64,000 bases of DNA from Streptomyces cavernicola (GTDB lineage: Bacteria > Actinomycetota > Actinomycetes > Streptomycetales > Streptomycetaceae): the NCBI RefSeq assembly GCF_029968035.1, contig NZ_JASCIQ010000010.1:62001-126000 (forward strand), given 5' to 3'. This document shows, one piece after another, positions 1 through 64,000 of this stretch. A program made the translations under genes and the position numbers. The notes under the pieces are model-generated. The model had not been told where the DNA came from and did no database searches. It was given only the letters and a program-made list of their open reading frames with translations. The stretch's first letter is position 1. Each line of letters starts with the position of its first letter.

Positions 1-43
1 TCGGTTACGGGAACCGGCCTCGGTGCCCTCGTACTGCACCTCG

Positions 44-592
44 TCACCCGGCACGGTGCCTCCCGTTCGTCTGGTTCATCGAGCCCGTTCCTGTCAGGTC
101 GTCAAGCGCACCGTTCACGGCAGGCTCCGCCCGGTCGTCGTCCGTGGCGGTCCCTTCGGACTTGCGGTCCCGGTGTGCGCCCCGGGCGCCCGCGTCCCCG
201 GCCGGAGCCCAGGAGACGCCGAGCGCGCCGCCGATGAGCGCGAGCAGGAACCCGACGAGGAATCCGCCGATGTTGGACACCACCAGGGAGACCAGCGCCA
301 GCAGGATCGCGGCGACGCCCGCGAAGACGCGGGAGTGCGACTGATACCACATGGTGAGGCCGAGCACGATCAGCAGGACGCCGATGATCAACGAACCCGC
401 CCCGGCGGTGGTGGCCATGGCGAGCGTCAGGTTGCCGAGCTTGATGTTGCCGTACGGCAGATAGGCGATCGGCAGGCCGCCGAGGATCGTGAGGAGGCCC
501 GCCCAGAAGGGCCGGCCACCGCGCCAGGCCCGGAACTTCCTCCGGTGGATCTTGAGGAAGTGGTCGTTCGGCCCCTCTGTCACGGCGCTCAT
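44..592 (-). CDS. DUF6114 family membrane protein
   Basis: This is a 182-residue protein of unknown function resembling the DUF6114 family that usually accompanies DUF6230 genes in Streptomyces. Three to four hydrophobic segments follow a short basic N-terminus (FRAWRGGRPFWAGLLTILGG opens the first), and the charged, low-complexity C-terminal third is probably cytoplasmic. I chose the ATG at 592 because GGAG lies upstream of it and the family motif begins soon after; in-frame sequence further upstream looks like leader. It lies about 110 bp downstream of the DUF6230 gene on the same strand, so the two probably form an operon. The family assignment rests on remembered similarity and gene pairing, and no enzymatic motif is visible. 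Confidence 0.75.
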   Translation of the reverse strand: MSAVTEGPNDHFLKIHRRKFRAWRGGRPFWAGLLTILGGLPIAYLPYGNIKLGNLTLAMATTAGAGSLIIGVLLIVLGLTMWYQSHSRVFAGVAAILLALVSLVVSNIGGFLVGFLLALIGGALGVSWAPAGDAGARGAHRDRKSEGTATDDDRAEPAVNGALDDLTGTGSMNQTNGRHRAG

Positions 593-701
593 GGGACAAC
601 AGCTCCTTGGAACCGGCGGTACGTGAAATTCAGTGCGGATCTGCGGTGGCGGGCGGGGAGACATGCGCTCCGCGCCCGCCGAGCCAACCAGGGGCGAGTG
701 C

Positions 702-1337
702 TTAGAAGCACTCCTTCTTGCCCTTGTGCAGCTTCATGTGAAGACCGCTCAGCTTGAAGGTGCCGGCGCTGGTCGCCCAGGCCGTCTGCTCGATGTTGCT
801 GAGGATGGCGCGGTCGGCCTCCTGCGCGAAGCCGTTCGGGTTCGCCTGCTCCTTGCCGCCCTTCATGCCGGGGCCCTTGGTGGACTGCCCGGCGGCGACA
901 CCGATGTTGAGGCCGCGGAACTCCGCGTCGGCGTCGAGCTGAGCGACGTCGATGTAGAGGTTCTCGGCCTCGACGGGCTTGCTGCCTTCGCCGCCCGCCT
1001 TCAGCTGGAGCGTGACGTCGCCGAGGACCGGCACGTGCGACACCACGGACTGGCACATGTTGGTGATCGTGGCGTTCTTGAACGCCGAGACCGAGACGGG
1101 GTGGAGAGCCTTCTTGCCCTCCATGTCCACGCCGACGTCGACGCCGCCGTACTGGACCAGGCCCTTGCCGTCGAGCTGGTCGGCCGACACCTTGAACGAC
1201 TGACCCGACACACTGAACGATGCCGCGAGCGCGCCCTGACCGAGGGCGACGCCTATCGCGGCAGTCGCCGCGACGCTCGGCACCATGACCACGGCGAACC
1301 GCTTCCACCTGGTTCCGCCACGAGCCACGGATTCCAT
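702..1337 (-). CDS. DUF6230 family exported protein
   Basis: This is a 211-residue protein with an N-terminal membrane segment (about residues 15-38, VVMVPSVAATAAIGVALGQG) followed by a beta-rich extracytoplasmic domain. Two cysteines, one in NMCQSV and one near the C-terminus (KKECF), could form a disulfide. This architecture matches the DUF6230 family, sometimes annotated as cholesterol esterase without biochemical support, so that name should not be trusted. A GGAG-like ribosome binding site precedes the ATG at 1337. DUF6114 follows on the same strand. The 700-bp upstream gap carries three inverted repeats with TTAC/GTAA half-sites that could be operators. Confidence 0.78.
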   Translation of the reverse strand: MESVARGGTRWKRFAVVMVPSVAATAAIGVALGQGALAASFSVSGQSFKVSADQLDGKGLVQYGGVDVGVDMEGKKALHPVSVSAFKNATITNMCQSVVSHVPVLGDVTLQLKAGGEGSKPVEAENLYIDVAQLDADAEFRGLNIGVAAGQSTKGPGMKGGKEQANPNGFAQEADRAILSNIEQTAWATSAGTFKLSGLHMKLHKGKKECF

Positions 1338-1692
1338 GACTTTCCTCCTTCTCGGACGTACATCTCCGGCCCTGACTGCACCTCACGGCACAGGCGGGCA
1401 GGGATGGGAGAAGTGCTACGTCCTCGGGAAGGAGCGCCCGCGTCACAGGCGCGACTGCGCCCGAAGCACCGGCGATCACCCCCGAGCGACAACCACTGGT
1501 CGCGCCTGCACGCAACCTCTCGGACAGGCCCTGCCGTTCGGCAGAGACCCCCCTGTCCTCGACCGTCGGCGGCGCCTCCGGCCACTCGGTGGGGACCCAG
1601 GGGCCCGATGCCCCGAACTGGTCGTCGGGGAGGCGGGCATGGACCGAGCGTGGCCGATCGTGGTGCATTCGGAGCGCCTGCACAAGGGGGTT

Positions 1693-1710
1693 CGTTACCC
1701 GCTGGTAACG
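1693..1710. promoter_or_regulatory. Inverted repeat CGTTACC-N4-GGTAACG
   Basis: Two perfect 7-base arms (CGTTACC and GGTAACG) are separated by 4 bases. The form fits a dimeric repressor operator, but the regulator is unknown. Confidence 0.4.
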
Positions 1711-1824
1711 GCTGGATAACCAGGCCGCGACGGGGTGGCATCACCCGGCCACACTCGGTGCAGCCAACCCCGGGAACAGATCCGGAAATTGGCGAACGGA
1801 ATCGGACAGAACGGGCCGGTCGAT

Positions 1825-1837
1825 TTACTCCAAGTAA
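1825..1837. promoter_or_regulatory. Inverted repeat TTACT-N3-AGTAA
   Basis: A perfect 5-base inverted repeat lies in the AT-richer stretch upstream of the DUF6230 gene. Its TCCAAGTAA half also occurs in the palindrome upstream of icmA, read on the minus strand. Confidence 0.35.
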
Positions 1838-1849
1838 CAGCGGCCGCGA

Positions 1850-1866
1850 TTACCAAGTTTTGGTAA
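1850..1866. promoter_or_regulatory. Inverted repeat TTACCAA-GTT-TTGGTAA
   Basis: A perfect 7-base inverted repeat with a 3-base centre lies 25 bases from the 1825 repeat. The close spacing of the two suggests a regulatory region. Confidence 0.42.
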
Positions 1867-2034
1867 AACGCGGCCGCCGAATCGCTCTGTCGCCAAATTT
1901 TCACAAGTCCGCTGCGCGCCCGCTCGTTTAGCGCCAGGTCACCAACTGGCCCTCGGGCGAAGGCGGGCGTGACCGGTGAAGCGCGGCACAGGAAGCGTGA
2001 AGCAGCACCCGGGACGACGCCCGGGACGGTTCCG

Positions 2035-3003
2035 TCAGAACAGCGCGCGGGCGAGCGCCGAGCGCGCCGAGGCCACCCGCGGGTCCTCCGCTCCGACGAC
2101 CTCGAAGAGTTCGAGCAGTCGTACGCGCGCGGCGTTGCGGTCGTCGCCGAAGGTGCGCTTGACCGTGTCGACCAACCGCCCGAAGGCGTCCTCGACATGA
2201 CCGCCGACCAGGTCCAGGTCGGCCGCCGCGATCTGCGCCGCCACGTCGGCGGGCTTCTCGGCGGCGTCCTTGCGCACCTGCTGCGGGTCCAGGCCCTGGA
2301 CGCGCTGCAGCAGTTCGGCCTGGGCGAGGCCGAGCTCGGCCTCGGTGTTGCCCGGGTCGTCGGCCAGCACGTTCTTGTACGCCTGCACCGCGCCGCCCAA
2401 GTCGCCCGCGTCCAGGGCCTGTACGGCCGCTTCGAGCAGGGCGTCGTACGGGCCGGCCTGCTCCTCGGCGGGGGCCGCGTCCTCGGTGGCGTTCGGGTCG
2501 ACGGCGATGCCGGTGATGCCGAACCGCTCCTCGGCGACCTGGACGAGCTGGTCGATGGTCTGGCGGATCTGGGACTCGGGGGCCGCGCCCTGGAAGAGGG
2601 GCAGGGCCTGGCCTGCGACGACGGCGAAGACAGCCGGGATGCCCTGGATCCCGAACTGCTGCATCAGCATCTGGTTGGCGTCGACGTCGATCTTGGCGAG
2701 GAGGAAACGGCCGTTGTACTCGGCGGCGAGGCGTTCGAGCAGCGGGCCGAGCTGCTTGCACGGCTCGCACCACTCGGCCCAGAAGTCGAGGACGACCGGG
2801 ACCTCGGCGGAGCGCTGCAGGACGTCGTTCTCGAAGCCGGCCTCGTCGACGTCGATCACCAGGCTCGCGGGCGAGACGGCGCCGCCGCCGCCCTGCCGCG
2901 CGTTCTCCGCGCGGGTCTGCTCCGCCTTCGCCTTGGCCTCCTGGGCCGCCTTCACCGCGGCGAGGTCGACGACTCCGCTCATGGACATGTTCCGTGGCTG
3001 CAT
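2035..3003 (-). CDS. Thioredoxin-like protein with C-terminal TPR region (YbbN/CnoX type)
   Basis: This is a 322-residue cytoplasmic protein. Residues around 55-150 form a thioredoxin fold with the active-site motif WCEPC (in FWAEWCEPCKQLGPLLERL) and the cis-proline region GIQGIPAVF. The rest is alpha-helical with TPR-like repeats (ALLEAAVQALDAGDLGGAVQ, then AELGLAQAELLQRVQGLDP). This matches actinobacterial YbbN/CnoX-like chaperedoxins, which combine protein folding with thiol redox chemistry. The ATG at 3003 has GGAGG 8 bases upstream; a later ATG (MSMSGVV) is a weaker alternative. The gene diverges from a TetR regulator gene across a 378-bp gap. The CxxC pair suggests redox activity, whereas some CnoX proteins lack it. 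Confidence 0.88.
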   Translation of the reverse strand: MQPRNMSMSGVVDLAAVKAAQEAKAKAEQTRAENARQGGGGAVSPASLVIDVDEAGFENDVLQRSAEVPVVLDFWAEWCEPCKQLGPLLERLAAEYNGRFLLAKIDVDANQMLMQQFGIQGIPAVFAVVAGQALPLFQGAAPESQIRQTIDQLVQVAEERFGITGIAVDPNATEDAAPAEEQAGPYDALLEAAVQALDAGDLGGAVQAYKNVLADDPGNTEAELGLAQAELLQRVQGLDPQQVRKDAAEKPADVAAQIAAADLDLVGGHVEDAFGRLVDTVKRTFGDDRNAARVRLLELFEVVGAEDPRVASARSALARALF

Positions 3004-3381
3004 GAGTACATCCTCCCCCTTCCGCGCGCGGCTGTGAAAAGCGCTGTGCAAAGCCCTGCCGAATCGCGTGGAAGTCCGGCAGAATCCGCGAGACAGCGAC
3101 CTCGTGGACCGCGGCCCGCCCGCAGGCCCCCCGCCGGATTGCGAGGCGTACGGACAGGTCACGGTCCGGGTCCCGAGGAGGACCGGTACTGCAGCGGCGC
3201 GGGGTCCCCACCCCACACCTGTGGTTGCCGCCCGAGGGGCTCCCCGTCGAAGTCCCACGAGCTTTCGCTACGACTCGTAGCGTATATCTCAGCCAGTCCC
3301 CGCGCCCAGCCGTCGTCGGTGATCTGCCTCACGGAATCCGTGTGGGCCCCACCGGACTTACCGACGGGTATCGTCGGCCGC
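3004..3381. other. Divergent promoter region, thioredoxin gene / tetR
   Basis: The gap contains no convincing gene. It must hold promoters for both flanking genes, and it contains the 17-base palindrome at 3266-3282. Confidence 0.5.
3266..3282. promoter_or_regulatory. Palindrome CGCTACGA-C-TCGTAGCG, probable TetR operator
   Basis: Two perfect 8-base arms flank a single central base, about 100 bases before the tetR start codon. Size and symmetry are typical of TetR-family operators, so autoregulation by the adjacent regulator is the simplest reading. Confidence 0.55.
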
Positions 3382-4008
3382 ATGTGCCGCACACCCCCAC
3401 CCGCCGGGCGCAAGGGACGCCCCCGCAGCCTTGAGGCCGACGCCGCGATCCTGTCGGCGACCCGGGAGGCCCTGGTGGACCTGGGCTGGTCGAAGCTGAC
3501 GATGGGCGACGTGGCGGCGCGTGCGGGGGTCGCCAAGACGACCCTGTACCGGCGTTGGGCGGGCAAGAGCGAGCTGGTCGTGGACGCGGTGGCGGTGCTC
3601 TTCGACGAGCTGGAGCTGCCCGACCTCGGCAGCCTCGCGGCGGATGTGCGGGGCGTGGTCCTGCAGTTCGCGGCGCTGCTCGAACGGCCGGAGGCGCGTA
3701 CGGCGTTGATGGCGGTGGTCGCGGAGTCCACCCGCGACGAGGCGCTGCGCGCGCGGATCCGGCACGCGATAGTGGACCGCCAGAAGCGGCTGGTCCTGGA
3801 GGGCCGGCGCCGGGCCCAGGAGCGCGGTGAACTCCCTTACGAGGCCGACGAGTCCGCGGCCTCGCGCACGGCGGACCTGATCTTCGACGTGGTCGCGGGC
3901 GCGGTCGTCCACCGCTCCCTGGTCAGCGCGGAGCCGGTGGACGGGGAGTGGGCGCGCGCGTTCACAGGCTTGCTGCTCGGGGGGCTGACCGCACCGTCGC
4001 CCGGCTGA
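3382..4008 (+). CDS. TetR/AcrR family transcriptional regulator
   Basis: This is a 208-residue one-component regulator. The N-terminal HTH occupies about residues 15-60 (LTMGDVAARAGVAKTTLYRR, with WAGKSELV closing it). The C-terminal ligand-binding domain contains RTALMAVVAESTRDEALRAR, reminiscent of the TetR_C_16-like group. The ATG at 3382 lacks a clear Shine-Dalgarno sequence, and a TATCGT -10-like hexamer ends about 8 bases upstream, so the transcript may be leaderless. The 17-base palindrome upstream suggests autorepression. Its ligand and other targets are not evident; the divergent thioredoxin-like gene is one possible target. Confidence 0.88.
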   Translation: MCRTPPPAGRKGRPRSLEADAAILSATREALVDLGWSKLTMGDVAARAGVAKTTLYRRWAGKSELVVDAVAVLFDELELPDLGSLAADVRGVVLQFAALLERPEARTALMAVVAESTRDEALRARIRHAIVDRQKRLVLEGRRRAQERGELPYEADESAASRTADLIFDVVAGAVVHRSLVSAEPVDGEWARAFTGLLLGGLTAPSPG

Positions 4009-4390
4009 CCGCCGGTTTGGCCCCCTCCCCGCCCCTTCCCGGCTGTGCCCGATATGCGGCTGCCGCCGCGTGGCTGCCGTCAGCCACTGGGGGCCAGCCC
4101 CCAGACCCCCTCCCCCATCTCAAACGCCGGAGGGGCTGAATTTTGCGGGCTGGGGCTGCGACGAGTGCCCCGATAGGGGCGCGGGGAACTGCGCGACCAG
4201 CCACGACGGCGGCGCAGACGAAGAACGACCGGGTTCGGGGCGAAGCCCCGGTTCTTTCAGGGGCGCGGGGAACTGCGCGACCAGCCGCGACGGCGCAGCA
4301 GTCGAACGACAGCCGGGGGCGGGGGCGCAGCCCCCGGGAGCCGTCCGCTGAGGACTTCGGGAAGGGGCGGGGAGGGGAAAACCCCCCGCG
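4009..4390. repeat. Mosaic GC-rich repeat block 1 (convergent intergenic)
   Basis: The block fills the gap between the convergent tetR and hydrolase genes. It contains CAAACGCCGGAGGGGCTG near 4123, two copies of the core GGGGCGCGGGGAACTGCGCG (starting 4176 and 4260) each followed by ACCAGCC[A/G]CGACGG, hairpins such as CGGGGCGAAGCCCCG, and a terminal GACTTCGGGAAGGGGCGGGG near 4353. The left end carries the inverted counterpart CCCCGCCCCTTCCCG. Related blocks occur at 13.3, 29.2, 40.2, 46.5 and 54.7 kb. Confidence 0.85.
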
Positions 4391-5479
4391 TTACTGCCAG
4401 GCGCAGCTGCCCAGCGTGGCCTCGCCCTCCTCGACCAGCCGGTCCGCCTCCCGCGCAGGCAACAGCTCACTGTCCGACTCACGACACACCACCGTCCGAT
4501 CCCCGTGCCCCGCAAGATCCGCGAGGATCTGGTCCCAGTGCCGGTACTGGACGTCGTGCCCGGTGTCCGCATAGCGCCGTACGACCTCCTCGCCGGGCAG
4601 CGCCGCCCGCCACGCGTCGAGCGTCGACGGCGGCACCGTCGTGTCCTTCTCCCCCGCGTAGAGGAACGCCGGGGCCTTGAGCCCGGACAGGTCGGGACCG
4701 GGGCGGTCGCAGTAGAGCCGCTGCTCGTGCACCTGCGGAGCCACATCCCCTTGCTGCCCGCGCTGGTTGAAGGTCCGCGCCCCCTCCTCGTACGCGGTGT
4801 CGGCGAAGCCGGGGATGGACTTGGCGGGGCTGTCGTCGGGCATCGCCCACCACTTGCGCGGGTCCTTGACGACAGGCCCGAGCGCGTCGGCGAGCGCCTC
4901 GTCGGACAGGGCGCAGTATTCGGGCTTCGCGCCGTACGGGGGCAGCGCGGCGGCCAGGTGGAGCGCGCGGACGCGTTCGGGGGCGCGGGCGGCGAGCTCG
5001 GCCGCGTAGGGGCCGCCGCCGGAGATGGCGATGACGGAGACCTTCTCGACGTCGAGCCGGTCGAGCACGGCGAGTGCGTCGGAGACGAAGTCGGCCTTGC
5101 CGAGCGCCGGGTCGAACTCGGTGTCGCCGAAGCCGTTGCGCTCGACGGATATCAGGCGCAGGCCCATCGAGTCCCGGGTGGAGGCGAAGAAGTCGGTCAT
5201 GTGCTGGGCGCGGGCGGAGGTGCCCGTACCGCCGATGAAGAGGACCGGGCGGCCGTCGCGCGGGCCCGCGTCGGTGTAGTGCGCGGTCCGCCCGGAGGGC
5301 AGCTTCGCCGCGTGCACGTCGGGGCCGAGCGAGTCGAACTCGTCCTGCACCTCGGGCAGTCGGGGCGCGTCGGCGACGACGGGTCCCGAGCCGCCGACGA
5401 GGAGCGCGCCGACCACGGCCAGGGCCGAGGCGCCGAGTGCGGTGGCGGCGAAGTGCGTGTTGCGGCGGGGTGCGCTCAA
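4391..5479 (-). CDS. Exported alpha/beta hydrolase
   Basis: This is a 362-residue protein with an N-terminal signal peptide or anchor (about residues 9-36, AATALGASALAVVGALLVGG). The alpha/beta-hydrolase fold follows, with oxyanion region FIGGTGTSARA, a nucleophile elbow VIAISGGGPYA (Ser about residue 155) and a late RRYADTGHDVQYRHW giving the catalytic His. The elbow is A-x-S-x-G rather than G-x-S-x-G. The acid is probably the Asp in AGEKDTTVPP. The three late cysteines (YCD, VCRE, GSCAW) could form disulfides, fitting export. The substrate cannot be inferred. The gene is monocistronic and convergent with tetR across repeat block 1. Confidence 0.85.
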   Translation of the reverse strand: MSAPRRNTHFAATALGASALAVVGALLVGGSGPVVADAPRLPEVQDEFDSLGPDVHAAKLPSGRTAHYTDAGPRDGRPVLFIGGTGTSARAQHMTDFFASTRDSMGLRLISVERNGFGDTEFDPALGKADFVSDALAVLDRLDVEKVSVIAISGGGPYAAELAARAPERVRALHLAAALPPYGAKPEYCALSDEALADALGPVVKDPRKWWAMPDDSPAKSIPGFADTAYEEGARTFNQRGQQGDVAPQVHEQRLYCDRPGPDLSGLKAPAFLYAGEKDTTVPPSTLDAWRAALPGEEVVRRYADTGHDVQYRHWDQILADLAGHGDRTVVCRESDSELLPAREADRLVEEGEATLGSCAWQ

Positions 5480-5594
5480 GGTGTCCTCCGGGGAAGGTGC
5501 GTGTGCCGCGAACGCACCTACCCCGTCGAACGATCCGGAACCCTGCCTTCAGAACCCCGCGGATTCGGGCCCTTGAACCCCGAAGTCCCGGGCC

Positions 5595-7295
5595 CTAGAA
5601 CCCCGCGGGTTCCGTGTACACGCCCCACTCGTCCCGCAGCGCGTCGCAGATCTCGCCGAGGGTGGCCTCCGCGCGGACCGCGTCCAGCATCGGGCCGATC
5701 ATGTTGCCGCCGTCGCGGGCCGCCGCGAGCATCGCGTCGAGCGAGGCCCGCACCGCCGCGTCGTCCCGGCCGGCCTTGCGGCCGCCGAGGGCGCGCACCT
5801 GCTCACGCTCCACCTCGTGGCTGACCCGCAGGATCTCCAGGTCGCCGGTGACGGACGGGGTGTGGACGTTGACGCCGACGACCCGCTTCTCGCCCTTCTC
5901 CAGGGCCTGTTGGTACTGGAAGGCGGACTCGGCGATCTCGCCGGTGAACCAGCCGTCCTCGATGCCGCGCAGGATGCCGGAGGTGATCGGCCCGATCGGG
6001 TGCTGCCCGTCCGGGTGCGCCCGAAGTCCCCGCTCCTTGATCTGGTCGAAGATCTTCTCGGCATCGGCCTCGATGCGGTCGGTGAGCTGCTCCACGTACC
6101 ACGAACCGCCGAGCGGGTCCGCGACGTTGGCGACGCCGGTCTCCTCCATCAGGACCTGCTGCGTGCGCAGCGCGATCTCGGCGGCCTGCTCGCTCGGCAG
6201 CGCGAGGGTCTCGTCGAGGGCGTTGGTGTGCAGCGAGTTGGTGCCCCCGAGCACGGCGGAGAGGGCCTCGACGGCGGTGCGTACGACGTTGTTGTACGGC
6301 TGCTGCGCGGTCAGCGAGACGCCCGCGGTCTGGGTGTGGAAGCGGAGCCACTGCGCCTTGTCGGTCTGCGCGCCGTAGACCTCCTTCATCCAGCGGGCCC
6401 AAATGCGCCTGGCCGCACGGAACTTGGCGATCTCCTCGAAGAAATCGACGTGCGCGTCGAAGAAGAAGGAGAGGCCGGGCGCGAAGACGTCCACGTCCAG
6501 GCCGCGGGAGAGGCCGAGCTCCACGTAACCGAAGCCGTCCGCGAGCGTGTAGGCCAGCTCCTGCGCGGCCGTCGCCCCGGCCTCGCGGATGTGGTAGCCG
6601 GAGACGGAGAGCGGCTTGTACGCGGGGATCTCGCGGGCGCAGTGCTCCATCAGGTCGCCGATGAGGCGGAGATGGGGCTCGGGCTCGAAGAGCCACTCCT
6701 TCTGCGCGATGTACTCCTTGAAGATGTCGGTCTGCAGCGTGCCGTTGAGCGCGGCCGGGTCGACGCCCTGGCGCTCGGCGGCGACGAGGTACATGCAGAA
6801 GACCGGCACGGCGGGCCCGGAGATCGTCATCGAGGTCGTCACGTCGCCGAGCGGGATGTCCTTGAACAGGACCTCCATGTCGGCGGCGGAGTCGATGGCG
6901 ACGCCGCAGTGGCCGACCTCGCCGAGCGAGCGCGGGTCGTCGGAGTCGCGGCCCATCAGCGTCGGCATGTCGAAGGCGACACTCAGTCCCCCGCCTCCGT
7001 TGGCGAGGATCATCTTGTACCGCTCGTTGGTCTGCTCGGCGTTGCCGAACCCGGCGAACTGCCGGATCGTCCACGTCCTGCCCCGGTACCCGGTGGCGTG
7101 CAGCCCTCGGGTGTACGGGTACTCGCCGGGCCAGCCGATCCGCTCGAACCCCTCGTACACATCCCCGGGCCGCGGTCCGTAGACCGGCTCGACCGGGTCA
7201 CCGGAGAGCGTGCTGAAGTCGGCGTCACGCTTGCGTGCGGCGTCATAGCGGGCCTGCCAGCGGCGGCGGCCGTCCTCGATGGCGTCAGCGTCCAT
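5595..7295 (-). CDS. icmA: Isobutyryl-CoA mutase large subunit IcmA
   Basis: This 566-residue protein is the TIM-barrel subunit of the adenosylcobalamin-dependent mutase that interconverts isobutyryl-CoA and n-butyryl-CoA, linking valine catabolism with butyrate and polyketide precursors. Mutase signatures include [52 protein letters not shown] and [13 protein letters not shown]. It lacks the C-terminal B12-binding DxHxxG domain and has the length of known IcmA, so a separate small subunit (IcmB) must be encoded outside this window. Methylmalonyl-CoA mutase large subunits are longer. Start ATG 7295 has only a weak ribosome binding site; a near-perfect 24-base palindrome ends 8 bases upstream. 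MeaB and a PduO adenosyltransferase in the window would support its cofactor. Confidence 0.93.
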
Positions 7296-7302
7296 GCTGC
7301 CA

Positions 7303-7326
7303 ATTTACTTGGACGTCCTAGTAAAT
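7303..7326. promoter_or_regulatory. 24-base palindrome immediately upstream of icmA
   Basis: The arms ATTTACT and AGTAAAT surround the self-complementary centre GGACGTCC; the only mismatch is the T/T pair flanking the centre. The site spans positions -8 to -31 relative to the icmA start codon, where it would overlap a promoter or initiation region. It is a strong candidate operator. Confidence 0.6.
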
Positions 7327-7413
7327 GTCGATGGCAGTCGACCGCGAGTCCCTCCCGACACCCCACCGCACCCTCTCCGACCAGCGAGAAGGCCATTCGT
7401 CCGATCTTTGCGA

Positions 7414-8484
7414 TCAGGCCCGCAGCGCCGCCAGATGCGCGTGGCGCACCTCCGCCGTCTGCCCCTGCACCACCAGGAAGAGCCCCTCGCGGGCGAGCCG
7501 CTGCGCCGGGGCGGAGAGGCCGAAGGCCCGGCCGCCACCGACCACGATCGCCGCCGTGGTCGCCGCCCGCATCAGGTCGTACGCCCGCGTCTTGACCGCG
7601 AGCCGCGCCTCCAGGTCCTGGTCCGCCGGCACCTCGTCGACCAGGGCGTACGCGTCCCTGCGCGCGGCGTCGAGGCGCTCGCGCAGGACGCCCGCCGTGT
7701 CCTTCGCCTCCCCGTCGCCCGCGTCGCCCGCGGCGTCGAGCAGGTCGAGGGCGGCGCGGGCGACGCCGAAGACGGCCGGGTTGGTGTTGGTGTTCTTCGG
7801 GCGGTCGACGGCGGCCCACTCCTCGTACGGCTGCCGGGTCACGAGGGCCTCGGGCGGCACCGTCAGACCGTCCAGGACCAGGCCGACGGTGCGGGCGCCG
7901 GTGAGCGCGGCCAGCTGCAGCGGCGCCGTCGGCTTCAGGCCCGGCTGCTCGCGGGGTTCGGCGAGGACGAAGACGACCTCGCCGCCCTCGGTGGCGGCGC
8001 CGAGCAGGAACACGTCGTTCAGGCCCCAGCCGGTGTACCAGGGCACCCGCCCGTCGAAGCGCCAGGAGCCGTCGGGCAGTTCGGTGGCGCGGACCGGGAG
8101 CTTCGGGAAGGCGCGCAGGTGCGAGAAGGCGATCCCGGCGAGCGCCGCACCCTCGGACAGCGGCCGCAGCCACTGCTCCCTGGCCGCCTCCGCGCCCGCC
8201 ATGAGGGTGCGTACGGGGGTGTGGTGCTGGGCCTGGACGAAGAACGTGGCGCAGCAGGCTCCCGCGAGCAGCTCCGCGACCTCCCGCCCGACGGCTGCGG
8301 GCGCGCCCGAACCCCCGTACTCCACCGGCGCGTTGACGCCGAGCACCCCCGAGGCCTTGACCGCGTCGATCGCCCCGACGGTGACGCCCTCGCGGTCGTG
8401 CCGCTCGGCGGCGGGCCCGAGGACGTCGGTGGCGAGCCGCCGGGCGGCTTCGACCAGGGGGTGGTTCAGGTGGGCGCCGGCCAT
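7414..8484 (-). CDS. Acyl-CoA dehydrogenase family protein
   Basis: This is a 356-residue flavoprotein of the acyl-CoA dehydrogenase superfamily, transcribed toward icmA. The N-terminal helical domain (HPLVEAARRLATDVLGPAAE), the beta-domain (GIAFSHLRAF, SWRFDGRVPWYTGWGLNDVF) and a C-terminal FAD-binding helical region with VVGGGRAF are visible. It looks like the divergent group that includes acyl-CoA dehydrogenase-related hydroxylases: the C-terminal domain is short and no obvious catalytic Glu stands out, so the substrate is uncertain. ATG 8484 follows GAGGAG with suitable spacing. Its leader contains a 35-base hairpin and the region just upstream contains a MITE. Confidence 0.82.
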   Translation of the reverse strand: MAGAHLNHPLVEAARRLATDVLGPAAERHDREGVTVGAIDAVKASGVLGVNAPVEYGGSGAPAAVGREVAELLAGACCATFFVQAQHHTPVRTLMAGAEAAREQWLRPLSEGAALAGIAFSHLRAFPKLPVRATELPDGSWRFDGRVPWYTGWGLNDVFLLGAATEGGEVVFVLAEPREQPGLKPTAPLQLAALTGARTVGLVLDGLTVPPEALVTRQPYEEWAAVDRPKNTNTNPAVFGVARAALDLLDAAGDAGDGEAKDTAGVLRERLDAARRDAYALVDEVPADQDLEARLAVKTRAYDLMRAATTAAIVVGGGRAFGLSAPAQRLAREGLFLVVQGQTAEVRHAHLAALRA

Positions 8485-8520
8485 GCGTCGTACTCCTCGG
8501 GTTCGCGGTGTCGAAGCAGA

Positions 8521-8555
8521 AGACGCGCAGGTCCGCGATGCGGACGTGCGCGTCT
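8521..8555 (-). promoter_or_regulatory. Long hairpin in the leader of the acyl-CoA dehydrogenase gene
   Basis: AGACGCGCAGGTCCGC pairs with GCGGACGTGCGCGTCT around a 3-base loop: a 16-base stem with one mismatch, 37 bases upstream of the start codon. It could be an attenuator, a protein-binding site or the terminator of a lost upstream gene. Confidence 0.5.
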
Positions 8556-8577
8556 CAAGTTTCGGGGCGGGCGCTAG

Positions 8578-8759
8578 GGCCTGTCGTTTGGATCTTGCCG
8601 GAGTCGCGGGCCCTGGCACGCACATCTGCGGCGTTGTCGTCGGTTGCCAACGCTCCGCGTTGACGCCCTCCTCCGCCTTGCAGCTGCACGCACCAGACCC
8701 CGCTCAACTCGACCGCCCCGCACCGCCGACCAGATCCGGCCTGATCCAAACGACAGGCC
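8578..8759. mobile_element. 182-bp MITE with perfect 17-bp terminal inverted repeats and CTAG target duplication
   Basis: The left end GGCCTGTCGTTTGGATC (8578-8594) is exactly inverted as GATCCAAACGACAGGCC (8743-8759), and similarity continues inward imperfectly (GCCGGA on both sides). CTAG flanks both ends (8574-8577 and 8760-8763), the target type used by the IS5 group of IS5-family elements. If GGG is counted as the end, the duplication is TA instead. No transposase is encoded, so this is a non-autonomous element. Its right target copy supplies the TAG stop codon of the DUF3817 gene. Confidence 0.82.
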
Positions 8760-9098
8760 CTAGGCCTTGACGGCTCCGGGCGCCGCGTCGGTCACCTTGT
8801 CGGCGAGCTCGGCGGAGATCTTGCGCTCGACGAAGAACGCGGCCGTCGGGATCGTGCCCGCGAGCAGCACCCACAGCTGCTTGCCGACCGGCCACTTCGC
8901 CTTGGAGCCGAGGTCGAAGGCGAAGACCAGGTAGACCACGTACAGCCAGCCGTGCGCGATGCTGACGACCTTCGTGAAGTCCGCGGCGCCGTCCATACTC
9001 AGGGCGTACTTGCCGATCATGCCCAGGCACAGCAGGACCAGGAGGACACCGGTGATGTAGGCCAGGGCGCGGTAGCGGGTCAGCACGGATCGCTTCAT
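8760..9098 (-). CDS. DUF3817 family membrane protein (copy 1)
   Basis: This is a 112-residue integral membrane protein with the DUF3817 pattern: TM1 (AYITGVLLVLLCLGMIGKYA), a central segment with SIAHGWLYVVYLVFAFDL, a WPVGKQLWVLLAGTIPTAAF helix and the FFVERK motif near the end. Its function is unknown; it is a small inner-membrane protein common in actinobacteria. The stop codon falls in the target duplication of the adjacent MITE, so the original C-terminus may have been slightly altered. A second DUF3817 gene lies at 23711-24055. It follows the MarR gene on the same strand after 67 bases. Confidence 0.85.
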   Translation of the reverse strand: MKRSVLTRYRALAYITGVLLVLLCLGMIGKYALSMDGAADFTKVVSIAHGWLYVVYLVFAFDLGSKAKWPVGKQLWVLLAGTIPTAAFFVERKISAELADKVTDAAPGAVKA

Positions 9099-9165
9099 GC
9101 GTACGAGCGTAACCGCCCGTTTTGCGCGATCTTCAGGCGACCCCGCGCATCCGGGACACGGCGGC

Positions 9166-9675
9166 TCAGCTCTCCTCGAAGTCCTGCGCCGCCACCCGCA
9201 GCGGCCGCAGCATCGCGAAGATCTCCGCGCACTCCTCGGCGTCGTACGCGCCCAGGCCGAAGTCCATCGCCATCAGGTCGCGGGTGGCCGCGTCGACCGT
9301 CTCGCGGCCCTTGTCGGTGATGGAGGCGAGGGTGCCGCGGCCGTCGTTGGGGTTGGGCCGCTTGTCGACGAGGCCCGACTTCACCAGGCGGTCCACGGTG
9401 TTGGTGACCGAGGTGGGGTGCACCATCAGGCGCTCCCCGATCTTCGACATCGGCAGCTCGCCGGCCTTGGAGAAGGTGAGGAGCACCAGCGCCTCGTACC
9501 GCGCGAAGGTCAGTCCGTACGGCTTGACCACCGCGTCGACCTCGGCGAGCAGGATCTGGTGGGCGCGCATGATCGAGGTGATCGCGGCCATGGACGGCAC
9601 GGAACCCCAACGCTGCTTCCAGAGTTCATCGGCTCGCGCGATGGGGTCGAACGACAGACTGAGCGGCTTCGGCAC
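9166..9675 (-). CDS. MarR family transcriptional regulator
   Basis: This is a 169-residue winged-helix regulator. Helix 1 (AITSIMRAHQILLAEVDAVV), the recognition region LPMSKIGERLMVHPTSVTNT and the wing KRPNPNDGRGTLASITDKGR are well formed. It begins only 9 bases after the MFS transporter stop codon on the same strand, so it is probably cotranscribed and may control that exporter in response to its substrate. The effector is unknown. Confidence 0.9.
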   Translation of the reverse strand: MPKPLSLSFDPIARADELWKQRWGSVPSMAAITSIMRAHQILLAEVDAVVKPYGLTFARYEALVLLTFSKAGELPMSKIGERLMVHPTSVTNTVDRLVKSGLVDKRPNPNDGRGTLASITDKGRETVDAATRDLMAMDFGLGAYDAEECAEIFAMLRPLRVAAQDFEES

Positions 9676-9684
9676 GCCTGCACC

Positions 9685-10959
9685 TTACCGGGCGGTCACA
9701 TCGTGGTCAGCCCCGTCTCGGAGTACGGTCGACGCCCCGCGCGCCCGGCGCACCTCCACGGCGAGCGCGACCGAGCAGACCGTGCCGAGCACGCCCGCCC
9801 CCGCGACCACATGCGCCACCGGGAAGAACTCGGCGGCGAGCCCGGCGAGCGCCATCCCGACGCCCTGGACGGTCATGAGCCCGGCCGTCATCAGCGTCAT
9901 GGCACTGCCCTTCAGGTCCTCGGGCACGGCCGCGACGAACCACTGGTCGAGCCCGACGACATAGGCGCCCGCCACCCCGGCGAGCAGCAGCAGTACGGCG
10001 CTGGCCGCGATCCCCGGCGTGACCGCGTACCCGAGCAGCGGCAGCAGGCCGAGGGCGCCGAGCGGCAGGACCAGCTTGGAGCGGGCGCTCGCATCGAGGC
10101 GGGCGCCGACGTACAGCTCGGCGGCGATATGGCCGACCGGCATCGCGCACATCAGCAGGCCGAGCGCGGCCGGGCCCGCTCCGATGCGTTCCGCGTACGG
10201 CGCGGCCAGGGCCTCCGGGGCGACGACGAAGCCGGTCGGCACCCAGAAGAGCAGCATCAGGGCGCGCAGGCGACGGTCGCCGAAGACCCGGCGGGCGGCG
10301 GTGAGCGAGTCCTTGAGCAGGGCCCCGCCGCTCGCGGCCCGCGCGGGGCGGGACCTGGTGCCGAAGCGGAGGAGCGCGGCGGAGCAGAGGAACGTGCCGA
10401 GGGTGACGGCGATGGCGCCGCGCGGCGACACCGCGGCGAGCAGCAGTCCGCCCGCGCCGAACCCGGCGAGCACGGCGCTCTGCGAGACGATCCGCAGCAG
10501 CGAGCGGCCGAGCACGAACAGCTCGCCGTCGCCGAGGATGTCGGTGAGCGCGGCCATCCGCGTCCCGGTGAAGACCGGCGCGATCGCGGCGACGGCGCAG
10601 CGCAGCGCGAGCAGCCCGCCGACGGGCGTGCCGGGAAGCAGCATCACGGCGACGCAGCCGGCGCAGAGCAGATCGCAGACGACGAGCACGCGCCGCGCGG
10701 GGTGCCGGTCGGCGACGGAGGCGAAGAGCGTGCCGCCGAGCAGGTACGGCAGGAAGCCGAGCGCGAAGGTGAGGGCGCTGAGCAGCGGGGACCGGGTCAG
10801 GTCGTAGACGAGCACGGTCAGCGCGAGCTCGCTGACGACGACGCCGAGCAGCGAGAGCAGATGCGCCGCGAACACCGCCCGGAACTCGGTCACGGCGAAC
10901 AGGGCGGCATAGCGCGTACGGCCGGGGCTGCCGGGCCCGGCGACGGGTGAGGTGGACAT
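9685..10959 (-). CDS. MFS transporter (12-TM exporter type)
   Basis: This is a 424-residue major facilitator with about 12 membrane helices. The helix 2-3 loop holds a degenerate motif A (GTLFASVADRHPARRVLVVC), and the N-terminal half resembles MFS_3/enterobactin-exporter-like proteins. ATG 10959 is favoured because the hydrophobic core starts soon after it; longer in-frame versions run into non-membrane sequence. It is divergent from an ArsR-like regulator and cotranscribed with the downstream MarR gene, suggesting regulated drug or metabolite efflux. The substrate is unknown. Confidence 0.87.
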   Translation of the reverse strand: MSTSPVAGPGSPGRTRYAALFAVTEFRAVFAAHLLSLLGVVVSELALTVLVYDLTRSPLLSALTFALGFLPYLLGGTLFASVADRHPARRVLVVCDLLCAGCVAVMLLPGTPVGGLLALRCAVAAIAPVFTGTRMAALTDILGDGELFVLGRSLLRIVSQSAVLAGFGAGGLLLAAVSPRGAIAVTLGTFLCSAALLRFGTRSRPARAASGGALLKDSLTAARRVFGDRRLRALMLLFWVPTGFVVAPEALAAPYAERIGAGPAALGLLMCAMPVGHIAAELYVGARLDASARSKLVLPLGALGLLPLLGYAVTPGIAASAVLLLLAGVAGAYVVGLDQWFVAAVPEDLKGSAMTLMTAGLMTVQGVGMALAGLAAEFFPVAHVVAGAGVLGTVCSVALAVEVRRARGASTVLRDGADHDVTAR

Positions 10960-10998
10960 GCGAAGCAGCCTGCCGCCGCCCCGACCCCGCCTCCAGAT

Positions 10999-11016
10999 AT
11001 TCGCCCCGTACCGAAT
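10999..11016. promoter_or_regulatory. Inverted repeat ATTCG-N8-CGAAT between divergent MFS and ArsR-like genes
   Basis: A short perfect 5-base inverted repeat lies in the least GC-rich part of the 142-bp divergent gap. It is a possible operator for the ArsR-like regulator; the arms are too short to be sure. Confidence 0.28.
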
Positions 11017-11101
11017 CCGGGCGCATTCCCGGCCCCGGTTCCGGGCAACATGTCCTGGAGACAAGGGAGTTGTGTGCGTACCGGGAAAGGGGCGAGGGGC
11101 G

Positions 11102-12097
11102 ATGGCGTTACGCCTTGTACTCGGGGAGAGCGATCTGTTGCGCTGCCGCTTCGCGCTGTCCCCGCTGTGGGAGACGCAGCAGGCGGTGCGCACCCTCGCC
11201 CGCCCCGAGCACCACGGCTACCACCTGCCCTGGATACGCCGCACGCGCGCGGCCGCGGCCGGCCTCGACCTGGCCCCGCTGTGGCTGCTCATGCCGCAGC
11301 GCGGGCACGGCGCCGACCTGCTCTCGCCGCCGCCGCTCGGCCCCACGGCCTCGTTCGCGGAGGAGATCGCGCGGGTGCGGGCCACCGACCCGGAGACCGC
11401 CCGGGTCGACATCGCCAAGTCGCTCGCCGACCAGCCCGGCGGCCTCACCTCCGCGCGCGGCCGGGCGATGCTGGCGGACCCGGAGCGGGCCGTGCGGGAC
11501 CTGGCCGACCTCCTCGAATGGGCCTGGGAGGCGCTGATCGAGCCGGACTGGCCGCGGTTCCGGGCGCTTCTGGAGGCGGACGTGGCGTACCACTCGCGTC
11601 GGCTCGCGGAGGTCGGATTCGGGTGCCTCCTCGGCGAGTTGAGCCCGCGGCTGCAGTGGGCGGACTCCACGCTGACGATCACGCAGACGAAGGGCGAGCA
11701 CTCCCGCGTCCTGGATGGCAGCGGTCTGGTCCTGATGCCGTCGGTCTTCACCTGGCCGGAGACGGTGGGCGGCATCGACGAGCCCTGGCCGGCCGCGGTG
11801 ATCTACCCGGTGCGCGGCATCGGCGGCCTCTGGACGGAGCCCTCGGCCCGTACGCCGAAGGCGCTCGCCCGGCTGCTCGGGCGGGGGCGGGCGGACATCC
11901 TGTGCGCCCTCACCGAACCCGCCGCGACGACGACGCTGGCGGAGCGGCTCGCGCTGGCCCCGTCCTCGGTCTCGGCACACCTCTCGGCGCTGCGCGGAGC
12001 GGGCCTGCTGACCTCCCGCCGCCAGGGCCGGCAGGTGCTTTACGAGCGCACGCCGCTGGGGATCGCGCTGGCGGGTTCGGAGGGGCCGCGCCCCTGA
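11102..12097 (+). CDS. ArsR-like transcriptional regulator with DUF5937-type N-terminal domain
   Basis: This is a 331-residue protein with a long N-terminal domain (about residues 1-240, starting MALRLVLGESDLLRCRFALS) of the type seen in Streptomyces DUF5937/ArsR regulators. A C-terminal winged helix follows (ILCALTEPAATTTLAERLAL, then SSVSAHLSALRGAGLL and a wing with RRQGRQVLYE). The classical ArsR metal-binding ELCVCDL motif is absent, so metal sensing is not implied. ATG 11102 follows a GAGGGG purine run. It is divergent from the MFS gene, its likely target. Confidence 0.85.
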   Translation: MALRLVLGESDLLRCRFALSPLWETQQAVRTLARPEHHGYHLPWIRRTRAAAAGLDLAPLWLLMPQRGHGADLLSPPPLGPTASFAEEIARVRATDPETARVDIAKSLADQPGGLTSARGRAMLADPERAVRDLADLLEWAWEALIEPDWPRFRALLEADVAYHSRRLAEVGFGCLLGELSPRLQWADSTLTITQTKGEHSRVLDGSGLVLMPSVFTWPETVGGIDEPWPAAVIYPVRGIGGLWTEPSARTPKALARLLGRGRADILCALTEPAATTTLAERLALAPSSVSAHLSALRGAGLLTSRRQGRQVLYERTPLGIALAGSEGPRP

Positions 12098-12250
12098 CCC
12101 GTACGGCCGACCGGCGAGCCGCCTCCTGGTCCACCGTCAGCCACCGTCACCCCACTGACCTGGTCCGACACGGTGTCACACCGCGATGACGGCGCGCCCG
12201 TTATGCCACGATTGCCCGGTCCTTTCGTGCGCCGTAGCCAAGGGGGCAGG

Positions 12251-13321
12251 ATGCCCGCCCACACCCGCACCGACCACCACCGCAGCCGCCTCGGCCGCCG
12301 CGTGCGCCTTGTGCGCCGTCGCCGGCTCGCGCGCGGCGGGGCCGCGCTCGCCGCGCTCGGGCTCGTCCTCGGCTGCAGCCCCGAGTCGGACGACCCGCAG
12401 ACCAAGGACGCGGCGCTCGTACGCGGGCCGTCCAAGCCGTCGGGCTCGCAGTCCGAGTTCTGGGTGGACCCGAACAGCCCGGCCGCCCGGCAGGTCGCGC
12501 AGTGGCGGGCGAAGGGCCGTGACTCCGACGCCGACATGATCCGCCGCATCGCCGACCAGCCGATGGCCGTATGGCCCGCGGGCGACGACCCGGGTCCGAC
12601 GATCAAGGCGGCCACGCGCGGCGCCGAGAAGGCGAACCGGACCGCGGTCCTCGTCGCGTACAACATCCCGCACCGCGACTGCGGGCAGCACTCGCGGGGC
12701 GGCGCGGCGAGCGCGGACGCCTACCGGCAGTGGATCGGCGCGTTCGCCGACAACATCGAGGACAGCAAGGCCCTGGTGATCCTGGAGCCGGACGCCATCC
12801 CGCACCTCGTGGACGGCTGCACCCCGGCCGAGTACCAGGAGGAGCGCTACCAGCTGATGTCCGAGGCGATCGACCGCCTCAAGAAGCAGCCCAACGTCAA
12901 GGTGTACGTCGACGCCGGCCACTCCGCCTGGATCCAGGACCGCGGCCGGCTCACCCAGGCACTGTGGAAGGCGGGCATCGACCGCGCCGACGGCTTCGCC
13001 CTGAACGTCTCCAACTTCCAGACGGACGCGGCGACCAAGACGTACGGCAAGGACCTCTCGAAGCTCCTGAACGGCAAGCACTTCGTGATGGACACCGGCC
13101 GCAACGGCAAGGGGCCGTTGCCCGGCGGCGACGAGGCCTGGTGCAACCCGCCGGGCCGGGCGCTCGGCAACCGCCCCAGCACGAAGACCGGCGACCCGGT
13201 CGTGGACGCGTTCCTGTGGATCAAGCGCCCCGGTGAGTCGGACGGCGAGTGCAGGGGTGGCCCCCCGGCGGGCAAATGGTGGCCGGAATACGCCCTGAAC
13301 CTCTCCCGCAACTCGGGCTAG
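12251..13321 (+). CDS. Glycoside hydrolase family 6 (endoglucanase-like) lipoprotein
   Basis: This is a 356-residue exported protein. A basic N-terminus and hydrophobic stretch end in a lipobox-like LVLGC (Cys about residue 40), suggesting membrane anchoring. The GH6 catalytic domain has ILEPDAIPHL carrying the acid Asp, VYVDAGHSAW, FALNVSNFQ, DTGRNG, WCNPPGRALG and FLWIKRPGESDG, in the canonical order. It has no cellulose-binding module. It probably hydrolyses beta-1,4-glucan at the cell surface. ATG 12251 follows AAGGGGG; an upstream in-frame ATG lacks a site. It is convergent with a GT2 synthase across repeat block 2, suggesting paired glucan synthesis and trimming. Confidence 0.9.
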   Translation: MPAHTRTDHHRSRLGRRVRLVRRRRLARGGAALAALGLVLGCSPESDDPQTKDAALVRGPSKPSGSQSEFWVDPNSPAARQVAQWRAKGRDSDADMIRRIADQPMAVWPAGDDPGPTIKAATRGAEKANRTAVLVAYNIPHRDCGQHSRGGAASADAYRQWIGAFADNIEDSKALVILEPDAIPHLVDGCTPAEYQEERYQLMSEAIDRLKKQPNVKVYVDAGHSAWIQDRGRLTQALWKAGIDRADGFALNVSNFQTDAATKTYGKDLSKLLNGKHFVMDTGRNGKGPLPGGDEAWCNPPGRALGNRPSTKTGDPVVDAFLWIKRPGESDGECRGGPPAGKWWPEYALNLSRNSG

Positions 13322-14235
13322 CCCTCTCTTCCTTCTCCCCACCCCGCCCCTTCCCGAAAGTCCTCAGCAGACAGCTCCGGGGGCTCCGCCCCCGACCCCC
13401 GCACCCCGGGGCTGCCGCCCCTGACCCCTGCTTCGGGGCTGCCGCCCCGAACCCCCACCACGGGGCTCCGCCCCGGACCCCATCCCGGGGGCCAGCCCAC
13501 GGCCCCCTCCCCCAAGCTCTCGGCTTCGCTCGAGCAGGGGGACCCCCATCTCAAACACCGGAGGGGCTGGATTTTTCCCCCCGAGGCCGTGAGCTGAATG
13601 CCCCCGGCTCCCTTCAGATGCGGGGGGGGCGAATTACCCCGCCCCTCAGATGCGGGGGCTGGAGATTCTCGCAAGCTGAGGGCAGGGCTGAACTTTCCGA
13701 TCTGGGGCTGCGACGGCGCCCCGACAGGGGCGCGGGGAACTGCGCGACCAGCCACGACGAACCGGCAGCCAAACAACAGCCGGAGTCCGGGGCGCAGCCC
13801 CGACACCGGGCCCCAAGGTCAGCAGCGCCTAACAGGGGCCGGGGGCTGCGCCACCGAAAGCGGGGTCCAAGGTCAGCAGCCCCAGGCAGGACCGCGGCCG
13901 CGACAGGGCCCCGACAGGGGCGCGGGGAACTGCGCGACCAGCCACGACGAACCGGCAGCCAAACAACAGCCGGGGACCGGGGCGCAGGGGCGACAGCCCC
14001 GGGCAGAGGGGCGGGGGGCGGCAGCCGCCCGAGGCGGATCCGGGGCGCAGCCCCGACACCGGGATCCAGGGGCGGCAGCCCCGGGGAGAGGGACCGGGAT
14101 GCCAGCCCCGGACCGAGACGCGGGGCGGGGGCGGCAGCCCCGGACCGAGAGGCGGGGGCGGCAGCCCCGGCAGGGGGCGGGGGCTGCAGCCGCCGAAGGG
14201 GTTCGGGGGGGGCAACCCCCGGGTTCGGAAAGGGC
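13322..14235. repeat. Mosaic GC-rich repeat block 2 (convergent intergenic, 0.9 kb)
   Basis: This is the largest block of the family. It begins with CCCCGCCCCTTCCCGAAAGT about 25 bases after the GH6 stop. It then has many GGGGCTSCGCCCC-type hairpins, a GAGCAGGGGGACCCCCA element related to the scy leader, CAAACACCGGAGGGGCTG, and two near-identical units about 62 bases long (13722-13783 and 13912-13973). The units contain the core GGGGCGCGGGGAACTGCGCG and are spaced 190 bases apart. The long open frames through it are GC-driven and not genes. Confidence 0.85.
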
Positions 14236-16062
14236 TCAGCTGCCCCCGCTGGGCGTACTGGACACCCGAGTAGTAGCCGTAGGCGCCGCACTGGGCGCCG
14301 CCTGAGTGGTCGGGGTCGTGGTCGACGGCGCCTGCACCGGCGTCGTCGGGAGCAGGACCGGTTCGAGCTCGGCCGCCCCACGCCGCGAACGGAACTCGCC
14401 GAAGGCCCAGATCGTCGCGGGCGCGAGCGAGATCACCAGGCCCAGGACCGCCCAGGTCCACATCGCCGCATGATGGTGCCCGAGCACGAACGACGCGGCG
14501 AGCGACACCGCCAGCAGCGCCGCCCACGACAGGTGGACGCGGAACGTCAGCAGCCGGTCGGGGCTGGCGTCGTCCCCCTTGGGCGTGACCACGAACCGGC
14601 AGGGCCGCCGCAGCACCGCCGCCCCCAGCGACTTGGCGTAGATCGGCGCGGAGAGCGCGGACATCGCCATCCCGGCGAGCCCCCCGGAGCCTTCCGGTTC
14701 GTGCGGGGAGACGTTGTGCCGCCGGTTCCACAGGTAGAGCCCCACCTGCAGGGCCGCGGCGTCGCTGTAGAGCATCAGCCAGATCGACGCGGCGACCTGC
14801 GTCCCGGACGCCCCGAACCACAGGAACAGGAAGCAACTGAGGATGCCGAGCGTCCAGTTGACCGCGGTCATGGGGTAGTAGACCAGCATCAGCGAGTAGT
14901 TGAAGAACCGTCCGGGCGGCATCCGGAAGGGCGCCCGCCAGTACTGCTTGATGACCGTCTCGTACGTGCCGCGGGACCAGCGGAGCTGCTGCGTGAAGAA
15001 GTCGGTCCAGGAGGCCGGGCCCTCGCCGACGGCCAGGACGTCCGGGGTGTAGACGGAGCGCCAGTGCCGGCCGGTGCGCGGGTTCTTGCGGCGGTGCAGC
15101 TCGAAGCCGGTGGCCATGTCCTCGGTGATCGAGTCGTAGAGGCCGCCGACCTGCTTGACGGCGGATATCCGTACGGCGTTGTTGGTGCCGACGAACATGG
15201 GGGCGCGGTAGGCGTTGCCGGCGCGCTGGATGAGCGCGTGGAAGAGGAACTGCTGGGACTCGGCGGCCTTGGTGACGGGGGCGTCGTAGTTCCCGTACAC
15301 CTGGGGTCCGACGACGAAGGCGACGTCCTGGTCGCGGAAGTAACCCATCATCCGCTCAAGGAAGTTGGGGAGCGGGACGTGGTCGGTGTCGACCGAGGCG
15401 AAGAACTCGTACTTGTCGCCGTGCATCGCGAGCCAGGCGTTGTAGTTGCCGTGTTTCGTCTTCGCCTTGTGGACCCCGCTGGGCCGGTTCCACTCGGGGA
15501 CGCCCTTGCGGGAGAAGTGGCGTACGCCGAGTTCGGCGCAGAGCTCCTTGGCCTCCTGGTCGTCGCCCTCGTCCAGGAGCCAGACGTCGACGACGCCGTC
15601 GTGGCGTATCTCGGTCGCGCCTTCGAGGGTGGCGCGGACCATGGATATGGGTTCCTTGCCGGGCACGTACGTGGTGATGAAGGCGACGCGGGTGCCGGGT
15701 TCGGGGCGTACGGGCACGGGGTCGCGGGCGACGAACGTGGCGTGCGCGATGGATATGACGTTGATCAGCATGAACAGCTCGATGCAGCCGATCGCGACGA
15801 GCATCGTGACGTCCAGCCAGACCAGCCAGCGGTCCCCGCCCTCGCGCTGCGTCCAGTGGGTCGGCCAGACGAGGTAGACGAGCAGGAGGCCGGTGAGGAC
15901 GGGGGCGAGCGTCATCAGGAGGACAGCGCGTATTCGGTGCGGCTCGGCGGAGAGGAGCCTGGTGTACTGCACGCGGTAGCCGCCGTGGTCGCCGCCGGCC
16001 GGCTCGGTGAGCGGCCCGGCGAGGGTGCTGTGGGTGTCGTATCGGTAGCACTCCGGCCGCAC
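14236..16062 (-). CDS. Glycosyltransferase family 2, cellulose-synthase-like membrane protein
   Basis: This is a 608-residue processive glycosyltransferase. Two N-terminal TM helices (about 45-65 and 80-105) precede the GT-A domain with VAFITTYVPGKEP, LLDEGDD (first Asp), SVDTDHV (DxD), ITEDMATGFE (TED) and QQLRWSRG (QxxRW). At least four C-terminal TM helices follow, then a Thr/Pro/Ala-rich tail. These are the complete catalytic motifs of BcsA-type synthases, but no PilZ domain is recognised, so cyclic-di-GMP control is not evident. The probable product is a beta-glucan or related polysaccharide extruded through its own channel. The convergent GH6 gene supports a cellulose-like product. It is not the glxA-linked cslA locus. 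Confidence 0.9.
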   Translation of the reverse strand: MRPECYRYDTHSTLAGPLTEPAGGDHGGYRVQYTRLLSAEPHRIRAVLLMTLAPVLTGLLLVYLVWPTHWTQREGGDRWLVWLDVTMLVAIGCIELFMLINVISIAHATFVARDPVPVRPEPGTRVAFITTYVPGKEPISMVRATLEGATEIRHDGVVDVWLLDEGDDQEAKELCAELGVRHFSRKGVPEWNRPSGVHKAKTKHGNYNAWLAMHGDKYEFFASVDTDHVPLPNFLERMMGYFRDQDVAFVVGPQVYGNYDAPVTKAAESQQFLFHALIQRAGNAYRAPMFVGTNNAVRISAVKQVGGLYDSITEDMATGFELHRRKNPRTGRHWRSVYTPDVLAVGEGPASWTDFFTQQLRWSRGTYETVIKQYWRAPFRMPPGRFFNYSLMLVYYPMTAVNWTLGILSCFLFLWFGASGTQVAASIWLMLYSDAAALQVGLYLWNRRHNVSPHEPEGSGGLAGMAMSALSAPIYAKSLGAAVLRRPCRFVVTPKGDDASPDRLLTFRVHLSWAALLAVSLAASFVLGHHHAAMWTWAVLGLVISLAPATIWAFGEFRSRRGAAELEPVLLPTTPVQAPSTTTPTTQAAPSAAPTATTRVSSTPSGGS

Positions 16063-16246
16063 AGCGCCTCCAGGTCTTCGATGATCTGGCGATGGCCGGT
16101 TCGGGAGACGAACAGGCCAATACCCTTACAAAAAGGGAGATTTCTCGGCGTGTCGAACCGGGCGCGTCCGTGTGAGCGGTTTTACGGCGAGCGGTTTCAC
16201 CGGGCTCGCGGAGGGGACGGCCGTCGCCGCGGGGGCGGCCGGGGCG

Positions 16247-16441
16247 TCAGCGGCGCGGGGACGCCGCGCGGGCCCGCCAGGAGTGCGCCGGGAGATGCGG
16301 CGGCTGATGGTCCCAGCCGGCCCGGCGGGAGCGCGGGCGCGGGTCGGGCAGTGTGTGCGACCCGCGCACCAGCGCGATGAAGACCGCGGTGAAGGCAGCG
16401 AGTTCCAGGTGGTTCGGGCTGCCTCGGACGACCTTGATCAT
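16247..16441 (-). CDS. Acyl-CoA carboxylase epsilon subunit-like small protein
   Basis: This 64-residue protein has the signature of actinobacterial acyl-CoA carboxylase epsilon subunits: an N-terminal IKVVRGSPNHLELAAFTAVF (the family pattern is IKVVRGNPTxEELAA), a basic, Pro-rich linker with a central Trp, and a C-terminal HSWRARA matching the terminal Trp-Arg motif. Epsilon subunits bind the carboxyltransferase beta subunit and stimulate malonyl- or methylmalonyl-CoA synthesis. ATG 16441 lies 11 bases after the P450 stop codon on the same strand, so the two are probably translated from one message. No alpha or beta subunit is encoded in the window. The call is inference from motif, with no search run. 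Confidence 0.72.
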   Translation of the reverse strand: MIKVVRGSPNHLELAAFTAVFIALVRGSHTLPDPRPRSRRAGWDHQPPHLPAHSWRARAASPRR

Positions 16442-16452
16442 GTGACGGCGTA

Positions 16453-17697
16453 TCACCAGGAGACCGGCAGCGCCTTGGGGCCGCGGATCAGGCCCCCCGT
16501 CTGCCACTCGATCCGCTCGGGCGGCACCGCGAGCGCGAGTGCCGGGTAGCGGTCGAGCAGGGTGGCGAGGATGATCTCGGACTCCATCCGGGCCAGCATC
16601 GAGCCGACGCAGTGGTGCGGGCCGTTCCCGAACGCCATATGGGCGATGGGCCCCCGGTCGAAGTCGAGCGCGTCGGGGTTCGGGAAGGCCTCGGGGTCGC
16701 GGTTGGCCGCGAGGTACGACGAGTAGACCGCCTCGCCCGCCCGGACCACGACGCCCGCGATCTCGACGTCCTGCGTGGCGATCCGCGGCAGGCCCACTCC
16801 GCTGCGGTGCGGGATGTAGCGCAGCAGCTCGTCGACGGCCTGCGGGATCAGCTCCGGTTCGGCGCGCAGCCGCTGAAGTTGACGCGGATGGGTGAGCAGC
16901 GCGTACACCATGTTGGCGCTGTTGTTGCGTACGGCGTGCGCACCGCTCACGAGGATGGCGGTGGCCAGGGAGATCGCCTCCGGCTCGGTGATCTCGCCGG
17001 CGTCGGCGGCCGCGGCGAGCACGCCTGCCAGGTCGTCGGCCGGCTCCTCGCGCCGCCGGGCGAGCAGGTCGACGACGCACTCGCGGACCGTCATCCTTGC
17101 GTCGCTGCTCCGCTCGGGGGCCGGCCCCGGAGTCATGATCAGGTTCGCCCAGGACGTCATGTCCTTGCGCATGTCCTGGTCCATGCCGAGCAGGTCGGCG
17201 ACGGCCGCGAGCGGGAAGGGGCCGTGCAGGTGCTCCACCAGGTCCGCGGGTGAGCCGTGCCGCTCCATCGCGTCGAGGAGGCCGTCGGCGGTGCGCTGTG
17301 CGGTGGGCCTGAGCTTCTGCATGCTCTTGCCGGTGAACGCCCGCGCCACCACCCGCCGCATGTCGTTCAGGCGGGGCGGGTCGGCGTAGTTGAGGGACGC
17401 CTGCTGGGAGGCGATGGCGTGCGGCGAGGAGCTGGTGACCGTGCGCCCGACCAGCTCCGCGCGGCTGAAGCGCGGGTCGGTCGTCGCCGCCTTGACGTCG
17501 GCGTAGCGCGCCATCAGCCAGGCGCTGCCCTCACCGAACGGCAGCTGTACCCGAGTGGCGCGCCCGTCCTGCAGCCGGGCGTGCAGGAAGGGGTCGAACT
17601 CCAGGCCCTGGAGGTCGTCGAGGCTCCAGCAGTGGACCGTCTCGTCCGAAGCCCGTTCCGTCTCCGGGCCGAGGGGCGCGCGCGGCTCTGACGTCAT
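16453..17697 (-). CDS. Cytochrome P450, CYP158-like (copy 1)
   Basis: This is a 414-residue soluble P450. The heme-thiolate loop is FGNGPHHCVGSM, and the K-helix ExxR is ELLR in DELLRYIPHRSG. The I-helix reads ILVSGAHAVRNNSANM and lacks the usual acid-alcohol (D/E-T) pair used for oxygen protonation; this is also seen in CYP158-type biaryl-coupling enzymes. It is divergent from rppA and upstream of the epsilon-subunit-like gene. A role in oxidative coupling or modification of the type III PKS product is likely. Sequence relatedness to the second P450 (19033-20250) suggests an old duplication. Confidence 0.9.
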   Translation of the reverse strand: MTSEPRAPLGPETERASDETVHCWSLDDLQGLEFDPFLHARLQDGRATRVQLPFGEGSAWLMARYADVKAATTDPRFSRAELVGRTVTSSSPHAIASQQASLNYADPPRLNDMRRVVARAFTGKSMQKLRPTAQRTADGLLDAMERHGSPADLVEHLHGPFPLAAVADLLGMDQDMRKDMTSWANLIMTPGPAPERSSDARMTVRECVVDLLARRREEPADDLAGVLAAAADAGEITEPEAISLATAILVSGAHAVRNNSANMVYALLTHPRQLQRLRAEPELIPQAVDELLRYIPHRSGVGLPRIATQDVEIAGVVVRAGEAVYSSYLAANRDPEAFPNPDALDFDRGPIAHMAFGNGPHHCVGSMLARMESEIILATLLDRYPALALAVPPERIEWQTGGLIRGPKALPVSW

Positions 17698-17921
17698 GCT
17701 TCATCTCCCTGTTGCGTTGTCGGCTTCCTTGTCGCTCCCGGTCTCTCCCGGCGGTCGGTTCCGCGGGACGCGGGCAGCGGCATGCCTTCCCTCTCGTCGC
17801 CCGACCCGCCGCGCGCGCCGTCCAGCGTCACCGGTTTGGCCCCGTCCCCGGGGGATCAGTCCCGCGCGCGCATTCCGCACCGGTCCGTGAGGCTGTGTCC
17901 GAACAGGAAAGGAGAGCCGCC

Positions 17922-18974
17922 GTGGCGACTCTGTGCAGACCAACGGTGTCCGTTCCCGACCATGTGATCACCATGGAGCAGACCCTCGACCTGGCCCGGT
18001 CCGTGCACGCGGACCACCCACAGCTCGACCTGGCCCTGCGACTGATCGAGAACACCGGCGTCGCGAAGCGGCACCTGGTGCGCCCGATCGACGAGATCCT
18101 CAAGCACCCCGGCTTCGAACAGCGCAACGCCGTCTACGAGGTCGAGGCCAAGGCGCGCGTCCCGGAGGTGGTGAAGCAGGCGCTCGCCGACGCGGACCTG
18201 CGCCCGACGGACATCGACCTGATCGTCTACGTGTCCTGCACCGGCTTCATGATGCCGTCGCTGACCGCGTGGATGATCAACACGATGGGGTTCCGCACCG
18301 ACACCCGGCAGTTGCCCATCGCCCAGCTGGGCTGCGCGGCCGGCGGAGCCGCGGTGAACCGTGCGCACGACTTCTGCACGGCGTACCCGGAGGCGAACGC
18401 GCTCATCGTCGCCTGCGAGTTCTGCTCCCTCTGCTACCAGCCGAGCGACCTGGAGGTGGGAAACCTGCTCTCCAACGGCCTGTTCGGCGACGGCGTGGCC
18501 GCGGCGGTGGTCCGTGGCCGCGGCGGCACCGGCATCGAACTGCGCCGCAACGGCTCGTACATCATTCCCCGAACGGAGGAGTGGATCGCATACGAAGTGA
18601 AGGCGACCGGATTCCACTTCCGGCTCGACCGGCGCGTTCCCGGAACCATGGAGCCGCTCGCGCCGGTGCTGAAACAGCTGGCCAGCGCCCACGGATGGGA
18701 CGCCGCCGCCTTGGACTTCTACATCATCCACGCCGGCGGCCCACGGATCCTCGACGACCTCAGCAAGTACCTCGGTGTGGCATCCGAAGCATTCCGCTTC
18801 AGCCGGACCACACTGACCGAGTACGGCAACATCGCGAGCGCCGTCGTCCTGGACGCGTTGCGCCGGCTCTTCGACGAGAACGACACCCGCGACACCGCGC
18901 GAGGCCTCCTGGCGGGGTTCGGTCCGGGCATCACCGCCGAGGTCGCACTGGGCAACTGGAGCACCGGGACGTAA
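17922..18974 (+). CDS. rppA: Type III polyketide synthase, 1,3,6,8-tetrahydroxynaphthalene synthase (RppA)
   Basis: This is a 350-residue chalcone-synthase-fold enzyme that would condense five malonyl-CoA into THN. Numbered from the GTG start it has catalytic Cys138 (QLGCAAGG), His270 (FYIIHAGGP) and Asn303 (YGNIASAV). It also has the RppA-characteristic Tyr224 (EEWIAYEV) and cysteines 106, 168 and 171 described in the S. coelicolor enzyme. Identical numbering to characterised RppA supports the GTG at 17922, which has GGAGA 8 bases upstream. The next gene is a P450, then a cupin, the order expected for flaviolin/biflaviolin pigment loci. Confidence 0.95.
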   Translation: MATLCRPTVSVPDHVITMEQTLDLARSVHADHPQLDLALRLIENTGVAKRHLVRPIDEILKHPGFEQRNAVYEVEAKARVPEVVKQALADADLRPTDIDLIVYVSCTGFMMPSLTAWMINTMGFRTDTRQLPIAQLGCAAGGAAVNRAHDFCTAYPEANALIVACEFCSLCYQPSDLEVGNLLSNGLFGDGVAAAVVRGRGGTGIELRRNGSYIIPRTEEWIAYEVKATGFHFRLDRRVPGTMEPLAPVLKQLASAHGWDAAALDFYIIHAGGPRILDDLSKYLGVASEAFRFSRTTLTEYGNIASAVVLDALRRLFDENDTRDTARGLLAGFGPGITAEVALGNWSTGT

Positions 18975-18976
18975 GG

Positions 18977-19002
18977 CCGCCTGGACGAGCACGCCCAGGC
19001 GG
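18977..19002 (+). promoter_or_regulatory. Hairpin in the rppA-P450 intergenic gap
   Basis: CCGCCTGG and CCAGGCGG form an 8-base stem with a 10-base loop, 2 bases after the rppA stop codon. It could tune downstream expression or stabilise the rppA message. Confidence 0.35.
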
Positions 19003-19032
19003 AGAGACCGCGTCACGGAGGAATCGACAACG

Positions 19033-20250
19033 ATGCTGAGGGACGGCCCCGACACCGCGCAGCCACCCGTCACGCACTGGCCGGCACTGAACCTGGACGG
19101 GGTCGACTTCGACCCCGTCCTCGCCGAGCTGATGCGAGCAGGGCCGGTGACCCGCATCAAGCTCCCCAACGGCAGCGGCTGGGCCTGGCTCGTCTGCCGG
19201 TACGACGACGTGCGGACGGTGACCAACGACCCGCGGTTCAGCCGCAAGCTGGTCGTCGAGCACGACGTCACCCGCCTGGCCCCGCACTTCATCCCCGCCC
19301 CCGGCGCGGTCGGCTTCGAGGACCCGCCCGACCACACCCGGCTGCGTCGCGCCGTCGCCGGGGCCTTCACCGCCGCCGGTGTGGAGCGGCTCCGTACGCG
19401 GGCGCAGAAGATGCTCGACGGCTTCGTCGAGGGGATTCTGCGCGACGGACCGCCGGCCGACCTGACGGAACGGCTGCTCGCGCCGTTCCCGCTCGCCGTC
19501 GTGTGCGAGCTGATGGGCGTCCCGGAGGCCGACCGCGCCCGGGTGCACGAGTGGACCGCCCTGATCCTGTCCTCGGCCCAGGGCGCGCAGCGCAGCGAGC
19601 AGGCCAAGCAGGACATGCTGGCCTACCTCGGCGCCCGCCTGCGGGAGGGGCGCGGGACGGACGGCGACACGGTCATCGGGCTGCTCGTGGAAGCCGTCGA
19701 AGCCGGCGAGGTCACCGAGGAGGAGGCCACCGGGCTCGCGCTGCTCATCCAGATCGGCGGCGAGGCGGTCACCAACAACGTCGGCAACATGGTCTACATC
19801 CTGCTCACCCGTCCCGACCTCCTCGAACGGCTGCGCAGCACCCCGGAGTTGAGGCCCTCCGCGCTCAACGAACTCCTTCGCTACATCCCGCACCGCAACG
19901 CCGTCGGGCTCTCCCGGATCGCCCTGGAGGACGTCACGATCGCCGGCCAGCTCATCCGCGCGGGCGAAGCGGTCTACGTCTCCTACCTGGCCGCCAACCG
20001 CGACGCGGACGTCTTCCCCGAGCCCGACGAGCTACGGCTCGACCGCAGCCCCAACCCGCACGTCTCCTTCGGGTACGGCCCGCACTACTGCCCCGGAGCC
20101 GTGCTCGCCCGCCTGGAGTCCGAACTGCTCATGGACGCGCTGCTCGACCGGTTCCCCGACCTGCGGTTCAGCGTCTCCACGGACGAGTTGCGCTGGCGTC
20201 CCGGTGCGCTCATCCGGGGGCCCGAAGGTCTCCCGGTGACCTGGTCATGA
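19033..20250 (+). CDS. Cytochrome P450, CYP158A-like biaryl-coupling type (copy 2)
   Basis: This is a 405-residue P450 directly downstream of rppA. The heme loop is FGYGPHYCPGAV, the ExxR is ELLR in NELLRYIPHRNA, and the I-helix IQIGGEAVTNNVGNM lacks the canonical D/E-T pair, as in CYP158A2, which couples two flaviolin molecules. Together with THN synthase and the cupin this predicts dimeric or trimeric flaviolin pigments. ATG 19033 follows GGAGGAA. The cupin start overlaps its stop codon by ATGA, indicating translational coupling. Confidence 0.92.
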   Translation: MLRDGPDTAQPPVTHWPALNLDGVDFDPVLAELMRAGPVTRIKLPNGSGWAWLVCRYDDVRTVTNDPRFSRKLVVEHDVTRLAPHFIPAPGAVGFEDPPDHTRLRRAVAGAFTAAGVERLRTRAQKMLDGFVEGILRDGPPADLTERLLAPFPLAVVCELMGVPEADRARVHEWTALILSSAQGAQRSEQAKQDMLAYLGARLREGRGTDGDTVIGLLVEAVEAGEVTEEEATGLALLIQIGGEAVTNNVGNMVYILLTRPDLLERLRSTPELRPSALNELLRYIPHRNAVGLSRIALEDVTIAGQLIRAGEAVYVSYLAANRDADVFPEPDELRLDRSPNPHVSFGYGPHYCPGAVLARLESELLMDALLDRFPDLRFSVSTDELRWRPGALIRGPEGLPVTWS

Positions 20251-20783
20251 CCGCGCACCTCGCCCGCTCGGGACTGCTCGTGCCGCCCGGCAAGGGGCGG
20301 ACCCTGGTCACCCCGGCCCAGCAGGTCACGTTCAAGGTCACCGGGGAGCACTCCCGGGTCACCTCCAGCTTCGAGGTCGTCGTACCGCCCGGCTTCGACG
20401 TCGGGGCCCATCTGCACACCCGCAGCGAGGAGCTCTTCTACGTCCTCGAGGGCGAGCTCGACGTGATGGCGTTCGAGCCCCGCGTCCGCAGCGGCGACGA
20501 CTGGCGGCAGTGGCAGGCGCTCGACGGCCGCCGGGTCGTCCGTGCGACGCCGGGGACCGTGATCGTGGTGCCGCCGGGCTGCCCGCACGCCTTCGCCAAT
20601 CCGACGGGCGAACCGGCCAGGATGTTCTTCCAGGCCTCACCGCCACCGGACCACGAGCGGTACTTCGAGGAGCTCCTCACCCTGCTCGACGCCGGTACGG
20701 CACCGGACACCGAGGCGATCCAGGAGCTGCGGGCCCGCTACGACATCGAGCAGCTCACGCCGCTCCGCCACGACCTGACCTGA
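20247..20783 (+). CDS. Cupin-domain quinone-forming monooxygenase-like protein (MomA type)
   Basis: This is a 178-residue single-domain cupin. Motif 1 (GAHLHTRSEELFYVLEGEL) supplies two His and a Glu, and motif 2 (PPGCPHAFANPTGEP) supplies the third His, giving a complete metal site. In S. coelicolor an rppA-P450-cupin operon encodes MomA, which oxidises THN to flaviolin; position and motifs here fit that role, although assignment is by context. It overlaps the P450 stop by ATGA. It could alternatively be an unrelated dioxygenase-type cupin. Confidence 0.85.
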   Translation: MTAHLARSGLLVPPGKGRTLVTPAQQVTFKVTGEHSRVTSSFEVVVPPGFDVGAHLHTRSEELFYVLEGELDVMAFEPRVRSGDDWRQWQALDGRRVVRATPGTVIVVPPGCPHAFANPTGEPARMFFQASPPPDHERYFEELLTLLDAGTAPDTEAIQELRARYDIEQLTPLRHDLT

Positions 20784-20827
20784 CCTGACCGCCGACTCGG
20801 CTTCGCTCTCTGCCAGTTCGACGCTCA

Positions 20828-20903
20828 GTCGTCCCTTCGTTCAGCCGTTCCTTCGTTCAGCCACTCCTTCGTTCAGCCACTCCTTCGTTCGGCCCTTTCG
20901 CAG
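20828..20903. repeat. Short tandem repeat, about 16 bp, four imperfect copies
   Basis: Copies of CCTTCGTTCAGCCACT, the outer ones diverged (CCCTTCGTTCAGCCGT first, CCTTCGTTCGGCCCTT last), lie between the cupin and the secreted RTX-like gene. The sequence is less GC-rich than its surroundings and may form part of a promoter region or a replication-slippage product. Confidence 0.6.
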
Positions 20904-20953
20904 TTCCCCATTTCCGCAGTTACCCCATTCCGCCCTCATGCTCGGGAGATCTC

Positions 20954-21751
20954 ATGCTGTGCACTCGGCGCACGCTTCGTACCGCCCTGCGTGTCCTGCC
21001 CGCCTCGGCGCTCGTCCTGGCCTCCGTGGCCATGGCTCCGGCCACCGCCGCCGAATCCCTGCCCGCCCACTGGTGCACCGTCAACGGGGAGGAGGCCCCT
21101 CCCGGTGAGCGGGTGGAGGGAACGCCGGGCCCCGACACGATCATGTGCGAGGGCGACGTGCAGAACGCCATCGTCTGGGGCGGCGGCGGCGCGGACAACA
21201 TCCGGGTCAAGGGCCTGGTCGTCGACTCGTCGATCCTCGGCGGCGAGGGCGACGACCGGATCCAGGTCAACAACCTCTTCCCCCGCAACGCCGACTCGAT
21301 GGTCCGTGGCGGGGCGGACGACGACACCATCATCACCGCGGTCGTGGTGGGCACGGCCGAGCACGGCGCCACCGTCCACGGCGACCACGGCGACGACGAG
21401 ATCACCACGGGCACCGTGCAGGGTCAGCCCGGCACGTACCAGCGCGGCGGCGGCCAGGTGTTCGGCAACGACGGCGACGACGTGATCCGCACCAGCTCGG
21501 TCGACCTCGGCGGCCGGGTCGTCGGCGGCAGCGAGAACGACGTCATCGAGCCCAAGTCGCTGGGCGTCGAGTCCTCCGGGACCGTCCAGGGCGGGCCGGG
21601 CAACGACGTGGTCCAGGCGCCGGGCGGCGGGACCCTGACCATCGGCCCCGGCTGGGCGCAGGTCGACGGCGGTCCGGGAACCGACACGTGCAATGTGGAG
21701 CACGCCTCGACGGGCGACCGGATCCGCAGCTCAGTCGCGGGCTGCCCCTGA
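20954..21751 (+). CDS. Secreted RTX-like calcium-binding repeat protein
   Basis: This is a 265-residue protein with an N-terminal signal peptide (about residues 1-32, ending near ATAAES) and about eight glycine-aspartate nonapeptide-like turns (GGGGADNIRV, GGEGDDRIQV, GGADDDTI, GDDEITTG, GNDGDDVIRT, GGSENDVIEP, GGPGNDVVQA, GGPGTDTCNV). These form a beta-roll that binds calcium in RTX proteins. Four cysteines, two near each end of the mature protein, may staple the fold. No catalytic domain is present. Its 3' end overlaps the convergent MFS gene by 21 bases. Confidence 0.82.
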   Translation: MLCTRRTLRTALRVLPASALVLASVAMAPATAAESLPAHWCTVNGEEAPPGERVEGTPGPDTIMCEGDVQNAIVWGGGGADNIRVKGLVVDSSILGGEGDDRIQVNNLFPRNADSMVRGGADDDTIITAVVVGTAEHGATVHGDHGDDEITTGTVQGQPGTYQRGGGQVFGNDGDDVIRTSSVDLGGRVVGGSENDVIEPKSLGVESSGTVQGGPGNDVVQAPGGGTLTIGPGWAQVDGGPGTDTCNVEHASTGDRIRSSVAGCP

Positions 21752-23251
21752 CGGACGGCGGCCCCGGTGGGCGCCGTGGGTGCGCTCCACGGGCAGGCCG
21801 CCGGGCAGCATGAGAAAGGTCAGGACGGCCCCGGCGACGAAGATTCCCGCCGCTGCCGTGAAGACCGTGTGATAGCTCTCCAGGGCGGCCCGCGCCACGA
21901 CATCCGGCGTGGGCCGCCTGCCTGCCAGATGCGCGGCCGCGGAGCCCGCGGCGAGGGTGCTCATCAGCGCCGTGCCGACCGAACCGCCGGTCTGCCGCAT
22001 GGCGTTGACCGTGGCCGAGCCGACGCCGGCGTCGCGTGGGTCGACGCCCGCGGTGCCGAGGTTCATCGCGGCCGCCGTGATCAGGCCCATGCCGAGGCCG
22101 GTGGCGACCTGGCCCGGCACGATGTCCACGACGTACGGGCTGTCCGGTGAGAGGCCGGTCAGCCACGCCATGCCGGCCGCCGCGAGCAGCATGCCGCCGC
22201 TGACCCGCGCACGCGCGCCGAGCCTGCGGAACAGGCCCGTACCGCTGCCGATCGCGCTGAGCATGACGCAGCAGGACATCGGCATGAAGGCGAGCCCGGT
22301 CCTGGCGGGACCGTAGCCGCGGCTGTGCTGCAGGTAGTACGCGAGGAACAGGAAGACCCCGAACATGCCGAGGCCGGTGATGAACACGGCCACGAGAGCC
22401 GTCCCGCGGACCCGGTCGAGGACGATGCGCAGCGGCAGCAGCGGGTTGCGGGCCCGGCTCTGCCACCGCACGAAGCCGGCGAGCAGTACGGCGCCGGAGG
22501 CGAGGAAGCCCCAACTGCCGGGCGACGACCAGCCGTTGACGCCGGCCTGCGCGAGGCCGTAGACCACGCAGAAGAGTCCGGACGAGGCCAGGGCGGCGCC
22601 GGGCAGATCGAGTCGGGGCGGGGCGGTGGGCCGTTGCCGCCGGAGCAGCAGCGCACCTCCGGTGACGGCGACCGCGGCGAAGAGGACGTTGACGTAGAGC
22701 GTCGAACGCCAGCTCAGGTGCTCGGTGAGCAGGCCGCCCAGGAGCAGGCCCACCGCGCCGCCCGACGCGGCGAGGGCCCCGAACACGCCGAAGGCCTTGC
22801 CGCGTTCGGGGCCGACGAAGGTCGTGGTGAGCAGGGCAAGGGCGGCGGGTGCGAGCAGGGCGGCGCACACGCCCTGCAGGGCGCGGGCCGTGACCAGCAT
22901 CTCGAAGCCGGTCGCGGCGCCGCCGAGCGCGGAGGCCGCGGCGAAGCCGATGTGGCCGATGAGAAAGGCGCGCCGGCGCCCGCACAGGTCGGCCACCCGC
23001 CCGCCGAGCAGCAGCAGCGTGCCGAAGGCCATGGCGTACGAGGTGACCACCCACTGGCGGCGGCTGTCGGAGAAGGCGAGGTCGGCCTGGGCGGAGGGCA
23101 GGGCGATGTTCACGATGGTGGCGTCGAGGACGACCATGAGCTGGGTGAGGCCGATGACCGCGAGGATCTTCCAGCGGCGCGGGTCGGGCGGCGCTGCGGT
23201 CTCGTGCTGCCCGCGGCCGGTGCGGGTTCCGCCCGTGGGCTCCGTTGCCAT
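21731..23251 (-). CDS. MFS transporter, DHA2 (EmrB/QacA, 14-TM) family
   Basis: This is a 506-residue drug:proton antiporter-type exporter with about 14 TM helices. Signatures are MVVLDATIVNIALPSAQADL (motif D1), GGRVADLCGRRRAFL (motif A) and a helix 5 region GGAVGLLLGGLLTEHLSW (motif C-like). It sits at the right edge of the THN locus and could export its pigment or confer resistance, but this is inference; it may equally be independent. No dedicated TetR regulator lies beside it. Confidence 0.9.
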   Translation of the reverse strand: MATEPTGGTRTGRGQHETAAPPDPRRWKILAVIGLTQLMVVLDATIVNIALPSAQADLAFSDSRRQWVVTSYAMAFGTLLLLGGRVADLCGRRRAFLIGHIGFAAASALGGAATGFEMLVTARALQGVCAALLAPAALALLTTTFVGPERGKAFGVFGALAASGGAVGLLLGGLLTEHLSWRSTLYVNVLFAAVAVTGGALLLRRQRPTAPPRLDLPGAALASSGLFCVVYGLAQAGVNGWSSPGSWGFLASGAVLLAGFVRWQSRARNPLLPLRIVLDRVRGTALVAVFITGLGMFGVFLFLAYYLQHSRGYGPARTGLAFMPMSCCVMLSAIGSGTGLFRRLGARARVSGGMLLAAAGMAWLTGLSPDSPYVVDIVPGQVATGLGMGLITAAAMNLGTAGVDPRDAGVGSATVNAMRQTGGSVGTALMSTLAAGSAAAHLAGRRPTPDVVARAALESYHTVFTAAAGIFVAGAVLTFLMLPGGLPVERTHGAHRGRRPSGAARD

Positions 23252-23373
23252 GCCGACTCCGTGAGGTGCGCGGGATCCTGCCTGAGCCCATCTGACCTGC
23301 TGCGGGGGCGGTGCGCATCCGGAGGAACCCCGGCATGCGGAACCCCGGCTTGCGGAGGAACCCCGGCAGGCAA

Positions 23374-23399
23374 AGAGCCCCCGCCGGGGCGGGGGCTCT
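23374..23399 (-). terminator. Strong hairpin terminator, AGAGCCCCCGC stem
   Basis: An 11-base perfect stem (AGAGCCCCCGC with GCGGGGGCTCT) closes a 4-base loop just downstream of the thiamine-binding protein gene. Three GGAACCCCGGC direct repeats lie between it and the MFS start. Confidence 0.75.
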
Positions 23400-23420
23400 C
23401 GGGGCGCTTCGCAGGGGCCG

Positions 23421-23714
23421 CTAGTCGGCGAGGTGGCGCTCCACCGTGTCGACCTTGGAGGTCATGCCGTCCGTCACGCCGGGGCGGATGTCGGCCTTGA
23501 GGACGACGGAGACGCGCGGGGCGCGGGCCTCGACGGCGGCGACGGCGCGCTTCACGACGTCCATCACCTCGTCCCATTCGCCCTCGATCGAGGTGAACAT
23601 CGCGTCCGTACGGTTCGGCAGGCCGGACTCGCGGACGACGCGGACGGCGTCGGCGACGTACTCCCCCACGTCCTCACCGACGCCGAGCGGGGTCACCGAG
23701 AAGGCGACGATCAT
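23421..23714 (-). CDS. MTH1187 family thiamine-binding protein
   Basis: This is a 97-residue ferredoxin-like-fold protein with the family hallmarks [20 protein letters not shown], the [16 protein letters not shown] strand-helix and [12 protein letters not shown]. Members bind thiamine in several structures, so it probably buffers or senses thiamine, but its role in Streptomyces is undefined. It begins within the stop codon of the upstream DUF3817 gene (ATGA), so the two are coexpressed. A strong hairpin terminator follows. Confidence 0.88.
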
Positions 23715-24055
23715 GCGGTGACCGTGCCTTCCTGGCGGGCGCGGGAGGCGATCACGGCGGCCTCGGCCTCGCGCTTCAGCTTCTTCTCGGCGAAGAAGCC
23801 GCCGGTGGGCAGCACGGAGAGAACGAAGTAGAGCGCGGCCCGCTTGACGTCCCACTTGGTGCGGTTCCAGGCGTCCAGCCAGAACAGCACGTAGAGGACG
23901 AACAGGATGCCGTGGATCGCGCCCATCACCGGCACCGCGTTGAAGTCCGTGGTGCGCTTGAGCACCGAGCAGACGAGCAGCAGCAGGAACGAGATGGCCT
24001 CCGGCGCGGAGACCAGGCGCAGGCGGCGGAGGGCGGAGGCGGTCTTGAGTTCCAC
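23711..24055 (-). CDS. DUF3817 family membrane protein (copy 2)
   Basis: This is a 114-residue membrane protein with the same pattern as the copy at 8760-9098: [57 protein letters not shown] and a charged tail. It uses a GTG start (23... to 24055) preceded by GAAGGTG. It is translationally coupled to the thiamine-binding protein. The two DUF3817 genes bracket the MarR/MFS, GH6/GT2 and THN genes. Function unknown. Confidence 0.85.
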
Positions 24056-24254
24056 GGGTCACCTTCGTCGGGGGGCGAATGCGGTAGGGGGCTCGCTTGC
24101 GCCGATCTTCTTGTGAAAGCACGCACAAGCTCGCTCCATTGTGGCAGCTGTCTTTGCCGACTCTTTATCAGGGTCGGGTTTCAGGGTCGGCTCAGGGACG
24201 GGTCAGGGTCGAAGGCCCTGTTCGTCCGGCGTACGCGCCGACTAACGTCGAGCC

Positions 24255-24893
24255 GTGGCTCAGTTCCGACTGCAAGGCAGCAAGGTGCTCGCCGTCTCCA
24301 TGACGGGCGACGCCGTGAAGGCGAAGAACGGCTCGATGGTCGCGTACGACGGCCAGATGGCGTTCAAGAAGATGTCCGGCGGCGGCGACGGCATCCGCGG
24401 GATGGTGACGCGGCGCCTCACCGGCGAGCAGATGACCGTGATGGAGGTGAAGGGGCACGGCACCTGCTTCTTCGCCGACCGCGCGAGCGAGATCAACCTG
24501 GTCCAGCTGCAGAACGACACGTTGTACGTGGAGTCGAGCAACGTGCTGTGCACCGACGGCGGGCTGCGCACCGGCACCAGCTTCACCGGTCTGCGCGGCG
24601 CCTCGCAGGGCAACGGCCTGTTCACGACGACGATCGAGGGCACGGGGCAGGCGGCAATCATGTCGGACGGCCCCGCGGTGGTGCTCCGGGTGTCGCCGCA
24701 GTACCCGCTGAGCGTCGACCCGGGGGCGTACATCGCGCATCAGGGGAACGTGAGCCAGAGCTTCCAGTCCGGCGTGAACTTCCGCACGCTCATCGGCGAG
24801 GGCTCCGGGGAGTCCTTCCAGATCCGCTTCGAGGGCGACGGCCTGGTGTACGTCCAGCCCAGCGAGCGGAACACGATCGGCGGGGAGGTCTGA
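24255..24893 (+). CDS. AIM24 family protein (1 of 3)
   Basis: This is a 212-residue beta-rich protein of the AIM24/TerD-unrelated double-stranded beta-helix family (formerly DUF124). Family features are KNGSMVAYDGQMAFKK, the Gly-rich loop that follows, GHGTCFFAD and VDPGAYIAHQGNV. The role in bacteria is unknown; AIM24 in yeast is mitochondrial. The GTG start at 24255 lacks a clear ribosome binding site, and a TAACGT hexamer lies 6 bases before it, so the message may be leaderless. The stop overlaps the start of the next AIM24 gene. Confidence 0.85.
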   Translation: MAQFRLQGSKVLAVSMTGDAVKAKNGSMVAYDGQMAFKKMSGGGDGIRGMVTRRLTGEQMTVMEVKGHGTCFFADRASEINLVQLQNDTLYVESSNVLCTDGGLRTGTSFTGLRGASQGNGLFTTTIEGTGQAAIMSDGPAVVLRVSPQYPLSVDPGAYIAHQGNVSQSFQSGVNFRTLIGEGSGESFQIRFEGDGLVYVQPSERNTIGGEV

Positions 24894-25543
24894 TGCCGTT
24901 CCGTGAGGTCAACCCGAAGATGGTCGAGGCCACGGTCGCGCCAGGACAGCGGCTCTTCAGCCAGCGCGGGGCGATGCTCGCGTACAAGGGCGAGGTGTCT
25001 TTCACGCCCAACATGCAGGGCGGGCAGGGCGGTGTGATGTCGATGGTCGGGCGCCGGGTCGCGGGCGAGGCGACGCCGCTGATGACCGTCGAGGGCAGTG
25101 GCACGGTGCTGTTCGGGCACGGCGGCCACCACATCGAGGTGATCAACCTCGCCGGGGACACGCTGTACGTGGAGGCGGACCGGCTGCTCGCCTTCGACGG
25201 GACGTTGGAGCAGGGCACGATGTTCATGGGCTCGCAGGGCGGCGTGATGGGCATGGTGCGCGGCCAGGTCACGGGGCAGGGGCTGTTCACGACGACGCTG
25301 AAGGGCCACGGCGCGGTGGCGGTCATGGCGCACGGCGGCGTCATCGAGATCCCGATCACCCCGCAGTCCCCGGTCCACGTCGACCCGCAGGCATACGTCG
25401 CACACCACGGGGACGTACGCAACAAGCTGTCCACCGCGCTCGGCTGGCGGGACATGGTGGGGCGCGGCTCGGGCGAGGCGTTCCAGCTGGAGCTGTCCGG
25501 AAGCGGCGCGGTGTACGTCCAGGCATCGGAGGACAAGCTGTGA
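24893..25543 (+). CDS. AIM24 family protein (2 of 3)
   Basis: This is a 216-residue paralogue of the preceding gene, with QRGAMLAYKGEVSFTPN, several Gly-Gly-Val-Met loops and VDPQAYVAHHGDV. Its ATG shares a base with the previous stop codon and has GGGGAGG upstream. The three genes form a translationally coupled operon, consistent with a heteromeric assembly, though this is inference. Confidence 0.87.
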   Translation: MPFREVNPKMVEATVAPGQRLFSQRGAMLAYKGEVSFTPNMQGGQGGVMSMVGRRVAGEATPLMTVEGSGTVLFGHGGHHIEVINLAGDTLYVEADRLLAFDGTLEQGTMFMGSQGGVMGMVRGQVTGQGLFTTTLKGHGAVAVMAHGGVIEIPITPQSPVHVDPQAYVAHHGDVRNKLSTALGWRDMVGRGSGEAFQLELSGSGAVYVQASEDKL

Positions 25544-26364
25544 GCACGCCATACGGACACGCGGCGCACGGGCAGCCGGGCGGCCCGCAGGTCCTGGACC
25601 CGACGACGCTGCCGAGCGACGACAACGTCAATCCGTACACCTTCTGCGTGGAGTTGCAGGGGAGCCAGTGGTTCCTGCAGAAGGGGAAGATGATCGCCTA
25701 CTACGGGTCGATCGACTTCCAGGGCATCGGGCACGGCCGCCTGGACCGCCTTGTGCGCACGTCGTTCCATTCGCCACTGCACGCGAGCGACTGGGTGGTG
25801 GCCGAGGGCAGCGGCAAGATGCTCCTCGCCGACCGGGCCTTCGACGTCAACTCCTTCGATCTGGACGAGGGCAACCTGACGATCCGCTCCGGGAACCTGC
25901 TCGCTTTTCAGCCAACTCTCGCGCTGAAGCAGAGCATCGTGCCGGGCTTCCTGACGCTCATCGGCACGGGCAAGTTCGTGGCGGCGAGCAACGGTCCGGT
26001 GGTGTTCATGGAGCCGCCGATCCGGGTGGATCCGCAGGCCCTGGTGGGTTGGGCGGACTGCCCTTCGCCGTGCCATCACTACGACCACGGGTACATGACG
26101 GGCGTCATGGGAGGCGTGCGCGCGCTGACCGGTCTCGGTGGGGTCTCGGGCGAGGAGCACCAGTTCGAGTTCGTGGGCGCGGGTACCGTGCTGCTGCAGT
26201 CGTCCGAGGCGCTCCTCGCCGAGCAGGCGACGGGGGTCACGCCGCAGGAGCCCGGGGTGCCGGGCGGCGGCACGGCGGGCGGGCAGGGCGGACACGGCGG
26301 TGGGCAGGGGGCACCGAGACTTCCCGGCCAGCTGGGAGACCTCCAGCGTCGCTTCGGGCTGTGA
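25540..26364 (+). CDS. AIM24 family protein (3 of 3), with extended tail
   Basis: This is the longest of the three (274 residues). It has an extra N-terminal His/Gly/Pro-rich segment, the family core (FLQKGKMIAYYGSIDFQG, VDPQALVGWADCPSPCHHY) and a C-terminal Gly/Gln-rich tail. CPSPCHHYDH contributes two Cys and several His, a possible metal site absent from the other two copies. It starts with GTG inside the previous stop codon (GTGA). It is followed after 143 bases by absC. Confidence 0.86.
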   Translation: MSTPYGHAAHGQPGGPQVLDPTTLPSDDNVNPYTFCVELQGSQWFLQKGKMIAYYGSIDFQGIGHGRLDRLVRTSFHSPLHASDWVVAEGSGKMLLADRAFDVNSFDLDEGNLTIRSGNLLAFQPTLALKQSIVPGFLTLIGTGKFVAASNGPVVFMEPPIRVDPQALVGWADCPSPCHHYDHGYMTGVMGGVRALTGLGGVSGEEHQFEFVGAGTVLLQSSEALLAEQATGVTPQEPGVPGGGTAGGQGGHGGGQGAPRLPGQLGDLQRRFGL

Positions 26365-26495
26365 ACGGTAGTCTGCGGAGTGTGACGGCCTCGAACAACG
26401 GCGTTCGAGCAGCGGCGAGAGCCGCCCCGCCGAGGCCGTCCGGACCGTGTGCGCCGTCACACCCCCCACACTCGTTCACTTTTCAACTTCTTAGG

Positions 26496-26501
26496 TAGAA
26501 T
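26496..26501 (+). promoter_or_regulatory. Probable -10 box TAGAAT of a leaderless absC transcript
   Basis: TAGAAT ends 6 bases before the absC ATG, and no Shine-Dalgarno sequence is present, so transcription probably begins at or next to the start codon. The upstream stretch (TTCACTTTTCAACTTCTTAG) is the most AT-rich sequence nearby. Confidence 0.5.
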
Positions 26502-26507
26502 CGATAC

Positions 26508-26984
26508 ATGGAGACCGAAACTGCCACCCACTGGCTGACCGAGGCCGAGCAGTGTGCGTGGCGCACACACCTCGAGGTCAACCGGCTGCTCACGTACCAG
26601 CTGGAGAAGGATCTGCAGCCCTTCGGCCTCACCATCAACGACTACGAGATCCTGGTCAACCTCTCCGAGTCCGAGGACCTGCGGATGCGGATGAGCGACC
26701 TGGCGACGGCCACGCTGCAGTCCAAGAGCCGTCTCTCGCACCAGATCACCCGCATGGAGAACGCCGGACTCGTCCGCCGCGAGCACTGCGAGTCGGACCG
26801 CCGCGGGCTCTACGGAGTCCTCACCGAGCAGGGCCTGGAGACCATGAAGAAGGTCGCCCCGCATCATGTGGAGTCCGTGCGCAAGCACTTCATCGACATG
26901 ATGGACCCCGAGGCGCTTCAGCAGCTGCGCGCCACCCTCACCCCGATCGCCGAGCGCCTGCGCGCGGAGCGCGGCCGCCCCTGA
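26508..26984 (+). CDS. absC: MarR-family zinc-responsive regulator AbsC
   Basis: This 158-residue MarR regulator matches the length and features of S. coelicolor AbsC, a zinc-sensing pleiotropic regulator of antibiotic synthesis. The N-terminal WLTEAEQCAWRTHLEVNRLL, the HTH LRMRMSDLATATLQSKSRLS and the wing REHCESDRRGLYGVLTEQG are visible, with His/Cys/Glu residues able to bind zinc (EQC, EHCESD, APHHVE, KHF). Gene context (AIM24 cluster upstream, a convergent two-component system downstream) fits the S. coelicolor arrangement as I remember it. The message is probably leaderless. Confidence 0.87.
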   Translation: METETATHWLTEAEQCAWRTHLEVNRLLTYQLEKDLQPFGLTINDYEILVNLSESEDLRMRMSDLATATLQSKSRLSHQITRMENAGLVRREHCESDRRGLYGVLTEQGLETMKKVAPHHVESVRKHFIDMMDPEALQQLRATLTPIAERLRAERGRP

Positions 26985-27021
26985 ATCTCGTACGGCAGGC
27001 TCTGCACGGGTCGAACTCCCG

Positions 27022-28455
27022 CTAGCTCAGCGGCAGTTCGACCCGGAACAGGGCCCCGCCGGCCGCTGATTCACCGACGGTCAGACGGCCGCCGTGACGG
27101 TCGACCACGTCGCGGGCGATGGCCAGACCGAGGCCCGCACCGCCGTCGTCGCGGCTGCGGGCGTCGTCGAGGCGTACGAACCGCTGGAAGATCCGCTCCC
27201 GCTCCTCGACCGGCACCCCGTCCCCGTCGTCCGCGACCGTGAGGACCGCGCGGCGGCCCTCGGCGCGCGCCTCGACCGTGATCCGGGAGTGCGCGTGCCG
27301 CTGCGCGTTGTCCACGAGATTGCCCAGCACCCGGCCCAACTGCGAGCGGGAACCGGCCAGTTCGGCGCCCTCGACGACGGTCACCGCCACCGGGATCCGG
27401 TCGCCGGCGCGCTGCGAGACCTCCTCGCGCACGAACGCCGCCAGGTCGAGGCGCGCCTCGCCCGGCCGCTCCCCCGCGTCGAGGCGGGCGAGCAGCAGCA
27501 GGTCGGCGGCGAGCTGCTGCAGCCGTACGGTGTCCTCGACCGCGCCGTCCAGGTCCAGCAACTCCGGGTGGGCCGCGGCCACTTCGAGCTGGGTGCGGAG
27601 CGAGGCGATCGGGCTGCGCAGCTCGTGCGAGGCGTCCGCGACGAACCGGCGCTGCCGCTCCACGCTCGCCTCCAGGGCCGTCAGGGTCTCGTTGGTGGTA
27701 CGCGCGAGCCGCGCCACCTCGTCGTGCGAGTCCGGCTCGGGCACCCGCCGGGAGAGGTCCTCCGAGGCCGTGATCGCGGCCATCTCGGCGCGGATGCCCT
27801 CCACGGGGCGCAGCGCGCGCCGGGTGACGAGCCAGGTCGTGCCGCCGACCACCACGAGCAGGGCGGGAAAGCCGATCAGCATCGAAGTGGCGGCCGTGCT
27901 GACCGCGCTGTGCTGCGCCTCCAGGGGCGCGCCCGCGTAGACCAGGACCTTCTCGTCGCGGTGGTCGCTCACCTCGACCTCGGCGAAGCGGTACTCGGCC
28001 TCGTCGCCGTCGACGGTGGCCCGGCCCGTGCTGTGCCGGCTGACCTCGCCGAGCTCGCCGGCCTCCGGGGCGTCCTGCTCGTCGTCCCCTCCCTCTCCTC
28101 CTTCGCCGTCCTCCTGGCGGGCATCGGGGTTCCGCACCGGCCGGACCTCGGCCACACCGGTCCCCCGGACCGCCTCCAGGTCCTCCGAGGCGGCGAGCAC
28201 CCGGTCGTCCTCGTCGACGACCTGCACCGGATGGTCCTCGCCGTCGGGGAGTTCGAGGCCCTTGTACGGGGTACGGGCGGCGATCTGCGAGGCGACCTGG
28301 CGGGCCGCGTTGTCCGCCTCGGCGTCGGCCTGGTCGCTCAGGTTGCTGCGCAGCGAGAGCAGCACGGCGACCCCGGCGGCGACCAGGGCCACGGCGACGA
28401 CGAGGGTGGCGCCGAGCGTGGCCTTCGCGCGGATCGACCCGAACATGCGGCTCAC
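27022..28455 (-). CDS. Sensor histidine kinase (OmpR-partner type)
   Basis: This is a 477-residue membrane kinase with TM1 about 11-33, an acidic extracytoplasmic domain (with a low-complexity RQEDGEGGEGGDDEQDAPE run), TM2 about 190-210, HAMP, a HisKA domain with DASHELRSPIASL (phospho-His) and HATPase_c with NLVDNAQRHA, DDGDGVP and GGAGLGLAI. It starts with GTG in the stop codon of the response-regulator gene (GTGA overlap), so the pair is coupled. The stimulus is unknown. The acidic sensor loop suggests recognition of cations or cationic peptides, which is inference. Confidence 0.93.
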   Translation of the reverse strand: MSRMFGSIRAKATLGATLVVAVALVAAGVAVLLSLRSNLSDQADAEADNAARQVASQIAARTPYKGLELPDGEDHPVQVVDEDDRVLAASEDLEAVRGTGVAEVRPVRNPDARQEDGEGGEGGDDEQDAPEAGELGEVSRHSTGRATVDGDEAEYRFAEVEVSDHRDEKVLVYAGAPLEAQHSAVSTAATSMLIGFPALLVVVGGTTWLVTRRALRPVEGIRAEMAAITASEDLSRRVPEPDSHDEVARLARTTNETLTALEASVERQRRFVADASHELRSPIASLRTQLEVAAAHPELLDLDGAVEDTVRLQQLAADLLLLARLDAGERPGEARLDLAAFVREEVSQRAGDRIPVAVTVVEGAELAGSRSQLGRVLGNLVDNAQRHAHSRITVEARAEGRRAVLTVADDGDGVPVEERERIFQRFVRLDDARSRDDGGAGLGLAIARDVVDRHGGRLTVGESAAGGALFRVELPLS

Positions 28456-29114
28456 CGCGACTCCAGGCGGTAGCCGGCGCCGCGCACCGTCTTGATGAGG
28501 GTCGCGCCCAGCTTGCGGCGCAGGGCGCTGATGTAGACCTCGACGATGTTCGGGTCACCGTCGTACGCGAAGTCCCAGACGTGCTCCAGGATCTCGGCCT
28601 TGGACACGACGGTCCCGGCGCGCGTCGCGAGCTGCTCCAGAACCGCGAACTCCTTTGCCGTGAGCGTCACTTCGCTGCCGTCGCGGTGGACCCTGCGGGC
28701 GGCCGTGTCGATCTCGATCGCGCCGAGCGAGATCACCGGCGAGGGCCCGCCGGTGCCGCGCCGCCGCAGCAGCGCCTTGATCCGGGCGACCAGGACGACG
28801 TACGAGAACGGCTTGGTCAGATAGTCGTCGGCGCCGGTGTCCAGGCCCTCGGCCTCGTCGTACTCGCCGTCCTTGGCGGTCAGCATCAGGATCGGCACGT
28901 CGTGTCCTGCTGCGCGCAGGGCGGCGCAGACGCGGTAGCCGTTCATGCCGGGCAGCATGATGTCCAGTACGACCAGGTCGTACACGCCCTCGCCGGCGCG
29001 GTGCAGGCCTTCCAGGCCGTCGTGGACGACGTCCACGGCGTAGCCCTCGGCGGTGAGGCCCTTGGCCAGGGACAGGGCGAGTCTCTTCTCGTCCTCGACG
29101 ATCAGCAGGCGCAT
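28452..29114 (-). CDS. OmpR/PhoB family response regulator
   Basis: This is a 220-residue regulator. The receiver starts MRLLIVEDEKRLALSLAKGL, with the phospho-acceptor Asp in LVVLDIMLPGMNG and the switch Lys in LTKPF. The C-terminal winged helix has LTAKEFAVLEQLATRAGTVV and YDGDPNIVEVYISALRRKLG. It is partnered with the overlapping histidine kinase gene. ATG 29114 is chosen because the receiver fold begins there; longer in-frame readings pass into repeat DNA. Its promoter must lie in or near repeat block 3. Confidence 0.93.
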   Translation of the reverse strand: MRLLIVEDEKRLALSLAKGLTAEGYAVDVVHDGLEGLHRAGEGVYDLVVLDIMLPGMNGYRVCAALRAAGHDVPILMLTAKDGEYDEAEGLDTGADDYLTKPFSYVVLVARIKALLRRRGTGGPSPVISLGAIEIDTAARRVHRDGSEVTLTAKEFAVLEQLATRAGTVVSKAEILEHVWDFAYDGDPNIVEVYISALRRKLGATLIKTVRGAGYRLESR

Positions 29115-29164
29115 GGGGATCAGGGTCCCAGACGGTTCCTGAACGGTTCCTGAAGGCGGGTTTC

Positions 29165-29695
29165 TTTCCCGTAAGCCCTGCGGACAGCTCCGGGGGCTAC
29201 GCCCCCGCACCCCCCTTCCCGGGGCTACGCCCCACCCTCTCTGCCCGGGGCTGCCGCCCCTGGCCCCCACCGCGGGGCTCCGCCCCGGACGCTGTTTCGG
29301 GGGCCAGCCCCCGGACCCCACCCCGGGCTCCGCCCCGGACCCCACCTCGGGGGCCGTTCCGGGGGCCGTTCCGGGGGCCGTTCCGGGGGCCAGCCTCCGG
29401 ACCCCCGCTCCTCAAACGCCGGAGGGGCTGGGTTTCCCCCCGATGCCGGGTGCTGGATTTGCCCGCCCTCAGATGCCAGAGGGTGGATTTACCCCTGGGG
29501 CGGGATCTTGCGAACTCGGGGGAGCGACGGGCCCCGACAGGGGCGCGGGGAACTGCGCGACCAGCCACAGCGGCGCGGCAGCCGAACGACAGCCGGGACC
29601 GGGGTCCGGGGCCGCGCCCCGAAGCTGCCGCAGGCTTTCGGGAAGGGGTGGGGAGGGGATCAAAGAGAGCCCGTCCGGCGCTTGAGGACGAGGCC
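29165..29695. repeat. Mosaic GC-rich repeat block 3
   Basis: The block contains CCCTGCGGACAGCTCC, GGGGCTACGCCCC-type hairpins, three tandem GGGGGCCGTTCC units near 29350, CAAACGCCGGAGGGGCTG at 29413, one core GGGGCGCGGGGAACTGCGCG at 29540, and a right end CGGGAAGGGGTGGGGAGGGG. GTCCGGCGCTTGAGGACGAG near 29672 resembles an inverted CAAACGCCGG element. Unlike most others it sits between two same-strand genes, upstream of the response regulator and downstream of meaB. Confidence 0.8.
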
Positions 29696-29759
29696 GGAGG
29701 CCGACGAGGGAAGCGGGTCTGGGGCGCAGCTCCAGAAGACCGAACCCTGGACGACGGCG

Positions 29760-30125
29760 CGGGTCGGCCCAGCTGGACCGCCGAGCCGAAGCCAGGACTA
29801 CCGCCCGGGACGGGCCACTTGGACCGCCGAGCCCAAGCCAGGACTACCGCACGGCCCCGACCACCTGGACCACTGAGCCCGAGCCACAACCACCGCACGG
29901 CCCCGACCAGCTGGACAGCTGAGCCCAAACCACGACCACCGGCCCGGGACGGACCACCTGGACCACTGAGCCCGAGCCACAACCACCGCACGGCCCCGAC
30001 CAGCTGGACAGCTGAGCCCAAACCACGACCACCGGGCCGGGACGGACCACCTGGACCACTGAGCCCGAGCCAGAACCACCGCCCAGAACAGACCAGTTGA
30101 GCCCGAACCGCAACCACAGCCCGCC
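29760..30125. repeat. 46-bp minisatellite with 92-bp higher-order (ABABA) structure
   Basis: About 7.5 units recur at CTGGAC starts 29773, 29819 (CTTGGAC), 29865, 29911, 29958, 30004 and 30051, with a degenerate one near 30096: a period of 46-47 bases. Units alternate between type A (CCACCTGGACCACTGAGCCC) and type B (CCAGCTGGACAGCTGAGCCC), giving a 92-93-base super-repeat. The period is not a multiple of 3, so the frames through it are not conserved as one protein. It ends just before the meaB stop codon. Confidence 0.9.
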
Positions 30126-30140
30126 CCCGACCGCCCCCGC

Positions 30141-31097
30141 TCAGGACGACGTAAGTCCCGCCACCAACTCATCCGCCCCCGCATACGGATCCAGCTCGCC
30201 CGCCACGATCCGCTCGGCGAGGGCGGACAGGCGGCGGTCGCCGTGCAGGTCTGCGATGCGTTCGCGGAGGGCCGTGACGGCGATCGTCTCGACCTCGCCC
30301 GCGGCCCGCGCCCTGCGGCGCTCGGCGAGCACGCCGTGTTCCTCCATCCACGCGCGGTGCTTCTCCAGGGCCTCGACGACCTCGTCGACGCCCTCCCCGC
30401 GCGCCGCGACCGTCTTCACGATCGGCGGCCGCCAGTCGCCGGGGCCGCGGGATTCACCGAGGCCCAGCATGTGGTTGAGCTCGCGGGCCGTCGCGTCCGC
30501 ACCGTCGCGGTCGGCCTTGTTCACCACGTACACGTCGCCGATCTCCAGGATTCCGGCCTTCGCCGCCTGGATGCCGTCGCCCATGCCGGGGGCGAGGAGT
30601 ACGACGGACGTGTCGGCCTGCGAGGCGATCTCCACCTCGGACTGGCCGACGCCGACGGTCTCGACGAGGATCACGTCGCACCCGGCCGCGTCCAGGACGC
30701 GGATCGCCTGCGGCGCGGCCCAGGCGAGCCCGCCGAGGTGGCCGCGGGTGGCCATCGAGCGGATGTAGACCCCCGGGTCGGAGGCGTGGTCCGACATCCG
30801 CACCCGGTCGCCGAGCAGCGCACCGCCGGAGAACGGCGAGGACGGGTCGACGGCGAGCACGCCGACCCGCTTCCCGGCCCGCCGGTACGCCGAGACGAGC
30901 GCCGACGTGGAAGTCGACTTGCCGACACCCGGCGAGCCCGTCAGGCCCACCACGTACGCGTTGCCGGCGAGCGGGGCGAGCGCCGCCATCACCTCGCGCA
31001 GCTGCGGGGACGCCCCCTCCACCAGTGAGATCAGCCGGGCCACGGCCCTCGGCCTGCCCTCGCGTGCCTGAGCCACCAGGGTGGGGACGTCCTGCAT
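30141..31097 (-). CDS. meaB: Methylmalonyl-CoA mutase-associated GTPase MeaB (ArgK-like)
   Basis: This is a 318-residue G3E-family GTPase that protects and reloads B12-dependent acyl-CoA mutases. The P-loop is LTGSPGVGKSTSTSALV, the Walker B/switch region is ILVETVGVGQSEVEI, the base-recognition motif is VVNKADRDGA, and AVDPSSPFSGGALLGDRVRM is the MeaB/ArgK hallmark. The old name ArgK (arginine kinase) is obsolete. It lies downstream of a thiolase on the same strand. Likely clients are methylmalonyl-CoA mutase and the IcmA encoded 23 kb away. Confidence 0.95.
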   Translation of the reverse strand: MQDVPTLVAQAREGRPRAVARLISLVEGASPQLREVMAALAPLAGNAYVVGLTGSPGVGKSTSTSALVSAYRRAGKRVGVLAVDPSSPFSGGALLGDRVRMSDHASDPGVYIRSMATRGHLGGLAWAAPQAIRVLDAAGCDVILVETVGVGQSEVEIASQADTSVVLLAPGMGDGIQAAKAGILEIGDVYVVNKADRDGADATARELNHMLGLGESRGPGDWRPPIVKTVAARGEGVDEVVEALEKHRAWMEEHGVLAERRRARAAGEVETIAVTALRERIADLHGDRRLSALAERIVAGELDPYAGADELVAGLTSS

Positions 31098-31153
31098 CTC
31101 TGCTCCCGTTCTGTTGCTACGCGTACGAACGACGGACGGTGTACGTCAGGCCG

Positions 31154-32356
31154 TCAGGCCTTCGGGACCTTGACGACCAGCGCGTCGCCCTGACCGCCGC
31201 CGCCGCACAGCGCGGCCGCGCCGACGCCGCCGCCCCGGCGCTTCAGCTCCAGGGCGAGGTGCAGGACGAGACGGGCGCCGGACATGCCGATGGGGTGGCC
31301 GAGGGCGATCGCACCACCGTTGACGTTCACCTTTTCCGGGGTAACGCCCAGGTCCTTCATTGACTGTACGGCGACGGCGGCGAACGCCTCGTTGATCTCG
31401 ATCAGGTCGAGGTCGTCGACGCTCAGGCCGTCCTTCTTCAGGGCGTGCAGAATCGCGTTGGACGGCTGCGACTGCAGCGAGTTGTCCGGGCCCGCGACGT
31501 TGCCGTGCGCGCCGATCTCGGCGATCCAGTCGAGGCCCAGCTCCTCGGCCTTGGCCTTGCTCATCACGACGACCGCGGCGGCGCCGTCGGAGATCTGCGA
31601 GGCGGTGCCCGCGGTGATCGTGCCGTCCTTGGCGAAGGCCGGGCGGAGCTTGCCGAGGGACTCGACGGTGGTCTCGCCGCGGATGCCTTCGTCCTTGGCG
31701 AAGACGACCGGCTCGCCCTTGCGCTGCGGGATCTCGACCGGCGTGATCTCGGCGTCGAAGAGGCCGTTCTTCTGCGCGGCCGCGGCCCGCTGGTGGGACT
31801 GCGCGGCGATCTCGTCCTGCTCGGGACGGGCGATGCCGAGGCGGGTGTTGTGCTTCTCCGTGGACTCGCCCATGGCGATGCCCTCGAAGGAGTCGGTCAG
31901 GCCGTCGTGCGCCATCGCGTCGAGCATCTCGATCGCGCCGTACTTGAAGCCCTCACGGGACTTGGGGAGCAGGTGCGGCGCGTTGGTCATGGACTCCTGA
32001 CCACCGGCCACGACGACGTCGAACTCGCCGGCGCGGATCAACTGGTCGGCCAGGGCGATCGCGTCGAGCCCGGACAGACACACCTTGTTGACGGTGAGCG
32101 CCGGGACGTTCATCGGAATGCCGGCCTGCACAGCGGCCTGCCGCGCGGGGATCTGCCCGGCCCCGGCCTGCAGGACCTGGCCCATGATCACGTATTGGAC
32201 CTGGTCGCCGCTGACGCCCGCGCGGTCGAGCGCGGCCTTGATCGCGACGCCGCCGAGGTCGGCTCCGGAGAAGGACTTGAGGGAACCAAGGAGTCGTCCC
32301 ATGGGCGTACGGGCCCCTGCGACGATCACCGAGGTCGTGCTGTTCGTTCCAGACAT
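31154..32356 (-). CDS. Acetyl-CoA C-acetyltransferase (thiolase)
   Basis: This is a 400-residue thiolase with the acyl-accepting Cys in [10 protein letters not shown], the [10 protein letters not shown] loop, [24 protein letters not shown] (catalytic His) and [11 protein letters not shown] (second Cys). It condenses or cleaves acetoacetyl-CoA, feeding the ethylmalonyl-CoA route or beta-oxidation. It is encoded 56 bases upstream of meaB on the same strand, so the two probably form an operon, and it is divergent from methylmalonyl-CoA epimerase. Substrate length preference cannot be read from the sequence. Confidence 0.94.
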
Positions 32357-32410
32357 GAGGCGCGGCCCCTTGGATGAGGAGTGAACGAGGGTTTACCTCA
32401 AATGTACTGA

Positions 32411-32443
32411 GCGGTACCGCCAGAGGTCACCGGCCTGCCGGTG
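32411..32443. promoter_or_regulatory. Two adjacent palindromes in the thiolase/epimerase divergent promoter
   Basis: GCGGTACCGC (32411-32420) is a perfect 10-base palindrome. CACCGGC-CT-GCCGGTG (32428-32443) is a perfect 7-base inverted repeat 7 bases further on. They lie beside a TACATT -10-like hexamer reading toward the thiolase gene, so at least one may be an operator. Confidence 0.4.
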
Positions 32444-32492
32444 TGATCGCGCGCACGTTGCGTGACGAGGGTCGAGGCGCTGCACTGTTCGC

Positions 32493-32933
32493 ATGCTGAC
32501 ACGCATCGACCACATCGGGATCGCCTGCCACGACCTGGAGAAGACCGTCGACTTCTACACGTCGACGTACGGCTTCGAGGTCTTCCACACCGAGGTCAAC
32601 GAGGAACAGGGGGTGCGCGAGGCCATGTTGAAGATCAACGAGACCTCCGACGGCGGCGCCTCCTACCTCCAGCTCCTCGAGCCCATCCGGGAGGACTCCA
32701 CCGTCGCCAAGTGGCTGGACAAGAACGGCGAGGGGGTGCACCACATCGCCTTCGGCACCGCCGACGTCGACGCGGACGCTGCCGCGATCAAGGACAAGGG
32801 TGTGCGGGTGCTCTACGGCGAGCCGCGGATCGGCTCGATGGGGTCCCGGATCACCTTCCTGCACCCCAAGGACTGCCACGGAGTCCTCACCGAACTGGTC
32901 ACTTCCGCGACGGAGCCCTCTCAGGACCACTGA
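32493..32933 (+). CDS. mce: Methylmalonyl-CoA epimerase
   Basis: This is a 146-residue vicinal-oxygen-chelate protein interconverting (2R)- and (2S)-methylmalonyl-CoA, needed between propionyl-CoA carboxylase and mutase. It has the two beta-alpha-beta-beta-beta modules, with IDHIGIACHDLEKTVDFYTS (metal His), the conserved HHIAFGT region and the distal ligand Glu in VLTELV. No clear Shine-Dalgarno precedes the ATG. It diverges from thiolase-meaB, which completes a methylmalonyl-CoA metabolic cluster. Confidence 0.94.
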   Translation: MLTRIDHIGIACHDLEKTVDFYTSTYGFEVFHTEVNEEQGVREAMLKINETSDGGASYLQLLEPIREDSTVAKWLDKNGEGVHHIAFGTADVDADAAAIKDKGVRVLYGEPRIGSMGSRITFLHPKDCHGVLTELVTSATEPSQDH

Positions 32934-33146
32934 CCTCCGCTTCCCTGGGCCGGTAGGGTTGGGGGCGGCCGTCGCGTGGATCGGGCGGCCGTTGTCCGGG
33001 GTCCGGGGTCGCCCCGGGGTCACTGGGGGTCGAGCGGCGGCTGCGTCTGGGCGGCAGCCCCTCGAACGCCGTTGATCTGTCACCATTCCCCGGGGGCCCC
33101 GTTCGGCCGATGAACGGTGCTCGCTTGCAGAACTTGCGACCAGGAG

Positions 33147-33211
33147 TGGGGCTCCCCTGCTCTGGGGGCACCACCCAGCGACAGCTGGGGGAGATGCCGA
33201 GAGCTCGGGGA
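33147..33211 (+). repeat. Dispersed repeat in the scy leader (TGGGGCTCCCCTGCTC ... GCCGAGAGCTCGGGG)
   Basis: This element, ending 17 bases before the scy start, matches in inverted orientation a stretch at 13509-13550 in repeat block 2. The scy copy has an additional 33 bases in the middle (33163-33195) that themselves contain a CTGGG/CCCAG stem. It belongs to the mosaic repeat family and would fold strongly in the scy mRNA leader. Confidence 0.65.
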
Positions 33212-33227
33212 AGGATGGGACCGCGCA

Positions 33228-36200
33228 GTGCGGGGCTACGAACGCCAGGACAACTCGCGGGCTGAGACCGGCCGGACCGACAGTCTCTCGCGGTTCGAGG
33301 CCGAGATGGATCGGCTGAAGACCGAGCGGGAGAAGGCCGTTCAGCACGCCGAGGACCTCGGCTACCAGGTCGAGGTGCTGCGCGCCAAGCTGCACGAGGC
33401 ACGCCGCAGCCTCGCGTCCCGTCCTGCCTACGACACCGCCGATCTCGGTTACCAGGCCGAGCAGTTGCTGCGGAACGCCCAGATCCAGGCCGACCAGCTG
33501 CGCGCCGACGCGGAGCGCGAACTGCGGGACGCCCGCGCCCAGACCCAGCGCATCCTGCAGGAGCACGCCGAGCAACAGGCCCGCCTGCAGGCCGAGCTGC
33601 ACTCCGAGGCCGTGTCCCGGCGCCAGCAGCTCGACCAGGAGCTCAACGAGCGCCGCCAGACCGTCGAGTCGCACGTCAACGAGAACGTGGCCTGGGCCGA
33701 GCAGCTCCGGGCCCGCTCCGAGCAGCAGGCCCGCCGCCTCGTCGACGAGTCGCGTACGGAGGCCGAGCAGGCGCTTGCCGCCGCCCGCGCCGAGGCCGAG
33801 CGGCTCACCACCGAGGCACGGCAGCGCCTCACCAGCGAGGCCGAGGCCGGCCGGGCCGAGGCCGAGACGATCCTGCGCCGGGCCCGCGCCGAGGCCGAGC
33901 GCCTCCTGAACGCCGCGTCGACGCAGGCCCAGGAGGCCGCCGACCACGCCGAACAGCTGCGTTCGACGACGGCGACCGAGAGCGAGCAGGCCCGCCGCCA
34001 GTCCGCCGAGCTGAACCGCACCGCCGAGCAGCGGATGACCGAGGCCGAGACGGCGCTGCGCGAGGCGCGGGCCGAGGCGGAGAAGGTCGTCGCCGAGGCC
34101 ACCGAGTCCGCGTCGAAGGCCCTGGCCACCGCGGAGGCCACCAACGAGCAGCGCACGCGTACGGCCAAGGAGCAGGTGGCCCGGCTCGTCGGCGAGGCGA
34201 CCAAGGAGTCCGAGGCCGCCAAGGAGGAGGCCGCGCAGGCCCTCGCCGACGCCCGCGCCGAGGGCGAGAAACTGATCGCCGAGGCCGCCGAGAAGGCTCG
34301 TACGATCACGGCCGAGGAGACCGCGACGCAGCTGGCCGCGGCCGCGCGCAGCGCCGAGGAGGCGCTCAACAAGGCCGCGGAGGACGCCAAGAAGACCACC
34401 AAGGCCGCGAGCGACGAGGCGGAGCGGATCCGCAGCGAGGCCGAGGCCGAGGCGGACCGCCTGCGCGCCGAGGCGCACGACATCGCGGAGGAGCTCAAGG
34501 GCGCCGCGAAGGACGACACCAAGGAGTACCGCGCCAAGACGGTCGAGCTGCAGGAGGAGGCGCGCAGGCTGCGCGGCGAGGCCGAGCAGCTGCGGGCCGA
34601 GGCGGTCTCCGAGGGCGAGAAGATCCGCGCCGAGGCCCGGCGCGAGGCGGTGCAGAAGATCGAGGAGGCCGCGGCCTCCGCCGAGGAGCTGCTCACCAAG
34701 GCGCGCGGCGACGCCGAGGAGCTGCGCACCGCGGCCAGCGCGGACGCCGAGAAGGTCCGTACCGAGGCCATCGAGCGCGCGACGTCGTTGCGCAAGCAGG
34801 CCGAGGAGACCCTGGAGCGCACCCGCGCCGAGGCCGAGCGGCACCGCGACGAGGCCCAGGAGCAGGCCGAGGCCACCAAATCGGAGGCCGAGGAGGCCGC
34901 GCGGCAGCTGCGCCAGGAGGCCGACGAGGCGATCGAGCGCCGACAGGCCGAGGCCGCCGAGGAGTTGACGCGGCTTCGCACCGAGGCCGAGGAGCGCCTC
35001 AGCTCGGCGGAGACGGCGCTGCAGGACGCCCGTACCGAGGCCGAGCGGATCCGGCGCGAGGCCGCGGACGAGACGGAGCGGCTGCGCACCGAGGCCGCCG
35101 AGCGCGTGCGCACGCTGCAGGCGCAGGCCGAGAAGGAGGCCGAGCGACTGCGTGACGAGGCGGCCGCGGAGGCCTCCCAGTCGCGGGCCGAGGGCGAGGC
35201 CGTCGCCGTACGCCTGCGCAGTGAGGCCGCGACGGAGGCCGAGCGGCTCAAGGCCGAGGCGCAGGAGACCGCGGACCGGGTGCGCGCGGAGGCCGCGGCC
35301 GCCGCCGAGCGGGTCTCCACGGAGGCGGCCGAGGCGCTGTCCGCCGCCCAGGAGGAGGCCGCGCGGCGCCGCCGGGAGGCCGAGGAGCTGCTCAACTCGG
35401 CGCGTACGGAGGCCGATCAGGAGCGGGAGCGGGCCCGCGAGCAGAGCGAGGAGCTGCTCGCCGCGGCGCGCAAGCGGGTCGAGGAGGCACAGGCCGAGGC
35501 GCATCGCCTGGTCGAGGAGGCGGACCAGCGGGCCGGCGATCTGGTCGCCGCGGCCGAGCTGACGGCGCAGCAGGTGCGGGACTCCGTGGCCGGTCTGCAC
35601 GAGCAGGCGCAGGAGGAGATCACCGGCCTGCGCTCGGCCGCCGAGCACGCCGCGGAGCGCACGCGCGGCGAGGCCACCGAGGAGGCGGAGCGGGTCCGCT
35701 CGGACGCGTACGCGGAGCGGGAGCGCGCGGCCGAGGACGCGGCGCGGCTGCGGCGTGAGGCCCAGGAGGAGACGGACGCCGCCAAGTCCCTTGCGGAGCG
35801 CACGGTTTCGGAGGCGCTCGCGGAGGCCGAGCGGCTCAAGTCGGAGGCGACGGAGCACGCGCAGCGGGCGCGTACGGAGGCGTCCGAGCGGCTCTCCACG
35901 GCCGAGCAGGACGCTTCGCGCACGCGCGCCGAGGCCCGCGACGACGCCAACCGGATCCGTACGGACGCGGCGGAGCAGGCCGACCGCCTGATCGGCGAGG
36001 CCAGTTCGGAGGCCGAGCGGCTGCAGTCGGAGACGCAGGCCGCGGCGGAGCAGCTGCGCACGGAGACGCAGGCCGCCGCCGACCAGCTGCGTACGGAGAC
36101 CGAGGCCGCGGCCGAGCAGTTGCGGGCCGAAAGCCAGGCCGCGGCGGACCAACTGCGCGCAGAGACCCGCGCGGAGGCGGACCGTCAGCTGGCCGAGGCG

Positions 36201-37202
36201 AGCGGCGAGGCGGAGCGGCTGCGCGCGGAGGCGGCGGAGACGGTCGGCTCGGCGCAGCAGCACGCGGAGCGGATCCGCAGCGAGGCCGAGCGGGTCAAGG
36301 CGGAGGCCGCCGCGGAGGCGGAGCGGCTGCGCGCCGAGGCGCAGGCCGAGGCGGAGAAGACGCGCGACGAGGCCCGCGCGGACGCCAACAAGCGTCGTAC
36401 GGAGGCCGCCGAGCAGGTCGACAAGCTGATCACGGAGTCGACGGCCGAGGCGGAGAAGCTGACGGCCAAGGCGCGCGAGAAGGCGCTGAAGACGACGGCG
36501 GACGCGGAGACGCAGGCGGACACGATGGTCGGCGCTGCCCGCAACGAGGCGGAGCGCCTGGTCTCCGAGGCGCGTACGGAAGGCCACTCGATGGTCGAGA
36601 AGGCGCGTACGGACGCGGACGAACTCCTCGTCGGCGCACGCCGGGACGCGACCCAGATCCGGGACCGCGCCGAGGAGCTGCGCGAGCGGGTCACCGGCGA
36701 GATCGAGGAGCTGCACGAGCGGGCGCGGCGCGAGTCGGCGGAGCAGATGAAATCTGCGGGAGAACGCTGTGACGCCCTGGTGAAGGCGGCCGAGGAACAG
36801 TTGGCCGAGGCGCAGGCGAAGGCCAAGGAGCTGCGGGCGGACGCCGATTCGGAGGCGAGCAAGGTGCGCATCTCCGCCGTGAAGAAGGCGGAGGGGCTCA
36901 TCAAGGAGGCCGAGCAGCGGAAGGCCGAGGCCGTGCGGGAGGCCGAGCGCGTCAAGTCGGAGGCCGAGCGCGAGGCGGCGCGGCTCGTCGAGGAGGGGCA
37001 GCGCGAGTTGGACGTCCTGGTGCGCAGGCGCGAGGACATCAACGCCGAAATCTCCCGCGTTCAGGACGTCTTGGAAGCCCTGGAGTCCTTCGAGGTGCCC
37101 TCGGCGGGCGGCGGCGGGAAGGCGGGCGGCGGCTCCGGCGGCGTCAAGGCCGGTGCGACGGTCGGGGCCCCTCGTTCGGGTGGGAAGTCGTCCGAGAACT
37201 AG
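33228..37202 (+). CDS. scy: Polarisome coiled-coil protein Scy
   Basis: This is a 1324-residue protein, almost entirely coiled coil after residue 20, close to the 1326 residues of S. coelicolor Scy. Scy assembles at hyphal tips, recruits DivIVA and FilP, and controls polarity. The conserved N-terminus is visible (SRFEAEMDRLKTEREKAVQH, VEVLRAKLHEARR), followed by long Ala/Glu/Arg-rich hendecad repeats, including a nearly iterated QAAADQLRTET series around residues 940-990. The C-terminus is Gly-rich. GTG 33228 gives the family length; AAGGA lies 12 bases upstream, which is rather far. filP follows in the same direction. The repetitive codons generate a huge antisense open frame that is not a gene. 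Confidence 0.93.
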   Translation: MRGYERQDNSRAETGRTDSLSRFEAEMDRLKTEREKAVQHAEDLGYQVEVLRAKLHEARRSLASRPAYDTADLGYQAEQLLRNAQIQADQLRADAERELRDARAQTQRILQEHAEQQARLQAELHSEAVSRRQQLDQELNERRQTVESHVNENVAWAEQLRARSEQQARRLVDESRTEAEQALAAARAEAERLTTEARQRLTSEAEAGRAEAETILRRARAEAERLLNAASTQAQEAADHAEQLRSTTATESEQARRQSAELNRTAEQRMTEAETALREARAEAEKVVAEATESASKALATAEATNEQRTRTAKEQVARLVGEATKESEAAKEEAAQALADARAEGEKLIAEAAEKARTITAEETATQLAAAARSAEEALNKAAEDAKKTTKAASDEAERIRSEAEAEADRLRAEAHDIAEELKGAAKDDTKEYRAKTVELQEEARRLRGEAEQLRAEAVSEGEKIRAEARREAVQKIEEAAASAEELLTKARGDAEELRTAASADAEKVRTEAIERATSLRKQAEETLERTRAEAERHRDEAQEQAEATKSEAEEAARQLRQEADEAIERRQAEAAEELTRLRTEAEERLSSAETALQDARTEAERIRREAADETERLRTEAAERVRTLQAQAEKEAERLRDEAAAEASQSRAEGEAVAVRLRSEAATEAERLKAEAQETADRVRAEAAAAAERVSTEAAEALSAAQEEAARRRREAEELLNSARTEADQERERAREQSEELLAAARKRVEEAQAEAHRLVEEADQRAGDLVAAAELTAQQVRDSVAGLHEQAQEEITGLRSAAEHAAERTRGEATEEAERVRSDAYAERERAAEDAARLRREAQEETDAAKSLAERTVSEALAEAERLKSEATEHAQRARTEASERLSTAEQDASRTRAEARDDANRIRTDAAEQADRLIGEASSEAERLQSETQAAAEQLRTETQAAADQLRTETEAAAEQLRAESQAAADQLRAETRAEADRQLAEASGEAERLRAEAAETVGSAQQHAERIRSEAERVKAEAAAEAERLRAEAQAEAEKTRDEARADANKRRTEAAEQVDKLITESTAEAEKLTAKAREKALKTTADAETQADTMVGAARNEAERLVSEARTEGHSMVEKARTDADELLVGARRDATQIRDRAEELRERVTGEIEELHERARRESAEQMKSAGERCDALVKAAEEQLAEAQAKAKELRADADSEASKVRISAVKKAEGLIKEAEQRKAEAVREAERVKSEAEREAARLVEEGQRELDVLVRRREDINAEISRVQDVLEALESFEVPSAGGGGKAGGGSGGVKAGATVGAPRSGGKSSEN

Positions 37203-37339
37203 CCGGAACGCCATCTTCCGTGCTCGGCAAGGGTGTTGGGGCACCCCGCTGGCAAGCCGTCCGGCCATGAGCCACCCAAAAGGGGTGTCATTCTCCAGAT
37301 CAAACGGGCAACTGCTCGATGACACGCCGCTTCGACCCC

Positions 37340-37345
37340 TAGGAT
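37340..37345 (+). promoter_or_regulatory. Probable filP promoter -10 box (TAGGAT)
   Basis: TAGGAT lies 41 bases before the filP ATG, followed by TCCTCCTAAC, which would be at or just after the start site. The same GGAT(A)TCCTCCTAAC string occurs upstream of the ABC ATPase at 41142. The -35 assignment is unclear. Confidence 0.4.
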
Positions 37346-37385
37346 TCCTCCTAACACCTCACCGGTCTCAGTTGACAGGAACCCC

Positions 37386-38324
37386 ATGAGCGACACTTCC
37401 CCCTACGGCTTCGAGCTTGTGCGGCGTGGGTACGACCGCGCTCAGGTGGACGAACGTATCTCCAAGCTCGTCTCCGACCGTGACTCCGCTCTCGCTCGTA
37501 TCACTGCTCTGGAAAAGCGCATCGAGGAGCTCCACCTCGAGACGCAGAACGCCCAGGCGCAGGTGAACGACGCGGAGCCGTCGTACGCCGGCCTCGGCGC
37601 CCGCGTCGAGAAGATCCTCCGGCTCGCCGAGGAGGAGGCCAAGGACCTGCGCGAGGAGGCCCGTCGGGCCGCCGAGCAGCACCGCGAGCTCGCCGAGTCC
37701 GCCGCCCAGCAGGTGCGCAACGACGCCGAGGCGTTCGCCGCCGAGCGCAAGGCCAAGGCCGAGGACGAGGGCGTCCGGATCGTCGAGAAGGCCAAGGGCG
37801 AGGCGAACGCGCTGCGCACCGAGGCCCAGAAGGACGCGCAGTCCAAGCGCGAAGAGGCGGACGCGCTCTTCGAGGAGACCCGCGCCAAGGCCGCGCAGGC
37901 CGCCGCCGACTTCGAGACCAACCTCGCCAAGCGCCGCGAGCAGTCCGAGCGCGACCTGGCCTCGCGTCAGGCCAAGGCCGAGAAGCGCCTCGCCGAGATC
38001 GAGCACCGCGCCGAGCAGCTGCGCCTGGAGGCCGAGAAGCTGCGTACGGACGCGGAGCGTCGCGCGCGCCAGACGGTGGAGACCGCGCAGCGTCAGGCCG
38101 AGGACATCGTGGCGGACGCCAACGCCAAGGCCGACCGCATCCGCAGCGAATCCGAGCGCGAGCTGGCGGCCCTGACCAACCGTCGCGACTCGATCAACGC
38201 GCAGCTGACCAACGTGCGCGAGATGCTGGCCACCCTCACCGGTGCCGCCGTGGCCGCGCAGGCCGCGCCCGGCGGCGAGGAGGAGCCGGTCAGCCGCGGT
38301 GTTCCCGCGCAGCAGACCCGGTGA
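37386..38324 (+). CDS. filP: Intermediate-filament-like protein FilP
   Basis: This is a 312-residue coiled-coil protein that self-assembles into cytoskeletal networks and gives hyphae stiffness. It has the DivIVA-related start YGFELVRRGYDRAQVDERIS, long heptad/hendecad coiled coil from about residue 25 to 285, and a short Gly/Ala-rich end. Length matches S. coelicolor FilP (310). It follows scy after 183 bases with its own probable promoter; CAGGAA serves as ribosome binding site. A rho-independent terminator lies 38 bases downstream. Confidence 0.94.
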   Translation: MSDTSPYGFELVRRGYDRAQVDERISKLVSDRDSALARITALEKRIEELHLETQNAQAQVNDAEPSYAGLGARVEKILRLAEEEAKDLREEARRAAEQHRELAESAAQQVRNDAEAFAAERKAKAEDEGVRIVEKAKGEANALRTEAQKDAQSKREEADALFEETRAKAAQAAADFETNLAKRREQSERDLASRQAKAEKRLAEIEHRAEQLRLEAEKLRTDAERRARQTVETAQRQAEDIVADANAKADRIRSESERELAALTNRRDSINAQLTNVREMLATLTGAAVAAQAAPGGEEEPVSRGVPAQQTR

Positions 38325-38361
38325 TCGCACGGCTGCTGCCGTGATGCGCTGAGCCGGAGCG

Positions 38362-38391
38362 AGCCCCCTGTCACTCAAGTGGCAGGGGGCT
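38362..38391 (+). terminator. Rho-independent-type terminator after filP
   Basis: AGCCCCCTG pairs perfectly with CAGGGGGCT, and the stem continues by a wobble pair and CACT/AGTG to a 2-base loop. A pyrimidine/T-rich run (TTCTCCCGTTTT) follows. It separates filP from the ABC genes. Confidence 0.82.
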
Positions 38392-38414
38392 TTCTCCCGT
38401 TTTAGCGTGGCCGC

Positions 38415-39395
38415 ATGATCGAGCTCGAGGGCCTGACGAAGCGGTTCGGGGAGAAGGTCGCGGTCAACCACCTCACCTTCACCGTCAGACCCGGCGTCGT
38501 CACCGGCTTCCTCGGGCCCAACGGCGCGGGCAAGTCGACCACGATGCGGATGATGCTGGGCCTGGACCGGCCCACGGCGGGCGATGTGCGGATCGACGGC
38601 CGGCACTACGACCAGATCCGGCACCCGCTCAAGTACATCGGCGCCCTCCTCGACGCCAAGGCCATGCACGGCGGGCGCAGCGCCTTCAACCACCTGCTGT
38701 GCCTGGCGCAGTCCAACGGCATCCCGAAGTCGCGGGTGGCCGAGGTGCTCGACACGGTCGGCCTGACCGCCGTCGCGAAGAAGAAGGCCAAGGGCTTCTC
38801 GCTCGGCATGGGGCAGCGGCTCGGCATCGCGGGCGCGCTGCTCGGGGACCCGCAGATCCTGATGTTCGACGAGCCGGTCAACGGCCTCGACCCCGAGGGC
38901 ATCCACTGGATCCGGAATCTGATGAAGGGGCTCGCGGCGCAGGGCCGTACGGTCTTCGTCTCCTCGCATCTGATGTCCGAAATGGCGCTCACCGCCGACC
39001 ACTTGGTCGTCATCGGCCAGGGCCGTCTCCTCGCGGACACCTCGATGGCCGACTTCATCCGGCAGAACTCCCGGTCGTACGTACGGCTGCGCTCACCGCA
39101 GCAGGAACGGCTCAGGGACGTCCTGCGGCAGGCCGGGATCCCCGCTGTCGAGGCCGGAAACGGAACCCTGGAGGTGGACGGCGCGCGGTCGGAGCAGGTC
39201 GGTGAGCTGGCCGCCGAGCACCATCTCGTCCTCCATGAACTCAGCCCGCAGCAGGCGTCCCTGGAGGAGGCGTTCATGCAGTTGACCGCCGAGTCGGTGG
39301 AGTACCACGCGCATTCCGAGACGGGGCCGCCGGACACCAACGGGTGGGGCGAGCAGTGGGCACGGCAGCAGCGGCGGACGAAGGCGGGGAGTTGA
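38415..39395 (+). CDS. ABC transporter ATP-binding protein (ABC-2 exporter module 1)
   Basis: This is a 326-residue nucleotide-binding protein. It has Walker A GPNGAGKSTTMRMMLGLDRP, signature SLGMGQRLGIAGALLGDP (an SxGxxQ variant), Walker B ILMFDEPVNGLDPEGI and switch VFVSSHLMSEM. The C-terminal domain resembles bacitracin/lantibiotic-exporter (BcrA-like) ATPases. The ATG has a near-absent ribosome binding site, and TAGCGT lies 6 bases upstream, suggesting a leaderless message. The permease gene follows after 4 bases. Substrate unknown. Confidence 0.93.
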   Translation: MIELEGLTKRFGEKVAVNHLTFTVRPGVVTGFLGPNGAGKSTTMRMMLGLDRPTAGDVRIDGRHYDQIRHPLKYIGALLDAKAMHGGRSAFNHLLCLAQSNGIPKSRVAEVLDTVGLTAVAKKKAKGFSLGMGQRLGIAGALLGDPQILMFDEPVNGLDPEGIHWIRNLMKGLAAQGRTVFVSSHLMSEMALTADHLVVIGQGRLLADTSMADFIRQNSRSYVRLRSPQQERLRDVLRQAGIPAVEAGNGTLEVDGARSEQVGELAAEHHLVLHELSPQQASLEEAFMQLTAESVEYHAHSETGPPDTNGWGEQWARQQRRTKAGS

Positions 39396-39399
39396 GCGG

Positions 39400-40170
39400 A
39401 TGTCCTCGGGACGCGTACTCAAGTCGGAGTGGACCAAGATCCGTTCGGTGGCGTCGACGGTGTGGACCCTCGGCCTCGCCGTCGTCGTGACGATCGGGCT
39501 CGGCCTGCTCATCTCGATCCTCGCCAAGAACGACTTCGCCGACATGAACGCCCGTGACCGGCTCACCTTCGACCCGACCGCGATCAGCTTCGCGGGCATG
39601 GGGCTCGGGCAGCTGGCGATGATCGTGTTCGGGGTGCTCGTGGTGTCGAACGAGTACAGCACCGGGATGATCCGCACCTCGCTCGCGGCGGTGCCGCAGC
39701 GGGCGGCGTTCCTGTTCAGCAAGATCGCGGTGGCCACGGGGCTCGCCCTCGTGGTGGCCATGGCGACCAGCTTCATCACGTTCTTCGTCGGCCAGGCCGC
39801 GATGGGCGACCAGCGGGCGGCGCTCGGCGACCCCGGGGTGCTGCGGGCGGTGATCGGCGGCGGGCTCTACATGACGCTGATCGCGGTCTTCTCCATGGGC
39901 GTCGCCGCGATGCTGCGCAGCCCGATGCTGTCGCTCGGCATCCTCATGCCGTTCTTCTTCCTGGTCTCCAGCATCCTCGGCAACGTCTCGGCCACGAAGA
40001 AGATCGGCCAGTTCCTGCCGGACCAGGCGGGCCAGAAGATCATGCAGGTGGTCAGCCCGCTGGACGACGACACTCCGTACGGGCCGTGGGGCGGGTTGGC
40101 GATCATGGTGGGGTGGGTGGCCGTCGCCGTCTTGGGCGGGTATGTACTGCTCAAGCGGAGGGATGCGTAG
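39400..40170 (+). CDS. ABC-2 type permease (module 1)
   Basis: This is a 256-residue membrane protein with about six TM helices. The N-terminal VLKSEWTKIRSVASTVWTLG is the conserved cytosolic start of this permease group, followed by SNEYSTGMIRTSLAAVPQR. It partners the upstream ATPase as an exporter of unknown substrate and is paralogous to the permease at 42455-43456. Confidence 0.9.
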   Translation: MSSGRVLKSEWTKIRSVASTVWTLGLAVVVTIGLGLLISILAKNDFADMNARDRLTFDPTAISFAGMGLGQLAMIVFGVLVVSNEYSTGMIRTSLAAVPQRAAFLFSKIAVATGLALVVAMATSFITFFVGQAAMGDQRAALGDPGVLRAVIGGGLYMTLIAVFSMGVAAMLRSPMLSLGILMPFFFLVSSILGNVSATKKIGQFLPDQAGQKIMQVVSPLDDDTPYGPWGGLAIMVGWVAVAVLGGYVLLKRRDA

Positions 40171-40194
40171 GGGTTGCGTGGGGCGCCTACGGGG

Positions 40195-40280
40195 TTGCCT
40201 CTGATTGTTTCGTCGGCGGGTGCGGGCCGTCTCGGGCTGAGCGCGCAGTTCCCCGCGCCCCTTCGGGGCGCACCCGCTGA
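40195..40280 (-). repeat. Short inverted copy of the mosaic repeat core (block 4)
   Basis: GCGCAGTTCCCCGCGCCCC (40243-40261) is the reverse complement of the core found in the other blocks, followed by a CGCCCCTTCGGGGCG hairpin. It lies between two same-direction genes and is only a fragment. Confidence 0.7.
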
Positions 40281-40305
40281 GGCCGGTCGTCAGCAGGAGG
40301 CAGTC

Positions 40306-41121
40306 ATGGAAGGGCGGACTCTTCTCGAACTCGGGCTCGCCGTCGTGCCGTTCGAGGAGCCGTTGACGTATCCGGGGCGACCCGTGCCCTGGCCCGCCCT
40401 GCTGCGCGGGGACCGGCTGCTGCGGCTCGACGGCGCGGAGGGTCCCCTCGGTGCGCTGCGCGTCGAGCGCGGCGGGCCCCGGCTCGACCAGGTCCTGGAC
40501 GACCTGGAGCGCCGCCACCCCGTGCTCGCCGTCGGCTCCAACGCCTGCCCCGCCCAGGTCGCGTACAAGCTCAGACAGCGGTCCCTCGGCTCGGACGTGC
40601 CGATGATCCCGGTCCCGGTGCGCGGCATCGGCGTCGGGTGCTCCGCACATGTCGGGCGCGCCGGGTATGTGGCCGCCGCGCCCTACCCGGACCCGGACCG
40701 CAGCCGCACTCTCGTCCTCAGCTGGCTCGACGACGCGCAGCTGGCCGCCGTGGACGACACCGAGCTGCCGAACTACCGGCGCCGCTGGCTGGACGAGACG
40801 TACGTCATGGGCTCCGGGGCGTGGATCTACACCGGCGAGCGGGGCGTGCTCGCCGGGCCCGACGGGCTGCCGCTGGCCGCGGGCGAACAGGGCGCGCTGC
40901 TCGCCGGGCTGCTCGCGGCCTCGGCGGCGCTGCGCGCGCTGCTCGGGCCCGACGCGCGGTCCTGGGTGAAGGCGGCGCGGGCCGACGCGGCCGTGCGCGA
41001 CGAGGCCGCCCGGCTCTTCGCGGACGAGTGTCGGGTCATTCACCCGACTTGGCCGGAACCGTCAAGGCGTGGATATCCTCCTAACCCTTACGGGGGCGTG
41101 AGCACTGCCCCGACGACCTGA
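40306..41121 (+). CDS. Hypothetical protein between two ABC modules, with a VGSN motif
   Basis: I do not recognise this 271-residue soluble protein with certainty. It has HPVLAVGSNACPAQVAYKLR, whose GSN recalls the substrate-binding loop of gamma-glutamylcyclotransferase-like folds, then PVRGIGVGCSAHVGRAGYVA, YRRRWLDETYVMGSGAWIYT and an Ala-rich helix. No signal peptide or TM segment is evident. ATG 40306 has a strong AGGAGG. The 3' end seems to contain the promoter of the next ABC gene. A role tied to the flanking exporters is possible but unproven. Confidence 0.75.
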   Translation: MEGRTLLELGLAVVPFEEPLTYPGRPVPWPALLRGDRLLRLDGAEGPLGALRVERGGPRLDQVLDDLERRHPVLAVGSNACPAQVAYKLRQRSLGSDVPMIPVPVRGIGVGCSAHVGRAGYVAAAPYPDPDRSRTLVLSWLDDAQLAAVDDTELPNYRRRWLDETYVMGSGAWIYTGERGVLAGPDGLPLAAGEQGALLAGLLAASAALRALLGPDARSWVKAARADAAVRDEAARLFADECRVIHPTWPEPSRRGYPPNPYGGVSTAPTT

Positions 41122-41141
41122 CCACTCGATGGGTGCGGAGA

Positions 41142-42458
41142 ATGATCGAGGCAACCGGCCTGACCAAGCGCTACGGCGCGAAGACGGCCGTGTACAACCT
41201 TTCCTTCCAGGTCCGGCCGGGCACCGTCACCGGCTTCCTCGGGCCTAACGGCTCGGGCAAGTCCACGACGATGCGGATGATCCTCGGGCTCGACAACCCC
41301 ACGTCCGGGCGCGTCACGATCGCCGGACACCCCTACCGCAAGCTGCCGAACGCGCCCCGCCAGGTCGGTGCGCTGCTCGACGCCAAGGCGGTGCACGGCG
41401 GCCGGCACGCCCGCAACCACCTCCTCTCGCTCGCCCAGCTGTCCGGCATTCCGGCCAGCCGGGTCGACGAGGTACTCGGCGTCGTGGGCCTGCGGGACGT
41501 GGCGAAGAAGCGGTCCAACGGCTTCTCCCTCGGCATGGGGCAGCGGCTCGGCATCGCCGCCGCGCTCCTCGGCGACCCGCAGGTGCTGCTCTTCGACGAG
41601 CCGGTCAACGGCCTGGACCCGGAGGGCATCCTCTGGGTCAGGAACCTGATGAAGTCGCTCGCCGCCGAGGGCCGTACAGTCTTCGTCTCCTCGCACCTGA
41701 TGTCCGAAATGGCGCTGACCGCCGAGCACTTGATCGTGATCGGCCGCGGCCAGCTGCTCGCCGACATGAGCGTCCGCGAGTTCATCGCGGCCAACTCGGC
41801 GGGCTTCGCGCGCGTACGCACGCCCGAGACCGAGCCGGAGCAGCGCGAGAAGCTGACGTCGGCGCTGACCGAGGCGGGCGGCCAGGTACTGCCCGAGCAG
41901 GACGGCGCGCTGCGCGTCACGGGCCTGCCGCTGCCGCGCATCAGCGACCTCGCGCACGACGCGGACGTACGCCTGTGGGAGCTCTCGCCGCACCAGGCGT
42001 CCCTGGAAGAGGCGTACATGCGGCTCACGCAGGGCGCGGTGGACTACCGCTCCACGGCCGACCAGCTGGGCGGATTCCAGCAGCCGCAGGCCGCGGGCAT
42101 GCCGCCGGGGATGGCGCCGGGCATGGCGCCGCCGGTGCCGGTGCCGGGTCAGGACCAGCCGGGCTGGTACCCGCCGCCGGCCCCGCAGCAGGGCGGCCGG
42201 CCCAACCCGTACGCGGCTCAGCAGGGCCAGCCCCCGCAGGCTCAGCCTCCGCAGGCACAGGCGCCGGAGCACACGGCGATGCTGCGCACGCTGCCCGCCC
42301 CGCAGGAGCAGCAGGCGCCGGAGCACACGGCGATGCTCCGCAAGCTCCCCGAGCCGCAGCAGCCTCAGCCGGGACAGCAGGCCCAGCAGCCGCAGGCCCA
42401 GCCGCTTCCGCCCGCCGCAGAACCGACCAAGAGCGACGACGAGGACGCCACCCGATGA
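41142..42458 (+). CDS. ABC transporter ATP-binding protein (module 2) with Pro/Gln-rich tail
   Basis: This is a 438-residue paralogue of the ATPase at 38415. Walker A is GPNGSGKSTTMRMILGLDNP, the signature SLGMGQRLGIAAALLGDP, Walker B VLLFDEPVNGLDPEGI and the switch VFVSSHLMSEM. After about residue 305 it carries a long Pro/Gln/Ala-rich extension with two copies of EHTAMLR[T/K]LP. The partner permease begins with a similar extension containing a third copy. ATG 41142 aligns with the paralogue's start; a GTG at 41133 is an alternative. The stop overlaps the permease start (ATGA). Confidence 0.92.
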   Translation: MIEATGLTKRYGAKTAVYNLSFQVRPGTVTGFLGPNGSGKSTTMRMILGLDNPTSGRVTIAGHPYRKLPNAPRQVGALLDAKAVHGGRHARNHLLSLAQLSGIPASRVDEVLGVVGLRDVAKKRSNGFSLGMGQRLGIAAALLGDPQVLLFDEPVNGLDPEGILWVRNLMKSLAAEGRTVFVSSHLMSEMALTAEHLIVIGRGQLLADMSVREFIAANSAGFARVRTPETEPEQREKLTSALTEAGGQVLPEQDGALRVTGLPLPRISDLAHDADVRLWELSPHQASLEEAYMRLTQGAVDYRSTADQLGGFQQPQAAGMPPGMAPGMAPPVPVPGQDQPGWYPPPAPQQGGRPNPYAAQQGQPPQAQPPQAQAPEHTAMLRTLPAPQEQQAPEHTAMLRKLPEPQQPQPGQQAQQPQAQPLPPAAEPTKSDDEDATR

Positions 42459-43456
42459 GCACTCCACCCCCGCCCTCCGCGCCGCAGCAGCCGCCCCACC
42501 AGCCCCCGTCCATGCCGCCCGCTCCCCCGCAGGGCCAGCCCGCGCAGCAGCCGCAACCGCAGCAGCCGCCGCAGGAGCACACCGCGATGCTGCGCACCCT
42601 GCCGGCCCCGCAGGACCAGCAGGCCCAACAGGCCCAGCAGCAGTGGCAGTCGGGCCCGCCCGTGGACACGTACGTCTCGCCGATCCCGATCACGAAGACG
42701 AACCTCGGGCACGCGCTCGCCTCGGAGTGGACGAAGATCCGCAGCGTGCGCTCCACGATGTGGACGCTCGGCGTGATGCTCGTCCTGGTCCTCGGCATCG
42801 GCACGCTCGTCGGCGTCGTCGCCGCCGCGTCCGACGTGAGCAGCACCGGGGCGTCCGCCATCGGGCTCGGCTCCTTCGGCGTGATGCTCGGCATGCTGTG
42901 CGTGGTGACGCTCGGCGTCCTGACCATCGCCTCCGAGTACGGCACCGGCATGATCCGTACGACGACCACCGCCTGCCCCTCGCGCAGCCGCATCCTGGCC
43001 GCGAAGGCGATCGTGTTCTTCGTCCTGGTCTTCGTCATCACGACGATCGCGACCGCGCTCGTGGCCGCGCTGCAGACCAGCATGGTCGACGCGGTGAGCG
43101 CGACCGGCGAGGAGTGGCTGCGCGGCACGGTCGGCGTGGGCCTCTTCGTCGCGACCCTCGGCCTGCTGTCGCTCGCCGTGGGCGCCCTCGTACGGCACTC
43201 CGCCGGGGCCATCACGATCATGATCGGCGTGGTCCTGCTGCCGCTGGTGCTCGCGATGTTCATGTTCTCGGAGTCCATGAAGGACGTGCAGGAGTTCCTG
43301 CTGCAGTACTCGATCCCGAGCCAGCTGGTCGCGCTGTACGGCGACTCGCTCGCCAGCTCGGGGCCGACGGGCTGGGAGCCGCTCTGGATCATGCTCGGCC
43401 TGGCGGCGCTCGCCCTCGCCGGCGCGTTCGCCTCCACCGAGTCCAGGGACGTCTGA
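42455..43456 (+). CDS. ABC-2 type permease (module 2) with Pro/Gln-rich N-terminus
   Basis: This is a 333-residue permease. The first 75 or so residues are Pro/Gln-rich and hold one EHTAMLRTLPAP motif. Then comes the conserved ASEWTKIRSVRSTMWTLG entry and about six TM helices, with SEYGTGMIRTTTTACPSRSR between the second and third. It is translationally coupled to the ATPase. The matching disordered tails may tether the two subunits or bind a common partner; this is inference. Confidence 0.9.
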   Translation: MSTPPPPSAPQQPPHQPPSMPPAPPQGQPAQQPQPQQPPQEHTAMLRTLPAPQDQQAQQAQQQWQSGPPVDTYVSPIPITKTNLGHALASEWTKIRSVRSTMWTLGVMLVLVLGIGTLVGVVAAASDVSSTGASAIGLGSFGVMLGMLCVVTLGVLTIASEYGTGMIRTTTTACPSRSRILAAKAIVFFVLVFVITTIATALVAALQTSMVDAVSATGEEWLRGTVGVGLFVATLGLLSLAVGALVRHSAGAITIMIGVVLLPLVLAMFMFSESMKDVQEFLLQYSIPSQLVALYGDSLASSGPTGWEPLWIMLGLAALALAGAFASTESRDV

Positions 43457-43479
43457 CCCCGGGCCCCGCGAAGGGAAGC

Positions 43480-43812
43480 TCAGAACCTCGGCGCGTTACG
43501 GGACCGCTGCACCCGCGTGGTGCGGCGGTCCCGCGCGTTCCAGCACGCCTTGTGCCAGTGCCTGCGGTCGTCGACGCCCGCGCCGTGCTCCGGCCAGGCC
43601 ACCACGTGCGGCACGGACGAGCGGATCTCCTGGTCGCAGCCGGGGCAGCGGTACGTCTTGCCGGGCCCGCCCGAACCCGCGACGTGCCGGACGCTGAACT
43701 CCTCGCCCTGCCACGACTCGGTGAACTGATGCCCGCCGTAACGCGGACGGTCGTCGTCCGCTCCCCTGCCGTTGGAGCCTGCGCCCTTGGGGCGGTTGCG
43801 GCGCGGAGACAC
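43480..43812 (-). CDS. Small conserved protein with a zinc-finger-like Cys/His motif
   Basis: This is a 110-residue basic protein, often annotated in Streptomyces as ATP/GTP-binding without visible support. The conserved part is YRCPGCDQEI, then HVVAWPEHG and RRHWHKACW, a CxxC...H...HxxxC arrangement that could bind one zinc ion. The N-terminus and C-terminus are rich in Arg, suggesting nucleic-acid binding. GTG 43812 follows GAGGTG. It lies convergent to the ABC operon with a 23-base gap. Confidence 0.78.
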   Translation of the reverse strand: MSPRRNRPKGAGSNGRGADDDRPRYGGHQFTESWQGEEFSVRHVAGSGGPGKTYRCPGCDQEIRSSVPHVVAWPEHGAGVDDRRHWHKACWNARDRRTTRVQRSRNAPRF

Positions 43813-44025
43813 GGGACACCTCACGTGCGTACGGAAGCCGGTGGACCGCTCCAGCCTACGCGCCGCCGGTCGGGGTACCCGAACCTCGCCGGGACGACCG
43901 TCCTTCCGGGGCACTCTCCCGTATGAAAATGGGCCAACCTGTATGCCAGGCCGTGCCTTTGGCACGTGCTGCGCGTTGTTGCCCTTAGGGGATGGGCCGC
44001 GTCGGCGCCGAGAGGCAGGAGTGCG

Positions 44026-45054
44026 ATGCGTGTAGGAAGTTTTGTACTGGCCGCGCAGTTTCCCGGCCAGGGCCAGGGAGAGGCGCTGCACCGGGCCCTG
44101 CGCATCGGCGAGGTCGCCGAGGAGTCCGGACTCGACTCGGTCTGGCTGGCCGAGCACCACTTCGTGCCGTACGGGGTGTGCCCTTCGGCGACGACGTTCG
44201 CGGCGTTCCTGCTCGGCCGCACCCGGCGCATCCGCGTCGGCACCGCGGTGAGCGTGCTGCCGACGCAGCATCCGGTGGCCCTCGGCGAGCAGGCCGCGCT
44301 CCTCCACCTCACCAGCGGCGGCCGCTTCACGCTCGGCGTGGGGCGCGGCGGTCCGTGGGTGGACCTGGAGGTCTTCGGCAAGGACGTCGGGGCGTACGAG
44401 CACGGCTTCCCGGAAGCCCTCGACCTGCTCCTCGACTGGCTGCGCGAGCCACGGGTCGGGGCATCGGGCGAGCAGTTCAACTTCCGTGAGGTGGCGGTGG
44501 TTCCGCGTCCCGACGAGGCCCTCGCCGGACCGGCGGGACCGGAGGTCGTGCTGGCCTGCACCTCGCCGGCGAGCGTCCGGCGCGCGGCCGAGCGCGGACT
44601 GCCGATGCTGCTCGGCATGCACGTCGGGGACGAGGAGAAGGCCGAGATGGTGGCGCTGTGGCGGTCCAGCGCGCTCGCCGCCGGGCACTCTCCGGACGTC
44701 GTACGGGCCGCGGGGCATGTCTCGGCCGGGGTGGCGCAGGTCGCGGACCGCGGCGCGCAGGCGGCGGAGGCGCTCCTGAAGGCGATGCCGGGCTGGCTGA
44801 AGCAGGGCCTGGACGCGCATGTGACGGTCGACGGCCGGGCGCGGCGGATGCGGGACCCGCTCGCGTACACCGAGATGCTCTGCCGGATCCACCCGGTGGG
44901 CACGCCCCGGCTGTGCGCCGACCGGCTCGCCGCGACCGCGGAGCGCACCGGCATCACACGGTTCGCGCTGCTCATGGAGGGCTCCGGGGACCTGGCGGCG
45001 ACGGAGGAGAACGTGCGCCGGATCGGCGCGGAGGTGCTGCCGCAGCTCGGTTGA
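44026..45054 (+). CDS. LLM-class (luciferase-like) flavin-dependent oxidoreductase
   Basis: This is a 342-residue TIM-barrel flavoenzyme related to bacterial luciferase and F420/FMN-dependent monooxygenases. It has AEESGLDSVWLAEHHFVPYG, TRRIRVGTAVSVLPTQHPVA, LTSGGRFTLGVGRGGPW and a C-terminal VGTPRLCADRLAATAERTGI. It would use reduced flavin or F420, but the substrate is unknown. ATG 44026 has AGGAG 7 bases upstream. It stands alone. Confidence 0.88.
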   Translation: MRVGSFVLAAQFPGQGQGEALHRALRIGEVAEESGLDSVWLAEHHFVPYGVCPSATTFAAFLLGRTRRIRVGTAVSVLPTQHPVALGEQAALLHLTSGGRFTLGVGRGGPWVDLEVFGKDVGAYEHGFPEALDLLLDWLREPRVGASGEQFNFREVAVVPRPDEALAGPAGPEVVLACTSPASVRRAAERGLPMLLGMHVGDEEKAEMVALWRSSALAAGHSPDVVRAAGHVSAGVAQVADRGAQAAEALLKAMPGWLKQGLDAHVTVDGRARRMRDPLAYTEMLCRIHPVGTPRLCADRLAATAERTGITRFALLMEGSGDLAATEENVRRIGAEVLPQLG

Positions 45055-45137
45055 GGGACCGTTCGTGCACGTATGACGACCGGTGGGCTGCCGCCCCGGA
45101 CTGACACCTCCTGCGTACGGGACGGCAGCAACAGGTC

Positions 45138-45530
45138 TCAGCAGTCCCGGAGTTCCGGCGACTGGTTCAGCAACTGGCCCCGTACGGAAGTGAACTTGGC
45201 GTGGCGGTCGTCGGCCTCGGAGCCGAGCGGGAAGACCGCGACGCGATGACAGTTCTGGAAGGCGAGACGCACTCCGAAGTGGCGCTGCAGCGCCCCTCGT
45301 ATCGCGTCACTCGCGAGTGCACGCAGCAGTTGACCACGCGCCTGCTCGTTCGGCGGCGGCGTCTGGTTGTCGGCGAACTCGCCGCCGTCCACCTTCAGCT
45401 GGGCCACCAGAGAGCTGATCATCTCCCATGCGTAGGGCAGGGAGGTCCGGACGCAGTCGACGAATGCGGCTTCGTCGACCTCGCCTCGCTCGGCCTGTTC
45501 CAACAGTGCCGGTGAGACGTCGAGCGACAT
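45138..45530 (-). CDS. SCO5389 family protein
   Basis: This is a 130-residue soluble acidic protein, conserved in Streptomyces next to nucS. Features are SLDVSPALLEQAERGEVDEA, FVDCVRTSLPYAWEMISSLV and FQNCHRVAVFPLGSEADDRH. No known domain is visible and its function is unknown. ATG 45530 has GGAGAAC upstream. It is divergent from nucS with a 267-bp gap that presumably holds both promoters. Confidence 0.85.
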   Translation of the reverse strand: MSLDVSPALLEQAERGEVDEAAFVDCVRTSLPYAWEMISSLVAQLKVDGGEFADNQTPPPNEQARGQLLRALASDAIRGALQRHFGVRLAFQNCHRVAVFPLGSEADDRHAKFTSVRGQLLNQSPELRDC

Positions 45531-45797
45531 GGGTTCTCCTCTCGCACCCCCGGGGAGCGGGGGCTGACGGACAGGCAAGGGCGACGCATACGCAGCGTGC
45601 ACGCGTGACGACGACCCGCTTCCAACGGTATGCAACCTGTCCTGCCCGCACCAGGAGAATGCACGCACAACCGGCCAGGGGCGAACGGTGTTCTTCCCGG
45701 TAAAAGGGACGGAGTTCACGGCTCCGTCCGCCCGGTGCGGGCCGTTCCACGAGGGCGTTTCGCGCGGAGCGGGGGGTGTCCAGTAGCGTTGCCGACC

Positions 45798-46469
45798 ATG
45801 CGTCTCGTCATCGCCCGCTGCTCCGTCGACTACGCGGGCCGGCTCACCGCCCACCTCCCCCTCGCGCCCCGCCTCATCCTCGTGAAGGCGGACGGCAGTG
45901 TCTCGATCCACGCGGACGACAGGGCCTACAAGCCCCTGAACTGGATGTCCCCGCCGTGCACCCTGAAGGAGGGCTCGGGGGACGACGCCGGCGTCTGGAC
46001 GGTCGTGAACAAGGCGGGCGAGAAGCTCATCATCACGATGGAGGAGATCCTGCACGACTCCTCGCACGAACTGGGCGTCGACCCCGGCCTCATCAAGGAC
46101 GGCGTGGAAGCGCACCTCCAGGAGCTGCTCGCCGACCGGATCGAGACACTTGGCGAGGGATACACCCTGATCCGCCGCGAGTACCCGACGGCGATCGGCC
46201 CGGTCGACATCCTGTGCCGGGACGCCGACGGTGCGACGGTGGCGGTGGAGATCAAGCGGCGCGGCGAGATCGACGGCGTGGAGCAACTCACGCGCTACCT
46301 CGACCTGTTGAACCGTGACCCGCACCTGGCGCCGGTGAAGGGGGTCTTCGCGGCCCAGGAGATCAAGCCCCAGGCCCGCGTCCTCGCCACGGACCGCGGC
46401 ATCGACTGCGCGGTCCTGGACTACGACGCCTTGCGCGGCATCGAGGACGACAAGCTGCGCCTGTTCTGA
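45798..46469 (+). CDS. nucS: Mismatch-specific endonuclease NucS (EndoMS)
   Basis: This is a 223-residue nuclease responsible for the non-canonical mismatch repair of actinobacteria that lack MutS/MutL; it cuts both strands at mispairs. The N-terminal domain begins [20 protein letters not shown]. The C-terminal nuclease has [20 protein letters not shown] (D...ExK catalytic core) and [10 protein letters not shown]. It ends in the KLRLF sequence used to bind the sliding clamp. TAGCGT 8 bases before the ATG and the lack of a Shine-Dalgarno suggest a leaderless message. Confidence 0.95.
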
Positions 46470-46479
46470 GTCTTCGTAT

Positions 46480-47188
46480 ACCGGCCCCCGCCCCCACCTG
46501 GTCGACTCGGGCCCCGTCCTCCTCCCCTCTTCTTCCCCACCCCGCCCCTTCCCGAAAGTCCTGCGGACAGCCCCCGGGGGCTCCGCCCCCGGCCCCCCGC
46601 TCCTCAAACGCCGGAGGGGCTGGATTTTGCGGGACGGGGCTGATCGGCTGATCTTTCAGGGGCACGGGGCTGTGACATCTGCGGCTCCGCCCCGTGGACC
46701 CGACCGGTCACGGACGACAGCCGGGGCCCCGACAGGGGCGCGGGGCTGTGACACTTGCGGCACCGCCGCGTGGGCGCGACCGGTCACGGACACAGCCGGG
46801 GCCCGACAGGGGCGCGGGGCTGTGACACTTGCGGCACCGCCGCGTGGGCGCGACCGGTCACGGACACAGCCGGGGCCCGACAGGGGCGCGGGGAACTGCG
46901 CGACCAGCCACAACGAAGCGGACAGCCGAACAACGACCGAGGGCCGGGGGCGAAGCCCCGGCTTTTCAGGGGCGCGGGGAACTGCGCGACCAGCCACGAC
47001 GAAGCGGGCAGCCGAAGAACGACCGGGGCCGGGGCGCCCGGGGCGAAGCCCCCAGGCGGAGTCCCGCAGCCGGGGGCCGGGGCGGAGCCCCGAGGCAGGG
47101 GGTCGGGGCGGCAGTCTCCGGGGAGGGCGCTGCGGACTTCGGGAAGGGGCGGGGTGGGGAACAAGCAAGCAAGCCAGGCCCCCACCCC
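46480..47188. repeat. Mosaic GC-rich repeat block 5 with 74-bp tandem units (convergent intergenic)
   Basis: The left end is CCCCGCCCCTTCCCGAAAGT (near 46542) and the right end is its inverted partner GACTTCGGGAAGGGGCGGGG (near 47134). Between them lie CAAACGCCGGAGGGGCTG (46605), a set of units starting at 46659, 46735, 46809 and 46883 (period 74-76 bases), and a further unit at 46969. The first three are the long form (GGGGCTGTGACA...), the last two the short form (GGGGCGCGGGGAACTGCGCG). Confidence 0.88.
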
Positions 47189-49615
47189 TCACGCCACCGA
47201 GCCCTCCGACGCAGTCGGATCAGCCGGATCCGTCGACGAGCCCTCGCTCGACGGACTCCCCGCCGCACTGCTCGCCGGCTCACTGGAGTCGGGCGCGCTC
47301 GACGTCGGATCCGGATCCGGCGAGGACGGCGGCGGCTCGGACGTGGGCGGCTTCGACGTCGTAGGCGGCTTGGAAGAGCTCGGCGGCTTCGAGGACGTGG
47401 GCGGCTCGGAAGAGCTCGGCGGCCGCGACGTAGAAGGTTCGTCCGAGGGCGACCCGCTCGGGTCCGGGGACTCGCTCCCGCTCGGGCTGTCCGAGGGCGC
47501 CCCACTGCTCGGCGTACCCGAACTGCTCGGCGCGGACGGAACCGCGGGACCACTGCTCGGGTCGTCGGACTCCGGCCGCTCCGCGGGCAGTTCGTCCTGC
47601 TGACCCGTCGTACGGTCGGGCCTGACCGACTCGGCCGGCTGTTCGTCGTCGGAGATCGCCCCCAACGTCACCACGGTGCCGAGCACGGCGGCGAGCAACG
47701 CCCCCGCACCCGCCGCGGCGAGGTTGCGCCGCGTACCGGCGACGGCAACCCTGCGCGTGCCCTCCTCCCGCGGCTCGGGCGCCGTACGGCTCAGCACCGT
47801 CTGGATCTCGTCCGGTTCGAAGCCGGGGCTCGGCAGCGCCGCGGCCACCCCGCGCGGCGGCGACGCGGGCCCCTCACGCCGGCTCACCGGAAGTCCCGTG
47901 GGCGGCGTCGTGCCGTCCCGGTCGGAGACCAGGGCGAGCGCCCTGCGGCCCGCGACGGTGCCCCGCTTGTCGGCGAGGGCGCCCCGCATCCCGATGGACG
48001 CCTCCAGCTCGCTGCGGGCCCGGTCGAGACGGCCGCCGAGGAGCGCGAGCACGCCCAACTCGTGGTGGAAGTAGGCCTCTTCGGCGACCTCGCCGGCGAG
48101 CCGCGCCGCCTCCTGGCCGACCCGCAGCACCCGTTCCCAGGCGCCCCAGGCGAGCCCCGCCGCGAGCGCGGGCGACGCGGTACGGGCGAGCAGGACGGCG
48201 GAGCCGAGGTGGCCCGGCTCCGTGCCGGGCACGAGGGCGGTGAGGGCGGCGAGCAGCGCGTCGGACTCGGCGGTGACGCGTTCGGCGGTGACCGAGGGGT
48301 GCCCCGCCCACCAGGCGTAGTGCTGGGCGGCGGCGTGCGCGCGGGCGGGCGCGGCGTCCCCGTACCCGGCGGCTTCGAGCTGGGTGAGGACGCCCGCGGC
48401 GAGGCGGTGGCGCGCTCCGGTGGGGCCGACGAGCCCGACGGCGGCGAGCTCGCCGAGCGCGGCGTCGGCGTGGGTGTCGCCGACGAGGGCGGGCAGATGC
48501 GCCTGGTGCGGCACCTCGCCGCCGAGCGCGACCGCGAACTCCAGGGCGGCGCGGGCGGATTCGCTGAGCCGGGAGGCGAGCAGCGCGGCGGGCGCGGCGG
48601 CCTCGGCGAGGGAGGGCAGCGGTACGGGCTCGACCTCCTCCGGGCCGCCTTCGGCGTCGGCCGCGTCGGCGAGCAGCTGGTCGCGCTGCCGCAGCAGCGC
48701 GCCGGCCTGCATGAAGCGCAGCGGCAGCCCTTCGGACTCGAACCACAGGTCGCCGGCGAGCGCCTCCTCCTCGTCGCCGAGGGGGCGGCCCGTGGCGAGT
48801 TCGAGGAGCTTGCGGCCGGCGGCCCGGTCGAGTCCGCCGAGGAAGACCTCTTCGAGGCGCGAGTCGGCGGCCGGCGCGGCGACGACCGGGGTGGCCGCGA
48901 GCAGGAAGGCGCACTCCGGGGCGGCGTCGAGGAAGTCCTGCAGGGCCGCGCCGCCGAATTCCAGGTCGTCGAGGACGACGACGGCGCCGATGTCGTGGGT
49001 GTGACCGCGGAGTTGGGACTCGTCGGGCCGGTGTCCGGGCGAGGCGTACACGGCCTCGTACAGCTCGTGGAGGAGTTCGGCCGGGGTGCGGCAGTGGCCG
49101 GAGAGCCGGACGACGGCGTCGGGCGCGAGGTCGGCGCAGTCCTCGGCGACGGCGTCGAGCAGCGCGGTGCGCCCGGAGCCCGCGGGTCCGGTGAGGCGTA
49201 CGGAGCGGCCACGGGCGAGGAGTCGGGTGAGCCGCTCGCGGACCTCCTGGCGCTCCAGGAGCGGCGGGCGGACCACGGCGAGGCCGGGCGGCGGAGGCGG
49301 CACGGAGGCGCCGGCGCGGGCGGCCCGCTCGTCCGCCTCGTACCGCTGCGGGCGCGCGGGCTGCACACCGGGCGGGCATGGCTCGATCTCGCTGCCGTCG
49401 ACGGGGTTGACGGTGAGGAGATAGTCCCCGGAGGTCACCTGAACGGTGCGCACGGGCGCGGCGGTTCCGTACTCGGGCGTCGTGGGGTAGCCCCGGCTCG
49501 CGGAGTTCGGGGAGGAGTCGCGGTGCGGCCTGGCCGGGTGCGCGGGGGTCGCGGGGATGTGGGGGCTGCGGCCGTCCTGGCCGTGCTCCTCGGGTCCCCG
49601 GCTCGTCGGGTCCAT
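47189..49615 (-). CDS. STAND-like ATPase with single TM segment and Ser/Pro-rich C-terminal tail
   Basis: This is an 808-residue protein. A disordered N-terminus leads to a P-loop ATPase (LTGPAGSGRTALLDAVAED, Walker B AVVVLDDLEFGG, AAFLL-type sensor region AFLLAATPVV), then alpha-helical TPR-like repeats (AARLAGEVAEEAYFHHELGV). A single TM segment follows at about residues 655-678 (LAAAGAGALLAAVLGTVVTL), and then some 130 extracytoplasmic residues almost entirely of Ser, Pro, Asp, Glu and Thr. The layout suggests a membrane-tethered signalling ATPase with a surface stalk. No effector domain is recognisable. ATG 49615 is preferred over a TTG at 49630. Confidence 0.82.
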   Translation of the reverse strand: MDPTSRGPEEHGQDGRSPHIPATPAHPARPHRDSSPNSASRGYPTTPEYGTAAPVRTVQVTSGDYLLTVNPVDGSEIEPCPPGVQPARPQRYEADERAARAGASVPPPPPGLAVVRPPLLERQEVRERLTRLLARGRSVRLTGPAGSGRTALLDAVAEDCADLAPDAVVRLSGHCRTPAELLHELYEAVYASPGHRPDESQLRGHTHDIGAVVVLDDLEFGGAALQDFLDAAPECAFLLAATPVVAAPAADSRLEEVFLGGLDRAAGRKLLELATGRPLGDEEEALAGDLWFESEGLPLRFMQAGALLRQRDQLLADAADAEGGPEEVEPVPLPSLAEAAAPAALLASRLSESARAALEFAVALGGEVPHQAHLPALVGDTHADAALGELAAVGLVGPTGARHRLAAGVLTQLEAAGYGDAAPARAHAAAQHYAWWAGHPSVTAERVTAESDALLAALTALVPGTEPGHLGSAVLLARTASPALAAGLAWGAWERVLRVGQEAARLAGEVAEEAYFHHELGVLALLGGRLDRARSELEASIGMRGALADKRGTVAGRRALALVSDRDGTTPPTGLPVSRREGPASPPRGVAAALPSPGFEPDEIQTVLSRTAPEPREEGTRRVAVAGTRRNLAAAGAGALLAAVLGTVVTLGAISDDEQPAESVRPDRTTGQQDELPAERPESDDPSSGPAVPSAPSSSGTPSSGAPSDSPSGSESPDPSGSPSDEPSTSRPPSSSEPPTSSKPPSSSKPPTTSKPPTSEPPPSSPDPDPTSSAPDSSEPASSAAGSPSSEGSSTDPADPTASEGSVA

Positions 49616-49888
49616 GGTCAAAGCCCCCAAAAGCTTCGTACGCCTTGGCTTCCCCGGCCTTTCGCATACGGCTCTGTCGCTTCTGGTCCGGCACTCACGG
49701 ATCGGTGAGCGACCGAACCTTAGACCGTGGTACGGCTTCGCGGAACACCGGGGTGGTGCGCCGTCCGGGACGTCCCGGTCTCACCGGGATTGTCGAGGCG
49801 GCGCTCGTCGTGCGGCTGGTGCGACTTGCGCGGTTTGTGCGCCTTATGTGGCAGATCCTGCTGCTCACGCCGTGGGCGATGACGCCTG

Positions 49889-50203
49889 TCACAGGGGATG
49901 CGCCCCGATGCCGCCCTCGATGGCGAGGATGCGGTGCAGCCGGGTGGCCACGAGCAGTCGCTGCATCTGCGGCGGTACGTTGCGCAGGACCAGGCGGCGC
50001 CCGCAGCGGCCGGCCTGGCGGTGGGCGCCCATGATGACGCCGAGTCCGGTGGCGTCGAGGGCGGCGAGGTCCGACAGGTCGAGCACGAGGTCGCCGGCGC
50101 CCTCATCGAGGGCCGAATGCAGGGCAGTTCGGGCGTCCGCCGCGCTTCGGACGTCGAGGCTGCCCCCGACGGTCAGCTCGGCGTGGTCGCCCCTGATGTG
50201 CAT
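49889..50203 (-). CDS. STAS-domain anti-sigma factor antagonist
   Basis: This is a 104-residue STAS protein. The conserved LDLSDLAALDATGLGVIMGA contains a Thr at the position phosphorylated in SpoIIAA/RsbV-type antagonists. Such proteins release sigma factors by binding the anti-sigma kinase; no kinase or phosphatase is encoded next to it, so its partner lies elsewhere. ATG 50203 follows GGGGAGC; a longer in-frame start at 50239 lacks the family start. Confidence 0.88.
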   Translation of the reverse strand: MHIRGDHAELTVGGSLDVRSAADARTALHSALDEGAGDLVLDLSDLAALDATGLGVIMGAHRQAGRCGRRLVLRNVPPQMQRLLVATRLHRILAIEGGIGAHPL

Positions 50204-50399
50204 ATGCGCTCCCCGAGAGTGCTGTGGCGTCGTCGCCACCGTCGTCCGTTAAGTCCCAACTGTGGTCTCACTGAACTGACTGGCTCACGGACGCAGAAGT
50301 TGTCGTCCGTGAGCGAACCGATACGCAATTCACCCCTGCGGGGGACCCGGCCGGTCCGCGTACGGGTCGCGTGCGGATGTCCGGCCGGGGTACGGCAGT

Positions 50400-51248
50400 T
50401 CAGTGCTGGTAGAACCCCTGCCCGCTCTTGCGGCCGATGTCGCCGGCGTCGACCATGCGGCGCATCAGCTCCGGCGGAGCGAACTTCTCGTCCTGGGATT
50501 CCGTGTAGATGTTGCTGGTCGCGTGCAGCAGGATGTCGACCCCGGTCAGGTCGGCGGTGGCCAGAGGGCCCATCGCGTGGCCGAAGCCCAGCTTGCAGGC
50601 GATGTCGATGTCCTCGGCGGTGGCGACGCCCGACTCGTAGAGCTTGGCGGCCTCCACCACGAGGGCCGAGATCAGCCTAGTGGTCACGAAGCCCGCGACG
50701 TCACGGTTCACGACGATGCAGGTCTTGCCGACCGACTCGGCGAACTCCCTTGTGGTGGCGAGGGTTTCGTCGCTGGTCTTGTAGCCGCGGACCAGTTCGC
50801 AGAGCTGCATCATCGGCACCGGCGAGAAGAAGTGCGCGCCGACGACCCGCTCCGGACGCTCCGTCACGGCCGCGATCTTGGTGATCGGGATGGCGGAGGT
50901 GTTGGAGGCGAGCACCGTCTCGGGGCGCACGATCTTGTCGAGCGCACGGAAGATCTCGTGCTTGACCTCGAGCTTCTCGAAGACGGCCTCGAGCACGATG
51001 TCCGCGTCCGCGGCCCCGTCCAGGTCGGTGGTCGTGGTGATCCGGGCGAGCGCGGCTTCCGCGTCCTCGGCGCTGAGCTTGCCCTTGCTGACGAACTTCT
51101 CGTACGAGGCCTTGATGCCGTCGGTGCCACGGGTCAGGGCCGCGTCGGTCACATCGCGCAGAACCACGTCCCAGCCCGCCTGAGCGGAGACCTGAGCAAT
51201 ACCGGACCCCATGAGTCCGGCTCCGACGACGGCGAGCTTCCGTGCCAC
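50400..51248 (-). CDS. 3-Hydroxybutyryl-CoA dehydrogenase
   Basis: This is a 282-residue NAD(P)-dependent dehydrogenase. The Rossmann motif is VVGAGLMGSGIAQVSAQAGW, the catalytic region FSPVPMMQLCELVRGYKT (with the preceding GAHFF His), and the C-terminal dimer domain contains KLGFGHAMGPLATADLTGVD. It reduces acetoacetyl-CoA to 3-hydroxybutyryl-CoA, the step after thiolase in the ethylmalonyl-CoA pathway, or the reverse in beta-oxidation. It is monocistronic and divergent from the cobalamin adenosyltransferase. Confidence 0.95.
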   Translation of the reverse strand: MARKLAVVGAGLMGSGIAQVSAQAGWDVVLRDVTDAALTRGTDGIKASYEKFVSKGKLSAEDAEAALARITTTTDLDGAADADIVLEAVFEKLEVKHEIFRALDKIVRPETVLASNTSAIPITKIAAVTERPERVVGAHFFSPVPMMQLCELVRGYKTSDETLATTREFAESVGKTCIVVNRDVAGFVTTRLISALVVEAAKLYESGVATAEDIDIACKLGFGHAMGPLATADLTGVDILLHATSNIYTESQDEKFAPPELMRRMVDAGDIGRKSGQGFYQH

Positions 51249-51532
51249 TGTGTGATCCCCTTTGACAGTTGCGGTCTTACCCGCGGTTCACAACCAACTC
51301 TTCGGCGGAGACTAGCGGGCGTGAGCGCCGGTTGGGGGCCTACGAGATGCGCGTCACGTCTCATCTGACGGACATCACACCGGTCCACCCCTCGGACATG
51401 CGATCAGCCTGTCCGCACCGCGCAGTTGGGGCGTTTTCCACCGGAAGGTCCGCGCTCCGGCGGCGGCGTCGGAGGCCCTGCGGGCCGGTCGGGCCCGAGC
51501 CGCTGTCGGACCCCCGGAGTAACCTCGACGGC

Positions 51533-52105
51533 ATGGTCATTCTGTCGCGCATCTACACCCGCACCGGGGACGACGGCACCACCGCTCTGGGCGACATGAG
51601 CCGCGCCCCCAAGACCGATCTGAGGATCGCGGCGTACGCGGACGCCAACGAGGCCAACGCCGCCCTCGGCACCGCGATCGCGCTCGGCCACCTCGGCGAG
51701 GAGATCGTCAAGGTCCTGACCCGCGTCCAGAACGACCTGTTCGACGTGGGCGCGGACCTCTCCACCCCGGTCGTCGAGAACCCGGAGTACCCGCCGCTGA
51801 GAGTCGAGCAGTCCTACGTCGACAAGCTGGAGGCGGACTGCGACCACTTCAACGAGCAGCTGGAGAAGCTCCGTTCGTTCATCCTGCCCGGCGGCACGCC
51901 CGGCGCGGCCCTGCTGCACCAGGCGTGCACGGTCGTGCGGCGGGCCGAGCGCTCCACGTGGGCGGCCCTCGAGGTGCACGGCGAGACGATGAACGCGCTG
52001 ACGGCCACGTATCTGAACCGCCTCTCCGACCTGCTGTTCATCCTGGCCCGGGTCGCCAACAAGGAGGTCGGGGACGTGCTGTGGGTGCCGGGCGGCGAGC
52101 GTTAG
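51533..52105 (+). CDS. PduO-type cob(I)alamin adenosyltransferase
   Basis: This is a 190-residue enzyme making adenosylcobalamin from ATP and cob(I)alamin. The family N-terminus (RIYTRTGDDGTTALGDMSRA) forms the ATP site, with ARNxxRRAE-type CTVVRRAERSTWAAL and the terminal YLNRLSDLLFILARVANKE. It supplies the cofactor for IcmA and methylmalonyl-CoA mutase. TAACCT 7 bases before the ATG and lack of a Shine-Dalgarno point to a leaderless message. It overlaps the convergent membrane-protein gene by 4 bases. No cobalamin riboswitch is evident upstream. Confidence 0.94.
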   Translation: MVILSRIYTRTGDDGTTALGDMSRAPKTDLRIAAYADANEANAALGTAIALGHLGEEIVKVLTRVQNDLFDVGADLSTPVVENPEYPPLRVEQSYVDKLEADCDHFNEQLEKLRSFILPGGTPGAALLHQACTVVRRAERSTWAALEVHGETMNALTATYLNRLSDLLFILARVANKEVGDVLWVPGGER

Positions 52106-52668
52106 CGCACGCTCGTGCGGGGCTCGGCTCCCTGGGGCGCCGGCTCCGTCTTCGGGAACAGCGTGTACGAGGCCGCGATCACCACGTTGATGCCGATGAC
52201 GAAGAGCATCTTCTGCTGCCACTGCTCGAGCGTGCCGGTCTGCCCCGCCTCCCCCACGTACCAGATCGCGCCCTGCAGCAGCCCCGTCGCGATCACCGCG
52301 GCCAGCACCCAGCGGGCCGCCAGCTTCCACTCGTGCACGGCTCGGGCCATGCCGTACCGGGGCGTGGCCGGCGGCGGGCCGTCGAAGAAGCGGTGGGCCA
52401 CGCGGACGTCGACCCACTTGATCGTGTAGTGGCCGAGCGCGACCGAGTAGCCGATGTAGACCGCTGCGAGGCCGTGCTTCCAGTCCGGCACCGCACCGCC
52501 CCGCAGGTCGATCGCGGTGGCCACGAACAGCACGACTTCGAGCAGCGGCTCGCAGAGCAGTACGGCGATGCTCGCGCGCGGCATCTTCGCCCCGTACCGC
52601 AGGGCGAGACCCAGCGCGAGCAGCACCCAGAAGCCGACCTCGCAGATGACGATGAGCGTGACGATCAC
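52102..52668 (-). CDS. Integral membrane protein of unknown function
   Basis: This is a 188-residue protein with about five hydrophobic segments (VIVTLIVICEVGFWVLLALG, ASIAVLLCEPLLEVVLFVAT, a YIGYSVALGHYTIKWVD region, AARWVLAAVIATGLLQGAIW, MLFVIGINVVIAASYTLFP). GTG 52668 has GAGGAGAG upstream. It is convergent with the adenosyltransferase and divergent from a histidine kinase gene. A sensor or transport role is possible, but nothing in the sequence shows it. Confidence 0.8.
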   Translation of the reverse strand: MIVTLIVICEVGFWVLLALGLALRYGAKMPRASIAVLLCEPLLEVVLFVATAIDLRGGAVPDWKHGLAAVYIGYSVALGHYTIKWVDVRVAHRFFDGPPPATPRYGMARAVHEWKLAARWVLAAVIATGLLQGAIWYVGEAGQTGTLEQWQQKMLFVIGINVVIAASYTLFPKTEPAPQGAEPRTSVR

Positions 52669-52829
52669 GGGACTCTCCTCTCGCGGTCCCTCAAGCGTCC
52701 CGCCCGCCGCGCGGGCCTTCGTCGTCTGCACAGACGAAGTCCGCGTACATCGAAGGATGCAGTCCCGGCCGCTCCCCCATCGACCCGCGTACGGACGCCA
52801 CGGCCGGGTCCGCCGTGTTGGATGGACGG

Positions 52830-54104
52830 GTGACTTCCGAGAGCCCGCCCCGCGCGGCGGACCGCCCGCAGGAATCGCAGGCACCGCCGCGCCGTGCGCC
52901 CCTGCCCCGGCCGCACCGCGTCGACGTCCTGATCGCCGTGTCCGGACTCCTCGGCGGCTTCGGCCTGTGGGGCCTCGGCATCGGGCTGCGCACACCGCCG
53001 TTCCCGGCGCTCCCGGACGCCTGGCTGCTGCTGCCGCTGGTCCTGATGTCCGCCCTGGAGCTGCTGCGCCGCACGCTCCCGCAGACCGCGCTCGCGCTGG
53101 GCACGCTGCTGCTCGTGGCCGACCAGCTCACGCCCGGCAGCCTGGTCACGATCATCCTCTTCGCGGACCTCGCGTACGCGGCAGTGCTCTACGGCTCGCC
53201 CGCCGCCGCCCGGCGCATCCCGTGGACCACCGGTCTGGTCACGGTCGGCTCGACGATCGGGTTCCTGGCCTGGTTCCAGGAGCCCGAGGCCGTGCTGCTC
53301 GGCGTCATGATCGGGCTCGTCGGCTTCGCGCCCGCCACCACCGGAGCGATCGTCCGCAACCACCGGGACGCCGCCGAGACCGCCCGCCTGCGGGCCGAAC
53401 AGACCGCGCTGCTCGCCGAGATGGACCGCACCCAGGCCGTCACCGCCGAGCGCGCCCGGATGGCCCGCGAGCTGCACGACATGGTCGCCAACCACCTCTC
53501 GGCGATCGCCATCCACTCCACGGCCGCGCTCTCCCTCGACGACCCGGGCACCACCCGCGACGCCCTCGGCGTGATCCGCGAGAACAGCGTCGAAGGACTG
53601 GCCGAGATGCGCCGCCTCATCGGCCTGCTCCGGGACGGCAGCGACGACCACGAGCCCGCCGCCGCCCCCACCCTCGACGGCCTCGCCGCCCTCGCCGAAC
53701 AGGCCCGCGCCAACGGCCTCGACGTCACGCTCGACGGCCCCTCGCTCGACGGCCGCACGCTCGCCGACCACCGCCGCACCCGCTCCCCCCGCCTCCCGGC
53801 CCCGGTCGAGCTGGCCGCGTACCGGATCGTCCAGGAGTCCCTCACCAACGCCCTCAAGCACGCCGCGCCCGGACCGGTCCACGTCGCCCTGAGCCTCCCG
53901 GGCGAGACCCTCACGGTGACGGTGACCAGCCCGTTCGGCGACCCGTCGGGGCCGCGCGCGCCGGGCTCGGGGGCCGGGCTCGTCGGCATGCGGGAGCGGG
54001 CGTCGCTGCTCGGCGGGGAGTTCGAGGCGGGCCCGCGCGAGGACGCCGACGGCACGATCTGGTACGTACGGGCCGCGCTGCCCGTGGAAGGAGGAAGCGA
54101 ATGA
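52830..54104 (+). CDS. NarL/LiaS-type sensor histidine kinase
   Basis: This is a 424-residue kinase. Four to five TM helices (about residues 35-165) precede a HisKA_3 domain with ERARMARELHDMVANHLSAI (phospho-His) and a HATPase with ESLTNALKHA (N box) and GAGLVGMRERA (G box). The usual D-x-G box before the G box is missing, replaced by VTVTSPFGDPSG, so catalytic activity may be atypical. GTG 52830 is chosen, with GTG 52815 an alternative; neither has a clear ribosome binding site. It is coupled by ATGA to the response regulator. Confidence 0.88.
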   Translation: MTSESPPRAADRPQESQAPPRRAPLPRPHRVDVLIAVSGLLGGFGLWGLGIGLRTPPFPALPDAWLLLPLVLMSALELLRRTLPQTALALGTLLLVADQLTPGSLVTIILFADLAYAAVLYGSPAAARRIPWTTGLVTVGSTIGFLAWFQEPEAVLLGVMIGLVGFAPATTGAIVRNHRDAAETARLRAEQTALLAEMDRTQAVTAERARMARELHDMVANHLSAIAIHSTAALSLDDPGTTRDALGVIRENSVEGLAEMRRLIGLLRDGSDDHEPAAAPTLDGLAALAEQARANGLDVTLDGPSLDGRTLADHRRTRSPRLPAPVELAAYRIVQESLTNALKHAAPGPVHVALSLPGETLTVTVTSPFGDPSGPRAPGSGAGLVGMRERASLLGGEFEAGPREDADGTIWYVRAALPVEGGSE

Positions 54105-54736
54105 TCCGGGTCCTGGTCGCCGAGGACCAGTCGGCGGTACGCGCCGGACTCGTCCTGATCCTGGGCAGTGCCCCGGACATCGAGGTCGTCGGCGAGGCGG
54201 CGGACGGCGCGGAGGCGGTGGCCCGCGCCCGCGAACTGCGCCCCGATCTGGTCCTGATGGACGTCCAGATGCCCCGCGTCGACGGCGTGACCGCCACCCG
54301 TCAGGTAGTCGCCGAGCAGCTGGCCGACGTCCTGGTCCTCACCACGTTCGACCTGGACGAGTACGTCTTCGGGGCGCTGCGCGCCGGCGCCGCCGGGTTC
54401 CTCCTCAAGAACACCGAGGCGGCCGACCTCCTTGACGCGGTGCGCACGGTCGCGCGCGGCGAAGGCCTGATCGCCCCCGCGGTGACCCGCCGCCTGATCG
54501 CCGAGTTCGCCGCCCGCACCCCCAACGCCCCTGCCCCGGCCGCCCTGGACACCCTCACCCGCCGCGAACGCGAGGTCCTCGGCTGCCTCGGCCAGGGCCT
54601 CTCCAACGCGGAGATCGCGGTACGCCTGGACATGGCGGAGGCCACGGTGAAAACCCATGTGAGCCGCCTGCTCGCCAAACTCAACCTACGCAGCCGGGTC
54701 CAAGCAGCAGTGCTGGCCCAGGAGTTGAGCACCTGA
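54101..54736 (+). CDS. NarL/LuxR-type response regulator
   Basis: This is a 211-residue regulator. The receiver has the Asp in LVLMDVQMPRVDGVTATRQ and the switch Lys in GFLLKNTEAADLL. The LuxR HTH is LTRREREVLGCLGQGLSNAE with EATVKTHVSRLLAKLNLRSR. Its start overlaps the kinase stop (ATGA). It is followed by repeat block 6. The stimulus and targets are unknown. Confidence 0.94.
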   Translation: MIRVLVAEDQSAVRAGLVLILGSAPDIEVVGEAADGAEAVARARELRPDLVLMDVQMPRVDGVTATRQVVAEQLADVLVLTTFDLDEYVFGALRAGAAGFLLKNTEAADLLDAVRTVARGEGLIAPAVTRRLIAEFAARTPNAPAPAALDTLTRREREVLGCLGQGLSNAEIAVRLDMAEATVKTHVSRLLAKLNLRSRVQAAVLAQELST

Positions 54737-55303
54737 CAGCCCCCCGCAACCAGTCTTCTTCCCCCACCCCGCCCCTTCCCGAAAGTCCTCGCCGGACAGG
54801 CCTCCTCAAACGCCGGAGGGGCTGAAATATGCGGGCTGGGGCTGGATTCAGCCCCAGCAGGGGCGGCTCTTAAGGGGCGCGGGGCTGCGACATCTGCGAC
54901 TCCGCCACGTGGGCGCGACCAGCCACAACGCACCGGCAGCCGAACAACAACCGGGGCCGGGGTGAAGCCCCCGATAGGGGCGCGGGGAACTGCGCGACCA
55001 GCCACGACGACGCGGGCAGCCGAACGACGGCTTGGGGTTTGGGGCGCAGCCCAGTTGTTTTCAGGGGCGCGGGGAACTGCGCGACCAGCCACGACGGCGC
55101 AGCAGCCGAACAACTACCCGGGGGCTGGGGGCGAAGCCCCAGCCAGGGGCGCGGGGCTGTGACATCTGCGGCTCCGCCGCGTGGGCGCGACCAGCCACGA
55201 CGGCGCGGCAGACAAAATGCAACCGGGAACGGGGCGAAGCCCCGAGAGCAGGGGCCAGGGGCGGCAGCCCCAGGCAGGGAGGGCGAGGGAGGCACAGCCT
55301 CCG
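54737..55303. repeat. Mosaic GC-rich repeat block 6 (convergent intergenic)
   Basis: The left end is CCCCGCCCCTTCCCGAAAGT (near 54768), with CAAACGCCGGAGGGGCTG at 54809. Units start at 54874 (long form), 54977 and 55064 (short form) and 55146 (long form). Each is followed by an AGCCGAACAACAACCGG-type spacer and a GGGGCGAAGCCCC hairpin. It fills the gap between the convergent response-regulator and DUF2550 genes. Confidence 0.87.
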
Positions 55304-55750
55304 TCAAGCAACGTTGACCCGCTGGCCCGGCGGCGCCGCCTCCAACCACGCCAGGAACCCGGTCAACGCATCCTCGCTCATGGCGAGTTCGATCCGCGTC
55401 CCCTCATGCGTACACCCGAGAACAATCGCATCGGAGAGCAGCGCCAGCTCCTCCTCCCCGTCGGGCGCACGCCGATCCACGACCTCGATCGCGGAGCGTT
55501 CCAGCACCCGCCGCGGCCGCGGCGCATACGAAAAGACCCGGAACCAGGCGATCCGATCGCCGTTGTACCGGGCCACCCCATAGCTCCAGCCCTTGCCGGA
55601 CGTATCCCCCGGCTCGGGCGCGTTCCACCGCAGGGAACAGTCGAAGGTGCCGCCGGAGCGCTGGATCAGGCGCCTGCGCAGCCCGAAGACGAAGAGCCCC
55701 ACCAACACGAGCACGACCACCAGCGCGCACACAACCACAGCGAGGATCAT
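55304..55750 (-). CDS. DUF2550 family membrane-anchored protein
   Basis: This is a 148-residue protein with one N-terminal TM helix (AVVVCALVVVLVLVGLFVFG), a basic stop-transfer (LRRRLIQRSGG) and a cytoplasmic beta-rich domain (TFDCSLRW, GWSYGVARYNGDRIAWFRVF). It matches DUF2550, conserved downstream of atpC in actinobacteria. The function is unknown. ATG 55750 is 9 bases after GGAGG; a GTG at 55756 is the alternative start. It lies 130 bases downstream of atpC on the same strand. Confidence 0.87.
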   Translation of the reverse strand: MILAVVVCALVVVLVLVGLFVFGLRRRLIQRSGGTFDCSLRWNAPEPGDTSGKGWSYGVARYNGDRIAWFRVFSYAPRPRRVLERSAIEVVDRRAPDGEEELALLSDAIVLGCTHEGTRIELAMSEDALTGFLAWLEAAPPGQRVNVA

Positions 55751-55880
55751 CGGCACCGACCTCCTCGCTCCGTCCAGTCACGCAAACCGACCATGCACCT
55801 GCATCGCCTCAGCCGCGGCCCGGTCCGGATCGCTCCGGTCCTGGCCGCGGCTGAGTCACACACTCCGCGTCGCGCTCTCG

Positions 55881-56261
55881 TCAGCGCGCCGCCACCGCAC
55901 GAAGGCGGACGTCAGCGCGCCGCTCGGCGGCCGCGTCGGCCTCCGACTTCGCACGCTCCAGCGCCCGCTCCGCACGCTGAACATCGATCTCGTCGGCCAT
56001 CTCCACGATCTCGGCAAGCAGCGAAAGCTTGTTGTCCGCGAACGAGATGAAACCGCCGTGCACCGCGGCGACGATCGTGCCGATCTCCTCGGAGGTCGTA
56101 CGGATCGTCACAGGGCCCGACTCCAGCACACCGAGCAGCGGCTGGTGACCGGGCATGACGCCGATGTCGCCGGACGTGGTGCGCGCCACGACCAGGGTGG
56201 CCTCGCCGGACCAGACCTGGCGGTCGGCGGCGACCAGCTCGACGTGCAGCTCAGCAGCCAA
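55881..56261 (-). CDS. atpC: ATP synthase epsilon subunit
   Basis: This is the 126-residue F1 epsilon subunit, which couples rotation to regulation. The N-terminal beta-sandwich (MAAELHVELVAADRQVWSGE, IGVMPGHQPLLGVLESGPV) and C-terminal helices (VQRAERALERAKSEADAAAE) are complete. The start is a rare TTG at 56261, preceded by GAGGAGC; no in-frame ATG precedes the first strand. It is the last gene of the atp operon. Confidence 0.95.
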   Translation of the reverse strand: MAAELHVELVAADRQVWSGEATLVVARTTSGDIGVMPGHQPLLGVLESGPVTIRTTSEEIGTIVAAVHGGFISFADNKLSLLAEIVEMADEIDVQRAERALERAKSEADAAAERRADVRLRAVAAR

Positions 56262-56372
56262 GGGTGGCTCCTCGGGTCACCACCCGGCGGGTTCTGCCGG
56301 GTGTTGGGTCAAATTCTAGTAGGCGTACCGGGAGGGGCAGGACGCACCCGCCCCTCCCGTGAGTCAGCGGAC

Positions 56373-58732
<2,360 letters not shown>

Positions 58733-58752
58733 GAGTCAGGTCCCTTCCGTCG

Positions 58753-60351
58753 TCACTTGGAGACGTCGACGGCTGCCGGAGCGTCCTCGCCGATCAGCTT
58801 GCCGTCGGAGGTCTCGAACTGCTTCTTGAACTCCGCGATGGCGTCCGCGACGGCCGTGAGGGTGTCGTCGGACATCTTGCCGCCCTCCTTGATGGAGGTC
58901 ATCAGACCCTGCTCCTTGCGGTGCAGGTGGTCGAGGAGCTCGCGCTCGAAGCGGCGGATGTCGGCGACCGGCACGTCGTCCATCTTGCCGGTGGTGCCGG
59001 CCCAGACGGAGACGACCTGGTCCTCGGTCGGCATCGGCTGGTACTGAGCCTGCTTGAGCAGCTCGACCATGCGCTGACCGCGCTCCAGCTGGGCCTTCGA
59101 CGCGGCGTCCAGGTCGGAGCCGAAGGCGGCGAACGCCTCGAGCTCACGGAACTGGGCGAGGTCCACGCGGAGACGGCCGGAGACCTGCTTCATCGCCTTG
59201 TGCTGCGCGGAACCACCGACTCGGGAGACGGAGATACCGACGTTCAGCGCGGGGCGCTGACCGGCGTTGAAGAGGTCCGACTCCAGGAAGCACTGGCCGT
59301 CGGTGATGGAGATGACGTTGGTCGGAATGAACGCCGACACGTCGTTCGCCTTGGTCTCGACAATCGGCAGACCGGTCATCGAGCCCTTGCCCATCTCGTC
59401 CGAGAGCTTGGCGCAGCGCTCGAGGAGGCGGGAGTGCAGGTAGAAGACGTCACCCGGGTAGGCCTCGCGGCCCGGCGGACGACGGAGCAGCAGGGACACG
59501 GCGCGGTAGGCGTCGGCCTGCTTCGAGAGGTCGTCGAAGATGATGAGGACGTGCTTGCCCTCGTACATCCACTGCTGGCCGATGGCCGAACCGGTGTAGG
59601 GGGCCAGGTACTTGAAGCCCGCCGGGTCGGACGCCGGGGCGGCGACGATCGTCGTGTACTCGAGGGCGCCGGCCTCTTCGAGGGCACCACGCACGGAGGC
59701 GATGGTCGAGCCCTTCTGACCGATGGCGACGTAGATGCAGCGGACCTGCTTGTTCACGTCACCGGAGCGCCAGTTGTCGCGCTGGTTGATGATCGTGTCG
59801 ACGGCCAGGGCGGTCTTGCCGGTCTGGCGGTCACCGATGATCAGCTGACGCTGACCACGGCCGATCGGGGTCATCGCGTCGACGGCCTTGTAGCCGGTCT
59901 CCATCGGCTCGTGCACCGACTTGCGCTGCATGACCGTGGGGGCCTGCAGCTCGAGGGCGCGGCGGCCGGTGGTCTCGATCTCGCCGAGGCCGTCGATCGG
60001 GTTGCCGAGCGGGTCGACGACACGGCCGAGGTAGCCCTCGCCGACGGCGACCGACAGGACCTCGCCGGTACGGGAGACCGACTGGCCCTCTTCAATACCG
60101 CTGAACTCGCCGAGGACGATCGAACCGATCTCGCGCTCTTCGAGGTTCAGAGCGAGACCGAGGGTGCCGTCCTCGAACTTCAGCAGCTCGTTGGCCATGG
60201 CCGAGGGCAGGCCCTCGACCTTCGCGATGCCATCGCCGGCCAGGGTGACCGTACCGACCTCCTCGCGCGAGGCCGCGTCCGGCTTGTACGCCTGGACAAA
60301 GTTCTCCAGCGCGTCCCGGATCTCCTCCGGCCGGATCGTGAGCTCCGCCAT
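58753..60351 (-). CDS. atpA: ATP synthase alpha subunit
   Basis: This is the 532-residue non-catalytic nucleotide-binding F1 subunit. It has P-loop [22 protein letters not shown]-type [31 protein letters not shown] and the signature [20 protein letters not shown]. The start ATG 60351 opens [18 protein letters not shown]. The 151-bp gap from atpH contains small hairpins and may set the higher alpha/beta dosage. Confidence 0.97.
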
Positions 60352-60398
60352 CTGGGTTCCCTGCTCTCCTTGTTGGGCCCGAAGTTTTCTTGGGGGGT

Positions 60399-60443
60399 CT
60401 GGGGTCAGCCCCCAGGAATCCTCTGCACGGCCCAACTCGGGCC
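60399..60443 (-). promoter_or_regulatory. Two small hairpins in the atpH-atpA gap
   Basis: CTGGGG/CCCCAG (60399-60415) and GGCCC/GGGCC (60429-60443) can form adjacent short stems upstream of atpA. They might protect or delimit the distal part of the polycistronic message. Confidence 0.3.
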
Positions 60444-60502
60444 GTAGTCATGCTTGTTGAGTTGATTCGCCGAGCGATACGCCCGGGTCGACCGTGTGGT
60501 CG

Positions 60503-61318
60503 TCAGCCGGCCATGCGGCGGCTCGCGTCCTCGAGCCGGTCCGCGATGGAGCCGTTGATGACCTCGTCGCCCACCTGCACCCTGATCCCGCCGAGGACCT
60601 CGGGGTCCACGTCGAGGTTGAGGTGCATCTGCCGGCCGTACAGCTTGGCCAGCGAACCCGCCAGCTTCTGCTTCTGCCCGTCGGACAGCGGCACGGCCGA
60701 GGTGACGATCGCGACCGTGCGGTCCCGGCGGTCCGCGGCAAGCTTGGACAGGGACTCGAGTCCCGCTTCCAGGCTACGTCCCCGCGGGTGGGTCACCAGT
60801 CGCGTGACCAGTCGCTCCGTCGTGGCCTCCGCACGGCCGCCGAGCAGGCTGCGCAGCAGCTCGCCCTTGGCCGATCCGGCGGCGGTACGGCTGGTCAGCG
60901 CGGCCCGCAGCTCGGTGCTGGAGGAGACGATCCGCCCGAAGCGGAACAGCTCGTCCTCGACGTTGTCGAGCTTGCCGGCGCGCTGCGCGGCAGTGAGGTC
61001 GGCGACATTGGCCAGCTCTTCGAGAGCGTCGACCAGGTCACGCGACTGCGACCAGCGGGAGCGGACGACGCCTGCCACCAGGTCGGCGGTCTCGGCGGAG
61101 ACCTGTCCGCCGAGCACCCGGCCGATGAGCTCGGCCTTCGCCTCAGCGGCCTGCGCCGGGTCGGTCAGGACCCGACGCAGCGACACCTCGCGGTCGAGCA
61201 GCGCGGTGACGGCGGCCAGCTCGTCCGCGAGCGCGGCGGCGTCGACCGACGTGTTGTCGGTCAGCGCGTCGAGACGCTCACGTGCGGCGGCCAGTGCCTC
61301 GCGGCTCGCTCCGTTCAT
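60503..61318 (-). CDS. atpH: ATP synthase delta subunit
   Basis: This is a 271-residue OSCP-like peripheral stalk subunit, longer than E. coli delta (177) because actinobacterial versions have an extended N-terminal part. The core has AVTALLDREVSLRRVLTDPA and the C-terminal GSLAKLYGRQMHLNLDVDPE and GGIRVQVGDEVINGSIADRL. It overlaps atpF by ATGA. It links F1 to subunit b. Confidence 0.95.
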   Translation of the reverse strand: MNGASREALAAARERLDALTDNTSVDAAALADELAAVTALLDREVSLRRVLTDPAQAAEAKAELIGRVLGGQVSAETADLVAGVVRSRWSQSRDLVDALEELANVADLTAAQRAGKLDNVEDELFRFGRIVSSSTELRAALTSRTAAGSAKGELLRSLLGGRAEATTERLVTRLVTHPRGRSLEAGLESLSKLAADRRDRTVAIVTSAVPLSDGQKQKLAGSLAKLYGRQMHLNLDVDPEVLGGIRVQVGDEVINGSIADRLEDASRRMAG

Positions 61319-61863
61319 CGCGCGGCCTCGGCCTTCTCCTCGAGCTCGTCGAGGAAGCGGTCGATGGTGCGGCTCTGCCGGGCGTGGTCCTCGAGGGACT
61401 CGCCGACGAGCTTGCCGGCCAGGGTGGTGGCCAGCTGGCCGACGTCCTGACGCAGCGACTGCGATGCGGCCTTGCGATCCGCGGCGATCTGCGCGTGGCC
61501 GGCAGCGATGATCTCCTCACGCTGCCGCTGGCCCTCGACGCGCATCTCGGCGATGAGCTGAGCACCCTGCTCCTGCGCCTCCTGGCGCAGTCGCGCGGCC
61601 TCGTGCCGAGCCTCGGCGAGCTGAGCCTTGTACTGCTCGAGCACGCTCTGGGCCTCGGTCTGGGCGGCCTCGGCCTTCTCGATACCGCCTTCGATCGCCT
61701 CCCGGCGCTGCTCCAGAACCTTGTTGATGTTCGGGAGGAGCTTCTTCCAGAAGAAGAAGAAGACGATGGCGAAGGCAACGGTGCCGACGAGCAGCTCGGG
61801 GCCGGGCGGGACGAGCGGGTTCTGCTCTTCCTCGGCCGCCAGCTGCACCAGGTTGGCGATCAC
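61315..61863 (-). CDS. atpF: ATP synthase subunit b
   Basis: This is the 182-residue peripheral stalk subunit, with one N-terminal TM helix (LLVGTVAFAIVFFFFWKKLL) followed by a long Ala/Glu/Arg-rich amphipathic helix. The start is probably the GTG at 61863, giving MIANLVQLAAEEEQ; AAAGG lies upstream. It is coupled to atpH. Confidence 0.95.
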   Translation of the reverse strand: MIANLVQLAAEEEQNPLVPPGPELLVGTVAFAIVFFFFWKKLLPNINKVLEQRREAIEGGIEKAEAAQTEAQSVLEQYKAQLAEARHEAARLRQEAQEQGAQLIAEMRVEGQRQREEIIAAGHAQIAADRKAASQSLRQDVGQLATTLAGKLVGESLEDHARQSRTIDRFLDELEEKAEAAR

Positions 61864-61903
61864 ATCAGTGCCTTTCGTCTAAAGAGTGTCAGGTGGCTAG
61901 TTC

Positions 61904-63036
<1,133 letters not shown>

Positions 63037-63264
63037 CGCGGGCTCCTTCGGCGTGACGCATAAGTACGGCAACCTCGTTGTGTCGGCGCGGCGTGCAGCC
63101 GCGAGTCGGCACCGGTCTGGTGTTTCGGATATGGGGGCGGCGGCTATCAGGCGTTGAGCCTCGCGATGAAGCAGGCGTCAGCTCAGTTGCCCGCGCCCGC
63201 AGTGCCGCAGTTGGCACCGGACGATAGCAGGAGTTCTTACGGCTCTTTATCCCGGCCCTACCTG

Positions 63265-63702
63265 TCATGACGAAGACCCCGACTTGTCGTTCTTCGTGGC
63301 GTCCGAAGAGTCGGGGTCAATGTAGAAAATCTTCGCCTTGAGGTGGGCGCGGGCCTGTGCGGCAACCCATACGACAGCGGCAACGATGATCGTCGCGGCG
63401 AAAGCCTTCGGGTTGAAGAGAGTCGTGTTCTTGAAGATGGCGACGAACACGAACAGCACCAGCAACTGCGTCACATAGAGCAGCAGTCCCATGGCCTGGA
63501 ACAGGTGCGGAAAGTGCTTGGCCGTGAACTGCAGGCCGAGAATCCCGAGCCCCATGAAGAGGCACACCACCGCGGTCGCGACGACAGCACCGATCGCTCC
63601 CTCGCCACCGGCGACGATTCCACTGACGACAGCGGCGATGGCGCCGACGGCGACGGTGGGCACGACGATGGGCACGAGAGTTCGGGCGTCATTGGACTGC
63701 AT
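63265..63702 (-). CDS. atpI: ATP synthase accessory protein I (AtpI)
   Basis: This is a 145-residue, four-TM protein, the first gene of the operon. It matches the actinobacterial AtpI length (S. coelicolor about 145) and topology (LVPIVVPTVAVGAIAAVVSG, VVCLFMGLGILGLQFTAKHF). AtpI helps assemble the c-ring in other bacteria. ATG 63702 follows GGAG by 8 bases. Confidence 0.92.
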   Translation of the reverse strand: MQSNDARTLVPIVVPTVAVGAIAAVVSGIVAGGEGAIGAVVATAVVCLFMGLGILGLQFTAKHFPHLFQAMGLLLYVTQLLVLFVFVAIFKNTTLFNPKAFAATIIVAAVVWVAAQARAHLKAKIFYIDPDSSDATKNDKSGSSS

Positions 63703-64000
63703 GGCGGCAGCTCCACTTACTGAAGAAGGGGACGAGTTGTCGTCATGGACGAGCGTAAGCCCGGGAACGGAGAGCTCCTGATGGCCAACCGACCGTCGCA
63801 CTACGGTCCTTCGGCCCTACCCCGGGATCTCGTGAACGGTATCACAAACTATTTGATGAGGTCTTTACCCACCTGGTGTGCCAGCCGTCACACATGAGAG
63901 GTAATCCGCGCGTCTGCGCGCGCAACGGCCCGGCTTGTCTGGTATTGGCCCGATATGAAGAGTCGTCGTTCCCGACCGCCCTCCGCCCCCGCTCTCCGGG
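63703..64000. other. Upstream region of the atp operon
   Basis: No gene is called here. The AT-richer stretch around 63835-63880 (ATCACAAACTATTTGATGAG) probably holds the atp promoter, reading leftward. A small ATG-initiated frame begins at 63955 on the plus strand, and minus-strand frames run off the end, but neither can be judged from so little sequence. Confidence 0.4.

Follow-up and report, generated by a model that had tools for sequence, protein, structure and literature searches.

A carboxylase epsilon-family gene that follows a lineage of type III polyketide synthases in Streptomyces

INTRODUCTION

Why should a lone gene of the acyl-CoA carboxylase (ACC) epsilon family lie directly behind a cytochrome P450 gene in a type III polyketide synthase locus? 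The question is raised by a 64,000-nucleotide stretch of the Streptomyces cavernicola genome, hereafter the window, in which a short reading frame had been predicted to encode an epsilon subunit that either specialises a housekeeping carboxylase for the locus or serves as a new partner for the P450. The substrate of the polyketide synthase RppA is malonyl-CoA, five molecules of which are consumed per product. Epsilon subunits are usually described beside a beta subunit, and an rppA lineage that inherits a lone epsilon would offer a simple, direct and cheap test of whether an epsilon on its own can steer a shared carboxylase towards a single pathway. Such an arrangement is also relevant to malonyl-CoA supply in engineered strains, and the gene stands for a group of short genes that may escape annotation.

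RESULTS

Organisation of the locus

The locus consists of two divergent arms separated by an intergenic region at positions 17698–17921 of the window. The reverse-strand arm begins with a CYP158-like cytochrome P450, P450a (16453–17697), which has the heme motif FGNGPHHC and matches PF00067 at 98 bits, and continues with the ACC epsilon-family gene (16247–16456). The forward-strand arm carries rppA (17922–18974), a type III polyketide synthase gene of the 1,3,6,8-tetrahydroxynaphthalene synthase type with Chal_sti_synt domains, followed by a second P450, P450b (19033–20250), and a cupin gene (20247–20783). P450b is CYP158A2-like, its best PDB matches being CYP158A2 entries at 589 bits. The cupin frame, whose start was placed by translation, overlaps the P450b stop by four bases and scores 58 bits against Cupin_2 when read from 20250. 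CYP158A2 is also the top PDB match of P450a (387.5 bits), which is 47% identical to P450b; membership of the CYP158 family, for which P450a is a candidate, is set at more than 40% identity to CYP158 members. RppA is close to a solved Streptomyces enzyme, PDB 1u0m, its best PDB match at 633 bits, which we take to be a tetrahydroxynaphthalene synthase and which is titled a putative polyketide synthase in the entry itself. Beside the locus, inspection by eye suggested a GH6-like glycosidase frame (12173–13321, forward strand) and a cellulose-synthase-like glycosyltransferase (14236–16062, reverse strand).

Start and family of the epsilon frame

The 64-codon frame opening with ATG at 16441 and ending at 16247 on the reverse strand, 11 bases past the P450, is present as originally described. 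A GTG at 16456, however, overlaps the P450a stop by four bases (GTGA) and would give a product of 69 amino acids. This start and overlap are common to 15 of 17 loci, including that of the window, and 10 of these 15 loci lack an ATG equivalent to 16441; GTG 16456 is therefore probably the start, rather than ATG 16441. In the remaining two loci, the epsilon begins with an ATG seven bases past the P450 stop.

The frame belongs to the ACC epsilon family. This had been assigned from a sequence signature alone, and the profile search that was proposed along with that assignment bears it out: the frame matches the Pfam family ACC_epsilon, PF13822, at 34.3 bits, where the curated cut-off is 25, and all 17 aligned orthologues match at E 0.001. 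NCBIfam models gave no match to the frame at E 0.001. Against the PDB, a profile of the 17 orthologues found a single significant match, mycobacterial AccE5 (E 1.5e-4), which the window sequence alone reached at just E 0.94. The G, AA and two W residues that are invariant in 56 other Streptomyces epsilons are retained in all 17 P450a-linked ones. Conservation across the 57 columns shared by the two sets is correlated (Spearman 0.40, p 0.002), and the most conserved columns of the two sets overlap (Fisher p 0.04). The glutamate preceding the conserved E in the EELAA stretch, a frequent residue in epsilons and no curated requirement of the family, occurs in 95% of the 56 others and is replaced in 15 of the 17, by L in the window. 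A RAxWD stretch is fixed in the 17 P450a-linked epsilons, while its R, A and D columns are held at 25–48% in the 56 others; it also occurs in 11 of the 12 rppA-linked rows of a second alignment.

Selection acts unevenly along the gene. For the six loci that make up the window's group, the ratio of summed dN to summed dS was 0.32 for the whole gene, 0.17 for the helix, 0.09 for the C-terminal motif and 0.67 for the rest; in the group of L040–L045 and L047, the corresponding values were 0.63, 0.57, 0.10 and 0.94. The C-terminal values come from 14 of 15 pairs in the window's group and 20 of 21 pairs in the other. For comparison, the P450a ratio was 0.15 and 0.24, respectively. By these ratios, the C-terminal motif is constrained in both groups and the helix in one, with a loose middle part, and the epsilon gene evolves fast. 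AlphaFold2, run from the 17 orthologues, predicted a helix at residues 16–33 and a short helix at 47–50, with a pLDDT of 67.4 and a pTM of 0.30.

Carboxylase genes in the S. cavernicola genome

The statement that no alpha or beta subunit gene lies nearby holds for the whole of the window's contig, C2, in whose 211,690 bases we found no match to PF01039 or PF02785. Elsewhere in the assembly, PF01039 matches fall on contigs C55, C90, C81 and C62, and PF02785 matches on C79, C90, C55, C81 and C62. The usual context of an epsilon, a neighbouring beta gene, which stands outside the definition of the protein family, is thus absent from the window locus and present in a related locus, that of genome G284.

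The genome contains four epsilon matches. Besides that of the window, these are AccE (on C72), PccE (on C55) and a further one at the C11 end. The assembly yielded no complete AccB gene. C72 opens in the end of a beta gene, which is followed by AccE (L119/L001), while C11 ends, just past its epsilon (L118, beside an AfsA-domain gene), in what by eye is a beta-like start. Both epsilons are therefore probably beta-linked and cut off by the assembly, and the C11 epsilon, considered as a second orphan, was rejected given the apparent beta start at the contig end. The housekeeping AccB is thus probably cut by contig ends, in which case a partner in trans probably exists in the genome. Two near-identical AccB copies collapsed in the assembly would account for the ends of C11 and C72. 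In two other genomes, G129 and G174, equal-scoring betas occur at three and two places, two of those in G129 near the chromosome ends; these are perhaps AccB copies in terminal repeats.

Distribution of the epsilon gene with respect to P450a

A search with P450a among the named genomes gave 79 loci, 19 of them with at least 66% identity and 60 below. The original prediction would have been called into question by orthologous loci that keep the P450 and lack the frame. This was the case in one of the 19 close loci (L048), with two more carrying a broken epsilon (L039 and L050); in the other 16, an intact epsilon directly follows P450a. The 60 loci below 66% are a mixed set, 31 being nearer to P450a (55–63%), 20 nearer to P450b and nine distant (30–35%), and therefore only the 31 bear on the P450a question. 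No credible epsilon was found in any of the 60, the 31 included. A 14-bit epsilon match in L077 (E 0.035), on the other strand, was taken as chance. An rppA match is present in 25 of the 60, and in 18 of the 31 loci nearer to P450a the P450 (56–63% identical in these 18) and rppA are divergent neighbours, the arrangement of the window, with no epsilon. L048 itself has P450a with no epsilon within 6 kb, whereas the rppA of the same genome has an epsilon and lacks P450a within the 12 kb covered.

Distribution of the epsilon gene with respect to rppA

An epsilon profile search of 392 Streptomyces genomes gave a match at 1e-10 in 31, and 30 loci were classified; two further matches came with no locus. 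In 14 the epsilon follows P450a, in seven it is divergent from an adjacent rppA without an intervening P450a, and in one, that of G284, it follows a beta gene beside rppA. The remaining eight lie elsewhere, seven with a beta upstream and one without. Wider stretches around the seven epsilon-alone loci contain rppA, P450b and the cupin gene on the other arm in each case. Together with the locus of the L048 genome, eight loci have an epsilon alone beside rppA, about 271–443 bases from the rppA start, and G616 provides a ninth. The epsilons of the first eight loci and of G284, nine proteins in all, match PF13822 at 39–53 bits. Further epsilons following P450a were found in G619, G602 and G606. 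These three and G616 came from a search whose alignment also held canonical AccE, so that its counts are mixed and no prevalence was drawn from them. One locus, L267, resembles by its coordinates the L185 locus repeated. The GTGA overlap that joins the P450a stop to the epsilon start in the window recurs in G284 between the beta stop and the epsilon start; the epsilon is coupled by overlap to the preceding gene in both the P450a form and the beta form. Another epsilon without an adjoining beta was seen in L150 (4936–5127, reverse strand) and in L201 (near 6401–6574, reverse strand). The Pfam neighbours of the former are an AMP-ligase, an acyl-CoA-dehydrogenase-like protein (below the cut-off), a monooxygenase, a polyketide cyclase, and KASIII-like and HMGL-like proteins, and L201 is alike by eye.

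rppA itself was found at 1e-150 in 219 of the 392 genomes. The best 30 of these 219 comprise 22 genomes with an intact epsilon beside rppA (14 after P450a, seven alone and one after a beta), two with a broken epsilon and six with none. The recurrence of P450–epsilon pairs beside rppA, for which a survey had been proposed, is thereby established in 14 of the best 30 rppA genomes. G198 and G359 were identified as the two broken cases because their rppA coordinates match those in the L039 and L050 genomes. Among the six epsilon-less genomes, G021 keeps a beta, and G205, G312, G286, G089 and G288 have neither beta nor epsilon.

In an rppA tree of 54 loci, from which 10 duplicate loci had been removed, the 30 loci with an epsilon cluster in one group (100/97), which takes in the two broken copies. 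Most of the 54 loci were collected by searching with P450a and with the epsilon; the resulting bias is partly offset by the best 30 of the 219 rppA genomes. When the six epsilon-less loci were added to a quick tree, G205, G021 and G288 fell inside the epsilon group with modest support (SH-aLRT 83–89). The epsilon is therefore part of a single rppA lineage, within which it can disappear. In Streptomyces, the epsilon tracks the rppA lineage and not the P450. Its absence from G205, G288 and G021 and its disruption in L039 and L050 indicate that the gene is dispensable.

Beta subunits linked to rppA and the origin of the epsilon

The carboxyltransferase betas linked to rppA in G284 and G021 (L198:7795–9489, reverse strand, and L252:6672–8333, forward strand) have long open frames that match PF01039 at 563 and 487 bits, and in a quick tree they group together (SH-aLRT 100), apart from PccB. 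Of the 212 positions that are invariant in 11 other betas, however, 31 are altered in the G284 beta and 38 in the G021 beta. The GARIQ stretch has become GPRLL and GVPVL in the two proteins, and the G021 beta also has GTAY for GGAY and CSGTA for CAGGA. We take these stretches, from carboxyltransferase structures, to be the oxyanion holes. Their alteration suggests that the carboxylase activity of these two betas, possible pseudo-enzymes according to the alignment, may be reduced or lost, and it argues against a simple active dedicated carboxylase.

A single origin of the rppA-linked epsilons was recovered in 50% of bootstrap trees and was not rejected (p-AU 0.48), in trees of 73–74 columns whose deep forks are poorly separated. 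The gain of P450a requires one change on the rppA tree (76/83) and two on the quick tree. We infer that the rppA-linked epsilon derived from a beta/epsilon pair.

DISCUSSION

Our analyses favour the reading that the epsilon is dedicated to the rppA locus, derives from a beta/epsilon pair, and acts in trans on the housekeeping acetyl-CoA carboxylase to supply malonyl-CoA, to which we assign a probability of roughly 0.5. An ancestral beta/epsilon carboxylase pair would have stood divergently beside an ancestral rppA, and the beta would have been lost in most descendants. Once or twice, a CYP158-like P450 would then have been placed upstream of the epsilon, mostly with the same stop/start overlap. 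The epsilon that was kept would join the housekeeping AccA and AccB in trans and raise or redirect acetyl-CoA carboxylase activity while the locus is expressed, so that the five malonyl-CoA needed per RppA product would be supplied. The part of the original prediction in which the epsilon specialises a carboxylase for the locus thus fits the comparative evidence, given that the epsilon accompanies rppA whether the P450 is there or not, and in one case forms a beta–epsilon pair; the partner carboxylase is a putative one. Weighing against this reading are the fast evolution of the gene, its loss or disruption in some loci, the replaced glutamate, the altered motifs of both rppA-linked betas, the 50% bootstrap frequency of a single epsilon origin, the reliance on one genome for the natural test of L048, and the lack of a complete AccB gene in the assembly. 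Support for an epsilon acting in trans on AccA–AccB comes from work on AccE2, the accessible text of which reports that Streptomyces carboxylase activity depends strongly on AccE2 and argues that alternative beta/epsilon pairs operate on shared alpha subunits (PMC13118682).

It is possible, albeit doubtful, that the rppA-linked beta/epsilon pair turned non-catalytic and that the epsilon now docks or regulates the housekeeping carboxylase, or ties it to RppA, and no longer serves to activate a beta of its own. The G284 and G021 betas form one group and have kept long frames, yet have changes in the catalytic region in common, as would be expected of such an adaptor, and RAxWD is found in all 17 P450a-linked epsilons and in 11 of the 12 rppA-linked rows. 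Only two betas are concerned, however, their loss of activity would follow from sequence, and most loci have no beta; in addition, RAxWD is missing in the P450a-linked L169 (G188) and is found in L177, which is beta-linked with no rppA adjoining in the stretch seen. A more specific form, for which the odds are longer still, would have the stand-alone epsilon dock the housekeeping acetyl-CoA carboxylase onto the type III polyketide synthase as a pathway adaptor, with malonyl-CoA produced at its site of use; the accompanying beta would have become a pseudo-carboxyltransferase in some lineages and disappeared in others.

Another possibility, which we consider unlikely, would be a relic: a beta/epsilon pair that was lost would have left behind a gene in decay, preserved by chance and through its overlap with the P450 stop. 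The broken copies in L039 and L050, the absence from G205 and G288 and the ratio of 0.63 in the L040–L045 and L047 group are what decay would produce. Against it, the gene is intact in 22 of the 24 epsilon-carrying genomes among the best 30 of 219 by rppA, its invariant residues are retained, its C-terminal motif has a dN/dS of 0.09–0.10 in both groups, and a lone epsilon also occurs in loci that have no overlap.

A role in some other acyl-CoA carboxylation, for example of propionyl-CoA, in place of malonyl-CoA supply, is decidedly improbable: the AccB2/AccE2 complex accepts acetyl-, propionyl- and butyryl-CoA according to the accessible text of its description (PMC13118682), whereas both linked betas of the present loci fall among the non-PccB betas and RppA, as is generally known, uses malonyl-CoA. 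Lastly, the proposal that the epsilon is a partner or chaperone of the P450, to which the four-base overlap and the conserved order with P450a lend some colour, has very little left to recommend it and was rejected on gene context, since the epsilon stands beside rppA without P450a in eight loci and after a beta in G284, the 31 loci with a P450a relative of less than 66% identity have no credible epsilon, 18 of them lying beside rppA, and L048, a natural test resting on a single genome, has P450a with no epsilon while the rppA of the same genome has one.

The proposed locus-dedicated epsilon acting on the housekeeping carboxylase can be compared with several known systems. One is AccE2 (SCO6285) with AccB2 of Streptomyces coelicolor, likened here by its description in the accessible text: it is likewise a divergent, small PF13822 epsilon that falls outside the AccE and PccE groups and lies close behind its upstream gene. 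It differs in that AccE2 sits 14 bases past its own beta, while the window's epsilon follows a P450 on a contig with no beta match (PMC13118682).

Streptomyces AccE and PccE belong to the same Pfam family and share the G, AA and two W residues, invariant in all, with E in 96% of the others. They follow AccB or PccB, and the window's epsilon grouped with neither in weakly resolved trees. Mycobacterial AccE5 (PDB 30hu, 9t97 and 9yx1), the sole significant PDB relative of the orthologue profile, is longer, at 94 amino acids in its entry, and its solved structure bears the name of an acetyl-/propionyl-CoA carboxylase. In the accessible parts of the literature, including PMC4064979, we found no account of AccE5 contacts.

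On the side of the P450s, the accessible text on CYP158C1 describes an enzyme clustered with a type III polyketide synthase gene that dimerises phenols (PMC9443421). The literature accessible to us, subscription papers apart, yielded no account of an epsilon in an rppA locus. Both the epsilon family and the rppA–CYP158A2–cupin locus are known; new, as far as that literature shows, are the lone epsilon inherited with a type III polyketide synthase and the beta–epsilon and P450–epsilon variants in the same place. The loci in which rppA, CYP158A2 and a cupin gene are combined are presumably those of the biflaviolin pathway. The window shares with them rppA, the CYP158A2-like P450b and the cupin gene side by side, and differs from them by an extra divergent arm that carries a second CYP158-like P450 and the epsilon.
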